From: Chloroflexota bacterium
GTDB taxonomy: Bacteria; Chloroflexota; Dormibacteria; Aeolococcales; Aeolococcaceae
DNA: 64,000 nt
Reading direction: 5' to 3'
Assembly (NCBI GenBank): GCA_005880985.1
Contig: VBIQ01000005.1
Coordinates: 310,001-374,000, forward strand
A program made the position numbers and the translations under genes. Each line of letters starts with the position of its first letter. Position 1 is the stretch's first letter. Below the pieces are notes generated by a model. It saw nothing but the letters and a program-made list of their open reading frames with translations, made no database searches and was not told the DNA's origin. Shown here one piece after another: positions 1 through 64,000 of the stretch.

Positions 1-575
1 ACCCTGACGGCACGGACGCGCGGCTCCGCACCGGCGGCGTCGATCAGCCGCTCGGGTGCACCCTGCCGGCCGAGGGAGAGAGTGCGATCGACGAAGTCAC
101 TGCGACGCCCGAGCACCCCCTCGCAGGCGGCCGCGAGCACGGCTTCATGCGGAGTGCGCGCCGCATCGCCCCAGGCGGCGCACACCAGCCGTCCCCGGGG
201 GCGGAGGATGCGCAACAGCTCGCGAAGCGCCTCCGGAGCCGACCTCACCAGCGGAAGGGTGAACAGCGAGACGCACGCGTCGACCACCGCGTCGCCAAGC
301 GGCAGAGCGCTGCTCTCGGCGCGGATCAGCGACGGACGGCGGCCCGAGGCGATGGCGGCGACCTCGCCGGCGGCAACCGCGAGCTCGTCCGCGGAGGCGT
401 CGCAGGCGAGCACCCATGCCGCGCTCCGGCGCGCCAGCGTCGCGCTGAGCAGCCCCCCGGCACAGGGGGAGTCGAGCGCCACCTCGCCGTGGCCCGGGGC
501 CGCCGCCGCCTGGAGCCGCTCGGCCCAGCCGCGCAGGACGGGCTCGGAGAGAAGCCGAGGCTGGGCGCTGGGCAC
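1..575 (-). CDS. class I SAM-dependent methyltransferase (C-terminus cut by window edge)
   Basis: Minus-strand reading from GTG at 575: VPSAQPRLLSEPVLRGWAERL...VLACDASADELAVAAGEVAA...SSALPLGDAVVDACVSLFTLPLV...LRELLRILRPRGRLVCAAWG, typical methyltransferase motifs. Start overlaps the stop of the upstream biotin carboxylase (TAGTG). Confidence 0.75.
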   Translation of the reverse strand, partial: MPSAQPRLLSEPVLRGWAERLQAAAAPGHGEVALDSPCAGGLLSATLARRSAAWVLACDASADELAVAAGEVAAIASGRRPSLIRAESSALPLGDAVVDACVSLFTLPLVRSAPEALRELLRILRPRGRLVCAAWGDAARTPHEAVLAAACEGVLGRRSDFVDRTLSLGRQGAPERLIDAAGAEPRVRAVR

Positions 576-2020
576 TAGAGGGTGACGGCCACCGCTCCCG
601 CCACCGCCGCCACCGCCGCCCGGTCGCGCAGCAGGGCGCGATCCAGCGCCCGTTTGGGTTCGGCCTGCGCGGCGGCGCGCTCGATCAACTGGGGATGGTC
701 GGGCACGAAATGCGTCGACAGCCGGCCGGCGCGGAAGTCGGCGTCGTCGAGGATGGCGAGGTGGTAGGGAATGGTGGTGCTGATGCCGGTGATGGCGTAC
801 TCGAGCAGGGCGCGGCGCATGCGGCGGATCGCCTGCTCGCGATCGACCCCCCAGGTGATCAGCTTGGCGATCAGCGGGTCGTAGTGGGGAGACACCATGC
901 CCGGTCCGCCCAGCGCGGCGTCGACGCGCACCCCGGGTCCGCTCGGTTCGCGATATCCGGTCACCCGGCCGGGCGTCGGCAGGAAATCGCGCAGCGGGTC
1001 CTCGGCGTTGATGCGGCACTCGATCGCCCAGCCGCGCTGCACGATCTCCGGCTGGCGCACCTCCAGCTGCTCGCCGGCGGCGATGCGCAGCTGCTCGACC
1101 ACCAGGTCGATGCCACAGACCAGCTCGGTCACCGGGTGCTCGACCTGCAGGCGGGTGTTCATCTCCAGAAAGAAGAACGCACCACGGCTGTAGATGAACT
1201 CGACGGTTCCCGCGTTGACGTAGTCGACCGCGCGCGCCGCCGCCACCGCCGCCTCACCCATGTGGGCGCGCTGCTCAGGGGTCAGCACCGGCGACGGTGA
1301 CTCCTCGAGGATCTTCTGATGGCGTCGCTGAATGCTGCATTCGCGCTCGCCGAGGTGCACCACGTTTCCGTGCGTATCGGCCAGAACCTGGATCTCGATG
1401 TGGCGCGGCTCCTCGACGTAGCGCTCGAGGAAGACGGTGGCATTGCCGAACGCGCGCTGGGCGGTGCTCTGCGCCGCCTCCATGCCGGCGCGGAGCTCGG
1501 CCTCGTCGCGGGCCACTCGCATGCCGATGCCGCCGCCGCCGGCGCTGGCCTTGATCAGCACCGGATATCCGATGCGGCCTGCCTCCGCCACCGCCTCGTC
1601 GACCCCGGCGAGGGCACCGCTTCCCGGGACCACCGGGACGCCGGCGGCCTCGACGCGCTGTCGCGCCGGCACCTTCTCACCCATGGCCGCCATCGCCGCT
1701 GGCGGCGGTCCCACGAAGACGATGCCGGCCTGCTCACACGCCCGTGCCAGCGCCTGGTTCTCGCTGAGAAAGCCATAGCCGGGATGGATCGCCTGGGAGC
1801 CGGTGCGGCGTGCCGCCTCGATGATCCGGTCGATCCGCAGGTACGACTCCGCCGCCGGCGCTGGTCCGATCTCCACCGCCTCGTCGGCGAGAAGGACGAA
1901 CAGAGCGCGGCTGTCGGCCTCGCTGTGCACCGCGACGCTGCCGATGCCGAGGTCGCGGCAGGCGCGGATCACCCGCACCGCGATCTCGCCGCGGTTGGCA
2001 ACCAGCACCTTGTCGAACAA
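575..2020 (-). CDS. accC: biotin carboxylase subunit (acetyl/pyruvate/propionyl-CoA carboxylase)
   Basis: MFDKVLVANRGEIAVRVIRACRDLGI..., KASAGGGGIGMRV, HLGERECSIQRRHQKILEE, EMNTRLQVEHPVTE. Confidence 0.95.
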   Translation of the reverse strand: MFDKVLVANRGEIAVRVIRACRDLGIGSVAVHSEADSRALFVLLADEAVEIGPAPAAESYLRIDRIIEAARRTGSQAIHPGYGFLSENQALARACEQAGIVFVGPPPAAMAAMGEKVPARQRVEAAGVPVVPGSGALAGVDEAVAEAGRIGYPVLIKASAGGGGIGMRVARDEAELRAGMEAAQSTAQRAFGNATVFLERYVEEPRHIEIQVLADTHGNVVHLGERECSIQRRHQKILEESPSPVLTPEQRAHMGEAAVAAARAVDYVNAGTVEFIYSRGAFFFLEMNTRLQVEHPVTELVCGIDLVVEQLRIAAGEQLEVRQPEIVQRGWAIECRINAEDPLRDFLPTPGRVTGYREPSGPGVRVDAALGGPGMVSPHYDPLIAKLITWGVDREQAIRRMRRALLEYAITGISTTIPYHLAILDDADFRAGRLSTHFVPDHPQLIERAAAQAEPKRALDRALLRDRAAVAAVAGAVAVTL

Positions 2021-2033
2021 CAGCGCCGCCCTG

Positions 2034-3878
2034 CTACTCGACCAGGACCAGGGGGTCGTTGGGCGACACCACCGTACCCTCGCTGACGTAGACCTCGCGA
2101 ACCGTCCCCGCCCGGGTGGCGATGATGTCGTTCTGCATCTTCATCGCCTCGAGGACGGCGACGACGTCGCCGAGCGCAACGCTGTCTCCGGGGGCCACCG
2201 GCACGCGGAGGATGAGCCCCTGCATCGGTGCCACAACGGTGCCCTCGGACACCGCGGGCCGCACCCCGGCGCTGCCGTTCGCCGACGGGCTGGCATCGGT
2301 CACGGCCACGCCACCGCCGCCGGTGGAGAAGGTCCCGGCGGGACCGATCACCCGCACCGCGTACTGTTCGCCGTCGACCTCGACGACGAGCTCGCGCACA
2401 TCCTGCGTGGGTGACGGCGCCTCGGAGGCCGGCGCCGCACCCGGGTCGCCGCTGCCTTCGCTGATCGCTGCCGGGACCACCTCGGCTCCCGCCTGCGCCG
2501 CCGGTGCCGGCGCCGGCTCATCGCCCAGCAGCTCGATCACCGCCTCGCCGCGCAGCAGCGCCGCGGCCTCCACCGGGAACATCGCGTAGCACAGCACCGC
2601 CTCCTCGCCCGGGACGGGGACGCCCTCGCGCCGCATCTCGCGGCGCAGCGCCGTCATCGCCGGATCGAGGATGTCGGCGGGGCGGCAGGTGATCGGTTCC
2701 TCGCGGCCGTTGACCAGCCGGCGGACCTCCGGATCCACCGGTCCCGGCGCCTCGCCGTACAGCCCGAGGCAGTAGTCCTTCACCTCCTGGCTGATGGTGA
2801 CGTAGCGCTCCTCGTCGGTGACGTTGTAGACCGCCTGGGTCGCGACGATCTGGGCGATGGGGGTGATCAGCGGCGGATAGCCGAGCTCGGCCCGGACCTG
2901 CGGGATCTCCGCCTGCACCTCCGCAAGCCGGCCGACGGCGCCCCGCTCACGCAGCTCGGCATAGAGGTGCTCCACCGCGCTGGGTGGCAGCTGGGTGCGC
3001 AGCACCGATGGGTCGAGCCGCCACGCGGCGGGATCGGCGATCGCGCGGTAGCCGGCGAGCTCCTGCCCGAGCACGCCGGTCGCCACCGCGACCGTGTCGA
3101 GGTCGACTCCCGGATCGACATCGGTGTGGCGCAGGGCCGCGATCACCCCCTCCGTGGCGGGCAGCGATGAGCCCCCCGCGAGGGGCGACAGGGCCACGTC
3201 GAGCGCCGCGGCGCCGGCGCGAGCGGCGGCAAGGTAGGTGAGCCCCGCCTGGCCGGTGAGCGCCGCGGAGTGCACCGTCACCGGCAGCTTGGTCTGGGTG
3301 ATCAGGCCCCGCACCAGCTCCTCGGCGACCTGCGCGCCGAGCAGACCGGCCGGGTCGTACACGCACAGCGCGTCGTAGCCGAGCTCCGCCAACCGCGTCC
3401 CGAGGCCGACGAAGCCAGCGACGTCGTGCACCGGCGACTCGGTGTAGACGAGCCCGCCCTCGGCGCGACGGCCGGCGGCATGGATCGCGACCACGCAACG
3501 CTGCAGATTGCGGACGTCGTTCAACGAGTCGTAGCAGCGGAAGACATCGACGCCGGCCCCGGCGGAGACGCGGATGAAGGCGTCGACGACATCGTCCGCG
3601 AACTGGCGGTGGCCGAGCAGCGCCTGACCGCGCACCAGCGCCAGCAACGGCGTCTGCGGCGCCGCCAGCTTGACGGCGCGGAGCAGGTCGAAGGGATCCT
3701 CACCGAGGAACCGGAGGCAGGCCTCGAAGGTGGCCCCGCCGAAGACGTCGAGGGCGGCGAAACCGCAGCGATCGAGGAGCTCCGCAACGGGCAGCAGGTG
3801 GCGCCGCCGGAGCCGGCTCAGCAGAAGGGTCTGCTGACCGTGCCGCAGCGAGGTCTCGACCAGTTGCAGGGGCGGCAT
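2034..3878 (-). CDS. pyruvate carboxylase subunit B / oxaloacetate decarboxylase alpha-like protein with C-terminal biotinyl domain; carboxyltransferase active site appears degenerate
   Basis: GGATFEACLRFLGEDP, VTDEERYVTISQEVKDYCLGLYGE, C-terminal VLEAMKMQNDI biotinylation motif; adjacent to accC. Confidence 0.85.
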   Translation of the reverse strand: MPPLQLVETSLRHGQQTLLLSRLRRRHLLPVAELLDRCGFAALDVFGGATFEACLRFLGEDPFDLLRAVKLAAPQTPLLALVRGQALLGHRQFADDVVDAFIRVSAGAGVDVFRCYDSLNDVRNLQRCVVAIHAAGRRAEGGLVYTESPVHDVAGFVGLGTRLAELGYDALCVYDPAGLLGAQVAEELVRGLITQTKLPVTVHSAALTGQAGLTYLAAARAGAAALDVALSPLAGGSSLPATEGVIAALRHTDVDPGVDLDTVAVATGVLGQELAGYRAIADPAAWRLDPSVLRTQLPPSAVEHLYAELRERGAVGRLAEVQAEIPQVRAELGYPPLITPIAQIVATQAVYNVTDEERYVTISQEVKDYCLGLYGEAPGPVDPEVRRLVNGREEPITCRPADILDPAMTALRREMRREGVPVPGEEAVLCYAMFPVEAAALLRGEAVIELLGDEPAPAPAAQAGAEVVPAAISEGSGDPGAAPASEAPSPTQDVRELVVEVDGEQYAVRVIGPAGTFSTGGGGVAVTDASPSANGSAGVRPAVSEGTVVAPMQGLILRVPVAPGDSVALGDVVAVLEAMKMQNDIIATRAGTVREVYVSEGTVVSPNDPLVLVE

Positions 3879-3971
3879 GGCCGGATTGTACGGGGGCCGG
3901 TGAACGCGGCCTCGTGACGCGCGATGGCCGCCCGCTCCCGGGTCCGTGCCTAGGCGTCGCTCCGCCCTGGC

Positions 3972-4160
3972 TCAGGCGCCTGGTGCCGGCTCCGCGTCGA
4001 GGATCACGCGGCAGACATCGGTGAGGGTTCGGTCGCGATATCGATCGCGCCAGCCGGGCGGGCGCTCCTCGTCGCCGACGAGGTGCAGCCGGCGGGGTGG
4101 TGGAGCAACGACGGTGTCGTCGGGGCAGATCGGGAGGGTGGCGGGGCGGGGGCGCGTCAT
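3972..4160 (-). CDS. small hypothetical protein
   Basis: 62-aa ORF MTRPRPATLPICPDDTVVAPPPRRLHLVGDEERPPGWRDRYRDRTLTDVCRVILDAE between convergently/tandemly placed genes; only ORF plausibility. Confidence 0.35.
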   Translation of the reverse strand: MTRPRPATLPICPDDTVVAPPPRRLHLVGDEERPPGWRDRYRDRTLTDVCRVILDAEPAPGA

Positions 4161-4268
4161 GACCAGAGCCTAGGTGCGGCACGGCGGCGGCACATCGGAG
4201 CGGGGAGGGAAATTCATCCCCCTCCCGGGGGCGCACGGCGGTCTGCCCGGGGGCGGAGGCCGTCCCGC

Positions 4269-4931
4269 TCAGGCCGGCTGGCTCGGTTGCACCAGACCGT
4301 GGTCGAAGGCGAAGACGATGGCCGCGGCGCGATCGCGGAGCTCGAGCTTGCTGAAAATGCTGCCGATGTGCGTCTTCACCGTCCCCTCGCTGACCACCAG
4401 CGATTCGGCGATCTCGGCGTTGCTGGCGCCGCGACCGATCAGGCGGAGCACCTCGACCTCGCGCGCGGTCAATCCCACCAGTGCCCCGGCGACCTGGCTC
4501 GGCGGTGGGGCACCGCGGCGATAGGCGGTCAGCACCCGCTCGGTCACCGCCGGGTCGAGCCAGACCTCGCCGACGGCAACGGCACGCACCGCCCGGATGA
4601 TGTCCTCACCCGGTGCGTCCTTGAGCTGGAAGCCCGAGGCCCCAGCGCGGAGCGCACCGGAGAGCACCTCGTCGTCGCCAAAGGTGGTGAGCACCAGGAT
4701 GGGTGGGCTGTCGGGAAGCGCTCGCAGCCGGCGCGTCGCCTCGACACCGTCCATCACCGGCATGCGGACGTCCATCAGGACGACGTCGGGCCGTGTCTGG
4801 GCGGCCGCCTCGAGTGCGGCGGCACCGTCACCGCACTCGGCGGCGATCTCGAATCCTTCCCGAGGCCGGAGGATGCGGCGCAGCCCGGCGCGCACCAGCT
4901 CCTGGTCGTCGACGAGAAGAACGCGGATCAC
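4269..4931 (-). CDS. NarL/FixJ-family response regulator (REC + LuxR HTH)
   Basis: MIRVLLVDDQELVRAGLRRIL...VLMDVRMPVMDGVEATRRL...LTAREVEVLRLIGRGASNAEIAESLVVSEGTVKTHIGSIFSKL. Confidence 0.95.
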   Translation of the reverse strand: MIRVLLVDDQELVRAGLRRILRPREGFEIAAECGDGAAALEAAAQTRPDVVLMDVRMPVMDGVEATRRLRALPDSPPILVLTTFGDDEVLSGALRAGASGFQLKDAPGEDIIRAVRAVAVGEVWLDPAVTERVLTAYRRGAPPPSQVAGALVGLTAREVEVLRLIGRGASNAEIAESLVVSEGTVKTHIGSIFSKLELRDRAAAIVFAFDHGLVQPSQPA

Positions 4932-6193
4932 CAGCAGCGAGACGGCTTTGCGGCATCGCGGCCGGGCCTCGCCTCGCCGCTGGCGGGCCGCGGCACCTCG
5001 ACGTCGACCAGCCAGCCATCGCCGTCGGGACCGGCATGCAGCCGGCCACCGAGCAGAGCCGCTCGTTCACCCATTCCCGCCACGCCGCGGCCGCCGCTCG
5101 CCGTCGGCGCGGCGGGAGCGATGCCGTCACGGTTGCGCACCCGCAGCGCGATGTGCTCGGCGTCTACCGCCAGCTTCACCTCCACCGGCGAGCCCGGCGC
5201 GTGCTTGACCGCGTTGGCGAGGGACTCCTGGACGATGCGATAGAGGCCGAGGCCGGTCGCCGGCGTGACCCCGGAGAGGTCGCCCTCGACGGCAAGGCCG
5301 ACGTCCACACCAGCGTCGGCATAGCCGCTCACCAGGGATGCGATGTCGCCGGCATCCGGGAGCGGCGGCGCCCCGGCCTCGCTGCCGTCGGGACTGAGGA
5401 CGTCGACGGTGCGACGGATGTCGGCGAGGCTCTGCCGTCCCACCCGTTCGGCCTCCTGCAGCGCCTCCTCCGCCTCGGCCGGGTCGCCGCTGCGCAGCGC
5501 AAGCCGCGCCCCGGTGAGATGGAGCATGGTGACGGTGAGGGAGTGGGCAATGACGTCGTGGATCTCGCGCGCGATCCGCTGCCGCTCGCCGAGCGCGGCC
5601 TGGCGGGCAAGGTCGCCCTGCGCGGCGCGGAGTTCGAGCAGTGCCCGCCGCTGGCTGCGCCAGACCCAACCGGTGACGGCACCGGCGAGCATGCCCAGGA
5701 ACCAGCCGGTCCAGTCGCCGATGCCAAATGGCGTGACGGTGGCGCCGGCAACCGTCACCGTCACGGAGCGAACGGTCAGCGCTTCGCCCAAAAGAATCGC
5801 CTCAGCGGCGATGAGCACCGCGAGGCTCACCCGCCAGCCGGCCACCGTCGCGGTGCGTCCCACCAGAAAGACGAGAAGAAACCACGCCGCGGCGGAGCCG
5901 TGGTGATGACCGAGGACGACGATCGGCGCGGCGGCGAGAGCCGCAAAGACCGAGGCCGGCAGGTAGACCCGGAGGCTGTCGAGCAGCCACGGCACGAGCA
6001 CGGCGGCGGCGGCGACGGCCCAGACAGCCGTGGGCACGGTTGAGCCGCCCTGCACCAGCTGCAGCGTCAGGATGGCGCCGACCGGCACCATCTCGCACCA
6101 GCCGACCCACGGCGGCAGCTCGCCGAACAGGTCCTCGGTGGTGCGGTCGCTGCGCGCGATGGTGGGGACTATCTTGAGAACTGCGGCGGGCAT
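4928..6193 (-). CDS. NarL-partner sensor histidine kinase (HisKA_3 / HATPase)
   Basis: RQRIAREIHDVIAHSLTVTMLHLTGARLAL...GLGLYRIVQESLANAVKHA...; N-terminal TM helices; stop overlaps response regulator start. Start placed at ATG 6193, not the longer ORF start. Confidence 0.9.
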   Translation of the reverse strand: MPAAVLKIVPTIARSDRTTEDLFGELPPWVGWCEMVPVGAILTLQLVQGGSTVPTAVWAVAAAAVLVPWLLDSLRVYLPASVFAALAAAPIVVLGHHHGSAAAWFLLVFLVGRTATVAGWRVSLAVLIAAEAILLGEALTVRSVTVTVAGATVTPFGIGDWTGWFLGMLAGAVTGWVWRSQRRALLELRAAQGDLARQAALGERQRIAREIHDVIAHSLTVTMLHLTGARLALRSGDPAEAEEALQEAERVGRQSLADIRRTVDVLSPDGSEAGAPPLPDAGDIASLVSGYADAGVDVGLAVEGDLSGVTPATGLGLYRIVQESLANAVKHAPGSPVEVKLAVDAEHIALRVRNRDGIAPAAPTASGGRGVAGMGERAALLGGRLHAGPDGDGWLVDVEVPRPASGEARPGRDAAKPSRCW

Positions 6194-6199
6194 GCAGCG

Positions 6200-6205
6200 A
6201 ATGTA
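6200..6205 (-). promoter_or_regulatory. leaderless-type -10 box TACATT, 6 nt before ATG of histidine kinase
   Basis: TACATT-N6-ATG. Confidence 0.5.
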
Positions 6206-6275
6206 GGCGCGCCGCCGGGCGGCTGTCATCCGCCCGGGGACGGAGCCGCCTCCCACCGGAGGAGGAGGCCGGCCA

Positions 6276-6776
6276 CTAGGGGGCCGGGGTGAAGCCCTCC
6301 GGCAACCGGCTCTTTGCCGCCATGGCGCCGCGCACCCTCTCCACCGCGGCGGCCACCTGCGGGTCGGCGAGCGCGAGCATCTGGGCCGCCAGATGCCCCG
6401 CGTTGCGAGCCCCCATCTCGCCCACCGCGACGGTGGCCACCGGCACTCCGGGAGGCATCTGCACGATGGCGAGCAGGGCGTCGAAGCCGGCGAGCGGCGT
6501 GCCCGCCAGGGGGACACCGATCACCGGCAGCGAGGTCTGAGACGCCAGCACCCCGGGGAGGTGAGCGGCGGCACCGGCGCCGGCGACCAGCACCCGCAGC
6601 CCTCGCTCGCGGGCGGAGCGGGCGTAGTCGCGCACCACCTCCGGGGCGCGGTGAGCGGACATCACCCCGACCTCGTGGGCGATGCCGTACTCGTCGAGGA
6701 CCTCGGCGCAGCGCTGCATGATCGGCAGATCGCTCTCGCTGCCCATGACGATGCCGACCAGGGGCGAGCTGCTCAT
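6276..6776 (-). CDS. purE: 5-(carboxyamino)imidazole ribonucleotide mutase
   Basis: [46 protein letters not shown]; start overlaps purD stop. Confidence 0.95.
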
Positions 6777-8092
6777 CGTGCCAGCGGTGCGGTGGCGGCG
6801 CCGAGCCGGGCGATGTCGCGGCGCGTCCACATGCCGTCGAACGACACCCGCGCGATGTTCTCGTAGGCACGTTGCCGCGCCTGCTCGTGATCGGATCCGG
6901 TGGCGACGACGGTGAGCACCCGGCCGCCGGCAGTGCGCAACGCGTCGCCACCGGCACCGCGCGTTCCGCCGTGGAAGCAGAGGACGCCGTCGTCGAGCGA
7001 GTCGGTGCCGCTGATGACCGCGCCGGTCATCACTGCTCCCGGATACCCGGCCGAGGCGGCGACCACCCCGACCGCGGCACCGGCACGCGACGGCTCCCGA
7101 CCCGCGCCGAGCTCGCCATGCGCGCAGGCGGTGAACAGAGCGGCGGCGTCGCTGGCCAGCAGGGGCAGCACCACCTGGGTCTCGGGATCACCGAAGCGGG
7201 CGTTGAACTCGAGGACGCGGATGCCTCGGGGGGTCAGCATCAGGCCGGCGTAGAGGCAGCCGCGATAGGGAATGCCCCGCTCGCGCAGGGCGTCGACGCA
7301 GGGCTGGATCACCAGGCGCAGCGCCTCGTCGAGAAGCGGATCGACGTCGACGCCGGACGGTGGCGCGTAGGCACCCATGCCGCCGGTGTTGGGCCCGAGA
7401 TCGCCGTCGTGCGCACGCTTGTAATCACAGGCCGGCGGCAGCAGCCAGACCCGCTCCCCGTCGCTGAGCGCGAACACGCTGACCTCGCGGCCCTCGAGTC
7501 GCTCCTCGACGATCGCCTGGGTGCCGGCCTCGCCGAAGCGGCCCTCCACCAGGCACCCGTCGATGGCGGCCCAGGCCTCGGCCACCGAGTCGCAGACGGT
7601 GACACCCTTGCCCAGCGCCAGCCCGTCCGCTTTGACCGCGCATCGTCCACCCAGCTCGGCGGCGTAGGCGCGCAGTGCGTCGCGGTCCTCCCCGCCACCG
7701 GCACGCCAGCACGCGGTGGGAATGCCGGCCTCGTCCATGAGCTGCTTGGCGAACCGCTTCGACGACTCGATGCGCCCGGCAGCCGCGGTGGGGCCGAAGA
7801 CGGCGATGCCCTCGGCGGCACACGCGTCGGCAAGGCCGGCGGCGACGGCCGCGTCGGGACCGATCACCACCAGGTCGACGTCGCGCTCCCGCGCCACCCG
7901 CGTCACCGCACCCACGTCGTCGGCGCGGAGGTCGACGTTTTCGGCAATGGCGCCGGTGCCGCCGTTGCCCGGGGCGCAGATCACCTCGGCAACGTCCGCG
8001 CTGCGCCGGCACGCCCAGGCCAGCGCATGCTCCCGCGCCCCGGAGCCGGCGACCAGCACGCGCCGCGCCGTGCCCCTGGTAGTTATTCCCAT
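6773..8092 (-). CDS. purD: phosphoribosylamine-glycine ligase
   Basis: [19 protein letters not shown]...APGNGG...[12 protein letters not shown]...[19 protein letters not shown]. Start placed at ATG 8092. Confidence 0.95.
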
Positions 8093-9669
8093 TCGATGGT
8101 GGAGGGGGGTTTGCTGCTGATGTCGTAGACGACGCGGTTGATGCCCGGCACCTCGTTGACGATGCGGCGGGAGATCACTCCCAGCACGTCGTACGGGACC
8201 CGTGCCCAATCGGCGGTCATGCCGTCCTCGCTCTGCACGATACGGATGGCGACCACGTTGGCATAGGTGCGGCCGTCGCCCATCACCCCCACCGAGGAGA
8301 TCGGGGTGAGGATCGCGAACGATTGCCACACCTGGCGGTACAGGCCGCTGCGCTTGATCTCGTCGATGACCACCCAGTCGGCGGCACGCAGCGTCTCCAG
8401 CCGCTCCCAGGTCACCTCGCCGATGATCCTGATGGCCAGGCCTGGTCCCGGAAAGGGCTGACGCCACACCATGTCCTCGGGCAGCCCCAGAGCCAGGCCG
8501 ACCTGGCGCACCTCATCCTTGAACAGGTAGCGAAGGGGTTCGACCAGGGCGAAGCGAAGATCCTCGGGGAGCCCGCCGACGTTGTGATGGGTCTTGATCT
8601 TCTGAGCGTTGTGGGTGTCGCGCGCGGTGGACTCGATGACATCGGGGTAGAGCGTTCCCTGAGCGAGAAAATCGACATGACCGAGCCGGCGTGCCTCCTG
8701 CTCGAAGACATCGATGAACGTCCGGCCGATGCGGCGGCGCTTCTCCTCGGGATCGGTCACCCCCACCAGCGCTTGCAGGAAGCGGTCACTGGCGTCGACG
8801 TGTACCAGGTTGATGTGCCGCTGACGCGACATGATCTCGACCACGCGATCGCCCTCACCGCGGCGGAGCAGACCGTTGTCGACGAACACGCAGGTCAGCT
8901 GGTCGCCGATGGCGCGGTGGACCAGGGTCGCCGCCACCGCGGAGTCGACGCCGCCGGAGAGGGCGCACAGCACCCGGCCGTCTCCGGCGCGCCGGCGGAT
9001 GTCGCCGACCGCCATGTCGACGAAGGAGGCGGGCTCCCAGGTGCCACTGCAACCGCAGATGCGATAGAGAAAGTTGCGCAGGATCTCGCGACCCAGCGGG
9101 GTGTGCACCACCTCGGGATGGAACTGGATTCCCAGCCGTCCGCCCGGCCCTGCCATCGCTGCGCACGGTGAGTTGAGGGTATGGGCGATGGCGCGGAAAC
9201 CGGCGGGAAGCTCGGTGATGACGTCAGCGTGGGACATCCAGACCGGCAGCTCGGCGGGAAGCCGCTCGAAGAGCCCGCTCGACTCGTCGATCACCAGCGA
9301 CGCCAGACCGTACTCACGACGCTCCGCCGGCTGCACGCCGCCCCCCAGCTCCTGGGCAAGCAGCTGCATGCCGTAGCAGATGCCGAGGATGGGGAGGCCG
9401 AGCTGGTACACCTCCGGATCGGGATGGGGAGCGCCGGCGTCGTACACCGAGGCCGGTCCACCGCTGAAGATCAATCCCCGCGGGGCCCGTCGCCGCACCT
9501 CGTCGGCGGCGATGTCGCCGGGCACCAGCTCGCAGTACACCTTGGCCTCGCGGACGCGGCGGGCGATCAGCTGGCTGTACTGCGAGCCGAAGTCGAGAAC
9601 CAGCACCGTGTCGTGGGCGGTCCCCGGTCGCGTCTCGATGCCAGAACCGGTGTCGACCGCCGTGGTCAT
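8083..9669 (-). CDS. guaA: GMP synthase (glutamine-hydrolysing)
   Basis: [20 protein letters not shown]...[11 protein letters not shown]...[18 protein letters not shown]...[14 protein letters not shown]...[17 protein letters not shown]. Confidence 0.97.
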
Positions 9670-9697
9670 CGCCGTCAGTCCCCCGTCTCTCGCCGCA

Positions 9698-10858
9698 TCA
9701 CACCCCCATCCCGACCCGCTGCTCGCGCTGCTGCAGCTTGCCCTCGGTCTTGATCGCCGGGGCCACCACCATCTCCGTGTCCTGAAACTCGCGGATGGTT
9801 CGCGCTCCGCACACTCCCATCGCGCTCTTCAGCGCGCCGATCAGATTCATGCTGCCGTCGTCGACGTGGGCCGGCCCGAAGAGCACCTGGCCGAGGGAGC
9901 CCTTGACCCCGGTGCGGATGCGCGTACCCCGCGGCAGGTTGGGATCGGGGGTCGCCATGCCCCAGTGATTGCCGTGTCCGGCCGCCTCCTCGGTGGCGGC
10001 GAAGATCGATCCGATCATCACCGCGTCGGCGCCGCTGGCGAAGGCCTTGCAGATGTCGCCGCCGATGCGCATCCCGCCATCGGTGATGATCGCGACCCGC
10101 TCCCCGCTGCGCCGGAAGTGGTCGTCGCGGGCGGCGGCGCAGTCGCTGGTGGCGGTCACCTGGGGGACGCCGACGCCCAGCACCGCCCGGGTGGTGCAGG
10201 CGGCCCCGGGACCGACGCCCACCAGCAGGCCGCGGATGCCGGTGTCCATCAGCTCCAGCGCGGTCGCGTAGTCGACGCAGTTGCCGACGACCACGGGAAT
10301 GTCGAGCGAGTCGGTGAGCTCGCGGAAGGAGAGCTGCTTGTAGGCGCGGCTGATGTGGCGGGCGGTGAGCACGGTGCCCTGGACGACGAACACGTCGGCG
10401 CCGGCCTCCTGGACGATGGGGCCACGTCGCTCGGCGTGGTTGGGGATCGACGAGACCGCACAGGCCACCCCGCCTTCCTTGATCTCCTCGATGCGCTGTC
10501 CGATGAGCCCGTCCTGCACCGGTGCTCGGTAGAGCTTCTGCAGCAGGACGTTGACGTCCTCCGGCGGCGCGGCGGCGATCTCGGCGAGAACCGCGCCGGG
10601 ATCCTCGTAACGGGTCTGCACCCCGTCGAGGTTGAGAACCGCGAGACCCCCGTGCCGGCCCATCTCGTGGACGAAGTGGACGTCGACCACTCCGTCCATC
10701 GCCGCGGCCAGGATGGGGAGCTCGAAACCGCGACCGTCGAGGCTGAAGCCGACGTCGATCTCATCGGGATTGATGGTCACCGTGCCGGGGACGAGGGCGA
10801 CCTCGTCGAAGCCGTAGGCCCGGCGGGCGCGCTTGGATCGGCCTAGCTCGAACTCCAT
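9698..10858 (-). CDS. guaB3: GuaB3-family IMP dehydrogenase-related protein
   Basis: [36 protein letters not shown]...[20 protein letters not shown]...; short, no CBS insertion, as in GuaB3-type paralogues. Confidence 0.85.
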
Positions 10859-10891
10859 GGCACCTCCCCCGCTGGCTCGAAATCACCCCCT

Positions 10892-10935
10892 GGAAAAGCA
10901 AACGCCCAGGGCAGCTGCCGGTGGCTGCCCTGGGC
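10892..10935 (-). terminator. intrinsic terminator/attenuator in guaB3 5' leader
   Basis: Minus strand GCCCAGGGCAGC-CACCGGCA-GCTGCCCTGGGC followed by GTTTGCTTTT, upstream of the guaB3 start. Confidence 0.7.
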
Positions 10936-10956
10936 GCAGGCCTCTCCGTGCGCCCA
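10931..10956 (-). promoter_or_regulatory. candidate antiterminator hairpin, mutually exclusive with the guaB3 leader terminator
   Basis: Minus strand TGGGCGCA (10956-10949) is perfectly complementary to TGCGCCCA (10938-10931), whose GCCCA is part of the terminator 5' arm. Confidence 0.55.
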
Positions 10957-11018
10957 CGCGCAGATCAGCGGCAGGGGCACGGGATGCGCTCTCTCGTGGT
11001 CATCGGTGATGACGCCTC

Positions 11019-11024
11019 AGTGTA
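11019..11024 (-). promoter_or_regulatory. candidate -10 box (TACACT) of guaB3 leader transcript
   Basis: TACACT on minus strand about 160 nt upstream of guaB3 start. Confidence 0.4.
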
Positions 11025-11132
11025 GCAAACTCGGCTGGCACCGATCCGGCCACCTGCCCAGCATCTTGTGTCTTGGTTGTGGCTGCCTCCCTATATCTTG
11101 TGGTCGATCCTCCACGTCCGGGCCCGACGGGC

Positions 11133-11891
11133 TCAGCCCCGGAACACCGAGCGGCGCTGCATCGGGCCGGCGACCAGACCGCGCTGCACGGTCTCGCGAA
11201 CCTCGTCGGCGAGCTCCATCACCGTCGCCGCATCGGCCGCCGCCGAGGCGGGAAGAAGCCAGGGGACGCACGTCGGCGAGCATCGGATAGATCTCCTCCG
11301 ATCCCACCACCGAGACGGGAACGATCGGCGCGCCGGCCCGGATCGCCACCTCGACGAATCCTCCGCGACCGAAGCGGCGCAGCTGGTAGCGCTCCGCGAA
11401 GGGCTTGCCCGTCCCCTTGACTCCCTCGGGAAAGACCAGCACCAGCTCGCCGGCACCAAGCAGGCGGACGGTGTCCTCGGGGTGCCCGATGGTCTGCCCG
11501 CTCCGGCGCAGGAACCAGGAGAGCACCGGCAGGCTGAAGAACCGGCCGGCGATCAGCGCCCGCGCGTGGCGGTCGACCCCTTCCTCGAAGAGCGCTGTCT
11601 TGATCATCGCCCCGTCGAGGGGAAGCACGCCGGCGTGGTTGCTCACCAGCGGCGCCGCCCCCACGCGCGGCACGTGCTCGATCCCGCTCGTCTCGACCCG
11701 CCAGTAGCGTCGGTCGAGGAGGCGGAAGACGGGAGCATGCTCTCCGTCCACTCGCGATCGAAGCCGAGGGGTCCTGCTGGTAGGCGCCGGCGCTCCAGCT
11801 CGGCGTCCGCGGCGGCGCGGAGAGCGCTGAGGCGCCGACGCAGCCCGTCGTCGGTGTGCCCGGTTGCCCGCGGCGCCCCGACGACGCTCAT
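11133..11891 (-). pseudogene. lysophospholipid (1-acylglycerol-3-phosphate) acyltransferase family, disrupted reading frame
   Basis: N-terminus in one frame (MSVVGAPRATG...LGFDREWTESMLP), core in another (VFRLLDRRYWRVETSGIEHVP...LVSNHAGVLPLDG...VLVFPEGVKGTGKPFAERYQLRRFGRGGFVEVAIRAGAPIVPVSVVGSEEIYPMLAD), C-terminus back in the first frame (TVMELADEVRETVQRGL). Confidence 0.75.
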
Positions 11892-12970
11892 CCAGGCAGC
11901 ACGCTCTCGGGTGAGGTGGCGACGCCGTTTCCCGACCGGCGGGTGGTGCTGCGTTGCAGGAACTCTTCGAGCTCGCGCTCGTCGCGGGATTCGCTCCGCT
12001 CCGCGAGGAGGGTGCTGACGCGACGCTTCTCAGCGAAGTCCTCGACCACCTGGCGACTGGCATACCGAGGGACGAAACCGAAGTCGCGCTCGAGGCGGCC
12101 GATGTCGACCACGCGTCCGTACTGGATCAGCTGCAGCAGATGCGGCGGCCAGTCGAGGATGCCGAAGCGCTTCAGCGCCGCGGTGGCCAGAAAGCCGCCG
12201 TACGGAGGGATGACCGCGACGTTGCGCTTGTGCATGATGCGGATGGCCTGGCTGAGGATCACGATCCCCGAACCGGCGACGTTGAAGACGCCGGGACGCT
12301 CCTCGACGGTGGCCCGGTACAGCGCTTCGACCGCGTCGTCCTCGTGAACGAACTGCAACCTGGGGTCGAAACCGAAGACCGTCGGCACCGCGGGCAGGGT
12401 CAGCAGCGCCTGGAACGGGGTCTGCAGCAGCGGGCCCAGCACATTGCTGAAGCGGAGCACGGTCACCGTCGCGTCGGCCTGGCGGAGGGCGAAGTCGCGC
12501 ACGTAGGCCTCGACCTCGACGATGTCGCGGGAGAAGGCGTCACGCGGCGGCGTCCGCCGGCTCATCTCCTCGGTCCAGAAGGACGGGTCGTCGGGCTCAC
12601 TTCCATAGATGGCGGTGCTCGACTTGACCACCAGCTTGCGCACCGGGCTGTCGACCCCGCTGCAGGCGGCGAGCAGGTTCATGGTGCCGATCACGTTGGT
12701 CTCGTGGGCGATGCGCGGGCTGGTGCGGCGCGGATCGACGATGAGGTTGGTGTGGACCACGGTGTCGATGCCGAGGGCGCGCACCAGCTTGCCGATGAGG
12801 CTGTGGCGGAGGTCGGCGCGGACGAAATCGGTCCGGGAGAGGTCGCGCGACGGCTCGCGCACGTCGACGCCGACGATCTGCTCCACCTCGGGGTCGGCTT
12901 CCAGCCGCTGGGCCAGCTCGCAGCCCCAGAAGCGCGAGACCCCGGTGATCAACACCCTCTGCCTGCGCAC
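11888..12970 (-). CDS. NAD-dependent epimerase/dehydratase (extended SDR)
   Basis: RRQRVLITGVSRFWGCELAQRLEADPEVEQIVGVDVREP...DTVVHTN...KSSTAIYG...VLRFSNVLGP; GTG start at 12970. Confidence 0.85.
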   Translation of the reverse strand: MRRQRVLITGVSRFWGCELAQRLEADPEVEQIVGVDVREPSRDLSRTDFVRADLRHSLIGKLVRALGIDTVVHTNLIVDPRRTSPRIAHETNVIGTMNLLAACSGVDSPVRKLVVKSSTAIYGSEPDDPSFWTEEMSRRTPPRDAFSRDIVEVEAYVRDFALRQADATVTVLRFSNVLGPLLQTPFQALLTLPAVPTVFGFDPRLQFVHEDDAVEALYRATVEERPGVFNVAGSGIVILSQAIRIMHKRNVAVIPPYGGFLATAALKRFGILDWPPHLLQLIQYGRVVDIGRLERDFGFVPRYASRQVVEDFAEKRRVSTLLAERSESRDERELEEFLQRSTTRRSGNGVATSPESVLPG

Positions 12971-12978
12971 GGGGGTGG

Positions 12979-12984
12979 ATGGTA
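12979..12984 (-). promoter_or_regulatory. leaderless-type -10 box TACCAT, 8 nt before GTG of epimerase
   Basis: TACCAT-N8-GTG. Confidence 0.5.
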
Positions 12985-13007
12985 GCGGTGGGCCTCGGCG
13001 GCGGTGG

Positions 13008-13025
13008 CGCCGGAGATCTCCGGCG
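13008..13025. repeat. 18-bp perfect palindrome CGCCGGAGATCTCCGGCG in divergent intergenic region
   Basis: Self reverse-complementary over 18 bp. Confidence 0.6.
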
Positions 13026-13160
13026 GCCGGCCGGCGGCCGCGAGCTCGGGACGCTGACCGCGGCCCCGGGGCACCGTGGACGCCCGGCGGGGGGCGTGCC
13101 CGCGACGGGACCGTGGCAGGGCTGTAGCCGTGCCTCGCCGGGCGCGCCCTGTGGTTTTTG

Positions 13161-13166
13161 AATAAT
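13161..13166 (+). promoter_or_regulatory. leaderless-type -10 box AATAAT, 8 nt before ATG 13175 of OmpR-type regulator
   Basis: AATAAT-N8-ATG. Confidence 0.45.
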
Positions 13167-13168
13167 TC

Positions 13169-13972
13169 GTGGTGATGAACTCCGCCGTGCGCCGCGACCT
13201 CACCGTCGGCGAGGCCGTGGAGACCGAGACGCCCCGGGTCGCCGCCGAGACCACCGTGCTGGTGATCGACGACGACCCGGCGGTCTCCACCATGCTCGCC
13301 CTGCTCGGCCGGGAGCACGGGTTCACCGTGCAGACCGCGGGCGACGGCGAGGAGGGCTTGCGGCTGGCCCAGCAGTCGGATGCCGACCTCATCGTCCTCG
13401 ACCTCAACCTGCCGCGCCTGACCGGGCTCGACGTCTGCCGCCGCCTGCGGGCCGCAGGAGTCGAGGTGCCGATCGTCATGATCTCCGCCTCGCACGACAC
13501 CGTCGACGTCGTCGTCGGCCTCGAGATCGGCGCCGACGATTACGTCGGCAAGCCCTTCGAGATGCGCGAGCTGGCGGCGCGCATCACCGCCCAGCTGCGG
13601 CGACAGCGACGCGGAACCGCGCAGGTGCGGCCCGGCCGGCTGAAGTTCCCCGGGCTGATCATCGACTTCGGACGCCACGAGGTGCTCCGCGACGGGGATG
13701 GGGTGTCGCTGACCCCCACCGAGTTCAACCTGCTGGCGCTGCTCGCCGCCCGGGCGGGCCGGGTGGTGTCACGCAGCGACATGATCCAGCAGGTGTGGGG
13801 ACAGGGTGCCGAGCTCGACGCCCGCAGCGTCGACGCCCATGTCTACCGGCTGCGGCGCAAGATCGAGCCGCCCGGCGAGCATCCGACCTACGTGCACGCG
13901 GTGCCCGGTGTCGGCTACCGCTTCGAGTACCGGCCGCCGGGATGCTTCACCAGCGAGGCCGCCACCGCCTGA
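13169..13972 (+). CDS. OmpR/PhoB-family response regulator
   Basis: TVLVIDDDPAVSTMLALLGREHGF...LIVLDLNLPRLTGLDVCRRLR...LTPTEFNLLALLAARAGRVVSRSDMIQQVWG...DAHVYRLRRKIE. True start may be ATG at 13175. Confidence 0.93.
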   Translation: MVMNSAVRRDLTVGEAVETETPRVAAETTVLVIDDDPAVSTMLALLGREHGFTVQTAGDGEEGLRLAQQSDADLIVLDLNLPRLTGLDVCRRLRAAGVEVPIVMISASHDTVDVVVGLEIGADDYVGKPFEMRELAARITAQLRRQRRGTAQVRPGRLKFPGLIIDFGRHEVLRDGDGVSLTPTEFNLLALLAARAGRVVSRSDMIQQVWGQGAELDARSVDAHVYRLRRKIEPPGEHPTYVHAVPGVGYRFEYRPPGCFTSEAATA

Positions 13973-13993
13973 CACGGCCGGCGGCGCCCGGCG

Positions 13994-15265
13994 TCACGGA
14001 TAGATGCCGCGGACCCGGGTGGCGCCGGCGACCTTGGCGACAGCGACCCGATAGGCGGCGGCACGCAGCGACACGTGCTGCTGCTCGGCGATCTGCCGGA
14101 CTCGCTGGTAGCTGCGCACCATGATCGACTCGAGCCTGCGGTCGACCTCACCGGCGTCCCAGAAGAACGCCTGGAGGTCCTGCACCCACTCGAAGTAGGA
14201 GACCACCAGGCCACCGGCGTTGGCCAGGATGTCGGGAACCACCAGCACCCCGCGCTCCTCGAGATGGTCCTCGGCCGACGGCGTCACCGGCGCGTTGGCC
14301 CCCTCGGCGATGACCCGAGCCCGGACCTGCTCGGCGTTCCTGGCGTGGATCTGGGACTCCATCGCCGCCGGCACCAGCACGTCGACATCGAGCTCCAGCA
14401 ACTCGCGGTTGCTGATCCGCTCACCGGCCTCGAAGTCGCTGACGCGGCCACCGTCGCGGAGGTGGGCGTCGAGCGCGGCGAGATCGAGGCCGTCCCCGCG
14501 ACGGACGCCGCCGCGGCTGTCGGACACGGCGACGACCCGCATCCCCGCCTCCGCCAGCAGCGCCGCACAGTGCGAGCCCACCTGACCGTAGCCCTGCACC
14601 GCCGCGGTCGCCCCGCGAGCCTGCAGCCCGTGCTCGCGCATCGCCATCAGGGTCACGGTCACCAGGCCACGACCGGTGGCTCCGACCCGACCCTCCGAGC
14701 CGCCGATGTCGATCGGTTTGCCGGTGACCGCCGCGGGCACCGAGTAGCCGGCGTGCATCGAGAGGGTGTCCATCAACCACGCCATCACCTGCGCGTTGGT
14801 GCCCAGGTCCGGGGCCGGGATGTCCTTCTCGGCGCCGATCAGCAGCGCGATCTCGGTCGCGTATCGCCGGGTCAGCCGTTCCAGCTCCGCCTGGCTGAGC
14901 TGGTGGGGATCGCACACCACGCCGCCCTTGGCACCACCGAAGGGGAGATCGACCACCGCCGCCTTCCAGGTCATGAACATCGCCAGCGCGCGGGCGTCGT
15001 CGACGGTCATGGCGGGGTGATAGCGGAGACCGCCCTTGGCAGGGCCCCGGGCGATGTTGTGCTGCACCCGGAAGCCGGTGAACAGGGCGAAGCTGCCGTC
15101 GTCGAAGGCGACCGGGAAGTGGACCACCAGCTCGCGCTTCACCTCGCGCAGAACCGCGCGGAGATCGTCATCGAGACCGAGCGCCTCGGCGGCGACATCG
15201 AACTGGTGCTGGCCGGTGGCGAAGGCGCTGCCGACGCTGTCGGCGGCTTCCCCCGCCATGCTCAC
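13994..15265 (-). CDS. gdhA: Glu/Leu/Phe/Val dehydrogenase (glutamate dehydrogenase)
   Basis: GFRVQHNIARGPAKGGLRYHPAMTVDDARALAMFMTWKAAVVDLPFGGAKGGV...QGYGQVGSHCAALLAE. Confidence 0.95.
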   Translation of the reverse strand: MSMAGEAADSVGSAFATGQHQFDVAAEALGLDDDLRAVLREVKRELVVHFPVAFDDGSFALFTGFRVQHNIARGPAKGGLRYHPAMTVDDARALAMFMTWKAAVVDLPFGGAKGGVVCDPHQLSQAELERLTRRYATEIALLIGAEKDIPAPDLGTNAQVMAWLMDTLSMHAGYSVPAAVTGKPIDIGGSEGRVGATGRGLVTVTLMAMREHGLQARGATAAVQGYGQVGSHCAALLAEAGMRVVAVSDSRGGVRRGDGLDLAALDAHLRDGGRVSDFEAGERISNRELLELDVDVLVPAAMESQIHARNAEQVRARVIAEGANAPVTPSAEDHLEERGVLVVPDILANAGGLVVSYFEWVQDLQAFFWDAGEVDRRLESIMVRSYQRVRQIAEQQHVSLRAAAYRVAVAKVAGATRVRGIYP

Positions 15266-15762
15266 TGGGTTCCGCGGCGCCGTCTGGTCGCGGGTCTCTC
15301 GCTGGCGGCGATCAGCGCCTCGACCCGTTCGGTCAGCTCATCGAGACGTTGCTGGAGGGCGTCGACGTCTTCCAGGGTGGCGATGTTGAGATTGTGCAGG
15401 CCGGTGGTCACCACCTCGTCGACTCGATTCTCCAGCGACTGGGTGCTCCGCTGCCGGACCACGCGGGGGAGGGCGAGGGAGTGCCGGACGATGCCCAGCA
15501 GCTGCTCGCCGCGCTCCTTGACCAGGTCGACCAGGACCGGTTCGGGCAGCCGCCCGCGCCGGTTCCGCTCCATGTCGAGCAGGATCTGGCTGAGGGTGAC
15601 GGCGGTGATGTCCTCGCCGGTGTTGCGGTCGATCACCCGTACCTCGTGGCCCTGCTGGAGCAGCTCGGCGATGACATCGAGGGTCACGTAGCGGCGGGCG
15701 TAGGTGTCGTAGAGCTTCCGGTTGGAGTACTTCTTGACGACGTGCGTCTCGGGCGCAGCCAC
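15262..15762 (-). CDS. polyhydroxyalkanoate synthesis regulator, PhaR-type DNA-binding domain protein
   Basis: VVKKYSNRKLYDTYARRYVTLDVIAELLQQGHEVRVIDRNTGEDITAVTLSQILLDME matches the PHB/PHA accumulation regulator N-domain. Confidence 0.85.
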   Translation of the reverse strand: MAAPETHVVKKYSNRKLYDTYARRYVTLDVIAELLQQGHEVRVIDRNTGEDITAVTLSQILLDMERNRRGRLPEPVLVDLVKERGEQLLGIVRHSLALPRVVRQRSTQSLENRVDEVVTTGLHNLNIATLEDVDALQQRLDELTERVEALIAASERPATRRRRGTQ

Positions 15763-16014
15763 GGCTCCTCCGCCCCTGATCCGAACTCGTCGGCACTATA
15801 CATCCGGGGAGTTCGGAGGCCTGCGGCGAGGTGCCCGGTGCGGCCCCGTCAGCGCGGCCCGGGGCGCCTGCACCACCCCGCGGGGGCGGCCCTCGTCGCT
15901 GGCGACCGGGCCTCGGATGTAGCGGTCCTCCCTGGCCACAACGCCGGCCGCAACGACGTGTCGACGAGGCGTCGCGGTCACGTCACGAGCCCGACTCATG
16001 GCACGGTCGCAGCC

Positions 16015-16032
16015 TACTCGCGCGCGCGAGTA
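16015..16032. promoter_or_regulatory. 18-bp perfect palindrome TACTCGCGCGCGCGAGTA (candidate operator)
   Basis: Self-complementary; ends 2 bp before a TTGACA box. Confidence 0.5.
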
Positions 16033-16034
16033 CA

Positions 16035-16063
16035 TTGACAAGAATGTAGGCATGCACCATGCT
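16035..16063 (+). promoter_or_regulatory. candidate sigma70-like promoter TTGACA-N17-CATGCT
   Basis: Consensus -35 and 17-nt spacer; weak -10; upstream of the histone-like gene. Confidence 0.45.
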
Positions 16064-16161
16064 ATGGGCCCAAACGGCAGGCGGCGTGTTTTTTCCACGT
16101 CCTGTCACAACGCAGCCGTGGCGATCGCGACAGCGATCGGCACCATGGGAGGCCCAGTCCT

Positions 16162-17016
16162 ATGGCGAGGAGGAAGAAGAGCAGCGGGGCCATCGGCACG
16201 ATGAGCCGAAAGGCCACCGCCGTCAGACGCACGGCGTCGCGTAGGCGACGCACGGGAGCGGGGAGGACAGTGCAGCGCCTGGCCAGGGCACTGCCCGTCG
16301 CCGACCTGGACAAGCGCCTAGCAGCGCTCGAGAAGTCGGTGGCACGGCTCGAAGGCGAGGTCCGGCGGGCCGTGCAGCGCGTCGCCACCGCCGTCCGTGG
16401 TGGCGCGGCCAAGAAGCGGACCGCACGCAAGACCGCTCGTCGCAAGACCACCGCGCGCCGTCCCGCGGCGCGGAAGGTGGCGCGGAAGACCACTGCCCGG
16501 CGGAAGACCACCGCCCGGCGCAAGACCACGGCGCGCAAGCCTGCCGCCCGGCGGAAGACCACCGCCCGGCGCAAGACCACCGCGCGCAAGCCCGCCGCCC
16601 GGCGGAAGACCACCGCCCGGCGGAAGACCACCGCTCGGCGGAAGACCACCGCTCGGCGGAAGACCACCGCCCGGCGGAAGCCTGCCGCCCGGCGGAAGAC
16701 CACCGCTCGGCGGAAGACCACGGCGCGCAAGCCCGCGCGTCGGAAGACCACCGCACGGCGGAAGACCACCGCTCGGCGGAAGACCACCGCTCGGCGGAAG
16801 ACCACCGCGCGTCGGAAGACCACCGCCCGCAAGCCGGCGGCGCGCAAGACCGCCCGCAAGCCGGCAGCGCGCAAGACCGCCCGCAAGCCGGCAACCCGCA
16901 AGGCGGCGGCGCCAAAGCGCACCGCAGCCCGGCGCGGCGCTCGACGCGGCGCGCGGCGGGCAGCAACCCCGGCGATGCCCGCCGCCCTGGCGAGCGCAGC
17001 GCCACTGCCATCCTGA
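16162..17016 (+). CDS. histone H1-like / PhaF-like Lys-Arg-rich repeat protein with N-terminal coiled-coil-like segment
   Basis: MARRKKSSGAIGTMSRK...VADLDKRLAALEKSVARLEGEVRRAVQRV... followed by many KTTARR / KPAARR repeats. Confidence 0.8.
   Translation: MARRKKSSGAIGTMSRKATAVRRTASRRRRTGAGRTVQRLARALPVADLDKRLAALEKSVARLEGEVRRAVQRVATAVRGGAAKKRTARKTARRKTTARRPAARKVARKTTARRKTTARRKTTARKPAARRKTTARRKTTARKPAARRKTTARRKTTARRKTTARRKTTARRKPAARRKTTARRKTTARKPARRKTTARRKTTARRKTTARRKTTARRKTTARKPAARKTARKPAARKTARKPATRKAAAPKRTAARRGARRGARRAATPAMPAALASAAPLPS
16435..16919 (+). repeat. in-frame 18-bp tandem repeat (unit approx. cggaagaccaccgctcgg, RKTTAR)
   Basis: Multiple near-identical 18-mers in tandem visible in the nucleotide sequence. 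Confidence 0.85.
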
Positions 17017-17032
17017 CCGACTGACTTCGCGA

Positions 17033-17064
17033 GAGGCCCCCACCGTCGGGGGCCTCTTCTTTTT
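17033..17064 (+). terminator. intrinsic terminator after histone-like gene
   Basis: GAGGCCCCC-ACCGTC-GGGGGCCTC-TTCTTTTT. Confidence 0.85.
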
Positions 17065-17094
17065 GAGCGCCTGCAGACCGCTCCTCGGCGATCC

Positions 17095-18138
17095 TCAGGC
17101 GGCGAGGGAGTCGAGAGCGCGGAGCAGCGCCTCACCACCGCGTCGAGCCGCCTCGGCATCGATGCCGAGGTAGGTCATGCAGCGGACCAGGTGGGGACCC
17201 ATCCCGGTCACCAGCACCCCCTGCTCGGCGGCCCGCTCCACCACCGCCGTCGCCGGCGCCGTGGTTCGCACCATCACGATGTTGGTGGGCACGGCCGGCA
17301 TCATCACCTCGCTGCCGGGGGCCTCGCCGACGATGCCGGCGATGAGGCCGGCGTGCTGGTGGTCGTCGGCCAGCCGCGCGACGTTGTGGCGCAGCGCGTA
17401 GAGGCCGCCGGCGGCGAGGATGCCGGCCTGCCGCATCCCCCCGCCCAGGCGCTTGCGCCAGCGTCTCGCTTCAGCGACGCAGCCTCCGTCGCCGGCGAGC
17501 ACCGAGCCCACCGGAGCTCCGAGCCCCTTGCTGAGACTGAGCGACACCGAGTCGCATGCCGACACCAGCTCCGCGGCGGGGAGGTCGAGAGCGACGGCGG
17601 CGTTGAGCAGCCGGGCCCCGTCGCAGTGGACGCGCAGACCATGCCGGTGCGCCGCGGCCGCCGCGGCATCCATCTGCTGCGGCCCGATGGCGGCGCCCCC
17701 GCGGCGGTTGTGGGTGTTCTCCATGGCCAGCAGTCGCGTCACCGGGTGATGGATGTTGCTCTCGCGGATCGCCGCCTCCACCTGGTCGGCCTCGGGCACC
17801 CCGGTGGTGGCGTCGAGCAGCTGCACCTGGACTCTGGCGACCACCGCGCTGCCCGCGACCTCGTAGACGACGATGTGGGCGTCGCGGTCGACCAGCAGCT
17901 CGTCACCCGACCGGGTCTGCGCCGCCACCGCGATGAGGTTGGCCATGGTGCCGCTCGGAACCAGCACGGCCGCCTCCTTGTCCAGCAGCTCGGCGACCGC
18001 CTCCTCCAGGCGCCGCACCGTCGGATCCTCGCCCCAGACGTCGTCCCCCACCTCGGCCTCGGCCATCGCCCGGCGCATGCCGGGGTCGGGCACCGTGAAG
18101 GTGTCACTGCGAAGATCGACGCGACTCCGGTTGCTCAT
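17095..18138 (-). CDS. ltaE: low-specificity L-threonine aldolase family (PLP)
   Basis: MSNRSRVDLRSDTFTVPDPGMRRAMAEAEVGDDVWGEDPTVRRLEEAVAELLDKEAAVLVPSGTMANLIAV...LSLSKGLGAPVGSVL. Confidence 0.93.
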   Translation of the reverse strand: MSNRSRVDLRSDTFTVPDPGMRRAMAEAEVGDDVWGEDPTVRRLEEAVAELLDKEAAVLVPSGTMANLIAVAAQTRSGDELLVDRDAHIVVYEVAGSAVVARVQVQLLDATTGVPEADQVEAAIRESNIHHPVTRLLAMENTHNRRGGAAIGPQQMDAAAAAAHRHGLRVHCDGARLLNAAVALDLPAAELVSACDSVSLSLSKGLGAPVGSVLAGDGGCVAEARRWRKRLGGGMRQAGILAAGGLYALRHNVARLADDHQHAGLIAGIVGEAPGSEVMMPAVPTNIVMVRTTAPATAVVERAAEQGVLVTGMGPHLVRCMTYLGIDAEAARRGGEALLRALDSLAA

Positions 18139-20233
18139 CGTCCTCCTCCCGATCGACGCCGCGCCCGGCCAGCGCCCGCCGCGGCCGCTGCGGCCGGACG
18201 GGTTCATCGTTGGCGAAGCACACCCGGTCCCGCCCGGCGCGCTTGGCACGGTACAGCGCGGCGTCGGCCCGCTGGAGGAGCTGGCTGGCATTTCCGGTGT
18301 CGTCGGGGAAGGCGACCCCGCCGATGCTCACCGTGAAGCTGATCGGTCGGGGGTGCGGCGGCACCGGCAGCTGGATGGCGGCCACCGCCGCGCGAATCTT
18401 CTCGGCAACCTTCTTGGCCTCTTCTCGAGGGGTATTGGCCATCACGATGCAGAACTCCTCGCCACCGTAGCGGGCGGCCAGGTCGGAGCGGCGGACGGTC
18501 CCCGCCATGGTCTTGGCGAAGAGCTTCAGCGCCTGGTCGCCGGCGTGGTGACCGTACTCGTCGTTGAGGGACTTGAACCGGTCGATATCGAGCATGAGCA
18601 CCGCCAGCGGCGCCTTGAGCCGCTCCGCGAGAGCGATCTGCTGATCGAGATAGTCGACCAGGAAGCGGTAGTTGTAGAGGCCGGTCATCTCGTCGGTGAT
18701 CGCCTGGCGCTGCGCCAGGGCGAGGACATGGGCCCGCTCCAGCGCCAGCGACACCTGCTCGGCGGTGGTGAGCACCAGGTCGGCGTCGATGGCCCCGAAT
18801 CCGTCCTCCTTGTCGGCCACCGCGACCACTCCGAGGATGCGCTGACCGATGCGCATCGGCGCCGCACAGATGGTGCGCATACCCAGGCGGACCTCATCGG
18901 TGCCCTCGAGTGCGCCGGCGATCAGCGGCCCGGTGCCGTCGAGGCGCATCGCCTCGGCGATGGGGCCGTCAGCGCGCAGCAGAGTGCCGGCGTCCGGGCG
19001 GCGCGACAGGCCCTCGCTGGCGGCGAAGGCGTCGGCGATGCTCGATGACGCGACCACGATCACGCTGCGCTCCGCCCCGGTACCGGCGCGGAGGCGGCCA
19101 CAGACCGCGGTGAGCGCCGCCGGCAACGGCTGGGCTGCGTTGAGCTCGGCGGTGATCTCGGCCCGCGCCTCGGCGGCGCGGATGGTGCCGCGCAGCTCAC
19201 GCCGCATGCGGTCGAAGGTCTGACCCAGGCGGCCGATCTCGTCGTCGCGACCGGCGGGGATGGGCACATCGAAGTCTTCGCGAGCCAGCGCTTCGACCGC
19301 GCGGTCGAGACGGCGCAGCGGACGGGCCAGGTAGCGGTCCACGATGATGAAGACCATCACCAGCGCCAGCAGGATCATCGCCACGGCGGTGAGGCCGACG
19401 GGAGCGGCGACGGTGGTGAGCAGGTCGGTGACGGGCGGAACCTGACTGGTGACCAGGAGCGTCAGCCCGCCACTGAAGGGGCGCGCCGCCGCCGCCAGGG
19501 TGCCGCCGTCGAGGTCGACGATCTCGGGACCGTGACCGGGGCTCAGCAGGGTGGCGATCCCCGCCGGAACCCGGCTTCCGACCGCAACCGGGTGGCCGGC
19601 AAGGCGGCCGGCCACGGCGAACGCGTTCTGCTGCACGACGACGACGTCGGAGGCGTCGGCGCTGCTGGCGATGGTGTTCGCCAGCTGGGACACCACCGCG
19701 GCGGTGAGCGGCCGGGCGATGAAGACCGCCGTCCCTGGCGCTTGCGGTATCGCGGCCTGCTCGACCAGGAACGGGGGCTGAGCGGTGGTGACGACCACGG
19801 TGCGACGCTGCGCCACCGCGCCGACGAGCTCGTTCCACGGCGCCTGGGACACATCGACCTGCGTGCCACCCTTGAAGGCTCTTGGCGCCGACCCGCCCGT
19901 GACCCCGAGCACGTCACCCGGTGCGATCAGCACCGAGCTTCCCTGCAGCACCGGTTCCAGGCCGGCCCCGCTGGTGCTGACGGCCGACAGCTGCGGAGCC
20001 AGCCCGCCCACGTAGGCCGACAGCGACTGCTGCTGGCTGCGCAGCAGGTTGACCGCGATTCCCGCTTTGTCGGCGGCGCGCACCAGCGCGGAGTTGCGGG
20101 TCTCGCTGTTCGACTGCGAGAGCGGGATCGCCGCCGTTGCCGCGGCGATGAGCACGCCCAGGGCGAGAAGGATGAGCGCAAACCGCGTCGAGAACGTGGT
20201 GCGCCGCGCCGGGTACCCGCCAGTCCCGAGCAT
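18104..20233 (-). CDS. diguanylate cyclase (TM sensor, HAMP, GAF-like, GGDEF)
   Basis: MLDIDRFKSLNDEYGHHAGDQALKLFAKTMAGTVRRSDLAARYGGEEF; RRSD is a canonical I-site five residues before GGEEF; two N-terminal TM helices and HAMP-like region. Confidence 0.93.
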   Translation of the reverse strand: MLGTGGYPARRTTFSTRFALILLALGVLIAAATAAIPLSQSNSETRNSALVRAADKAGIAVNLLRSQQQSLSAYVGGLAPQLSAVSTSGAGLEPVLQGSSVLIAPGDVLGVTGGSAPRAFKGGTQVDVSQAPWNELVGAVAQRRTVVVTTAQPPFLVEQAAIPQAPGTAVFIARPLTAAVVSQLANTIASSADASDVVVVQQNAFAVAGRLAGHPVAVGSRVPAGIATLLSPGHGPEIVDLDGGTLAAAARPFSGGLTLLVTSQVPPVTDLLTTVAAPVGLTAVAMILLALVMVFIIVDRYLARPLRRLDRAVEALAREDFDVPIPAGRDDEIGRLGQTFDRMRRELRGTIRAAEARAEITAELNAAQPLPAALTAVCGRLRAGTGAERSVIVVASSSIADAFAASEGLSRRPDAGTLLRADGPIAEAMRLDGTGPLIAGALEGTDEVRLGMRTICAAPMRIGQRILGVVAVADKEDGFGAIDADLVLTTAEQVSLALERAHVLALAQRQAITDEMTGLYNYRFLVDYLDQQIALAERLKAPLAVLMLDIDRFKSLNDEYGHHAGDQALKLFAKTMAGTVRRSDLAARYGGEEFCIVMANTPREEAKKVAEKIRAAVAAIQLPVPPHPRPISFTVSIGGVAFPDDTGNASQLLQRADAALYRAKRAGRDRVCFANDEPVRPQRPRRALAGRGVDREEDDEQPESRRSSQ

Positions 20234-20235
20234 GT

Positions 20236-20892
20236 TCAGCGAACTCTACGCGCCACCCGCAGGCCCAGCATGACGCCGAGCACCACCGCCAGCAGGCTGA
20301 GCGAGGAATAGGCCACCAGCAGCGGGATCCAGCCGACGGTCAGATCGGTGCCGGGCACCCCGACCCCGGTGGGCAGCACCGCCGGCGGGATCAGGTGGAG
20401 CCAGCCGGGTCCGGTGGTCTGCGCCGCCTTGACCTCGCCCGGGTGCGTGACCGCGGTGGTGGCTGGCACGTGGGGCGGGTCGGCGAGCGGCACTGCGACC
20501 GGGGTCGGCGCCACCACGGACGGACGCGTCGTCGTGGGTGGGGGAGGAGCGGGTGGCGACACCGTCACCGCCGGCGCGGCCGGGCCCGGCGGCGCGGGGG
20601 TGGAGGTGGAGGGCGGTGGCGAGCTCTTGCCCTGGCCGTTGCCGTTGCCCTGGCCGTTGCCACTGGCGCTGGCGTGGCCGTTGCCGTGGCCCTGGCTGTT
20701 GCCGTTTCCCTGCGCGGTCTGAATCGCGTGCGAGGTGGCCACGATGTGGTGGGCGTGCTTGGCACTCTTCGCCTCCACGGAGGTGACCGAGGCGAGAGGG
20801 AGGAGCAGGCAGCAGCCCACCACCGCGGTCGCCAGGCGAATGCCTGCGCGACGGGCAGAGGCGGCCCTCGACGACGTCCACATCATGCTCAT
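20236..20892 (-). CDS. hypothetical secreted/membrane-anchored protein with Gly/Asn/Gln-rich and Pro-rich low-complexity regions
   Basis: N-terminal signal-like helix, QGNGNSQGHGNGHASASGNGQGNGNGQG, Pro-rich linker, C-terminal TM helix ending RVARRVR. Confidence 0.6.
   Translation of the reverse strand: MSMMWTSSRAASARRAGIRLATAVVGCCLLLPLASVTSVEAKSAKHAHHIVATSHAIQTAQGNGNSQGHGNGHASASGNGQGNGNGQGKSSPPPSTSTPAPPGPAAPAVTVSPPAPPPPTTTRPSVVAPTPVAVPLADPPHVPATTAVTHPGEVKAAQTTGPGWLHLIPPAVLPTGVGVPGTDLTVGWIPLLVAYSSLSLLAVVLGVMLGLRVARRVR
20243..20248 (-). promoter_or_regulatory. leaderless-type -10 box TAGAGT, 9 nt before ATG of diguanylate cyclase
   Basis: TAGAGT-N9-ATG. Confidence 0.5.
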
Positions 20893-21058
20893 GACGCATT
20901 AACGGCGATGCGGGCGGCGGCGATGCACCCTGGCAGGTGGTGTCAGCGCCCTGTGACCCAGTTGTGACCGGCGACCACGAGGCCCGCACAGGATTCCTCG
21001 ACAACCTGAACCGCGCCGTCACCGCCAGGTCACAACCTCGGCACATCGGTCACACTGG

Positions 21059-21064
21059 TACCCT
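21059..21064 (+). promoter_or_regulatory. leaderless-type -10 box TACCCT, 6 nt before GTG 21071
   Basis: TACCCT-N6-GTG. Confidence 0.5.
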
Positions 21065-21070
21065 GCCGGT

Positions 21071-21637
21071 GTGGAGCCGGTCCTCGTCATCTTTCATGAC
21101 GGCGAGGTCCTGCATGCCCGGATCGCCGACCTCTCCCTCGGCCTCCCGGTGCTCGACGCAGAGATCACCGGCGTCGACCCCAACAACGAACGGGCGCTGA
21201 TCCCGCTGAGCGCGGTGCGGATGATGATCGTGGGCGAGATCGAGTCCGCCCCTGGCGGGAGTGTGCTCGAGAGTTGGGACCGGGCCGCCTTCCACTTCGT
21301 CGACGGCCAGGTGCTCCGTGCTCGCATCTCTCCCGACACCACCCTCGGCGTCTTCGGCGGCACCTGGGTGGTAGTGGAGCCCGGCAGTGACGAGCGGCGG
21401 CGACTGGCGATTCCCTACAGCTCGCTGAAGGGGGTGTTTCAGCTGCGCAGCTGGGACAGCCGGCCGCCGGGAGAACGCGCCGCCCGCGCTGCCGGAGCGC
21501 CGCCGCACCTCGACCAGGTGGTGCGGGCACTCGCCGAGCGCGAGACCCAGGCCGGCACCGCCCGCTCGCGAACCGCGGGTCCCGCCCGGCCGGGCCGCGC
21601 CCGGGCGGCGACAGGCGAGAGCACGCAATCCGAGTGA
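21071..21637 (+). CDS. hypothetical protein (beta-rich, PilZ-neighbourhood type)
   Basis: MEPVLVIFHDGEVLHARIADLSLGLPVLDAEITGVDPNNERALIPLSAVRMMIVGE...; TACCCT box 6 nt upstream of GTG. Confidence 0.7.
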   Translation: MEPVLVIFHDGEVLHARIADLSLGLPVLDAEITGVDPNNERALIPLSAVRMMIVGEIESAPGGSVLESWDRAAFHFVDGQVLRARISPDTTLGVFGGTWVVVEPGSDERRRLAIPYSSLKGVFQLRSWDSRPPGERAARAAGAPPHLDQVVRALAERETQAGTARSRTAGPARPGRARAATGESTQSE

Positions 21638-21697
21638 TCCGGCGGTGATGGTGGCATCGACGCGGTCTCTGCTGCGGTGCCTCGGCCGATGCCGTGT

Positions 21698-21703
21698 TAC
21701 CGT
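21698..21703 (+). promoter_or_regulatory. leaderless-type -10 box TACCGT, 9 nt before GTG 21713
   Basis: TACCGT-N9-GTG. Confidence 0.5.
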
Positions 21704-21712
21704 TCCCGGACC

Positions 21713-22744
21713 GTGACCGCGGCCAGTATTCCCGAGACCGACACCAGCGCGCCATCGCTGACCTCGCGCCTTTTCAGCAGACGCACTGCCCTCTCGTTCG
21801 TCGCCGCCGCGACCATCCTGGCGGTGGCGATCTGGCGCGCCGACATCCCGTGGGGCGAGACCTGGAACCGGATTCGGCATGCCGATCTCCGGCTGTATGC
21901 CCTGGCGCTCACCGTCTACTACGCTGAGTACATCGTTCGCGGCGCTCGCTGGAAGGTGCTGCTCCGCAACGCCGGCGAGAAGCGGCGCCTGGCCCCGCTC
22001 ACCGAGATCCTACTCGTCTCCTTCTTCGTCAACTGCGTGGTGCCGGCGAAGATGGGCGACATCTACCGCGCGGTGCTGGCGCGCCAGCGGGAGGCGATAC
22101 CGGGAAGCAAGGCGTTCGGCACGGTCGTCGCCGAGCGGCTGATCGACCTGCTGGTGCTGATGTCGCTGCTGATCATCGCCGCGGCACTCACCTTCCACAA
22201 GAACGTGCCCCACTTTCTCGTGCCCTACCTGGTCGCCGGCGTCGTGCTCTGCGCGATCGGCGTGTCGGTGCTGGTGGTGATGCGCATGGGTCGGGGGCAG
22301 CGGCTGCTGCGGCTGCTTCCTGATCGCGTCGTCGAGCGATACGAGAGCTTCCGCCACGGTGCCGTCCACGCGATGGGTCGCTGGCACGAGGTGCTGCCCC
22401 TCAGCGTGGCGATCTGGGCGCTCGAGGCCACCCGGCTGGGGCTGATCGTCTTCGCATTGGGCGCTGGCAGCCTGCTGGGGCCGGCCCAGTTCTTGCTGGT
22501 CGCCCTGATCGCCGCCCTGCTCACCACTGTCCCGTTCACCCCGGGCGGTGTTGGCCTGGTCGAACTCGGCATGGTGGGAGTGCTGATCAACATCACCAGC
22601 ATTCCGCGGAGTGCGGCGGTCTCGATCGCTCTTCTCGACCGCAGTGTCAGTTATCTCAGCCTGGTGATCGTCGGGTTCATCGTCTTCACCGCCGGCCACG
22701 TCCGCGTCGAGAGCTCTCGCACGACCCGTCGGGCCGAGGCGTGA
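21713..22744 (+). CDS. lysylphosphatidylglycerol synthase transmembrane-like (UPF0104) protein
   Basis: Multi-TM: YYAEYIVRGARWKVLLRNAG...FFVNCVVPAKMGDIYRAVLARQRE...TVVAERLIDLLVL...PFTPGGVGLVELGMVG. GTG 21713 preferred to ORF start 21677 because of the upstream TACCGT box. Confidence 0.85.
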   Translation: MTAASIPETDTSAPSLTSRLFSRRTALSFVAAATILAVAIWRADIPWGETWNRIRHADLRLYALALTVYYAEYIVRGARWKVLLRNAGEKRRLAPLTEILLVSFFVNCVVPAKMGDIYRAVLARQREAIPGSKAFGTVVAERLIDLLVLMSLLIIAAALTFHKNVPHFLVPYLVAGVVLCAIGVSVLVVMRMGRGQRLLRLLPDRVVERYESFRHGAVHAMGRWHEVLPLSVAIWALEATRLGLIVFALGAGSLLGPAQFLLVALIAALLTTVPFTPGGVGLVELGMVGVLINITSIPRSAAVSIALLDRSVSYLSLVIVGFIVFTAGHVRVESSRTTRRAEA

Positions 22745-23673
22745 GGGCACTGGTCACCGGCGGGGCCGGCTTCATCGGCTCCACCCTGGCCGATGCGCTG
22801 GTTGCTGAGGGTCACGAGGTCACCGTCGTCGACGACCTCTCGCGCGGGCGGCGCGAGAACGTGCCGGCGGCGGCCCGGCTGGAGGTGGTCGACATCACCA
22901 GCTCGGCGCTCTCGGCTGCGATCCGGCAGGCCCGACCCGAGGTCGTCTTTCACCAGGCGGCGCAGATCGACGTTCGCCGCTCCATCAGCGACCCGATTCT
23001 CGACGCCAGGGTCAATGTGGTGGGGACGGTGAACGTGATGCAGGCCTGCGTCGACGCCGGGGCGCGACGCCTGGTCTTCGCCTCCAGCGGCGGGGCCATC
23101 TACGGCGACAGCGATCTCCTCCCCACTCCCGAGGACTACCCGGCCCGCCCCGCCTCCTTCTACGGTGCCGCCAAGCAGTGCGCCGAGATCTATGGCGGGG
23201 TCTTCTCGCAACTCTACGGCCTCGAGTTCGTGGCCCTCCGCTACGCCAACGTCTACGGTCCTCGGCAGGACCCCCACGGCGAGGCGGGGGTGGTGGCCAT
23301 CTTCGCCGGGCGACTGCTGCACGGCGAGCAACCGGTGATCAACGGTGACGGCACCCAGACTCGCGACTACGTCTACGTCGACGACGTGGTCCAGGCCATC
23401 CTGCGCGCCATGGACACCAAGGTGGTGGGTGCCTACAACGTCGGGACGGCGCGCGAGACCGATGTCAACACCATCCTCCAGGTGCTGGCGCGCACCTGCT
23501 CGAGCAGCATCACTCCTCGCCGCGGGCCGGCGAAGACCGGAGAGCAGCAGCGCTCGTGTCTCGACATCCGGCGCGCTGCGCGACATCTGGGCTGGAGCCC
23601 CGCGGTCTCACTCGAGGAAGGTCTGCAACGAACCGTCGACTGGTTCCTGGCGAGGTCGCGTCAGAGCGCCTGA
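22741..23673 (+). CDS. NAD-dependent epimerase (UDP-glucose 4-epimerase-like)
   Basis: MRALVTGGAGFIGSTLADALVAEGHEVTVVDDLSRGRRENV...VFASSGGAIYGD...FYGAAKQCAEIY...NGDGTQTRDYVYVDDV. Confidence 0.92.
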   Translation: MRALVTGGAGFIGSTLADALVAEGHEVTVVDDLSRGRRENVPAAARLEVVDITSSALSAAIRQARPEVVFHQAAQIDVRRSISDPILDARVNVVGTVNVMQACVDAGARRLVFASSGGAIYGDSDLLPTPEDYPARPASFYGAAKQCAEIYGGVFSQLYGLEFVALRYANVYGPRQDPHGEAGVVAIFAGRLLHGEQPVINGDGTQTRDYVYVDDVVQAILRAMDTKVVGAYNVGTARETDVNTILQVLARTCSSSITPRRGPAKTGEQQRSCLDIRRAARHLGWSPAVSLEEGLQRTVDWFLARSRQSA

Positions 23674-24107
23674 TCCGAGGCTTCGAGACACCGGCGGGCG
23701 TGGTCGCGCAACGCGGTCACCGCGTCCTGGAGTCCGGGATTATCGCGAAACCCCTCGCTCTCGATGATGCGGCAGGCCCAGAGAAGATCGGCGAGCCCTG
23801 CGGCCAGCAGCGCCCGGGCTGAGTCCAGCTGGTCGCGATCCGCGGCGCCCTGATCCCACGCCACCTGGATCAGCTGCTCTCGATCGGCCGAAAGCCGCTT
23901 GCGCAGAGCTGCCGCCGCCTCGGTGGCATGGCGGCCGGCGTCCGTCGAGTCCAGCGCCGACTCCGCATCCGTTGCCGCGCCGACGATTCTCGCCAGCATC
24001 CCCCGATAGTCTTCCGCGCTGACCGGCTCCCCTCCCCCACCCAGGGCACGAAAGCTGCCGTAGAGCACGCCGATCACCACCACGATGATCACGATGTAGG
24101 TGAGCAC
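23661..24107 (-). CDS. hypothetical protein with single N-terminal TM helix
   Basis: MLTYIVIIVVVIGVLYGSFRALGGGGEPVSAEDYRGMLARIVGAATDAESALDS... Confidence 0.65.
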   Translation of the reverse strand: MLTYIVIIVVVIGVLYGSFRALGGGGEPVSAEDYRGMLARIVGAATDAESALDSTDAGRHATEAAAALRKRLSADREQLIQVAWDQGAADRDQLDSARALLAAGLADLLWACRIIESEGFRDNPGLQDAVTALRDHARRCLEASDQAL

Positions 24108-24143
24108 GGCTCCGCGCGCTCCAGCTGCAAGTGTTCCGTCGTA

Positions 24144-24458
24144 CTACTTGTAGCGGAAGGTGATCCGGCCCCGGGTGAGGTCGTACGGGCTGAGCTCGAC
24201 ACGGACCCGGTCGCCGATCAGGATGCGGATGTAGAACTTGCGCATCTTGCCAGAGGTGTAGGCCAGCACCTCCTGACCGGTCTGCAGCTTCACCTTGAAC
24301 ATTGCGTTGGGAAGAGGTTCGACGACAGTCGCGTCCATCTCGATCGTCTCCTCCTTGACATCCTGGACGGCGGCGTTGGCCGCAGCCTGGGGATCGCGGC
24401 GGCGGACAGGACCGCGACGGCGGGGAGAACCGGGACGGGTGGGACGACGCGACAACAT
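24144..24458 (-). CDS. infA: translation initiation factor IF-1 (annotated ORF carries a basic N-terminal extension)
   Basis: [71 protein letters not shown]. Confidence 0.95.
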
Positions 24459-24530
24459 CCAACTCCTGCGCGACTACCGAAGACGACCACGGGGGACAGC
24501 TGACACGGACTGGTACCCGGGAGGGGAGGG

Positions 24531-24536
24531 TAGCAT
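24531..24536 (+). promoter_or_regulatory. leaderless-type -10 box TAGCAT, 8 nt before ATG 24545
   Basis: TAGCAT-N8-ATG. Confidence 0.5.
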
Positions 24537-24544
24537 GGGGCCAC

Positions 24545-25948
24545 ATGCCGCCCCCGCCGCCTCGCGAGGCGCCGCCTCCCGCTGACGGCATTGCCGAGCG
24601 CGTCGGCCCGTACGTGCTGGAACGCCGGCTGCGCCGCGACTGGCTCGGCGAGGTGTTCCAAACCCGATACCGCGGCGCGCCGGCGCGCCTGCGTCTGTGC
24701 AAGCCCGGCTCCGCGCCGGCGCAGACACCTGCGCTGGCGGTGCTGGCACGCATGCGCGCTCCGGGGGTGGCATCGCCGCTCGATTCGCTGGTCGACAGCG
24801 AGGGCAGGACCGCGGTGATCACCGCGGCCGACGTCGTCACCCTGGCCGAGCGCCGCCGACGAGGACCGCTGCCCGCCGACGCCTCGGCGGCGCTGGGCGC
24901 CGTCCTCCTTGATGGTCTCGCGGCGCTGCACAGCGCCGGATTGATGCACGGCAGCGTCGCTGCCCCGGCAGTCGGTATCGACAGTGCCGGCCAGGCCCGC
25001 TGGCAGGACGCCGGCCTCGCCCCGCCTCCGGCGGCCGAGGCGACGGCGATGGCGCAGCGTCTCGAGGTCCGCGACTGCGCCGCGATGCTGCGTGACCTGG
25101 GATCGCTGCCCTCACCATTGGATGAGCTCGCCGACCGCGTCGCCGCCGGTGTTCCCGGCGCTCTCGAGGACGCAGAGACGCTGGCACGCGCGTGGCGCGC
25201 GGCGGCCGCGACCGCGGGGATTGCGCTGCCGCCGGCGGGAGGGCCGGCACCGATCCCCGCGCTCCTGCCGCCACCGCCACGAGCATCGCGCCTGCGACGG
25301 CCCCGGCGGCTTCCGGCACCCGTGCGCAGCGGTGCGGCGATGCTGGTGGCGATCGCAGCCGTCGCCGTGCCGCCGGCGGCGGCGCTCGCCGTGCCCGGCC
25401 ACCAACCGCTCGACCGCCCGCTCCGCGACTTCCTCCCGCTGCGCAGCGGCGAGCGGCTCACCTACCGCTTCGCGGGCACGACCGGCACCGTGACCGTCAC
25501 CGTCGGCGAGGTGCGGACGGTCGCCGGTCAGCTCACCGCTGAACTCCGCTCCAGCGCCGCCGGCGAGGGTCTCCCGCTGGGCCTCAGCGGCGGCACCCTC
25601 GCGGTGGACGCCCGCCGGGCGACGATGACCGCACCCGGCGGCGGTGTCCGGGTGCTGGTGGCGCCGGTCCTCCCCGGCACCGGCTGGAGCGACTCGCGGG
25701 GCGGCGGCGGCGGGCTCCTGGTCACGGTCGAGACCCGCACCCTGCTCGGTCCCACCCAGGTCGACGAGCCCGCCGGCCACTTCGGTGACTGCCTGGCGAT
25801 CACCCTCACCTCACGGACCACCAGCGCCGGAGGCGAGGGCGCGTCCGGCTCTGGAAGCCTCTGGTACTGCGCCGGCGTCGGTCTGGCCCGCGCCCACCTC
25901 GTCGCCCTCGGACGCACCGCCGATATCGACCTGGTCGCGGTGAAATGA
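24545..25948 (+). CDS. transmembrane protein with N-terminal protein-kinase-like (pseudokinase) domain
   Basis: GPYVLERRLRRDWLGEVFQTRYRG resembles the kinase glycine-rich lobe; GLMHGSVAAPAVGI at HRD position; QDAGLAPP at DFG position; TM helix MLVAIAAVAVPPAAALAV; unknown extracytoplasmic domain. Confidence 0.7.
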   Translation: MPPPPPREAPPPADGIAERVGPYVLERRLRRDWLGEVFQTRYRGAPARLRLCKPGSAPAQTPALAVLARMRAPGVASPLDSLVDSEGRTAVITAADVVTLAERRRRGPLPADASAALGAVLLDGLAALHSAGLMHGSVAAPAVGIDSAGQARWQDAGLAPPPAAEATAMAQRLEVRDCAAMLRDLGSLPSPLDELADRVAAGVPGALEDAETLARAWRAAAATAGIALPPAGGPAPIPALLPPPPRASRLRRPRRLPAPVRSGAAMLVAIAAVAVPPAAALAVPGHQPLDRPLRDFLPLRSGERLTYRFAGTTGTVTVTVGEVRTVAGQLTAELRSSAAGEGLPLGLSGGTLAVDARRATMTAPGGGVRVLVAPVLPGTGWSDSRGGGGGLLVTVETRTLLGPTQVDEPAGHFGDCLAITLTSRTTSAGGEGASGSGSLWYCAGVGLARAHLVALGRTADIDLVAVK

Positions 25949-25989
25949 GGAGGGACATCTAAAATCGGGATCCACCCCAGAGGGTCCCG

Positions 25990-28900
25990 ATGACTGCCGT
26001 CACCACCGATTCGCCGTACCTGCGTGCTCTGGCATCGCGCGTGCTGGTCTTCGACGGCGCCATGGGCACCAGCCTGCAGGCGATCCCGCTGGGCGCTGCC
26101 GACTTCGGCGGCAGGGAACTCGAGGGCTGGATCGACGGTCTCGTCCTGCACCGGCCCGACGTGGTGCTCGACGTGCACCGGTCGTTCCTCGCCGCCGGCT
26201 GCGACGTCGTCGAGACCTGCAGCTTCCAGGCGACGCGTCCCCGGCTTGCGGAGTGGGGCAGCGCCGAGCGAGTGCATGAGCTCAACGCCACGGCCGCATC
26301 CCTGGCGCGACGCGCCTGCGCTGAGGTCGCCACTCGCGAGCGTCCGCGCTTCGTCGCCGGGAGCATGGGGCCGACCGGGTTTCTCCCCTCCTCCGACGAT
26401 CCCAGCCTCGGCGCCATCGGCGTCGCCGAACTGGTCGAGGTCTTCCGCGAGCAGGCTCGCGGGCTGATCGAGGGCGGTGCCGACCTGCTCCTGGTCGAGA
26501 CCAGCCAGGACATCCTGGAGCTGCGCGCCGCGGTGCTCGGCATCCGCGCGGCGTTCACCGACCTCGATCACACCTTGCCCATCCAGACCCAGGTCACCCT
26601 CGACGTCAGCGGGCGGATGCTGCTGGGGACCGACGTGGGAGCAGCGCTTGCCGTCCTCGAGGGACTGCGCGTCGACGTCCTCGGACTCAACTGCTCTACC
26701 GGACCTGAGCACATGCGCGAGCCGGTGCGGTACCTGTGTGAGCACACCCGTCTGCCGGTGTCCTGCATCCCCAACGCCGGACTGCCTCAGAACGTCGAGG
26801 GACGGGCGGTCTATCCCCTGCAGCCGGTGGCAATGGCGGAGGAGCTTGCCCGTTTCGTCCACGACGTCGGCGTCAATGCCGTGGGCGGCTGCTGCGGCAC
26901 CACCCCCGATCACATTCGCGAGCTGGTCACCCGGGTCGCCGCCGCCGAACCCCGCCCGCGCCCGGCGGTCGACGATGAACCTCGCCTGGCCAGCAGCATC
27001 CGCAGCATCCCGCTCCGCCAGCAGCCGCCTCCATTGCTGATCGGCGAGCGGGTCAACGCCCAGGGCTCACGCCGGATGAAACAGCTGCTCCTCGCCGACG
27101 ACTACGACGGGATCCTCGGGATCGCGCGCGAGCAGGTCGAGAGCGGTGCCCATGCCCTCGACGTCCAGGTCGCACTGACCGAACGCAGCGACGAAGCCGA
27201 TCAGATGCGGCGGCTGGTCAAGAAGCTGCAGATGAGCATCGAGGCGCCGCTGGTGTTCGACACCACCGAAGCCGAAGTGGTGCGCGCCGCTCTCGAGACC
27301 TATCCCGGGCGTGCCGTCGTCAACAGCATCAACCTCGAGGACGGGCGCAAGCGCATCGACGCCGTGCTGCCCATGGTCCGCGAACACGGTGCCGCGGTGA
27401 TCGCGCTAACCATCGACCGCTCCGAGGACGTGGGCGGCATGGCCAGGACGCGCGACACCAAGCTGCTCGCCGCCCGGCGCATCCACGACGTCGCCTGCGG
27501 CGAATACGGCCTGCGTCCCGACCAGCTGCTCTTCGACGCCCTCACCTTCACCCTGGCCACCGGCCAGGAGGAGTGGCTCGATTCGGCGGTCGAGACCATC
27601 GAGGGCATCCGCCTGATCAAGCAGGAGCTTCCAGGCGTGCTCACCACCCTGGGGCTCTCCAACGTCTCCTTCGGCCTGGCCCCGGCGGCGCGGCCGGTGC
27701 TCAACAGTGTCTTCCTCTATCACTGTGTGCGCGCCGGGCTGGACACGGTGATCATCAACCCTGCCCACGTGGTCGCCTACCCCGACATCCCCGCGGAGCA
27801 GCGCGAGCTGGCAGAGGACCTGATCTTCAACCGCCGACCCGACGCGCTGTCGCGTTACATCGCCTTCTTCGAGGAGAACTCCGCCACCGCCACCGCCGGC
27901 GACAACCGCGTCGATCCCTTCGAGGGCCTGGCGCCGCCGGAGCGCATCCATCAGCAGATCCTGCAGCGTCGCAAGGAGGGCATCGAGGAGCAGATCGACC
28001 TCGCTCTCGCATCCCGTGACCCGGTGGCGGTGCTCAACGAGATCCTGCTGCCGGCGATGAAGGATGTGGGGGACCGCTTCGGGGCGGGCGAGCTGATCCT
28101 CCCCTTCGTGCTCCAGAGCGCCGAGGTGATGAAGCGGTCCGTGGCTCATCTGGAGCAATACTTAGAGAAGCGCGAAGGAACGACCAAGGGGACGGTGGTG
28201 ATCGCCACCGTCTATGGCGACGTCCACGACATCGGCAAGAACCTGGTCCACACCATCCTCAGCAACAACGGCTACACCGTCCACGACCTGGGCAAGCAGG
28301 TGCCGATCAACACCATCATCGACAAGGCGGTCGAGGCGAAGGCCGACGTCATCGGACTGTCGGCGCTGCTGGTCAGCACCAGCAAGCAGATGCCCGCGTG
28401 CGTGCGCGAGCTCGACGAGCGCGGACTGACCGTCCCGGTCATCGTTGGCGGCGCTGCCATCAACCGAGGATTCGGTCGGCGCATTCTCTATGTGGACGGC
28501 GACCGCACCTACCAGCCCGGTGTCTTCTACTGCAAGGATGCGTTCGAGGGCCTGGAGACGGTGGACCAGCTGGTCGACGGCGAGCGTCGCGAAGCGCTGG
28601 TGGAGCGGATCCGCGACGAGGCGCAGGTGCACCGCGAACGCGAAGCGCGCAAGGCGGAGGAGCGTGCCGCCACCGCGCCCATGGTCAGCCTGCCGGCTCG
28701 AAGCAGCACCCGCACCGACGCCCCGGTTCCCAGCCCGCCGTTCTGGGGTCCGGCGGTGCTGCCGTCCATCGACGCGGCTGCCGTCTATCCGTGCATCGAT
28801 CGCAACTCGCTGTTCAAGATGTCGTGGGGCTTCAAGGGCGAGCAGTTCCGCGAACCCGGGCGCTGGGAGCAGGCGCTCCGCGAGGAGCTTGAGCCGCGTC

Positions 28901-29496
28901 TGCAGCTCTGCATCCAGGAGCAGCGCAGCGATCCCTATCTCGAGCTCGCCGCCGTCTACGGCTACTGGCCGGCCCTGGCGGACGGCGACACGGTGCTGAT
29001 CTACCACCCCGACGATCGGGACCGCGTCATCGGCCGCTTCAACTTTCCCCGCCAGGCCGAGCAGAACCGCCTCTGCCTCGCCGACTACGTGCGCCCGCTG
29101 GACGAGGCGGGCGACGGCGAACGCGACGTGGTGGCGTTGCAACTGGTGACGGCGGGCCGGCTCGCCAGCGAACGCAGCGAGGCGCTCCGGGCGGCGGGGG
29201 AGTACGACGCCATGCTGCGGGTGCACGGCTTCAGCACCCAGATGGCCGAGGCCACCGCTGAGTGGCTGCACCAGCGCATCCGCGCCGAGCTCGGGCTCGC
29301 CGGCGAGCAGGGACGCCGCTACTCGTGGGGATATCCCGCGTGTCCCGACCTGGAGGACCACCGTGTCCTCTTCGACATCGTTCCCGCTCAGCGAATCGGG
29401 ATCGCCTTGACCGACGCGTTCCAGCTCGTCCCCGAGCAGTCCACCGCCGCCATCGTCATGCACCACCCCGAGGCGCGCTACTTCGCGGTGTATTAG
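25990..29496 (+). CDS. metH: cobalamin-dependent methionine synthase
   Basis: FDGAMGTSLQ, GGCCGTTPDHIRE (Zn site), LLIGERVNAQGSRRMKQLL, VYGDVHDIGKNLV (B12), C-terminal activation-like domain. Confidence 0.96.
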   Translation: MTAVTTDSPYLRALASRVLVFDGAMGTSLQAIPLGAADFGGRELEGWIDGLVLHRPDVVLDVHRSFLAAGCDVVETCSFQATRPRLAEWGSAERVHELNATAASLARRACAEVATRERPRFVAGSMGPTGFLPSSDDPSLGAIGVAELVEVFREQARGLIEGGADLLLVETSQDILELRAAVLGIRAAFTDLDHTLPIQTQVTLDVSGRMLLGTDVGAALAVLEGLRVDVLGLNCSTGPEHMREPVRYLCEHTRLPVSCIPNAGLPQNVEGRAVYPLQPVAMAEELARFVHDVGVNAVGGCCGTTPDHIRELVTRVAAAEPRPRPAVDDEPRLASSIRSIPLRQQPPPLLIGERVNAQGSRRMKQLLLADDYDGILGIAREQVESGAHALDVQVALTERSDEADQMRRLVKKLQMSIEAPLVFDTTEAEVVRAALETYPGRAVVNSINLEDGRKRIDAVLPMVREHGAAVIALTIDRSEDVGGMARTRDTKLLAARRIHDVACGEYGLRPDQLLFDALTFTLATGQEEWLDSAVETIEGIRLIKQELPGVLTTLGLSNVSFGLAPAARPVLNSVFLYHCVRAGLDTVIINPAHVVAYPDIPAEQRELAEDLIFNRRPDALSRYIAFFEENSATATAGDNRVDPFEGLAPPERIHQQILQRRKEGIEEQIDLALASRDPVAVLNEILLPAMKDVGDRFGAGELILPFVLQSAEVMKRSVAHLEQYLEKREGTTKGTVVIATVYGDVHDIGKNLVHTILSNNGYTVHDLGKQVPINTIIDKAVEAKADVIGLSALLVSTSKQMPACVRELDERGLTVPVIVGGAAINRGFGRRILYVDGDRTYQPGVFYCKDAFEGLETVDQLVDGERREALVERIRDEAQVHREREARKAEERAATAPMVSLPARSSTRTDAPVPSPPFWGPAVLPSIDAAAVYPCIDRNSLFKMSWGFKGEQFREPGRWEQALREELEPRLQLCIQEQRSDPYLELAAVYGYWPALADGDTVLIYHPDDRDRVIGRFNFPRQAEQNRLCLADYVRPLDEAGDGERDVVALQLVTAGRLASERSEALRAAGEYDAMLRVHGFSTQMAEATAEWLHQRIRAELGLAGEQGRRYSWGYPACPDLEDHRVLFDIVPAQRIGIALTDAFQLVPEQSTAAIVMHHPEARYFAVY

Positions 29497-29502
29497 TAAG
29501 GA

Positions 29503-29542
29503 CGCTGAAGAATCCGCACCCGGCCACCGCGATTCTTCAGCG
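29503..29542. terminator. inverted repeat immediately downstream of metH
   Basis: CGCTGAAGAATC (29503-29514) / GATTCTTCAGCG (29531-29542), perfect 12-bp stem. Confidence 0.5.
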
Positions 29543-29607
29543 GCAAGAGGTGTCGGCTACGGCGAGATGAACTCGCCTCCTCCGACGGATTCGTCTGCAA
29601 AGCGCAA

Positions 29608-29728
29608 GCGCGGCAAAGCCGCGCCCGGCGCGGAGTCGCGCCGTAGTAGGGGGGTGCGCTGCTGCGCGCAGCGGAGTGGCGCAGGGGGGCGCAGCCCCCC
29701 TCAAGGGGCGGCACGTGTTGTGCCGCCC
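29608..29728. repeat. cluster of five perfect hairpins in convergent metH/dppA spacer
   Basis: GCGCGGC-AAA-GCCGCGC (29608-29624); GGCGCG-GAGT-CGCGCC (29627-29642); GCTGCGCGCAGC (29661-29672); GGGGGGC-GCA-GCCCCCC (29684-29700); GGGCGGCAC-GTGTT-GTGCCGCCC (29706-29728). Confidence 0.8.
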
Positions 29729-29817
29729 TCCCGCCGCGCGACAGCGCGCCGTCAAGACCGCCGCCAAAGAAAACTTCAGCGAAGGCTGGCGTCGGGCGCG
29801 GCCTTGCCGCGCTGCTG

Positions 29818-30651
29818 CTACCCGGCGAGGCCACCGAGCAGGGCGATGGCAAGCAGGGCGCGGAAGACGGTCGGATAGTCGTCGTGCTCGAAGCGGAGGG
29901 TGCGGCCGGCGGGACGCTCGACGCCGGGGATGGTCGAGGCGTAGTCGGCCGTGTGGGTGGTGGTCACGTCGCATTCGAGCAGGTATGGCGGCGGCACCAC
30001 CCACGGCCGCAGCTGGCCGGCGGCCACCCGGCCGAGACCGTCGCGCGCCGCCTGCTCGAGCCGCTGCCGGGCGACGGTGGGATGAAGGCTGTACGCCGCC
30101 TGGTTGCCGAACGCCGCCTTGGTGGCGACGGTGACCAGATCGGGACCGAGCGCGGCGCGCGCCTCGGCGCAGGTCGCCTCGTCGCCGCTGACCATCGCCA
30201 CCGGCACGCCGTGGTGACCGGCGAGGGCGGCGTTGAGCGTGGTCTCCGTCTGCCGCACCCCGTTGAGACGGACCGCGCGGAAGACCCGCGACGCGTAGGT
30301 GTGGTCGAGGATCGCGGGAGCGGAACCGGCACCACCGTGGTAGCCGACAAAGAGCGCCGCGGCGAAGTTGCGACCGACTCCCGCCATCATGTAGTAGGGC
30401 TTGGGGAAGCCCATGCTGCATTCGGCCCGCGGGTCGAGCAGCTCGGGGTCGAGGTTGGTCATCTGCGCGTGGCTGTCGTTGACGACCACGCGAGTGGCGC
30501 CGGCGGCGGCGGCACCGGCGACGACCGCGCTTGCCTCCTGGGTCATCAGCGCACAGGCGCGCCGGTAGGCGTGACTCTCTCCGGGCATGACCTGCTCCCG
30601 GCTGACCACCCCGGCCACACCCTCCATGTCGACCGAGACGTACACGTCCAT
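29818..30651 (-). CDS. dppA: M55-family D-aminopeptidase
   Basis: MDVYVSVDMEGVAGVVSREQVMPGESHAYRRACALMTQEASAVVAGAAAAGATRVVVNDSHAQMTNLDPELLDP...FVGYHGGAG. Confidence 0.93.
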   Translation of the reverse strand: MDVYVSVDMEGVAGVVSREQVMPGESHAYRRACALMTQEASAVVAGAAAAGATRVVVNDSHAQMTNLDPELLDPRAECSMGFPKPYYMMAGVGRNFAAALFVGYHGGAGSAPAILDHTYASRVFRAVRLNGVRQTETTLNAALAGHHGVPVAMVSGDEATCAEARAALGPDLVTVATKAAFGNQAAYSLHPTVARQRLEQAARDGLGRVAAGQLRPWVVPPPYLLECDVTTTHTADYASTIPGVERPAGRTLRFEHDDYPTVFRALLAIALLGGLAG

Positions 30652-30660
30652 CGGGCAGGG

Positions 30661-30666
30661 AGATTA
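30661..30666 (-). promoter_or_regulatory. leaderless-type -10 box TAATCT, 9 nt before ATG of dppA
   Basis: TAATCT-N9-ATG. Confidence 0.5.
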
Positions 30667-30853
30667 GCGCGCCGACTCGGCTGGGTGAGCGGCAGCCTGT
30701 CCCAACCGGCGGGGGCGGCGCCAGGGCCGAGCTGGTACGGCGATCGCGCCGGTCGATGACGATGCGGGAAGTCCCCGTGGCGACCTGGGTCGTTGTCAGC
30801 GTGCGCGGGTCAGAGCACCTGCCGCTGGCGCGGCAGGCACTCTACCGTTCTCG

Positions 30854-30871
30854 ACGGCGCGACTCCGCGCC
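30854..30871 (-). repeat. inverted second copy of the 18-bp GGCGCGGAGTCGCGCCGT hairpin sequence (first copy 29627-29644)
   Basis: ACGGCGCGACTCCGCGCC on + strand is the exact reverse complement. Confidence 0.7.
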
Positions 30872-30930
30872 GCCGCAGAGTTCGCCCGCGGGGGCCGCTG
30901 CGCGGCCCTCGTGCTCATGGCCGGCTGCCG

Positions 30931-31221
30931 CTAGTCCGTGTAGCGCGAGATCTGGTGGTCTTCGTCCGCCTTGGCCTCGCGGTAGAGGCCGCAGGTGGTG
31001 GGGTCGGTGATGCACGGCGGGTGAGGACGGCGCCCGGTGAAGTTGTGCACCCTGCGGTCGACGTGGCAGTCGGCCTTGTACCGCGTCAGCCAGTGGAAGG
31101 GGCCGGCGCGCTCCTTGATGATCTGCTCCAGGTAGGGACAGCGCTGCCGTGGACCCACCAGACGGTGGGACGGCGGCTCGGCGCGACCGCGGCGCGGTGG
31201 AGGCGGTGGTTCGGCGCGCAC
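30931..31221 (-). CDS. small hypothetical protein with four cysteines
   Basis: QRCPYLEQIIKERAGPFHWLTRYKADCHVDRRVHNFTGRRPHPPCITDPTTCGLYRE. Confidence 0.55.
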   Translation of the reverse strand: MRAEPPPPPRRGRAEPPSHRLVGPRQRCPYLEQIIKERAGPFHWLTRYKADCHVDRRVHNFTGRRPHPPCITDPTTCGLYREAKADEDHQISRYTD

Positions 31222-31231
31222 GCCGCTCTGG

Positions 31232-31597
31232 TCACACTCCCAGCATCGTCTGAATGCGGGCAGCCAGCTCCTTGATCTTGAAGGGCTTGCCCAGCGTCTC
31301 GACGTTGCCGTAGGCCTCGAGCTTGGGTGCCGTCGTCGGATTGACGAGGGCGCTGACCACCAGCACCTTGGGTTCGGTCCCGTGCTCGGCGCGAATGCGC
31401 TCCAACACCTGCGATCCGCTCAGCTCACCCGGAAGCATCAGGTCGAGCAGCACCAGGTCGGGCTTGAACTCTCCGAACAGGGTCAGACCTTCGTCGCCCG
31501 ACTTGGCGACCTTCACCTCGTAGCCTTCCATGGTGCAGAGCAGGGACTCGATGTCGGCCAGGGCGTAGTAGTCCTCGATGATCAGGACCTTCTTCAT
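31232..31597 (-). CDS. single-domain response regulator (CheY-like)
   Basis: MKKVLIIEDYYALADIESLLCTMEGYEVKVAKSGDEGLTLFGEFKPDLVLLDLMLPGELSGSQVLERIR. Confidence 0.92.
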   Translation of the reverse strand: MKKVLIIEDYYALADIESLLCTMEGYEVKVAKSGDEGLTLFGEFKPDLVLLDLMLPGELSGSQVLERIRAEHGTEPKVLVVSALVNPTTAPKLEAYGNVETLGKPFKIKELAARIQTMLGV

Positions 31598-31710
31598 CGG
31601 TCGGCAGGATCACTCCAGGCGGTTCAGCGCAAGTCGCCAAACTCTACCACGGCCTCGCGCGAGTGCCCGATCACGCCGCGATGACGTTGGCTTGGTCGGC
31701 GCGGCGCCGC

Positions 31711-32877
31711 TCAGACCTCCCGGTCGATGATGGTGGCGGTGCCCAGGCCGCCCCCACAACACATCGTCTCCAGGCCGACCTGCCTGCCGGTCCGCTCCAG
31801 CTCGTGAAGCAGCGTCGTCATCAGCCGTGCCCCGGAGGCGCCGAGCGGGTGCCCCAGCGCGATCGCCCCGCCGTTGACGTTGACCCGGTCCATGTCGGGC
31901 CTGTGCTCGCGGGCCCAGGCAAGCACGACCGGGGCGAACGCCTCATTGATTTCCACCAGGTCCACGTCGCCGAGCCGCATCCCGGCCTTGGCGAGCGCCT
32001 TGGTGGTCGCCGGGATCGGACCCTTGAGCATGGTCACCGGGTCGACCCCGACCACGGCCTGGGCGCGGATCCGGGCCCGCGGGCGCATGCCAAGCTCGCG
32101 CGCCTTGTCGGCGGACATCAAGAGCAGCGCGGCCGCCCCGTCGGTGATCTGCGACGAGTTGCCGGCGTGAAGGATGCCGTCCGGCTTGAATGACGGCTGC
32201 AGGGTCGCCAGCACCTCGACGGTGGTGCCGGGCCGGATCCCCTGGTCCTGGGACACCACCCGACCTTCGCCGTTCTCGCCGACGACGATGGGGGCGATCT
32301 CACGGTCGAAGCGTCCCTCGGCCTGCGCGCGCGCGGCCAGCTGCTGAGAACGCGCGCCGAACTCGTCCGCCTCGTTGCGGCCGATGCCGTACTCCTCGGC
32401 AATCATCTCGCAGGCAAGACCCTGGCTGACCAGGTTGTAGACCTCGAGAAGCTCGGGCGGCAGTGGCGTTCCCGGTCCGCTGGCGACGGTACTGCCCATT
32501 GGCACGCGGCTCATGCTCTCGATGCCACCGGCGATGGTGACGTCGCACACCCCCGACTGGATCAGGTTGGCGGCGAAGTGCACGGCCTGTTGCGAGGAAC
32601 CACACTGCCTGTCAACGGTGGTGGCGGGGACATCGACCGGAAAGCCGGCGAGCAGCACCGCCTGCCGCACCACGTTGATCGCCTGCTCCCCGACCTGGGA
32701 GACGCAGCCGAAGACCACGTCCTCGACCAGTGCGTGATCGAGCTTGGCGCGACTCACCACCTCGCGGAGGACGTGGGCACCGAGCTTCACCGGGTGAACG
32801 TCGCGAAGGTCACCGTTCTTCTGATTGCCACGACCCAGCGGCGTGCGCACCGCCTCGACGATCACCACCTCAGTCAT
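31711..32877 (-). CDS. thiolase family protein (acetyl-CoA acetyltransferase)
   Basis: EAVRTPLGRGNQKNGDLRDVHP...VDRQCGSSQQAVHFAANLI...NVNGGAIALGHPLGASGARLMTTLL...GLETMCCGGGLGTATIIDRE. Confidence 0.95.
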   Translation of the reverse strand: MTEVVIVEAVRTPLGRGNQKNGDLRDVHPVKLGAHVLREVVSRAKLDHALVEDVVFGCVSQVGEQAINVVRQAVLLAGFPVDVPATTVDRQCGSSQQAVHFAANLIQSGVCDVTIAGGIESMSRVPMGSTVASGPGTPLPPELLEVYNLVSQGLACEMIAEEYGIGRNEADEFGARSQQLAARAQAEGRFDREIAPIVVGENGEGRVVSQDQGIRPGTTVEVLATLQPSFKPDGILHAGNSSQITDGAAALLLMSADKARELGMRPRARIRAQAVVGVDPVTMLKGPIPATTKALAKAGMRLGDVDLVEINEAFAPVVLAWAREHRPDMDRVNVNGGAIALGHPLGASGARLMTTLLHELERTGRQVGLETMCCGGGLGTATIIDREV

Positions 32878-32949
32878 CGCACCGCTCTCCCACTTCCGAA
32901 CCAGCGCTGCAACGATAGCAGCGGGCCCCGCGATCGCGTCCTGGGGTCG

Positions 32950-34527
32950 TCACCGTCGCCATATCGAGGCCAGCAGCACCTCCTGGCGGTCTGGCCTGCC
33001 GACCTGGGTCAGCGGGTAGCTCACCGTCACCGTCTCCTCGCGGAGAAGGGTGGCTCCGGGGGGCGGGGTGTCCTGGGGCGAGAGCACCAGGATGTCGCCG
33101 GGCGACGCGAGGGTCAGGTCGGCTGGCCCGGCCTCGCGCATACCCACCGCCGCCAAGCCTCGCCGCGCCACCATCGGGGGGTCAGGCCGCAGCCGGAAAT
33201 ATGCCTGGATGTAGGGAGCGTCGAGGGTGCGCGAGAGCAGCACGGTGCGGCCGGCGGCGATGGCGTGGGCCTCGACGATGGCGTCACCCTCGCCGGCGTC
33301 GAACCAGGCCAGTGATCGTGCCGGCCATTGCGCGTACAGGTCGTACCAGTATCCGCCGGTCTCGACGGCAACTGCCAGGCCAAGGGCGGCCGCCAGCAGC
33401 AGGCGGCGGGTGAGCAACGGCAGCAGCTCCTGCCATCCGTAGGCGGTGAGCATCAGCAGAAAGGGGAGCATGGTGGCGGCGCGCAGCGCGTGGGGGGTGC
33501 CCTCCATGGTCAGCGCTGCGGGAACCGGCGAGAACACCGCTCCGAGCACGGCGAAACGGGCCACCGGCTCGCGCCAGCGACGAAGGCAGGCGATCAGCCC
33601 CAGCAGTATCACCGGCGCGGTGCTCACCATCAACATCCCGCCGAAGCCGGTGCTGTGGCGGAGGTTGCCATCCCCGTGGGTGAAGAGGAACGACGGTGTC
33701 AGATACTCGATGTAGTTGCCGACGAAGCGACGGGCGACGGTGGCGAACGGCGCATGGTCACCGGTGATGCTCAGCAGGTCGAAGCGCGCCGTCAGCGCCC
33801 CCGGATGAGCGTGTCCCCAGAGCAGCAACGCCGTGTACGCCAGCCCCACCGGTGGCAACGCCATCAGGCACGACGGCCGCCGAGGTGGCAGGGCAAGCCA
33901 GGCGACGAGCAGCGCCACCACCGCCATCCCCACGAAGATCCGTGGCGGCGCGTAGGTGAAGATGGCGACGCCGAGGGCGACGCCACTGCCCGCGAACCAG
34001 GCGGCCCGCCGCCGCCCGGCTTCGGCGGCCGTCAGGCACCAGACGGCAACCATCAGCGCCAGGGTCATGGTGATGGTCTCGAAGGCGGTGCGGCTCAGCA
34101 CCGCCAGCCAAGGCGCCAGACCGGCGGTGAGCATGGTGAGCACGGACACGGCGCGGGAGCGGCTGATATGCCAGGCGGCCAGGGCGGCGGCGGCGCACAG
34201 CGCCAGCCCGCAGAGCGCCGCCGGCAGCCTCACCACCGACGCGGTGAGCGGGAACACCCTGGTCAAGGGCGCCAGCACGTAGATGTAGACCGGGTACCTG
34301 CTGTAGTCGCCGAATCCTTGAAAGAAGAGCGGCCACGACACCCCGTGCTCGTCGACGCCGCCGTGGGCGATGGCCCAGGCGTTGTAGCCGACCGACGCCT
34401 CGTCGTTGTAGAGCCCGGGTGGCGCCGTCGCCAGCGCGCTGAGATGCAGGGCGGCGAGCCCGGAGGCGGCCCCGGCGATGGCGATCGGCCAGGGCCGGCG
34501 GAGCAGGTGTCGGACGGCCGCGGTCAA
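32950..34527 (-). CDS. GT39/ArnT-like multi-TM glycosyltransferase
   Basis: PPGLYNDEASVGYNAWAIAHGGVDEHG...FFQGFGDYSRYPVYIYVLAPL; about 10 TM helices. Confidence 0.8.
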   Translation of the reverse strand: MTAAVRHLLRRPWPIAIAGAASGLAALHLSALATAPPGLYNDEASVGYNAWAIAHGGVDEHGVSWPLFFQGFGDYSRYPVYIYVLAPLTRVFPLTASVVRLPAALCGLALCAAAALAAWHISRSRAVSVLTMLTAGLAPWLAVLSRTAFETITMTLALMVAVWCLTAAEAGRRRAAWFAGSGVALGVAIFTYAPPRIFVGMAVVALLVAWLALPPRRPSCLMALPPVGLAYTALLLWGHAHPGALTARFDLLSITGDHAPFATVARRFVGNYIEYLTPSFLFTHGDGNLRHSTGFGGMLMVSTAPVILLGLIACLRRWREPVARFAVLGAVFSPVPAALTMEGTPHALRAATMLPFLLMLTAYGWQELLPLLTRRLLLAAALGLAVAVETGGYWYDLYAQWPARSLAWFDAGEGDAIVEAHAIAAGRTVLLSRTLDAPYIQAYFRLRPDPPMVARRGLAAVGMREAGPADLTLASPGDILVLSPQDTPPPGATLLREETVTVSYPLTQVGRPDRQEVLLASIWRR

Positions 34528-34546
34528 GGCCTGGCGCCCGACGCCT

Positions 34547-35869
34547 TCACGAGGTGAAGGCGAACCTCAGGAGATGGAGGGCCGGAGCCAGCACCACGCC
34601 GTTGTCGCCGTGCTCGAGCGCCCGCTCGCGTGAGATGCCGGCGACACCACCGAGTGCATCCACGATGCTCTGGGTGAAGCGAAGATCGCGCACCGGCGCA
34701 CCCAGACGGCCGTCCACGATGCGAAAGGTTCCCTCACGGGTCATCCCGGTGATCACGGTGCGCAGCTCGTGGACGGCGCGGACGTACCAGAAGCGGGTCA
34801 CGTAGAGACCGCGCCGCACTCCGGCGACGAGATCCTCGCGACTGCCGCTGCCGGCGGCGAGCGCGAGATTGCGCGCCAGCGGTCCGGCGGTGTTGGGCAT
34901 CGGCAGAGCATGGCCGGTGGAGGCGACGCCGTCCAACGCGGCGGTCGGCGTGTCGTACACGAAGCCGGCGCACACACCATTCTCGACCAGGGTGACCGGC
35001 AGCGACGACACTCCCTCCCAGTCGAAGGGGAACGGGTGCAGGTTGGGAGCGGTGGCGTCGTCGACGATGCTGACGCCGGCATCCATCAGGCGCTCCCCGG
35101 GGCGCATGAAGCTCCTCCCCTCCTGCCGTGCCAGCGCGCTGAATCCCATCCAGCTCAGGTAGGCGATCATCTCCGCCACCGCGTACGGGGCCAGCACCAC
35201 CTCGAACACGCCGGGATCGATCGCGGTGGCGTGCTGGTTTCGCTCGCAGGTGTCCACCGCTTCGAGACCGAGCGCCTCGGCGTCCATGGCGTCGATGTCG
35301 GCGCCGTGACGGTCGGCGTAGCCGGCACCGTCGTCGCCCCGCACCACCACCGTCAGGCTGCATCGGGTGGTGCTGGCCGAGCGGCGCAGGCCGGTGGTGC
35401 TGGCAATGCTGCGGCGGCTGGTGGTGGTCTCGCAGGCGCCGTAGGCAGCCAGCTTGCGCCTCGACGCGATGCCGCAGATCCGGCCCACCATGTCCGCGCG
35501 CTGCTCGGGCGAGGCGGCCGCGGTCGCGGCGGCGTAGGCGGCCGGCTGGTCGGGACGACGGTCCGGTCGCGGCAACCGCGGCGCCGCCGGCGCCGGCGGC
35601 GTCAGGCGCCGCGCGCCGTCGGCGGCGGTCACCAGGCGGGACGGCAGGTCCGCCTCCACCCCTCGCACCTCGGCGACACCGGTGCGGCCCTCGTGGACCA
35701 GGCGCAGACGGACCGTCAGCTCGGTCTCGGCGACGTTCTGATGGATGGTGTTCGCGGCGAAGCGGGTGAGCGCCGAGTCGGTCTCCACCACGGTCACCTC
35801 CGCCTCGCCGGCGGGCACCGCGTCGAGAACCTCGCCGGCGATCGCCAGCGTCTCCTCCGCGCTTCGCAT
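34547..35869 (-). CDS. tldE: TldE/PmbA-family metallopeptidase-like protein
   Basis: MRSAEETLAIAGEVLDAVPAGEAEVTVVETDSALTRFAANTIHQNVAET...; paired with TldD. Start ATG 35869. Confidence 0.88.
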   Translation of the reverse strand: MRSAEETLAIAGEVLDAVPAGEAEVTVVETDSALTRFAANTIHQNVAETELTVRLRLVHEGRTGVAEVRGVEADLPSRLVTAADGARRLTPPAPAAPRLPRPDRRPDQPAAYAAATAAASPEQRADMVGRICGIASRRKLAAYGACETTTSRRSIASTTGLRRSASTTRCSLTVVVRGDDGAGYADRHGADIDAMDAEALGLEAVDTCERNQHATAIDPGVFEVVLAPYAVAEMIAYLSWMGFSALARQEGRSFMRPGERLMDAGVSIVDDATAPNLHPFPFDWEGVSSLPVTLVENGVCAGFVYDTPTAALDGVASTGHALPMPNTAGPLARNLALAAGSGSREDLVAGVRRGLYVTRFWYVRAVHELRTVITGMTREGTFRIVDGRLGAPVRDLRFTQSIVDALGGVAGISRERALEHGDNGVVLAPALHLLRFAFTS

Positions 35870-37374
35870 CAGGCCGGGCCCACCGAGACGCGCTGGAAGC
35901 GGCAGGGAGCGGCACCGTGGCCGACGTGCATCAGCTGTCCCGGCTGGCCCTTGCCGCAGTTGACCACTCCCCACATCTGCCACTCGGCGGGGCCGGCGAC
36001 GGCGTCACAGGAGCGCCAGAAGTCGGGGGTGACTCCTCGGTACAGGGGGTTGCGGACCAGTCCCGCCCGCTTCCCGCCACGGATCAGCCAGCCGTTCTGG
36101 GTGCCGAACTGGAAGTTGAGCCGCCGGTCGTCGATGCTCCAGGAGCGGTTGGTCTCGAGGTACACCCCCTCCTCGGTGGTCGCGATCATCTCCTCCAGCG
36201 ACGACGTTCCCGGCAGCAGGTTGACGTTGGTCATCCGGATCAGGGGGATGCGGCTCCAACCGTCGGCCCGCATCGCGCCACTGCTCGCGCCGTCCAGCAG
36301 TGCCGCGGTCTCGCGTGACGACATGTAGCCGCGGAAGACCCCCTGATCGACGAGCACGGTTCGCTGCGCCGGCACCCCCTCGTCGTCCCACCCGAAGGTG
36401 CCGAGGCCTCCCGGGGTGGTCGCGTCGGCGGTGATGGTGACGGCCTCGCTGCCATAGCGGAAGCTGCCGACCAGCTCCGGGGTGAGAAACGAGGTGCCGG
36501 CGAACGCGGCCTCACTGCCGAACACGCGATCGAGCTCGGTCGGGTGTCCACAGGACTCATGCACCTGCAGGGCCGCCTGAGTGCCGTCGAGGATCACCGT
36601 CATCATCCCCACCGGGCAGGGTTCGGCGGTGAGCAGCATGGCCGCCTCCTCGGCGATGCGCTCGGCGTTCTCGGCCAGCCGCATCTCCTCGATCGCCTCC
36701 CAGCCGGCGCAGAGCTGATGCCGGCCGAAGCTGTTGGGATAGCTCCGCGTCTGCACCTCGTCGGCGCTGGTGGCGATGGCGTCGAACCCGGCGCCGGATT
36801 CGACGATCGTCTGGTCGATCCGGCTGCCCTCACTGCTGACGAAGAGTCGATGCTCCTCGGAGACCTCCAGCGACGCTTCGCGCACGGCGACCGGGGCGAC
36901 CCGGGCCATGCCGGCGTCGACGGCGAGCAGCAGCGCGACCTTCTCGTCCAGCGGCACCGAGAAGGGATCACGCCCCACGGGGGTGCGGTACTCGGCGGTG
37001 ACCGGGGCGACCGGCGCCAGCCGCACCGGGACCGAGTTCAGCCGCGCGCCGGCGCGGGCGATGCGCACCGCCCGGGCGGCGCTGGCGTCCACACCGGCGC
37101 CGTCAAGCCGTGAGCAGGCGGCAAAGCCCCAGCTTCCCCCGGCGATCACCCGGACGCCGAGACCCTCGTCCTCGTAGAGCTCGATCCTCGCAATACTGCC
37201 GTTCTTGGCACTAACCATCTGGATGCGGCGGTTGACGATGCGGCAGTCGGCGTAGGTCGCGCCCGCGGCGGTGGCGGTGTCGAGGGCGCGCTCGGCGAGC
37301 TCGCGCACGGTTTCCTCTGCTGGGGCGACGGGTGCGGCCACGGTCCGGGCCGTCAGTCCCGGTGGGCGCCACAT
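35869..37374 (-). CDS. tldD: TldD-family metallopeptidase
   Basis: VHESCGHPTELDR (HExxxH motif), GTFGWDDEGVPAQRTVLVDQGVFRGYMSSRETA...; stop/start overlap with tldE. Confidence 0.92.
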   Translation of the reverse strand: MWRPPGLTARTVAAPVAPAEETVRELAERALDTATAAGATYADCRIVNRRIQMVSAKNGSIARIELYEDEGLGVRVIAGGSWGFAACSRLDGAGVDASAARAVRIARAGARLNSVPVRLAPVAPVTAEYRTPVGRDPFSVPLDEKVALLLAVDAGMARVAPVAVREASLEVSEEHRLFVSSEGSRIDQTIVESGAGFDAIATSADEVQTRSYPNSFGRHQLCAGWEAIEEMRLAENAERIAEEAAMLLTAEPCPVGMMTVILDGTQAALQVHESCGHPTELDRVFGSEAAFAGTSFLTPELVGSFRYGSEAVTITADATTPGGLGTFGWDDEGVPAQRTVLVDQGVFRGYMSSRETAALLDGASSGAMRADGWSRIPLIRMTNVNLLPGTSSLEEMIATTEEGVYLETNRSWSIDDRRLNFQFGTQNGWLIRGGKRAGLVRNPLYRGVTPDFWRSCDAVAGPAEWQMWGVVNCGKGQPGQLMHVGHGAAPCRFQRVSVGPA

Positions 37375-37410
37375 GCTAGCGGGTCGCGGCGCCCGGACCC
37401 GGCTCTGGGC

Positions 37411-38082
37411 TCAGTCGGCGGGCTCGCCCCGTTCGGCCATTCGTGCCGTCCACTTGGCGTGACGGCGGCGGGCGAAGTCGAGACGCACGCGACCGGTGAT
37501 GATGCCGCGCATCGCCGGCCGGGTCGACGGCAGCAGCAGCGAGAGCACCAGGTGTCCGGCGATCAGAGGGAGCATCGCCAGCATCAGCCAGATGTGCCAG
37601 CTGTCGGCGGCCTCGGAGAGGCTGGTGGGCAGGTGCTCCCCCTGCCACATCAGGCATCCGGTGACGATGAAGCCGACGGTGGCCGCCGCCACCACGATGC
37701 TGTTGAGCTTCTGACCGGCGTTGAAGCGATCCTGTGAGGGGAGCGGACGCCGTCGCAGGCGGCGGGGTACGACCACGCGGCGCAGCCAGCCCGCGTCGTC
37801 GGCGTCGAAGCGCTCGACGTCGTGCCAGAAGCCGGCCACCGACCGTGGCCAGGCACCCGCCACCAGCACCGGCAGCAGCAGCAGGCCGATGGCAGCGTCG
37901 AGATGGATCTCGCGCACCAGTTCGCGACGGGCGAGCACGGGATTCTGCCCGGGAGGCAGGTACAGCCCGAGACCGGTGAGCAGGAGGACGGCAAAGAGCA
38001 CCGCATATCCCCAGTGGAGAACGAGCTCGCCGGTCCCGAAGCGCCGCACCAGGCGGCGGGCCGGCGCAGACAGCGCGCTCAT
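37411..38082 (-). CDS. cytochrome b561/formate-dehydrogenase-gamma-like membrane protein
   Basis: GTGELVLHWGYAVLFAVLLLTGLGLYLPPGQNP...REIHLDAAIGLLLLPVLV...SWHIWLMLAMLPLIAGHLVLSLL. Confidence 0.8.
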   Translation of the reverse strand: MSALSAPARRLVRRFGTGELVLHWGYAVLFAVLLLTGLGLYLPPGQNPVLARRELVREIHLDAAIGLLLLPVLVAGAWPRSVAGFWHDVERFDADDAGWLRRVVVPRRLRRRPLPSQDRFNAGQKLNSIVVAAATVGFIVTGCLMWQGEHLPTSLSEAADSWHIWLMLAMLPLIAGHLVLSLLLPSTRPAMRGIITGRVRLDFARRRHAKWTARMAERGEPAD

Positions 38083-38086
38083 CGGT

Positions 38087-38833
38087 TCATCCGGTGACGG
38101 CCGACGGGTTGTACACGTAGGCGTCGATCTCCCAGCCGCGCTGCTCCCAGAACCCCAGGTCGCGGTGCGACTTCACCTCCAGCCGGCGCACCCATTTGAC
38201 GCCCTTGTAGCCGTACATGTCGGGGAAGATCACCCGCAGCGGGCGTCCCTGCTCGGTGATCAGGGGGCTGCCGTTGAGCTCGAAGGCGAGGATGGCGTGA
38301 TCGCTGCGGGCCTGCTGGAGGGAGAGACTGTCGGTGTAGATGCCATCGCCGGAGGAGAAGGTCACGTACTTGGCGCGCCGGTTGAGGTGAGCCGCGTCGA
38401 TGACGTCGCGCACCCGGACTCCACGCCAGACGCAGTTGCGCACCCGCCAGCCATTGACGCAGCGGAAGGTGGAGCGGTAGGCGACGTTGGGGAAGGCGGT
38501 CACATCGTTGAAGCGCAGCCGCAGCGACGAGTCGAGCCCCTCGCCGTCGACGATCAGCCGCCACGAGCGCTCGCTGTAGCCGGGGATGTCGGCGACCGAG
38601 TAGTACCGGAAGCGCTCGGGATAGAGGATGTTGGGATGCTGGCCGATCAGCGACTCGATGTCGGGCGTCTGACCCATGGGACCGAGGGGGACCGCTTCAG
38701 CCACGTTTCCGCTGTCGGCATCGTCGGCGCGGTACGACCACTTGGTGAAGGCGAGACCCGCGGCGCCGGCTCCGAGAAGGCCGAGGAAGAGCCGCCGGCC
38801 GATCGGCTTCCCGGGTACCCACAGGTCACCCAT
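38087..38833 (-). CDS. Tat-exported molybdopterin-dependent oxidoreductase (MsrP/sulfite-oxidase-like)
   Basis: GKPIGRRLFLGLLGAGAAGLA (Tat RR motif), YRSTFRCVNGWRVRNCVWRGVRVRDVIDAA, DMYGYKGVKWVRRLEV. Confidence 0.9.
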   Translation of the reverse strand: MGDLWVPGKPIGRRLFLGLLGAGAAGLAFTKWSYRADDADSGNVAEAVPLGPMGQTPDIESLIGQHPNILYPERFRYYSVADIPGYSERSWRLIVDGEGLDSSLRLRFNDVTAFPNVAYRSTFRCVNGWRVRNCVWRGVRVRDVIDAAHLNRRAKYVTFSSGDGIYTDSLSLQQARSDHAILAFELNGSPLITEQGRPLRVIFPDMYGYKGVKWVRRLEVKSHRDLGFWEQRGWEIDAYVYNPSAVTG

Positions 38834-38839
38834 GTCCGG

Positions 38840-38845
38840 GTTATA
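38840..38845 (-). promoter_or_regulatory. leaderless-type -10 box TATAAC, 6 nt before ATG of molybdopterin oxidoreductase
   Basis: TATAAC-N6-ATG. Confidence 0.5.
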
Positions 38846-38876
38846 CGCCCACCCGGCGGGCGACGCACGAGACGGC

Positions 38877-39947
38877 TCAGGCGATCGCCGCTTTCTCGGC
38901 CAGCTCCTGGGCCACACCGGTGTCGGAGAAATGGCAGGCCGCGAGGTGATCGGATCTGCCCTTGGGCTCGAAGCGCGGCTCCTCCACCGAGCAGATCTCC
39001 TGGGCGATGGGACAGCGGGTGTGGAAGCGGCAGCCGGACGGTGGGTTGATCGCCGAGGGCACGGTGCCCCGCAGGATGATGCGCTCCCGTCGCCGGCTGG
39101 GATCGGCCAGCGGGATCGCCGACAGCAGCGCCTGGGTGTAGGGATGCTTGGGGGCACGATAGAGCTCGCTGGCCGGCGCCATCTCCACCAGCTTGCCGAG
39201 GTACATCACCCCCACGCGCTCGCTGACGTGCTGCACCACCTGCAGGTTGTGGGAGATGAACAGATAGGTGAGAGCAAACTCCTCCTGCAGGTCCTTGAGC
39301 AGGTTGAGCACCTGCGACTGGATCGACACGTCGAGGGCCGAGACCGGCTCGTCGGCGACGATGAAGGTGGGATTGAGCACCAGCGCCCGGGCGATGCCGA
39401 TGCGCTGCCGCTGGCCACCGCTGAACTCGTGGGGGTAGCGGTTGATGTAGTACTTCCGCAGCCCGACTCGCTCCAGCATGTCGGCGACCCGGCGCTCGCG
39501 TTCGGCGTGGCGCCTCACCCCGGCGTTGCGGAGACCCTCGCCGATGATGTCGCCGACCGGCAGGCGCGGATTCAACGACGCGTAGGGATCCTGGAAGATG
39601 ATCTGCATCCTGGGCCGGAGGCGTTTCATCTCCCCGAATGACAGGCGGGTGATGTCCCTGCCCTCGAAGGTGAGCGATCCGGAGGTCGGTTCGATCAGCC
39701 GCAGCAGCAGCCGGCCGGTGGTGGTCTTGCCGCAGCCGGACTCGCCCACCAGGCCCACCGTCTCGCCGCGGTGGATGTCGAAGGTGACGTCGTCGACCGC
39801 CTGCACCTGCGCCGCCTCCCGCCGCAGAAAGCCGGCCCGCACGGGGAAGTACTTGCGGAGGTCTCGCACCGCATAGATCACCTCGCCGTGAGCGGGCTCG
39901 GGTTGTCCCGCGGCGGCGGTGGCGTCGAGATCGCGGAGGGCGCTCAT
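38877..39947 (-). CDS. peptide ABC transporter ATP-binding protein (OppF/DppF)
   Basis: [20 protein letters not shown]...[17 protein letters not shown]...[20 protein letters not shown]. Confidence 0.96.
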
Positions 39948-40993
39948 GTCTCCAGCGTCTCCTCGAGCATGGGGATGGCGGCGATGGTCGGAGCCTTGTC
40001 GGCCCGGCGCTCGTCCTGCTGCGAGGTGTACAGGTAGCAGGCGACGGAATGCCCGCCGGCGGTCGGCGCCAGCGCCGGGAAGGCGACGTCGCAGGTGCCG
40101 TCCTCGAAGCGCTGGGGGCAGCGCGGTGCGAAGCTGCAGCCGGGCGGCAGGTTGAGGGGATGTGGCACCGTGCCCTTGATCACATCGAGCCGCCGGCCAA
40201 GCTTGTCGGGCGAGGGGATGGACGCCAGCAGACCCTGGGTGTAAGGGTGCTGGGGAGCGGCGAACAGCTCCTCCACGGGAGCGCGTTCCACCACCTTGCC
40301 GGCGTACATCACGGCGACGTCATCGGCGACCTCGGCGATCACCCCGAGGTCGTGGGTGATCATGATCACCGCCATGTTCTCGCTCTCCTTGAGCCCCTTC
40401 ATCAGCTCGAGGATCTGCGCCTGGATGGTGACGTCGAGGGCGGTGGTGGGCTCGTCGGCGATCAGCAGCTTGGGGTTGCAGGCCAGCGCCATGGCGATCA
40501 TCACCCGCTGCCGCATGCCACCCGACATCTGGTGCGGATAGTCCTCGGCACGCTTCTCAGGAGAGGGGATGTCGACTCTGCGGAGCAGGTCAACGGTGCG
40601 GGTCCGTGCCGCATCGTCGTCCAGTCCCAGATGACGCTGAACGGTCTCGGCGATCTGGTCACCGATGCGGAACACCGGATTGAGGGAGGTCATCGGCTCC
40701 TGGAAGATCATCGCGATCTCGTTGCCGCGGATGTCCTCCATCTCCTCCTCGGAGAGCTCGAGCAGGTTGCGGCCCTCGAAGCACACCCGCCCGGCCACCA
40801 CCCGGCCGGGCCGGCTGAGCAGCTGCATGATGCTCAGCGCGGTGATGCTCTTGCCGCAGCCCGACTCGCCGACCAGGCCGAGGGTGCGCCCCGCCGCCAC
40901 CGAGAGGGTGACGCCGTCGACCGCCTTGACCACCCCGTCGTTGGTGAAGAAGTGGGTGCGCAGCCCTTCGACGTCGAGCAGCTCGTTGTCCAT
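39944..40993 (-). CDS. peptide ABC transporter ATP-binding protein (OppD/DppD)
   Basis: [30 protein letters not shown]...[21 protein letters not shown]...[18 protein letters not shown]. Start ATG 40993. Confidence 0.96.
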
Positions 40994-41949
40994 CAGCGCT
41001 CCAGCGAGCGAGGGTCGAAGGCGTCTCGCAGCGCGTCGCCGATGTAGTTGAAGCTGAGAACGGTGATCAGGATCAGCAGTCCCGGCCACAGCGCGAAGAA
41101 GAACCCGTTGGGATGAGCGAGCGCCTGGTAGCCGTCGTGGAGGAGGCTCCCCCAGGTGGCGGTGGGAATGCCGATGCCCTGGCCCAGGAAGGACAGCGCC
41201 GACTCCAGCAGGATGGCCTGGCCGATGGTCAGCGAGGCGCTGACCACGATCGGCCCCAGCGCGTTGGGAATCAGGTGCCGCGTCAGGATCCGGGCCCGCG
41301 AGGTGCCCACCGCCCGGGCTGCCTCGATGAACTCCTTCTCGCGGGCGCTGAGGACCACCGAGCGGACGATGCGGGCGGTGTACGGCCAGGAGATGATGCC
41401 GATGCCGATCACGATGGTCTGGATGCTCTGGCCGAACGACTTGGCGAACACCACCAGCAGCAGGATGCTGGGGATGGCCAGGATGGCGTTGATGATCGCG
41501 GTGGTGGCGCTGTCCACGATGCCGCCGAGAAACCCGGAGAGCGCGCCGAAGAAGGTGGCGATACCGATGGTCAGCAGCATGGCCAGGCCGCCGACGGTGA
41601 GGGAGATCCGGCCGCCCGACAGGTTGCGGAAGAGAAGGTCGCGACCGATGTCGTCGGTGCCCAGCAGGTGTCCCTGCTGAAACGGCCCCAGCTGGGCGTT
41701 GACGGGGTCGACGGCGCCCCCCAGCGAAGGCTGATGGCGAAGGTCGGCCACCCAGCTCATGATGTACGGGCCGAGGGCGCACGCGAGGGCCAGCACCGTC
41801 AGCGCGATGATCCCCGCCACCGCCACCTTGCGTGCGCGGAAACGGCGCCAGACCAGCGAGTAGTAGCCGATCTCCGAGGTCGTCTCGAAGTCGATCGCCG
41901 GAGCGGCGGGCGCTCCTCCGGGCTGCAGGATGACTGGGGTGGTGGTCAT
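40993..41949 (-). CDS. peptide ABC transporter permease (OppC/DppC)
   Basis: [23 protein letters not shown]...[34 protein letters not shown]. Confidence 0.95.
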
Positions 41950-42980
41950 CAGCGCGAGGTCTCGTAGGAGATGCGCGGATCAGCCCACGTGTACGCGATG
42001 TCGGCGATCAGGTTGCCGATCACCACGAAGACGCTGAGCAGCAGCACGATCCCCATCAGCGTCGCGTAATCGTTGGCCTCGGCCGCCTGGTCGAAGAGCA
42101 AGCCCATGCCCGACCAGCTGAAGACGACCTCGGTGACGACCGCGCCGACGAAGAGGACGGGGATGTCCAGTCCCATCAGAGTGATCAGCGGTAGCAGGGA
42201 GTTGCGCACCGCGTGGCGCCCGATCACCCGTCGCTCGGCCAGTCCCTTGGCCCGGGCGGTGCGGATGTAGTCCTGGTTGAGCACCTCGAGCATGGCGCTG
42301 CGCATGTAGCGCGCATAGACCGCGATGCTCTGCACCGCCAGCACCATCACCGGCAGCACCAGGTGCCAGGCCAGGTCGAGAGGATGTTGACCGGATTCCA
42401 ACCCGGTGGTGTGGATCCCCCCCGCCGGAAAGATGGTGGCGAAGCCGTGGCTGTGGGGAAAGATGGCGAAGACGTAGATGAGGATCGAGCCGAACCAGAA
42501 GTTGGGCAGCGAGATCCCGAAGAAGGAGGCGCTGGTGACGAAGTTGTCGAGCTTGCTGTACTGGCGGACCGCGCTGATGATGCCGACGGGGATGGCGATC
42601 ACCAGGGTGACGACGTAGGCGGTGCCCATCAGCACCGCGGTGTTGGGCAGGCGGAGGCTCATCAGATGGGCGACGGTGTCGTGGAAGGTGACGGAGTCAC
42701 CGAGGTCTGGCGGTGACGGGCCATGGGGCGGCCAGCCCCACCAGCTCCAGAACGGCTTGAGGAAGTTGGTCAGGAAGATCCAGTACTGATAGAGGAAGGG
42801 CTTGTCGGCGCCGAACCGATGGATGATGTTGAGCCGGTCGGCGTCGGTGAGGTTGGGCCGCGCCAACAGCTGCGCGTAGGGCTTCTCGGGTAGCGCCCAG
42901 AGCAGCGCGTAGACGACGAAGGTGATGGCGAGGACGGTCAGGGCGCCGAGGAGCAACCGCTTGACGACGTACTTCCACAT
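41949..42980 (-). CDS. peptide ABC transporter permease (OppB/DppB)
   Basis: [24 protein letters not shown]...[52 protein letters not shown]. Confidence 0.95.
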
Positions 42981-43109
42981 CGGCGGCGAATCCTTCTCTC
43001 ACACCTGCCCGTGCTCGCTCGGCTCCCCCCGGGGTCACGGGTCGGGCGCCGAGTATAGCCTGCCTCCGGACGATTGGCCGAATTCCGGCTGAATACGGCC
43101 CACAGACGG

Positions 43110-43139
43110 GCAGGCCCGGGGTCGTAGCCCCGGGCCTGC
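43110..43139 (-). terminator. strong intercistronic hairpin between binding-protein and permease genes
   Basis: GCAGGCCCGGGG-TCGTAG-CCCCGGGCCTGC, perfect 12-bp stem; no strong U tract on the minus strand. Confidence 0.6.
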
Positions 43140-43189
43140 TGGTTGTTCTGTGGGTGCCCAGCCCGCCTCTCACGGGTGGGGGAACGTGC

Positions 43190-45124
43190 CTAGCCCTGGC
43201 AGACACCTCCGGTGCAGTACCAGTCCTCCGGATGCATCATCCAGATGATGTCGTTGCGCTTGAAGCCCTGCAGCTTGGTCGTGTAGGTGTTGACCGTCTG
43301 CTGCTGGTAGAGCGGGAGGTCGGGTAGGTCCTGGGCCAGGATCAGGTCGATCTGGCGGTAAAGGCTGGCCCGCTTGCTCAGGTCGACCACCTTGCGGGCC
43401 TGATCGAAGAGGCTGTCCACCTGCGGGTTGTTGTAGCCGGTTCCGTTCTGTCCCTGACCGTGGTTGGCGGCCGAGGGGATCTGGTTCTCGCTCGGGCAGG
43501 TGCCTCCACAGTCGGCGTGGTACTCGGTGAAGTAGGTGTCGGCCTCGGCGGGCGTGCTGTCGGTGTTCGTGTACATCGCCATGTCGAAGGTGTGGGTGTA
43601 GAGGACGCCACCGTCAGAGAAGGAGCCGAAGAGCTTGCCCGACTTGACGTTCTTGTACGGGGTGTTGACGTGGATCCCGATCGCCGCGAGGTCGGCCTGG
43701 ACCAGCGGCTCCGCGTTCTCGCGGACCTTGTTGCCGGCGGTGGTGGCCAGGTCAAGGTTGATGCAGGTCCCGTCCTTGAAGGCGCGGGTGGCGCCGCCGT
43801 CGCACTTGGGATCCTTCTTGTAGCCGGCGTCGTCGAGTAGCTTGTTGGCAGCCGTCACGTCGTACTTGGTGTGACCGGCCTTGGGATCGCGGGCGTACTC
43901 GTTGCCCAGGTAGAACCAACTGTCGTCGGGGACGGTGGTCAGCCCGGCGGCCAGGCTGGAGACAATCTGGTCGCGGTTGATGCCCGTCAGGATCGCCTTT
44001 CGGATGCTCTTGTCTTCCAGGTAGGGGTTGATCTTCGCGCCGGGGCCGCAGAGCCCCTTGGCATTGCCGCATATGTTGAGGTCGATGTGCTCGGCGCCCG
44101 AGTCGGGGACCACCTGGACCTTGATCTTGCCGTTCTTGGCCTCGGTGTTGAGGTCGTTGATGAATCCGAGCCGGTAGTCGAGGCCCATGTCCAGCTCACC
44201 CGCCTTGACCGAGTTGAGCATCGAGCTCACGTCGGCGGGGAACTTGTAGGTGATCTTGTCGAGGTAGGGGCCACTGTGGTGCCAGTAGTTGTTGTTGCGC
44301 ACCTCGACCATCGACTGGGTCGGCGTGTAGCTCTGGAAGACGAATGGGCCGGTGCCGATGAAGATCTTGTCCAGGGTTGCGGTGCCCTTGAAGGCGTCGG
44401 GGTTCTTCGATCCCACTGTCAGGTCCACCGTCACCGGCGTCTTGGCAAGATCGGTGCCGGCGTTGAGGATCTGATCGAGCTCCTTGGCGGGCAACAGCTC
44501 GCCGATGACCGTGCCGAGGGTCAGGTAAGGCGCGTACACCTCCTTGAAGGTGACCACCGCCTGGGTCTTGCTGGTCTCGTCGCAAGCGATGACCTTGTCC
44601 CAACCGCTCGTGCTCAGAATGGCAGTGGGATTCTTGTCCTTGAACTTGAGCCAGAAGAACTGGAAGGTGCTGCAGACGTCGTGCGAGGTGAAGGTGCTGC
44701 CGTCGTGCCAGGTCACGTCACCGCGCAGCTTGTAGGTTACGCACATGGCGCCACCGTGCGGACAGCCCGAGGTCTTGACGTCGCCGTTGCTGGTGGTGGG
44801 AACCTCGGTGGCCAACGCCGGCACGTAGTAGTCGGCGATGGTCTTGGCGGCGGTCGTCTCATCATTGGACCTCAGGTCGAAGAGCCCGTCGAACATCGGC
44901 GCCTCCTGGGCGCACGCATGCTGCATGCTGTCCAGGGTCTGACAGGCGAGGGTGCTGGTCTGCTCCTGCCACGATCCGATGGTGAGCGTCCCGCCCTTGG
45001 CGGCCGCGACGGTCGCCGAGGATGATGACGTGCCCCCGCCTCCGCCGCCGCCGCACGCAGCTGCGATCAGGGTCGCGACGGCGGCGAGGCCGAGGGCGCG
45101 ATGGCGGATCGACACTGATCTCAT
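43190..45124 (-). CDS. peptide ABC transporter substrate-binding lipoprotein
   Basis: MRSVSIRHRALGLAAVATLIAAACGGGGGGG (lipobox), SBP_bac_5-type body. Start ATG 45124. Confidence 0.94.
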   Translation of the reverse strand: MRSVSIRHRALGLAAVATLIAAACGGGGGGGTSSSSATVAAAKGGTLTIGSWQEQTSTLACQTLDSMQHACAQEAPMFDGLFDLRSNDETTAAKTIADYYVPALATEVPTTSNGDVKTSGCPHGGAMCVTYKLRGDVTWHDGSTFTSHDVCSTFQFFWLKFKDKNPTAILSTSGWDKVIACDETSKTQAVVTFKEVYAPYLTLGTVIGELLPAKELDQILNAGTDLAKTPVTVDLTVGSKNPDAFKGTATLDKIFIGTGPFVFQSYTPTQSMVEVRNNNYWHHSGPYLDKITYKFPADVSSMLNSVKAGELDMGLDYRLGFINDLNTEAKNGKIKVQVVPDSGAEHIDLNICGNAKGLCGPGAKINPYLEDKSIRKAILTGINRDQIVSSLAAGLTTVPDDSWFYLGNEYARDPKAGHTKYDVTAANKLLDDAGYKKDPKCDGGATRAFKDGTCINLDLATTAGNKVRENAEPLVQADLAAIGIHVNTPYKNVKSGKLFGSFSDGGVLYTHTFDMAMYTNTDSTPAEADTYFTEYHADCGGTCPSENQIPSAANHGQGQNGTGYNNPQVDSLFDQARKVVDLSKRASLYRQIDLILAQDLPDLPLYQQQTVNTYTTKLQGFKRNDIIWMMHPEDWYCTGGVCQG

Positions 45125-45269
45125 GCGCGTCTCCCATGCCCGTCGGCCGTGGGCCGGCCAGTCCTCGGGCGGGGCAATTCTGCTGAGCCGCACCCCCTCC
45201 TGCATCCCCCGTCAGGATGATTTTTCCCGGCAGCACTGAGCGCCGGCGGTGGCGCTGGAAGGGCTGCCG

Positions 45270-45275
45270 TATACT
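45270..45275 (+). promoter_or_regulatory. candidate -10 box TATACT
   Basis: About 24 nt before ATG 45300; argues against the longer ORF start at 45249. Confidence 0.5.
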
Positions 45276-45299
45276 CGGCGGGCCCGGCGACGGGACGAA

Positions 45300-47900
45300 A
45301 TGAAGATGGAGCGCCTGCCCCGCCTGCACCGGCTGGACCCCCAGCGGCGCTTCCGAGACCGGGTGCTCGCCGCCCTGCTGGTGCTGGCAATCGCCCCCCT
45401 GGCCGCGTTCGTCGTCATCGTCGCCGTCGAGCTCGGCGGCGTCAGCCAGAGCACCGTCGACCAAGCCCACCAGGCGATCCTCCAGGACCAGGCGGTGCGC
45501 GAGCAGGCGCAGGTGGCGCGCCCCGCCCTCGACCTGGACGTCCGGCTGGCGGCGATCAGCGGTGCGGTGAGCAAGGTGCGCGATGCCACAGCGGCGGCCA
45601 TCGCTCGCCAGCCGGTCCAGGCGGCGGCGCTGAGCTGGCCAGCGGCGGGGCACGGCGGGGCCGTCTACTCCTCGTCCGCCGACTCCGCGACCACGGTCAT
45701 CGTCGGCGCCTCGAGCCGCATGCTGCAACCGGGACCCTCCGACCAGGCCGCCCGCGCCGTCGCCGCCGACGCCTCCCTGGTCCCGGCGATGCACGCGACC
45801 CTTTCAGACCCTGCCATCGACGCCGTCTGGGTCGCCAACAGGGCCGATCAGTTCGTCCGCACCGTCCCGGCCATCGATGCGCCGAAGGCGATCGACTCCG
45901 GCCGGCTCAGCGCCCAGTTGCCGCTGGGAAAGGGCGGTGATTCCGTCCTGTCCACCTCGCAGCTGTCGCACATGCTGGTCGGTGCCCAGCTGTCACAGGC
46001 GTGGAGCAGCCCCGACCGTCCCGGACTGCATCGCGCCGCCAACGCCTTCTGGACCGATTCCTACCTGACGCTGCAGAGCGGCCAGCAGGGGGTCACGGTC
46101 TGGATCGCCGCCGACGACGACACCACCGTCGGCGCCGACATCAACATCGACCGGCTGACCCAGGCACTGCTGCCACCGTCGGTCTCCGGCGAGCGCGACT
46201 CCTATCCGCTGCTGCTGAGCAGCACCAACCGGATCCTGGCCGCCGATGCCGGCGGACACGCATCGCGCGACTTCCGGCTGCCGCAGCAGTGGGCGGGAAT
46301 GCCGCTGCCGACCGGACGCGACCAGGCCTTCGCCTCCGCCCTGCGCCAGGTGGAGGCCACCGGGCGCGTCCAGCCGCTGCGCACCACCATCGCCGGCGTC
46401 GACCGCGAGCTCTTCACCGCGCCCGTGTACAGCTCGCGGTGGGTGCTGGTGAACTCGGTTCCCGTGGCCGACCTCGAACCCGACGTCGCCGGTTTGTCGC
46501 GCGGTATCCAGGCGGGGATCCACGGCATCCTGATCGCGGTGGTGCCGCTGGCGGTGGCGCTCTGCGCGCTCGCGCTGCTGCTGGCGACGCTGTTGTCGCG
46601 GCGGCTGGTGGCACCGGTCCGTGCCCTGACCGTCGCCGCCGAGCGGCTCGCCGAGGGTCACACCGACGAGGCGGTCCCGCAACAGGGCGAGGACGAGGTG
46701 GGCCAGCTGTCGCAGTCGCTGGAGCGCATGCGGCGGGAGATCAACGCCTCGCGCGATGCCATCCTCGCCGCCGCGCGGCAGCTCGAGCAGCGTGTCGCCG
46801 ACCGCACCGCCGAGCTGCGCTCACGCAACGAGGAGCTGGTCGCCCTCAACGAGCTGGCGGGATCGCTGACCCGCTCGCTGGACCCGTCCACCCTGCTCGA
46901 GGGAGCGGTGCGTGCGGTGCGCGCGGTGCTTCCGGTGGTGGCCGCGGCCGGGTACGTGCTCGACGACGGCATACCCAGTCTCGCCGCCAACGCCGGCGCC
47001 ACCGACGTCGTCGACCTGGCGGATCAGCTCGCCGGCGCTGCCGCCGCCGCGGTCGGCGCCCACGACCTGCTGGTGCGCGACACCCCGATCGGCACCCTCA
47101 TCGGCCTCCCGCTGGAGACCAGCGAGGGCGCGCTGGGAGCACTGGCGGCGGTGACGCCGCGGTCGGCCCAGATCGACGATCGCACCCGCGGACTGCTGCG
47201 CGCCGTCGCCAACCAGGTCGGGTTGGCGCTGCGCACCGCCCAGCTGTCCGACGAGGGTCGCGAGCTCGCCGTGCTGGCGGAGCGCACCCGCCTGGCACGC
47301 GAGATCCACGACACCCTGGCGCAGCAGCTGACGGCCATCGTCATCCAGCTGGAGGCGGCAGAGGCCTTCGTCGAGCGCGACCAGGGACGCGCCGGCAGCG
47401 TGGTGGTGGCGGCACGTGACCTGGCTCGGTCGGCGCTGCAGGAGGCGCGGCGGTCGGTGTGGAACCTGCGTCCCGCTCCCCTGGAGGAGACCGGGTTGGT
47501 GGCCGCGCTGACTCACGAGGCCCAGCGCTGGCAGGGGCGCACCGGCATCGCCACCACCGTTCGCACCCAGCCGTCGCACAGCCCGCTGGCGCTGCGGCCA
47601 CAGGCCGAGGTCGCGCTCTTCCGCATCGTCCAGGAGGCCCTCAACAACGTCGCCCACCACAGCGGTGCGCGGCGGGTCGAGGTCAGCATCGAAGAGCGGG
47701 ACGGCTGGCTCGAGGTCACCGTCAGTGACGACGGACAGGGCTTCGACCTTGCCACCAGCCGGCCCGATCGCTTCGGTCTGGTGGGGATGAGCGAGCGAGC
47801 GCGACTGGCGGGCGCCGAGCTCGAGGTGGAGAGCCGTCCCGGAGGCGGCACTCGGGTGACCGCCCGGATGCGTCTGGCGGAACCGGTGGCGGTGGCATGA
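45300..47900 (+). CDS. sensor histidine kinase (dCache-like sensor, HAMP, GAF, HisKA_3)
   Basis: ERTRLAREIHDTLAQQLTAIVIQLEAAEAF...LFRIVQEALNNVAHHSGARRVEV...FGLVGMSERARLAGAELEVESRPGGGTRV. Confidence 0.93.
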   Translation: MKMERLPRLHRLDPQRRFRDRVLAALLVLAIAPLAAFVVIVAVELGGVSQSTVDQAHQAILQDQAVREQAQVARPALDLDVRLAAISGAVSKVRDATAAAIARQPVQAAALSWPAAGHGGAVYSSSADSATTVIVGASSRMLQPGPSDQAARAVAADASLVPAMHATLSDPAIDAVWVANRADQFVRTVPAIDAPKAIDSGRLSAQLPLGKGGDSVLSTSQLSHMLVGAQLSQAWSSPDRPGLHRAANAFWTDSYLTLQSGQQGVTVWIAADDDTTVGADINIDRLTQALLPPSVSGERDSYPLLLSSTNRILAADAGGHASRDFRLPQQWAGMPLPTGRDQAFASALRQVEATGRVQPLRTTIAGVDRELFTAPVYSSRWVLVNSVPVADLEPDVAGLSRGIQAGIHGILIAVVPLAVALCALALLLATLLSRRLVAPVRALTVAAERLAEGHTDEAVPQQGEDEVGQLSQSLERMRREINASRDAILAAARQLEQRVADRTAELRSRNEELVALNELAGSLTRSLDPSTLLEGAVRAVRAVLPVVAAAGYVLDDGIPSLAANAGATDVVDLADQLAGAAAAAVGAHDLLVRDTPIGTLIGLPLETSEGALGALAAVTPRSAQIDDRTRGLLRAVANQVGLALRTAQLSDEGRELAVLAERTRLAREIHDTLAQQLTAIVIQLEAAEAFVERDQGRAGSVVVAARDLARSALQEARRSVWNLRPAPLEETGLVAALTHEAQRWQGRTGIATTVRTQPSHSPLALRPQAEVALFRIVQEALNNVAHHSGARRVEVSIEERDGWLEVTVSDDGQGFDLATSRPDRFGLVGMSERARLAGAELEVESRPGGGTRVTARMRLAEPVAVA

Positions 47901-48514
47901 TCCGGGTGCTGGTCGCCGATGACCATCCGGTGGTGCGCCATGGGCTCTGCACCATGCTCGAGATCGAGGACGACATTGTGGTGGTCGGCCGCGCCGGCGA
48001 CGGCGAGGAGGCGGTGGAGCAGGCGCGGGAGACCCACCCCGACATCATTCTCATGGACGTGCAGATGCCCAACGTCGACGGCATCGAAGCCCTCCGGCGC
48101 ATCCGCGCCGAGGACCCCGGCGCGCGGGTGATCGTGCTGACCACCTACCGCAACGAGGACTACATCTTTCCCTCGCTGCGCGCCGGCGCCCGCGGTTATC
48201 TGCTCAAGGATGCCTCCCGCCAGGAGCTGGCGGATGCCATCCGTGCCGTGGCCCGCGGCGAGTCGCTGCTCGACCCCGCGGTGGCCGAGACGGTCAACAA
48301 CGCCGACCGCCGGCACGACACGCTGACGGCACGAGAGCTCGAGGTGCTGCGGTTGATGGCCGACCAGCACAGCAATGCCCAGATCGCCGAGAAGCTGTTC
48401 GTCAGCGAGAACACCGTCAAGACACACGTCAGCAACATCCTTGCCAAGCTGGGTTGCGCCGACCGGGCCGCCGCGGTGCTGACGGCCTGGAAACGACACC
48501 TCATCGCCGAATAA
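47897..48514 (+). CDS. NarL/FixJ-family response regulator
   Basis: MIRVLVADDHPVVRHGLCTMLEIEDDIVVVG...LTARELEVLRLMADQHSNAQIAEKLFVSENTVKTHVSNILAKLG. Confidence 0.95.
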   Translation: MIRVLVADDHPVVRHGLCTMLEIEDDIVVVGRAGDGEEAVEQARETHPDIILMDVQMPNVDGIEALRRIRAEDPGARVIVLTTYRNEDYIFPSLRAGARGYLLKDASRQELADAIRAVARGESLLDPAVAETVNNADRRHDTLTARELEVLRLMADQHSNAQIAEKLFVSENTVKTHVSNILAKLGCADRAAAVLTAWKRHLIAE

Positions 48515-48567
48515 CCCGCGGCGGGCGGCGGCGCTGGAACCTGAAGGGTTCCCCTGCCGCGCTGCAC

Positions 48568-48573
48568 TAGACT
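48568..48573 (+). promoter_or_regulatory. leaderless-type -10 box TAGACT, 10 nt before ATG of hom
   Basis: TAGACT-N10-ATG. Confidence 0.5.
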
Positions 48574-48583
48574 TGCCAGCACA

Positions 48584-49879
48584 ATGACAGCTGTCCGCGT
48601 CGGGCTGCTCGGACTGGGCACGGTGGGGTCGCAGGTGGCGGAGCGACTGAGCCGGGAGGCCTTCGTCACCGAGCGCGCCGGCGTGCCGGTCGAGCTGGCC
48701 CGCGTCCTGGTGCGCGACCTGAACAAGCCCCGCGCATACGCACCGCCGCGGGAGCTGCTGACGACGGCTCCCGAAGAGATCCTGGACGACCCATCGATCG
48801 CGGTGATCGTCGAGGTGATGGGGGGAATGGAACCCGCGCGCAGCCACATCGAACATGCCATCGAGTCCGGCAAGGCGGTGGTGACCGCCAACAAGGAGGT
48901 GATGGCCCATCACGGCCCGACCCTGCTGGAGCTGGCCAAGGCTCGCGGCGTCGATGTCTACTTCGAGGCCGCGGTCGGCGGCGGCATCCCTTTGATCAGC
49001 ACCTTCAAGATCGACCTGCTCGCCAACGAGATCTCCCGCATCGAGGCGGTGATCAACGGCACCACCAACTTCATCATCGACCGCATGGCCCGCGACGGCG
49101 TCGGCTTCGACGCCGCGCTGGCCGAGGCTCAGGCGCTGGGATACGCGGAAGCCGACGCCACCTATGACGTTGAGGGATTCGATGCCGTCTTCAAGCTCTG
49201 CATCATGTCGTCGATCGCGTTCCGCACCCGTATCCACCCCGCCGAGGTGTACCGCGAGGGCATCCGTGACCTCGACCCGGTCGACTTCGCCTATGCGGCC
49301 GAGCTGGGATATGCCATCAAGCTGCTCGCCCAGGCGCGGGCCGACGGCGACGAGGTGGAGGTGCGTGTGCACCCCACCTGCGTTCCCACCAGCCATCTGC
49401 TCGCCGCCGTCCACGGCGCCTACAACGCGGTGCTCATCGAGGGCGACCTGGTGGGGCCGGTGCTCCTCTACGGGCAGGGTGCCGGCGGGCGGCCCACCGC
49501 CAGCGCGGTGGTGGGCGACATCATCGACCTGGTGTTCTCGATGCGCAAAGGCATCAGCAACCGCATCGCCGTCGATTTCTCGCGGGCTCCGCGACGGCGG
49601 CCGATGGACCAGGTACGCACCGCCGCCTACCTCCGCCTCCACGTCGCCGACCGCGCCGGGGTGCTGGCCGAGGTCACCCGGGTGCTGGGCGAGCTGGGCA
49701 TCAGCATCTCCTCGATCGTGCAGAAGGCGCTGATCGTCGAGCACGCCGCCGCCGAGCTGGTCATCCTCACCCACCCCGCCCGCGAGTGCGACCTGCTCGC
49801 CGCGCGGGAGCGGCTCGCGAGTCTCTCCTCTGTCTATGCCGTCCCCGCCTTCCTGCGGGCGCTGAGCGAGGCGCGATGA
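48584..49879 (+). CDS. hom: homoserine dehydrogenase (C-terminal ACT domain)
   Basis: [19 protein letters not shown]...[13 protein letters not shown]...[44 protein letters not shown]. Confidence 0.96.
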
Positions 49880-50967
49880 GCAGCCTGGTCGAAGGATCGC
49901 CCGGCGCCGCCACGCCGGCGCATCCCGGGGTCATCCCCCGGTACGCCGGCCGCCTGCCGGTCACCGATGCCACCCCCCGCATCACCATGAACGAGGGGGG
50001 CACCCCCTGCATCGAGTCGCGCGTCATCGCCGGTCAGCTGGGACTGCGCTCGCTGCACTTCAAGTACGAGGGGCTCAACCCCACCGGCTCGTTCAAGGAT
50101 CGCGGCATGGTGGTGGCGGTGGCGAAGGCGCTGGAGGCGGGCAGCGAGGCGATCGTCTGCGCCTCGACGGGCAACACCAGCGCCTCGGCCGCCGCCTACG
50201 CCGCGCGCTTCGGGTTGCGTGCCATCGTCGTCGTCCCCTCGGGCAAGATCGCCCCCGGCAAGCTGGTGCAGGCCCAGGTGTACGGGGCCAAGGTTCTGGC
50301 CATCGACGGCAACTTCGATCGCGCTCTCGAAGCGGTGCGACAGCTCTGCGAGCGCTATCCGGTGACCCTGGTCAACAGCGTCAACCCGCACCGCATCGAA
50401 GGGCAGAAGACCGCCGCCTTCGAGATCGTCGACGAGCTCGGTGACGCTCCCGAGGTGCTCGCCATCCCCGTCGGCAACGCCGGTAACATCACCGCCTACT
50501 GGAAGGGATTTCGCGAGTACTACGCCGACGGCATGTGCAGTCGCCTGCCGCGGATGATCGGCGGCCAGGCGGAGGGCGCCGCCCCGATCGTCCACGGCCA
50601 GGTGGTGGAGCGTCCGCGCACAGTGGCGACGGCGATCCGCATCGGCAACCCCGCCTCCTGGGGCGGCGCGGTGGAGGCGCGCGACCAGTCGGAGGGGTTG
50701 ATCGACGCCGTCAGCGACGGCGAGATCCTCACCGCGCAGCGCTGGCTCGCCTCGTCGGAGGGCATCTTCGCCGAGCCCGCGTCGGCGGCGTCGCTGGCGG
50801 TGCTCGCCAAGTCGGTGCGCAGCGGGGCGGTGGCGCCGAGCGTGCGGGCCGTCTGTGTGCTCACCGGCAGCGGCCTCAAGGACCCGGAGGCGGCGCGCAA
50901 GGACCTGCCGCCGCCCGTGCGGGTCGACGAGGACGCGGAGAACATCGCCCGCCTGCTGAAGCTCTGA
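49876..50967 (+). CDS. thrC: threonine synthase
   Basis: [12 protein letters not shown]...[55 protein letters not shown]. Start ATG 49876. Confidence 0.95.
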
Positions 50968-50979
50968 GCTGCTCTCCCC

Positions 50980-51879
50980 ATGCGCGCGCGCATCGCCGTC
51001 CCCGCCACCGTCGCCAACCTCGGCCCCGGGTTCGACGTGCTCGCCCTCGCCTTGGAGCTGCAGAACGAGGTCGAGGTCGAGCAGACCGGCGAGCGCGGAA
51101 CCAGCGTCGACCCCGGGCCCGGAGCGCCGCCGGAGCTCCAGGACCCGGGTCACAACCTGGTGGTCCGCGCCTACCTCCATGCCTGCGCGGCAATCGGAGT
51201 GCCGGGCAACGGTGTCTCGTTCCGCTGCGTCAACCGCATCCCGCTCCGCCGCGGCCTGGGCTCGAGTGCCGCCGCGGCGCTGGGCGGCGTGCTGGCAGCG
51301 GTCTCGCTCCACCGGCCGCCCTGGGACGAGAGCGCCATCCTGGAGCGCGTGGTCGAGCTCGAGGGGCATCCGGACAACGCTGCCGCGGCGCTGCTCGGTG
51401 GGTTGGTGATCGCCGCTCCGGGAGCCCCGCCAGTGACCATGCGGGTGCCCGAGGAGCTGCTCGCGGTGGTGTTCATCCCCGACCTCGAGCTGGCCACCGC
51501 CGAGGCGCGACGGGTGGTCGCCGAGAGCTTCAGCCGGGCCGATGCCATCTTCAACGCCGCGCGCTGCGCGCTGCTGATCCGTGCCATCGCCGAGCGCGAC
51601 TACGGCTCCTTGCGCGATGCGATGCAGGACCGCTGGCACCAGCGGCAGCGGACCGAGCTGCTCCCGGCGCTGCCCGACCTGATCAGCGCCGCCCTCGACG
51701 GCGGCGCGAGCGGGGCGGCGCTGGCCGGCGCCGGGCCGTCGGTGATGGCGCTGACCTACCGTGACCCGGAGCGGGTCCAGGAGGCGATGGCGAGCGCCGC
51801 CCGCCGGCACCAGCTGCGCGGCCGCAGCATCGTCAGCCGGGTGCGCAACTGGGGCGCACGCGTCGACGTGGGCATGTGA
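50980..51879 (+). CDS. thrB: homoserine kinase (GHMP family)
   Basis: RARIAVPATVANLGPGFDVLALALELQNEVEVE...IPLRRGLGSSAAAALGGVLA. Confidence 0.95.
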   Translation: MRARIAVPATVANLGPGFDVLALALELQNEVEVEQTGERGTSVDPGPGAPPELQDPGHNLVVRAYLHACAAIGVPGNGVSFRCVNRIPLRRGLGSSAAAALGGVLAAVSLHRPPWDESAILERVVELEGHPDNAAAALLGGLVIAAPGAPPVTMRVPEELLAVVFIPDLELATAEARRVVAESFSRADAIFNAARCALLIRAIAERDYGSLRDAMQDRWHQRQRTELLPALPDLISAALDGGASGAALAGAGPSVMALTYRDPERVQEAMASAARRHQLRGRSIVSRVRNWGARVDVGM

Positions 51880-53096
51880 TGGCCTACCTTGTCCAGAAGT
51901 ACGGCGGCAGCAGCGTGGCGACGCCCAGCAAGATTCGCGGTGTCGCCAAGCGGGTGCAGAAGTCGCTCTGCACGTGCGACGGCATCGTGGTGGTGGTCAG
52001 CGCCATGGGCGACACCACCGACGAGCTGATCTCGCTCGCCCACCGACTCAACGATGATCCCCCGTCGCGTGAGATGGACATGCTGCTGAGCACCGGTGAG
52101 ACCATCACCGCGCCGCTGCTGGCCATGTCGCTGGCGGCGATCGGTGTCGACGCGGTGTCGCTCACCGGTCTTCAGGCGGGCATCCGTACCAGCGCCTCTC
52201 ACCGGAAGGCGAGGATCGTCGACATCATCCCAGAGCGCATCCTGGAGGAGCTTGCCCGCGGCCGCATCGTCGTCGTGGCCGGCTTCCAGGGCGCCAACGA
52301 ACAGCTCGACATCACCACCCTTGGCCGGGGCGGATCAGACACTACCGCGGTCGCGCTGGCGACGGCGCTGCGCGCGGAGCACTGTGAGATCTACACCGAC
52401 GTCCGCGGCGTCTTCAGCGCCGATCCGCGCATCGTCCCCGAAGCCGTGCCGATCCCCGAGATCTCCTATGCGGAGATGCTAGAATTCGCCGCCGTCGGCG
52501 CCAAGGTGATGCACCCGCGCGCCGTCGAGATCGGCGAGGCCTACGACATGCCGATCTGGGTGCGGTCGTCGTTCGACGACAGCGGCGGCACCATCATCTG
52601 CAGGCACCCCAAATTGGAAGATCGGCAGAAGGTGCGCGGCATCGCGCACGAGACCGATGTCGCCAAGATCACCATGCTGCGCGTCCCGGATCGTCCCGGT
52701 ATCGCCGCCGCCATCTTCGGGCCGCTGGCGGAGCATCACATCAACGTCGACGTCATCCTCCAGAACGTCGGTCACGACGGCACCACCGACCTCTCCTTCA
52801 CCATCTCCGCCTCCGACCTGCGAGCCGCCGAGAAGCTGGTCGGCGACATCGCCCACTCCATCGGCGCCGACGGCTACGAGGCGACCTCCGACATCGCCAA
52901 GGTCTCGGTGGTGGGCACCGGCATGCTCAACACGCCGGGCATCGCCGCCACCATGTTCCGCACCCTCGCCGACGCCGGCATCAACATCACCCTGATCAGC
53001 ACCAGCGAGATCCGCATCACCTGCATCATCGATCGCGAGCGGGTCCGCGACGCCGTCCAGGCCCTGCACCGGGCCTACGAGCTCGACCAGCTGTGA
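51876..53096 (+). CDS. lysC: aspartate kinase
   Basis: YLVQKYGGSSVATPSKIRGVAKRV...GFQGANEQLDITTLGRGGSDTTAVALATAL...two ACT domains. Confidence 0.96.
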   Translation: MMAYLVQKYGGSSVATPSKIRGVAKRVQKSLCTCDGIVVVVSAMGDTTDELISLAHRLNDDPPSREMDMLLSTGETITAPLLAMSLAAIGVDAVSLTGLQAGIRTSASHRKARIVDIIPERILEELARGRIVVVAGFQGANEQLDITTLGRGGSDTTAVALATALRAEHCEIYTDVRGVFSADPRIVPEAVPIPEISYAEMLEFAAVGAKVMHPRAVEIGEAYDMPIWVRSSFDDSGGTIICRHPKLEDRQKVRGIAHETDVAKITMLRVPDRPGIAAAIFGPLAEHHINVDVILQNVGHDGTTDLSFTISASDLRAAEKLVGDIAHSIGADGYEATSDIAKVSVVGTGMLNTPGIAATMFRTLADAGINITLISTSEIRITCIIDRERVRDAVQALHRAYELDQL

Positions 53097-53425
53097 CGAC
53101 CCGCCGCAGGGGGGAGCCGACCAACAGCGCCGGCTCGGCCGGCGCGGGGAGGCAGGGGGGAGGCCCCCCCCCGAATGACGGGGGTCCCCGCGCGGCCCGC
53201 CGCGTGGGGAGCGATGGCCGCCTGCTCTGGACGCCGGTGGCCGGAGACGTCGTGCTGCTCCGCCGCCCCCACGTCTGCGGAACGGCACGGATGGTGGTGA
53301 CCGTCGCCGGTCTCGACATCCGGCTGTCGTGCAGCGGCTGCGGGGCACGGGTGACGATGCGCCGCGAGCGGGTGCGTTCGCAGGTGGCCGAGCTGGTGAG
53401 CACCGCCTCCGGGGGCAATCGCTAG
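53093..53425 (+). CDS. DUF951 domain protein
   Basis: AGDVVLLRRPHVCGTARMVVTVAGLDIRLSCSGCGARVTMRRERV matches the DUF951 pattern (LKKPHPCG...RLKCLGCG); directly precedes ychF. Confidence 0.75.
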   Translation: MTTRRRGEPTNSAGSAGAGRQGGGPPPNDGGPRAARRVGSDGRLLWTPVAGDVVLLRRPHVCGTARMVVTVAGLDIRLSCSGCGARVTMRRERVRSQVAELVSTASGGNR

Positions 53426-54514
53426 TTGGCGCTCTCGGCGGGCATCGTCGGCCTGCCCAACGCGGGCAAGTCGACCCTGTTCAACGCCCTGACCCGCGCC
53501 GGCGCCACGGTGGGCAACTACCCCTTCACCACCATCGAGCCCAATACCGGCATCGTACCGGTGCCCGACGACCGGCTCGAACGGCTGGCGGAGATCTTCC
53601 GTCCGCCCAGGGTGATCCCAGCGACGGTGACCTTCACCGACATCGCCGGCCTGGTGCGCGGTGCCAGCCGCGGCGAGGGACTGGGAAACCAGTTCCTCGG
53701 CCACATCCGCGAGACCGACGCCGTGGTCATGGTGGTGCGCAGCTTCTCCGACGACGATGTCAGCCACGTCGAAGGTGCGGTCGACCCGGTTCGCGACATC
53801 GACCTGCTGGAGCTCGAGCTCGCGCTGGCCGATCTCGAGACGGTGCGCCGCCGGCTGGACCGCACGGAGCGGACGGCGCAGCTCCGCAAGGACAAGGAGC
53901 TGCAGACGATGGCCACGCTTCGCCGGGTCCAGGAGCATCTCGACCGGGGCGCCCCGGTGCGCAGTCTGGGGCTGGGCGACGCGGAGCGCGACCTCATCCG
54001 CGACCTCTTCCTGCTCACCGCCAAGCCGCTGCTGGTGGTGGCCAACGTCGGCGAGGCCGACGCCGCTCGCGAGGTCCCAGACGCGGTTGTCGAACGCGCC
54101 GCGCGCAGCGGCGGCGAGGCGCTGGCGGTGTCGGCTCGCATCGAGTCGGAGCTGGTGGAGCTCGAGCCGGAGGATCAGCGAGCCTTCCTCGCCGAGCTCG
54201 GGGTCGAGCAGCCAGGCCTTGCCCGCCTGGCGAGGGCCGCCTATCACCTGCTCGACCTGGTCACCTTCTTCACCGCGGGGGAGAAGGAGGTGCGCGCCTG
54301 GACGCTGCCGAGCGGCGGCACCGCGCTCGACGCCGCCGGCAGCATTCACACCGATTTCGCCCGCGGCTTCATCCGGGCGGAGGTGATCGACGCCGCCGCC
54401 CTGATCGACGCCGGCTCCTACGCTGCCGCCCGGGAGCGGGGGCGCCTGCGGCTCGAGGGGCGGGACTACCCGGTTGAGGACGGCGACGTCGTCCACATCC
54501 GGTTCAACGTCTGA
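53426..54514 (+). CDS. ychF: redox-regulated/ribosome-binding ATPase YchF
   Basis: LSAGIVGLPNAGKSTLFNALTRAGATVGNYPFTTIEPNTGIVPVPDDRL...TFFTAGEKEVRAWTL...TDFARGFIRAEVI. TTG start. Confidence 0.96.
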   Translation: MALSAGIVGLPNAGKSTLFNALTRAGATVGNYPFTTIEPNTGIVPVPDDRLERLAEIFRPPRVIPATVTFTDIAGLVRGASRGEGLGNQFLGHIRETDAVVMVVRSFSDDDVSHVEGAVDPVRDIDLLELELALADLETVRRRLDRTERTAQLRKDKELQTMATLRRVQEHLDRGAPVRSLGLGDAERDLIRDLFLLTAKPLLVVANVGEADAAREVPDAVVERAARSGGEALAVSARIESELVELEPEDQRAFLAELGVEQPGLARLARAAYHLLDLVTFFTAGEKEVRAWTLPSGGTALDAAGSIHTDFARGFIRAEVIDAAALIDAGSYAAARERGRLRLEGRDYPVEDGDVVHIRFNV

Positions 54515-54539
54515 GCAGCGACAGAGATGGGCGAACCGC

Positions 54540-54738
54540 GGGGCGGCCGAGCCCCTTGTCACGGGGCTCAGGAGTCACCGGACTCATCAATGAGGTGTGC
54601 GCCCGCCTCGGGCGACGGGCGCAGGCACACGGACGCCGGGGACGGCGGCCATTGCTGGAAAGATCGGCCGGACCGGTGCAGGGAGCCGGCGTCCGCTGCC
54701 TGGCGGGACCCGACGAGCCGGAGGGGTGACCCCTCCCC
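54540..54738 (+). ncRNA. putative structured RNA downstream of ychF (strand not proven)
   Basis: Nested complementarity: GAGCCCC/GGGGCTC, GAGTC-ACCG-GACTC, GTGTGC-GCCCG (54595-54605) with CGGGC (54616-54620) and GCACAC (54625-54630), GGACGCCGG (54631-54639) with CCGGCGTCC (54686-54694), and GGAGGGG-TGA-CCCCTCC (54720-54736). Confidence 0.4.
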
Positions 54739-54850
54739 CACATCTTGTGTCCCGGGCGACATCCTACCCCCGCATGCTGTGGAGGTCAATGGCCTCGGCC
54801 GAGGGCGGATGCCGTCCTTCCGCGCCTCGGGGGCTCGCCGACACGCCTGC

Positions 54851-54856
54851 TACCCT
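54851..54856 (+). promoter_or_regulatory. leaderless-type -10 box TACCCT, 10 nt before ATG 54867
   Basis: TACCCT-N10-ATG. Confidence 0.5.
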
Positions 54857-54866
54857 TGCCGCGTCC

Positions 54867-55280
54867 ATGGCCAAGAAGACCAAGCGGTCGCAGGCCCGGC
54901 GCCGTCAACAGCTCCAGCCGCGACCGGGCCCGGCCACCGGGCCGCTTTCCACGGCGACGGTGGCGCCGGTGGCCGGTGGCGAGCCCGCCGCTCCCGTCGA
55001 TCTTCCCGTCGACTCGCCATCGGCAGCGGCGCCTCCCCCGCCGTCGGCGGCGGTCAGGCGCGTCGGGCGCATCGATCCGGCGGCGCAGCGGGCTACCGCG
55101 GCGCGGCAGAGCGCGCGTCAATCGGCGGTCACCATCGCTCCGCTCGACAGCGACGACGCTGCGATTCCCTTCGATCGGGTGCCCTATGTGCCGGGGGATC
55201 TCCGGCGGGTCGCCATCATCGCGGTGCTGATGGTGGTTCTGATCATCATCGCCGACCTCGTCGTCACTCACGTCACCTGA
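54867..55280 (+). CDS. hypothetical protein with C-terminal TM helix
   Basis: MAKKTKRSQARRRQQLQPRPG...VPGDLRRVAIIAVLMVVLIIIADLVVTHVT; TACCCT box 10 nt upstream of ATG. Confidence 0.75.
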   Translation: MAKKTKRSQARRRQQLQPRPGPATGPLSTATVAPVAGGEPAAPVDLPVDSPSAAAPPPPSAAVRRVGRIDPAAQRATAARQSARQSAVTIAPLDSDDAAIPFDRVPYVPGDLRRVAIIAVLMVVLIIIADLVVTHVT

Positions 55281-55376
55281 CCGTCGGCGCCGCCACAACG
55301 ACGAGGAATCAGGGCGCAGCGGAGTTGAGGCGGTAGACTTCAGCGGCTGCGCGGCTGCAGGGGGCAATTCACGCCG

Positions 55377-56549
55377 ATGCGAGTGATTCTCTATACCGGC
55401 AAGGGCGGGGTCGGAAAGACCTCGGTCGCCGCTGCCACGGCGGTGCGGTGTGCACGGCTTGGACACCGCACTCTGGTGCTGAGCACCGACGCCGCCCACA
55501 GTCTCGCCGACAGTCTCGACGTCGAGGTCGGCGAGCATCCCAACGAGGTCGCCGAGAACCTCTGGGCGCAGGAGGTCAACGCGCTCCACGAGCTGGAGAG
55601 TCACTGGGAGAAGATCCACGTCTACCTGAGTGAGCTCTTCGCCTCGCAGGGTGTCGACGACATCGTTGCCGAGGAGCTGGCCTCGCCGCCGGGGATGGAA
55701 GAGGTGGCCAGCCTGATGTGGATCAAGCACCACCGGCGCACCGAGCAGTTCGACCTGCTGGTGGTTGACTGCGCTCCCACCGGAGAGACCCTGCAGCTGC
55801 TCGCGTTCCCCGACGTGGCCCGCTGGTATCTCAACAAGATCTTCCCCATCGAGCGCCGGGTGATGAAGGTGGCTCGCCCGGTGGTGCAACCGTTTCTCAG
55901 CATCCCCCTCCCGGGCGACGAGATCTTCAGCAGTGTCAAGGAGCTCTTGCTCGACCTGGAGGGGATGAAGCAGGTCCTCGGCGATCCCAAGGTGTGCACC
56001 ACGCGCCTGGTTCTCAACCTCGAGAAGATGGTGATCAAGGAGGCGCAGCGAGCCTTCACCTATCTCAGCCTCTACGACTATCTCACCGACCTGGTGGTGG
56101 TGAACCGGGTGCTCCCGCCGGAGGCCGGAGACGGCTACTTCAGCGGCTGGCGCCAGTCACAGGAGCGCTACTCCGAGGTGGTGGACAGCGCCTTCTCACC
56201 GATCCCCATCCGCCGCACCCGGCTGTTCGAGCACGAGGTGGTGGGGATCGAGCGGCTCGACGATATGGCACGGTCGCTCTTCGGCGACGAGGATCCGTCC
56301 ACCATCTACTACCACTCCGTCCCGCAGCAGGTGCGCAGGCTCGGTACCGGCTACGAGCTGGTGCTGCAGCTGCCCTTCGTCAGCAAGGATGAGGTCGTCC
56401 TCACCCACCGCGAAGGCGAGCTCTTCGTCACCGTCGGCGCGTACAAGCGGGAGATCAGCCTGCCGCGGGTGCTCGCGGGCAGGCAGACCACCTCGGCCAA
56501 GCTCGAAGAGGGCATGCTTCGCATCGGCTTCGGGAGTGCCCGGCGCTGA
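55377..56549 (+). CDS. ArsA/Get3-family ATPase with C-terminal Hsp20-like domain
   Basis: MRVILYTGKGGVGKTSVAAATAVRCARLGHRTLVLSTDAAHSLADSLD...VVDCAPTGETLQLLAFPD...C-term VSKDEVVLTHREGELFVTVGAYKREISLPRVLAGRQTTSAKLEEGMLRIGFG. Confidence 0.93.
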   Translation: MRVILYTGKGGVGKTSVAAATAVRCARLGHRTLVLSTDAAHSLADSLDVEVGEHPNEVAENLWAQEVNALHELESHWEKIHVYLSELFASQGVDDIVAEELASPPGMEEVASLMWIKHHRRTEQFDLLVVDCAPTGETLQLLAFPDVARWYLNKIFPIERRVMKVARPVVQPFLSIPLPGDEIFSSVKELLLDLEGMKQVLGDPKVCTTRLVLNLEKMVIKEAQRAFTYLSLYDYLTDLVVVNRVLPPEAGDGYFSGWRQSQERYSEVVDSAFSPIPIRRTRLFEHEVVGIERLDDMARSLFGDEDPSTIYYHSVPQQVRRLGTGYELVLQLPFVSKDEVVLTHREGELFVTVGAYKREISLPRVLAGRQTTSAKLEEGMLRIGFGSARR

Positions 56550-56785
56550 CTGACGAGCGCTGCGGCATCTGCCCGGGGCGCTTCCTCGGTGAGGCCGGAC
56601 AGCTGCTGGGTCCGGCCGTCGAGGACATCATTCCCCACGAGGCGCAGGTGCACCTCTTCAATGCCCAGCGCGAGCTGCTGCTGGCGGTGAAGCTCACCAT
56701 CGAGCACCACACCCGCTCGCAGCAGGCGGCGGAGCGTCGCGCCCGGCGCCAGCGGCGCCGCCCGGTCCGCGTCGAGCTGGAATGA
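56546..56785 (+). CDS. small conserved-looking protein, possible CTG start (absent from ORF track)
   Basis: Frame between arsA and the M50 gene reads (L)TDERCGICPGRFLGEAGQLLGPAVEDIIPHEAQVHLFNAQRELLLAVKLTIEHHTRSQQAAERRARRQRRRPVRVELE with strong GC third positions; stop overlaps the next ATG (GAATGA). Confidence 0.6.
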   Translation: MTDERCGICPGRFLGEAGQLLGPAVEDIIPHEAQVHLFNAQRELLLAVKLTIEHHTRSQQAAERRARRQRRRPVRVELE

Positions 56786-57528
56786 CCGGCCCGCAGGCCT
56801 ATATCACCGCGGTCGTCTACGCGCTTCCCGGCCTGATCATCGGCTTCACCCTGCACGAGCTGGCCCACGCGGCCACCGCCGTGCGGCTCGGCGATCCCAC
56901 CCCGCGACGTCTCGGCCGGCTCACCCTGGATCCGCGCGAGCACGTCGACCCGGTCGGGCTGGGCCTGCTGCTGACAGTCGGCTTCGGCTGGGCCAAGCCG
57001 GTGGTCTTCAGCCCCGCCTACATCCGCACCGGGCTGCAGCAGGCGGCGGTGGCGGCGGCGGGACCGCTGACCAACCTGCTGCTCGCGGTGGTCTTCGCGG
57101 TGGCGCTGCACGCCGAGCTGGCGACCTCGTCGACCCTGCTGGATCGAGCCGTCCTCAACATGTCACTCGGCCAGGGGGGGCCCGACGTCATCCTCTTCAA
57201 CCTGCTGGTCGAGGCCTTCTTCGTCAACGTCGTGCTCTTCGTCTTCAACAGCCTTCCCGTCCCGGGCCTCGACGGCTACGCGACGGCGCGCGGGCTGCTC
57301 GGCCGGCAGCTCCCCGATGTCTTCCGCTGGATGGAGGCCAACCGGCAGCTCATCTACCTCGGTCTGATCCTGCTGATCTTCGTGCTTCCCCAGTTTCAAG
57401 GCGGCGTCAACCCCCTGTACTCCACCATCCTCCACGTCAACGACTTCCTCTATCACCACTTCGTCGACAGCTCGTCGACGGTGGTGGGAAGCCTCCCCAA
57501 CATTTTCAACCTGTTCCAGCAGCAGTGA
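56782..57528 (+). CDS. site-2 protease family (M50) membrane metalloprotease
   Basis: GFTLHELAHAATAVRLGDPTPRRLGRLTLDPREHVDPVG...NSLPVPGLDGYATARGLL. Confidence 0.92.
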   Translation: MTGPQAYITAVVYALPGLIIGFTLHELAHAATAVRLGDPTPRRLGRLTLDPREHVDPVGLGLLLTVGFGWAKPVVFSPAYIRTGLQQAAVAAAGPLTNLLLAVVFAVALHAELATSSTLLDRAVLNMSLGQGGPDVILFNLLVEAFFVNVVLFVFNSLPVPGLDGYATARGLLGRQLPDVFRWMEANRQLIYLGLILLIFVLPQFQGGVNPLYSTILHVNDFLYHHFVDSSSTVVGSLPNIFNLFQQQ

Positions 57529-58925
57529 CCGCCGCGCCGACGCCGCGCGAGCTCCCGTCGGTCGATGCGCTGGCCGCGCATCCGGGGCTGTCGCGATGGC
57601 ACGAGGCCCCGGCGGTGCGCGCCCGAGCCGCCCGCTCGGTGCTGGAGGAGGAGCGGACCGCGCGCCGGGGCGGGACCACCCGCTATCCCGACGGCGACGC
57701 GCTCGCGGCCGCGGTGGCGCTGCGACTGGGCCGCCTGCTGGATCCCGGGCCGCGCCGGGTGATCAACGCGACCGGCACCGTGGTCCACACCAACCTCGGG
57801 CGCGCACCCCTCTCCGCGGCGGCACGCGCGGCGGCGGTGCGCGCCGCCGGGTACTGCGACCTCGAGTACGACCTCGGCCCCGGCGTGCGCGGGTCGCGAC
57901 AGGACCACCTGGCACCGCTGGTGGCGGAGCTGTGCGCTGCCGAGGACGCGCTGGTCGTCACCAACAACGCCGCCGCCGTGCTGCTGACGATGACGGCGCT
58001 GTGCCGCGGCGGGGAGGTGCTGGTCTCTCGAGGCGAGGCGGTGGAGATCGGCGGCGGCTTCCGCATCCCCGATGTGATGCGGCAGTCGGGTGCGCGGATG
58101 GTCGATGTCGGCACCACCAACCGCACCCGCGCCGCCGATTACGCCACCGCGATCACCCCGCGGACCCGGGCCATCGTCCGCGTTCACGCCTCGAACTTCA
58201 GCATCCGCGGTTTCACCGAGCGGCCGACCACCGCGGAGTGCGCCACGATCGCGCGCGAGCACGGGCTGCTGCTGATCGAGGATGCCGGAAGCGGGGCGCT
58301 GCTGGACCCGCCGGCCGGGCGACCCGAGCTGGCCGGAGAACCGGTGCTGGCGTCGGTCGTCGCCGCCGGAGCCGACATCGTGCTCGCCAGTGGCGACAAG
58401 CTCTGCGGCGGGCCGCAGGCAGGTGTCGTCGCCGGCCGCGCCGACCCGATCGGCCGAATGCGCCGCCACCCGCTGATGCGAGCGCTGCGTCCCGACAAGA
58501 TGATCGTCGCGGCGCTCGGCGCCACCCTGGCCGCCTACCTGCGGAGCGACGCGGTGGAGAGCATCCCGGTTCAGCGCATGCTCAACCGCAGCGACGCCGA
58601 CCTGGCCGGCGACGCCCGGGCGTGGACGGCTCGACTTCGCGACGCCGGGGTGGCGGCGGAGGCGGTTGCGGCGGCGAGCACGGTCGGCGGCGGCTCGGCG
58701 CCGGAAGCGGCGCTGCCGACCACGTGCGTGGTCCTGCCGGGGCCGACGGGGCGGCTGCTGGCCGCGCTGCGCGCCGCCGATCCTCCGGTGGTGGCCCGCG
58801 CCGAGGGCGGCCGCGTCTGGCTCGACCCGCGGACCGTGCTGACCGATGAGGCGGACACCCTGATCGACTGCGTCCGCCAAGCCTGGGAGGCGGTGCATCC
58901 CACGCCCGTGGGCCGTCCCCGCTGA
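57525..58925 (+). CDS. selA: L-seryl-tRNA(Sec) selenium transferase
   Basis: GPRRVINATGTVVHTNLGRAPLSAAARAA...YCDLEYDLGPGVRGSRQDHLAPLVAEL...VLASGDKLCGGPQAGVVAGR (PLP Lys). Confidence 0.96.
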   Translation: MTAAPTPRELPSVDALAAHPGLSRWHEAPAVRARAARSVLEEERTARRGGTTRYPDGDALAAAVALRLGRLLDPGPRRVINATGTVVHTNLGRAPLSAAARAAAVRAAGYCDLEYDLGPGVRGSRQDHLAPLVAELCAAEDALVVTNNAAAVLLTMTALCRGGEVLVSRGEAVEIGGGFRIPDVMRQSGARMVDVGTTNRTRAADYATAITPRTRAIVRVHASNFSIRGFTERPTTAECATIAREHGLLLIEDAGSGALLDPPAGRPELAGEPVLASVVAAGADIVLASGDKLCGGPQAGVVAGRADPIGRMRRHPLMRALRPDKMIVAALGATLAAYLRSDAVESIPVQRMLNRSDADLAGDARAWTARLRDAGVAAEAVAAASTVGGGSAPEAALPTTCVVLPGPTGRLLAALRAADPPVVARAEGGRVWLDPRTVLTDEADTLIDCVRQAWEAVHPTPVGRPR

Positions 58926-58960
58926 AGACGCCGCGGCACCCCTCGGTCACCGTCGAAGGG

Positions 58961-59449
58961 GTGGGCTATGCGATCTCCGGAGCCCAGGTCGCCATCGTCG
59001 ACGGCGACCTGGTGCTGCTGCAGCTGCGGCCCTGGCCGCCGGGATGGGAGCTGCCCGGCGGTCATTGCCAGGGCGATGAGGACCCGGCCGGCTGTGCCGC
59101 CCGCGAGGCGGAGGAGGAGACGGGGCTGTCGATCACCATCGCCGGCCTGGTCGGCGTCTACAGCTGGGCAGGGCTGCGCCGCAGCGCCGACGCGGTCTAC
59201 TGGGCCGACGCCACCGGGGCCCGGCCGCGCCGCAGCCTGGAGTCGCTCCGGGCGCGCTTCGTGTCGCCCGCCGAGCTGCCCGCGACCGTCTTCCCCTGGA
59301 TCCCGCAGCGGGTGCGCGACAGCGTCGCCGCCGCCGCCGGCGCGCCGCCGGTGCACCGCGTCCAGCCCGTCGGGTTGCGCCACGTGCTGTTCTTCGGCGG
59401 CCGCTGGGCCGGCTGGCTTCTCGACCGGCTGCGCCGTGGCCGCCGCTGA
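58961..59449 (+). CDS. Nudix hydrolase
   Basis: Nudix box GGHCQGDEDPAGCAAREAEEETGL. Confidence 0.88.
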   Translation: MGYAISGAQVAIVDGDLVLLQLRPWPPGWELPGGHCQGDEDPAGCAAREAEEETGLSITIAGLVGVYSWAGLRRSADAVYWADATGARPRRSLESLRARFVSPAELPATVFPWIPQRVRDSVAAAAGAPPVHRVQPVGLRHVLFFGGRWAGWLLDRLRRGRR

Positions 59450-59485
59450 CCGGCATCGGGGAAGGGTGCGGCGCTGATGCGGTGC

Positions 59486-59491
59486 TACGGT
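59486..59491 (+). promoter_or_regulatory. leaderless-type -10 box TACGGT, 8 nt before GTG of selB
   Basis: TACGGT-N8-GTG. Confidence 0.45.
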
Positions 59492-59499
59492 GACCGGCC

Positions 59500-61395
59500 G
59501 TGCGATACGTCATCGGCACCGCGGGGCACGTCGACCATGGCAAGTCCTCGCTGGTGCTGGCGCTGACCGGGACCGATCCCGACCGCCTCGTCGAGGAGAA
59601 GCGGCGGGGCATGACCATCGAGCTGGGCTTTGCCTCCTGGACCCTGCCCGGCGGCGAGCCGGTCGGCATCATCGACGTCCCCGGTCACCGGCGCTTCGTC
59701 CGCACCATGCTGGCCGGCGCACAGGGCATCGACCTGGTGCTGCTGGTGATCGCCGCCGACGAGGGGGTGATGCCCCAGACGCGCGAGCATCTCGCCATCT
59801 GCGAGCTGCTGGGTGCGCAGCGGGCGGTGGTGGCGCTGAGCAAGTCGGACCTCGTCGACGGCGACATGCTGGAGCTGGCCCGGGGCGAGGTGCGCGAGGT
59901 GATCGCCGCCTCGTCGATGCGCGGCGCGCCGGTCGTCGCCTGCTCGTCGGTGACGGGCCACGGCCTGGCGGAGCTCGCCACCACCGTTGGGCGGACCCTC
60001 GCGTCGGCGACGCCCCGCGCCGATCACGGACGCCCCCGGCTGTACATCGACCGCAGCTTCTCCCTCCCCGGGTTTGGGACGATCGTGACGGGAACGCTCG
60101 AGGGCGGGGCCCTGCACCCCGGAGAGGAGGTGAGCGCGCTTCCCGGCGACCACCGGGCCCGCATCCGCGGGTTGCAGCACCACGGCCGCGCCGTCGAGCG
60201 GGCCGAGCCGGGGACGCGCACCGCGGTCAATCTGACCGGACTGTCGCATCGCGAGCTCCGCCGCGGCATGGCGCTGGTCCGGCCCGGCGTGCTCGCCGCG
60301 ACCGCCCGCATCGATGTGCGGGTGCGGCTGCTCGAGGCGGCGCCGGCGGCGCTGCGCCACCGTGGCGGGGTCGTCCTCTACCTCGGCACCGCGGAGATCG
60401 CGGCCGGGGTCTGGCTGCTCGATGGCGCGGAGCTGGACCCGGGCGCGAGTGGATACGCCCAGCTCGACCTGGCGACGCCCGTGTGCGCCGCGCCCGGCGA
60501 TCGCTTCGTCCTCCGTCGCGCCGCTCCCGCCGCGACCCTGGGCGGAGGAGTGGTGCTCGACATCGCCCCCCATCGGCACCGCCGCCGCGACCGCGAGGTC
60601 GCCACTGCCCTGGAGCGGCGCGAGCGGGGAGGCCTCGAGGCGCTGGTCGCCGAGGAGCTGCGCAAGGCGCGCCTCGGCGCCGAGCCGGCGGCGCTGGTCA
60701 GCGTCTGCGGCGCCGGGCGCAAGGAGATCGAGGCCACCCTCGCGCGGCTTGGCCCGCAGGTTCGGCCGCTCGGCGCCCGCCGGATCGCGGCAGAGCGCTG
60801 GACCCAGCTGCGGGAGGCCTCGGCCTCGCTGCTCGAGGCGTTCCACGCCGCCGAGCCGCTGCGCGCCGGCATGTCGCGGGAGGAATGGCGAAGCCGGTTG
60901 CGCCTGCCGGCGGCGGTCGCCACCGATGTCGCCCACGCGCTGAGCTCCGAGGGAGCGCTCGCCGAACGCGACGCGCAGCTCGCACTCCCGGGTCGCGGTG
61001 GCGATGTCCCCGACGCGGCCCGCGCGGCGGCGAACGCGGTGCTCGCGGTACTGGAGAAGCGCGGCCTCGATCCGCCGCCCATGTCCGAGCTTCGCTCCGC
61101 CGGACTGACCCCGCCGCTGCTGCGACTGCTGATCGACGAGCGCCGCGTGGTCCGCATCGCGCCCGACGTCGTCCTCTCCGCCGGCGCCTACGCGCAGGCC
61201 CTCGGCGCGGTCGAGGCGGCGCTCGCGCAGATGGGCGAGGCGACGGTGGCCCAACTTCGCGACCGCCTCGGCGCCACGCGCCGGGTCGTCGTGCCTCTGC
61301 TGGAGAGCCTGGACAGCGCCCGGGTCACCATCCGCGATGGCGACATACGCCGGCTGCGCCGGCGGCCGTCACCGATGACGTCACCGTCGCGGTGA
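59500..61395 (+). CDS. selB: selenocysteine-specific translation elongation factor
   Basis: MRYVIGTAGHVDHGKSSLVLALTGTDPDRLVEEKRRGMTIELGFASW...IIDVPGHRRFVRTMLAGAQGIDLVLLVIAADEGVMPQTREHL; winged-helix C-terminal region. GTG start. Confidence 0.96.
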   Translation: MRYVIGTAGHVDHGKSSLVLALTGTDPDRLVEEKRRGMTIELGFASWTLPGGEPVGIIDVPGHRRFVRTMLAGAQGIDLVLLVIAADEGVMPQTREHLAICELLGAQRAVVALSKSDLVDGDMLELARGEVREVIAASSMRGAPVVACSSVTGHGLAELATTVGRTLASATPRADHGRPRLYIDRSFSLPGFGTIVTGTLEGGALHPGEEVSALPGDHRARIRGLQHHGRAVERAEPGTRTAVNLTGLSHRELRRGMALVRPGVLAATARIDVRVRLLEAAPAALRHRGGVVLYLGTAEIAAGVWLLDGAELDPGASGYAQLDLATPVCAAPGDRFVLRRAAPAATLGGGVVLDIAPHRHRRRDREVATALERRERGGLEALVAEELRKARLGAEPAALVSVCGAGRKEIEATLARLGPQVRPLGARRIAAERWTQLREASASLLEAFHAAEPLRAGMSREEWRSRLRLPAAVATDVAHALSSEGALAERDAQLALPGRGGDVPDAARAAANAVLAVLEKRGLDPPPMSELRSAGLTPPLLRLLIDERRVVRIAPDVVLSAGAYAQALGAVEAALAQMGEATVAQLRDRLGATRRVVVPLLESLDSARVTIRDGDIRRLRRRPSPMTSPSR

Positions 61396-62384
61396 CCACC
61401 GCCGGTCTCTTCGTCGCCAGCATCCTGATCATCGTCGGGGGGTCCGAGCTCTTCACCAACGCGGTGGAATGGGCGGGACACCGCCTGGGACTGGCGCGCG
61501 GCGCCACCGGCAGCCTGCTCGCTGCGCTGGGGACCGCTCTTCCGGAGACGACGGTGCCCATCGTCGCCGTCGCCGGCCGTCGCCCGTCGGCCGACGGCGT
61601 CGCCGTCGGAGCCATCCTCGGCGCCCCGCTTCTCCTGCTGACGCTGGGCCTGGCGGTCACCGGCATCGCGGTTCTGTCGCGACACGACGCGCGTGAGCTG
61701 GTGGTGGAGCCCCGTCAGGTGCACCGCGACCTCGGCACCTTCATCGCCGGGTTCAGCATTCTGATGGTCGGCTTCGTCCTTCCTGAGTGGGCTCGGGTTG
61801 TGGCGGCGATTGCGGTGCTGGTGCTCTATGCCGGCTATGTCCGAGCCACCCTGCGCGGCGGCGATCCGTCGCTGACCGAACCCGAGCCGCTCCACCTCGT
61901 CCGCCGGCGTCCCGGTGCCCCGCCGTCCGCGCTCATCGGCCTGCAGCTGATGGTCGGAGTCGCCGCGCTGATCGGGGGAGCGGAGCTCTTCGTCCGTGCC
62001 ATCGAGGATCTGGCGCATTCGCTCACCCTTGCTCCGCTTCTGCTGTCGCTGGTGGTGGTGCCGGTCGCCACCGAGCTGCCGGAGACCCTCAACAGCGTCC
62101 TCTGGGTGCGCGCCCGCAGCGACTGGCTCGCGCTCGGCAACGTTGCCGGGGCCACCGCCTTTCAGGCCTGCATCCCCGGGGCGTTCGGGCTCGTCTTCAC
62201 CAGCTGGCGGCCGGGACCCCTGGGACTTGCCAGCGCTCTGCTCAGCCTGGCGATGTCGGGGGCGGTTCTGGCGCTGCTCCGGCGTGGCCGCAGCCGGGGC
62301 TGGTGGTTGCTCTGTTGCGGGTTACCCTGGGTGGTGCTGGTGGCGGTGATCGCCACCACCGGCCAGAGGCTGCAGGCGTCGTGA
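61392..62384 (+). CDS. sodium/calcium exchanger family (CaCA) membrane protein
   Basis: GGSELFTNAVEWAGHRLGLARGATGSLLAALGTALPETTVPIVAV...GGAELFVRAIEDLAHSLTLAPLLLSLVVVPVATELPETLNSVLW (two alpha repeats). GTG start overlaps selB stop. Confidence 0.88.
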   Translation: MTTAGLFVASILIIVGGSELFTNAVEWAGHRLGLARGATGSLLAALGTALPETTVPIVAVAGRRPSADGVAVGAILGAPLLLLTLGLAVTGIAVLSRHDARELVVEPRQVHRDLGTFIAGFSILMVGFVLPEWARVVAAIAVLVLYAGYVRATLRGGDPSLTEPEPLHLVRRRPGAPPSALIGLQLMVGVAALIGGAELFVRAIEDLAHSLTLAPLLLSLVVVPVATELPETLNSVLWVRARSDWLALGNVAGATAFQACIPGAFGLVFTSWRPGPLGLASALLSLAMSGAVLALLRRGRSRGWWLLCCGLPWVVLVAVIATTGQRLQAS

Positions 62385-62429
62385 TCACGCGTGCCCGCCG
62401 CCGCACGGTGCAGCGCCGCGAGCATCGCA

Positions 62430-62939
62430 CTACCGGGCGACGGCGACCTCGATCGGGGTCAGCATGCGGATCGCGTGCCGCCGTACCAGCAGCATCGCCT
62501 CACGGCGTTCCATCTCGGTGCCGATGATCTCCGCGTCGGTCACCGGAAGGAACTCGGATCCGCCCATGTTGACGAACCGTTCCACGGTGATGTCCGGGAC
62601 CATGTGCATGTCGCCGTCGACGATGTAGTCGCCCACCAGCATGCGCATCCGCCGCCGCTGCTTGGCGACGCGAAGCTCGACCAGCGGTGGCCGCTCCTTG
62701 TCGGGGATCACGAAGAGCAACTGCGAGGTGGTCACCGCCACCTCGGAGAGATCGGTGCCGAAACCCTCGGCACCCTCGAGGGTGGCATCGCCGAGCACCA
62801 GCATCGGGCGACCGCTGCTCTCGTTGAGATGGTCGGAGACGCGCTGCACGCCCGAGCGCAGCAGGCGACCGCGGACGATGAAGTCGGACCCGATCAGGGT
62901 GAGGACGGTGGCGTCGTCGGGGGGGGCCATGGCGGGCAT
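62430..62939 (-). CDS. hypothetical conserved-type protein
   Basis: LTLIGSDFIVRGRLLRSGVQRVSDHLNESSGRPMLVLGDATLEGAEGFGTDLSEVAVTTSQLLFVIPDKERPPLVELRVAKQRRRMRMLVGDYIVDGDMHMVPDITVERFVNMGGSEFLPVTDAEI. Confidence 0.7.
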   Translation of the reverse strand: MPAMAPPDDATVLTLIGSDFIVRGRLLRSGVQRVSDHLNESSGRPMLVLGDATLEGAEGFGTDLSEVAVTTSQLLFVIPDKERPPLVELRVAKQRRRMRMLVGDYIVDGDMHMVPDITVERFVNMGGSEFLPVTDAEIIGTEMERREAMLLVRRHAIRMLTPIEVAVAR

Positions 62940-63049
62940 GATGCCAGCTGGGAGGCGCTCCTGTGCTGCGGCCTCGCCCGATGCGGCACACTGCCCGGTC
63001 GCGCCGGTGCGGCGCTCTGTGCCTCGGTCAGCGTTGGAGTAAGCATTTC

Positions 63050-63949
63050 ATGAACCTGGACGCGAAGGTCGCGGTGGTCACCGGCAGCGGTCGCGGCATC
63101 GGACGCGCCTACGCCCAGGCGCTGGCGGCGGCCGGCGCCGCGGTGGTCGTCAACGACGTCGACGGCGACGTCGCCCAGGAGGCCGTCGACTCGATCACCG
63201 GCGCCGGCGGCCGAGCCGTGTCGGAGGTCGTCGGGGTGGCCAGCAGCGAGGCCGCCGACCGCCTCGTCAACCGCGCCGTCGAGGCCTTCGGCCGCCTCGA
63301 CGTGATGTGCACCAACGCCGGCATCCTGCGCGACCGGGTGCTCTGGAAGATGACCGACGAGGACTTCGACGCGGTGATCGAGACCCACCTGCGCGGCACC
63401 TTCACCTGCGCCCGTGCCGCCGCGACCCGGATGCGCGAGCAGGGCGACGGCGGCCGCATCGTGGTGGTGTCGTCGATCGCCGGACAGCGCGGCAACTTCG
63501 GACAGACCAACTATGCCGCCGCCAAGGCGGGCATCGCGGCGTTCGCGCGCACCTGGGCGATGGAACTCGCCAAGTCCAACATCACCGTCAACGCCATCGT
63601 CCCCAATGCCATCACCCGGATGATCGCCACCATCCCCGGCATGGGACCGCTGGTCGAGGCCGCCGAGCGCGGCGAGCCGATCGACGACTCGATCCGCAAG
63701 GGCATGGGCATGGGTCGCCCCGAGGATGTGGCACCGCTCATCGTCTTCCTCGCCTCCGACGCCGCCAAGGATGTCACCGGCCAGTGCGTCGGTCTCGGCG
63801 GCGACAAGCTGTCGCTGTGGTCGCATCCGCAGGAGATCCGCGTCGCCTATCGCGATGGGGGTTGGTCAGCCGACGACATCGCCGCGGTCTGGAGCACAGC
63901 GGTGGGACAGCGGCTGGAGACCTACGGCATCCCGTTCCTGGGCGGCTAG
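63050..63949 (+). CDS. SDR-family oxidoreductase
   Basis: MNLDAKVAVVTGSGRGIGRAYAQALAAAGAAVVVNDVDGD...NAGILRD...NYAAAKAGIAAFARTWAMELAKSNITVNAIVPNA. Start ATG 63050. Confidence 0.94.
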   Translation: MNLDAKVAVVTGSGRGIGRAYAQALAAAGAAVVVNDVDGDVAQEAVDSITGAGGRAVSEVVGVASSEAADRLVNRAVEAFGRLDVMCTNAGILRDRVLWKMTDEDFDAVIETHLRGTFTCARAAATRMREQGDGGRIVVVSSIAGQRGNFGQTNYAAAKAGIAAFARTWAMELAKSNITVNAIVPNAITRMIATIPGMGPLVEAAERGEPIDDSIRKGMGMGRPEDVAPLIVFLASDAAKDVTGQCVGLGGDKLSLWSHPQEIRVAYRDGGWSADDIAAVWSTAVGQRLETYGIPFLGG

Positions 63950-64000
63950 CGGGCGGCGATCCGCGGCGACCTGCGACGACGCTCCCTGCTCGACGCTCGG

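Follow-up and report, generated by a model that had tools for sequence, protein, structure and literature searches.

What might be the role of a protein that is built like the carboxyltransferase (CT) and biotin-carrier subunit of pyruvate carboxylase, PycB, and has lost the catalytic site of the carboxyltransferase? The question is raised by a gene in the window, by which we mean the whole stretch of 64,000 nucleotides that was analyzed, a part of a Dormibacterota genome (contig C12:310001-374000). The gene, here called a pseudo-carboxyltransferase, is located at 2034..3878 on the minus strand. Its reading frame (3878..2034) starts with ATG, is free of internal stops and encodes 614 amino acids.

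Architecture and catalytic sites of the protein

The protein was matched by the NCBIfam model NF006761, "pyruvate carboxylase subunit B", with 551 bits against a cut-off of 402, and displays the architecture of PycB and OadA. The CT TIM barrel (residues 4-265; 3084..3869, minus strand), which has kept its fold and lost its catalytic site, gave a weak Pfam match to the HMGL-like domain (PF00682, residues 4-263, 42 bits, E 9e-11). It is followed by the conserved carboxylase domain PYC_OADA (PF02436, residues 292-507, E 3.4e-34; 2358..3005, minus strand) and by a biotinyl (BCCP) domain (Biotin_lipoyl, PF00364, residues 547-611, E 4e-16; 2037..2243, minus strand) with the motif E577-A-M-K580-M, in which Lys580 (codon 2139..2141, minus strand) is the predicted biotinylation site. 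The same order of domains is found in PycB of Methylobacillus flagellatus (5ks8 chain C; 607 residues, E 1e-123), and the barrel and PYC_OADA domain have the fold of the PycB, OadA and 5S carboxyltransferases. The AccB model TIGR00531 matched residues 544-614 only, with 38 bits against a cut-off of 115; as a whole, the protein is not of the AccB type.

The next gene on the minus strand, accC, begins 13 bases downstream (575..2020) and encodes a biotin carboxylase of 481 amino acids, which was identified by PF00289, PF02786 and PF02785 and by TIGR00514 (650.5 bits, cut-off 626.5). It is full length, in agreement with the first-pass annotation of the locus, which had judged it intact. An adjoining, separate biotin carboxylase is also the arrangement of the two-subunit pyruvate carboxylases.

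The catalytic sites were mapped by alignment of the 614 residues to 5ks8_C, 2nx9_A and 1rqb_A. The alignments confirmed three substitutions that had been proposed by the first-pass annotation: the metal-binding Asp is replaced by His13 in the motif LRHGQQT (codon 3840..3842, minus strand), the carbamylated Lys by Tyr174 in VYDPAG (3357..3359, minus strand), and the second His of the His-x-His metal pair by Ala205 in the motif HSA (codons 203-205, 3264..3272, minus strand), of which the first His, His203, is retained. They also revealed a fourth loss, absent from that annotation, since the position of the catalytic Thr/Ser is occupied by Leu207 (3258..3260, minus strand). We take Leu207 to be the equivalent of Thr882 of R. 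etli pyruvate carboxylase, an assumption that, like the functions given to the metal ligands, draws on the alignments and on general knowledge of the family. Thr882 is catalytically essential, and the T882A substitution abolishes activity (PMC5895798). The pseudo-carboxyltransferase thus differs from PycB, OadA and 5S in the same four positions. The losses are seen directly in the sequence and suggest that the protein has no CT activity. Because both the metal site and the catalytic Thr are missing, the name pyruvate carboxylase is unwarranted.

The AF2 model of the protein has a pLDDT of 90.6, with about 97 in the barrel. In a Foldseek comparison, the barrel matched OadA (2nx9_A) with a TMt of 0.95 and an rmsd of 1.6 Å, and transcarboxylase 5S (1rqb) with a TMt of 0.90. 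The predicted fold of the barrel is thus intact despite the lost site. A supply of the ligands from shifted positions, named beforehand as a finding that would overturn the first-pass annotation, was rejected, since the secondary-structure elements around residues 13, 174, 203-205 and 207 are co-located and in register with those in the model of a canonical homologue.

Distribution, constraint and divergence of the degenerate proteins

A tree was built from an alignment of 94 sequences from which the active-site columns had been removed. The site is missing from all non-redundant members of the window's own family (f1) and of a sister family in the same order (f2), which together form one clade of 36 sequences (SH-aLRT 99). 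The substitutions therefore co-occur as a clade, as the first-pass annotation had proposed to examine: the Asp, the Lys and the second His, and also the Thr, have been lost jointly. With 35 further non-redundant homologues sharing the lost sites, a sequencing error can be ruled out.

In this clade, the former ligand and Thr positions are occupied by mixed residues: H/Q/A/S/Y/W/L at position 13, H/Y/F/L/Q/R at position 174, A/S/T/C/V at position 205 and I/Q/L/A at position 207. At none of the lost positions has the clade acquired a conserved acid, base or metal ligand. More than half of the clade, by weight, has in addition lost Arg83, presumably the substrate Arg that would hold the carboxylate of the keto acid. 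Some residues at other positions are conserved specifically in the clade, for example F63, E140, G235 and E308.

Canonical proteins are found throughout another family (f4), with one exception, and in archaeal, Dehalococcoidia and actinobacterial outgroups. In a third family (f3), the Asp and both His are kept and the carbamylated Lys is replaced by Glu in the motif GIEDVAG (homologues L037, L038, L040-L043, L104, L111, L115, L117, L119 and L120); this Glu might bind the metal in the manner of the carbamate. The Lys is replaced by Asn in L129 and by Ala in L046 (genome G053), the exception in f4; both proteins have kept the Asp and both His. Taken together with the degenerate clade, the Lys has thus disappeared at three or more points of the tree. 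A canonical PycB elsewhere in the window's genome was considered and rejected, as none was found, and no such paralogue was evident in the relatives. In the profile of relatives, five had no match to the pseudo-carboxyltransferase, which may be due to assembly gaps.

The canonical, Lys-to-Glu and degenerate versions share a common neighborhood, guaB-guaA-purD-purE-pycB-accC together with sigma-factor genes, and canonical homologues in a further sister family occupy the same chromosomal place. The shared neighborhood implies that the gene has decayed in place rather than arrived anew. Some local variation was observed. In two f2 genomes, a gene for a small DksA/TraR-type zinc-finger protein is located just upstream of the pseudo-carboxyltransferase (L251:4716-5069 and L252:8655-9011), and in genus g12 (L254, genome G022, 5497-12565) several kb containing other ORFs separate the carboxyltransferase-like gene from accC.

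Comparisons of close relatives within the degenerate clade gave dN/dS values of 0.05-0.20 for the barrel in five genera, from which we conclude that the protein is in use; dN/dS was below 1 in every domain. The biotinyl motif EAMKM, including Lys580, is retained in all 36 members. The canonical homologues have 66 near-invariant barrel positions. When these were ranked by variability, the lost sites were among the most variable, and merely 6 to 12 of the 66 varied more than sites 174, 13, 205 and 207. The mean identity of the barrel to archaeal PycB drops from 0.52 in canonical Dormibacterota to 0.37 in the degenerate proteins, whereas the corresponding values hardly change for the biotinyl domain (0.534 and 0.523) or for AccC (0.558 and 0.562). 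Judged from these identities, the accelerated divergence appears to be confined mainly to the barrel.

Biotin carriers and carboxylases across the genomes

Every biotin/lipoyl domain detected by Pfam (PF00364) was read in frame in 12 relatives, represented by metagenome-assembled genomes (MAGs) of 84-93% completeness (G012, G013, G018, G032, G033, G035, G037, G038, G039, G040, G044 and G048). Apart from the pseudo-carboxyltransferase, all such domains in the 12 were lipoyl domains or had no biotinyl Lys motif. Second matches to the EAMKM pattern in G040 (contig C222) and G038 (C116) were rejected, as reading in three frames gave no biotinyl domain. Each of the 12 encodes a single biotin carboxylase, which shares a contig with the pseudo-carboxyltransferase in all but one of them; such an arrangement is also the usual state across the relatives. 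AccA was identified in all 12 and in 60 of the 61 genomes overall; in G040, AccD and AccA are encoded by neighboring genes. The incompleteness of the MAGs could hide an AccB in one genome, but hardly in 12. With AccA present and no other carrier in these assemblies, the pseudo-carboxyltransferase is by elimination the probable carrier of acetyl-CoA carboxylase. In this group of Dormibacterota, which are soil bacteria, a presumably dead carboxyltransferase with a biotin site thus most likely feeds acetyl-CoA carboxylase at the start of fatty-acid synthesis.

The biotin ligase BirA was found in 55 of the 61 relatives, although not in G018 of the sole-carrier set, and is encoded at C1:303835-304521 in the window's genome. 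This genome also contains a second set of genes (C1:210283-214345, L243) for a biotin carboxylase, a PccB-type CT and a 76-aa carrier with the motif ESMKM. The presence of a second carrier and biotin carboxylase means that, in the window's genome, the carrier role of the pseudo-carboxyltransferase rests on orthology.

PEP carboxylase was found in each of the six f3 genomes searched. It is absent from the window's genome and from many relatives, and was for this reason rejected as a consistent replacement for pyruvate carboxylase. GTP-PEPCK is absent from all 61 genomes, including that of the window. Since the window's genome has neither enzyme, there is a small chance that some CT activity remains.

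Proposed role and competing explanations

We consider it likely that the pseudo-carboxyltransferase has been kept as a scaffold and biotin carrier between AccC and the carboxyltransferases AccDA and those for other acyl-CoA substrates. The ancestor would have been a normal CT-carrier subunit (PycB) of a two-subunit pyruvate carboxylase, encoded at this position of the chromosome. Its barrel would have lost the metal site and the catalytic Thr in the common ancestor of the two Dormibacterota families, and become a presumably inactive pseudoenzyme. As suggested by the selection and structure analyses, the barrel and the PYC_OADA domain may then provide the C-terminal biotinyl domain with a folded support. 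BirA would attach biotin to Lys580, AccC would carboxylate the biotin, and the biotinyl domain would hand over the carboxyl group to AccDA and, where present, to PccB-type subunits, so that the protein would take the part of AccB in acetyl-CoA carboxylase.

The first-pass annotation had left the choice between a scaffold from which a different partner receives its carboxybiotin and a carboxyltransferase with new chemistry or a new acceptor. The former is well supported by the sole carrier, the single biotin carboxylase and the AccA of the 12 relatives, and the latter is not supported. That the barrel acts on another acceptor in a manner independent of the canonical metal site would fit with its purifying selection and well-folded model, with the residues conserved specifically in the clade, and with the lack of PEP carboxylase and GTP-PEPCK in the window's genome. 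However, the former ligand and Thr positions are mixed with no new acid or base conserved there, Arg83 is often lost, and the barrel is the domain most diverged from the canonical homologues. E140 belongs to strand 138-144 of the AF2 model and lies in its N-terminal half, which would place it away from the catalytic mouth. We therefore regard new chemistry as improbable. A similarly low probability is given to a carrier that mainly serves PccB-type carboxyltransferases, for propionyl-CoA and other acyl-CoA substrates, rather than AccDA. Such subunits do occur alongside AccDA in most of the genomes examined, but genome G022, whose assembly contains AccDA and lacks PccB-type CTs, has kept the pseudo-carboxyltransferase, and the AccA of all the sole-carrier genomes would otherwise be left with no carrier.

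A regulatory protein, which takes up an effector such as pyruvate or oxaloacetate in its barrel and either gates the delivery of carboxybiotin or sequesters AccC, would be in line with the constraint on the whole barrel. Pseudoenzymes often retain ligand binding, and plants offer a precedent in the BADC proteins, which resemble carriers and regulate acetyl-CoA carboxylase. The fully conserved biotin site resembles that of a working carrier, unlike the BADCs, and the frequent loss of Arg83 is a further argument against a regulator, which we regard as very unlikely. Beyond the loss of catalytic residues itself, nothing favors a decaying pseudogene or a sequencing artefact. The reading frame is open in 36 non-redundant sequences with selective constraint in every domain, and the biotinyl motif and the operon with accC have been kept. 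An explanation of this kind is refuted by the clade-wide conservation and retains next to no probability.

As a carrier from AccC to AccDA, the pseudo-carboxyltransferase would be functionally equivalent to AccB of the heteromeric acetyl-CoA carboxylase in the 12 relatives. It differs from AccB, a small carrier, in that its carrier domain is joined to a fossil enzyme of roughly 440 residues. In a related phylum, the carrier domain of acetyl-CoA carboxylase is likewise housed in an unusual way, as BC1 of Chloroflexus aurantiacus is a fusion of biotin carboxylase and BCCP (PMC11077971); here, in contrast, the carrier is fused to a dead carboxyltransferase. In the open-access literature, we found no carboxyltransferase pseudoenzyme acting as a biotin carrier and no paper on an inactive carboxyltransferase domain. 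It is conceivable, if rather doubtful, that the dead barrel has retained the ability to bind a central metabolite, or AccDA itself, and gates the delivery of carboxybiotin, in which case a fossil pyruvate carboxylase would control fatty-acid synthesis and one carrier would serve all the biotin-dependent carboxylases.

Since the family models name the protein "pyruvate carboxylase subunit B", metabolic reconstructions of Dormibacterota would wrongly assign a pyruvate carboxylase. If the proposed carrier role is true, another carboxylase can supply the carrier domain that stands in for the essential AccB, and its own catalytic half then decays in place. As one and the same locus is occupied in the phylum by canonical, by Lys-to-Glu or by fully degenerate versions, it offers a graded natural series for testing the loss of enzyme function.
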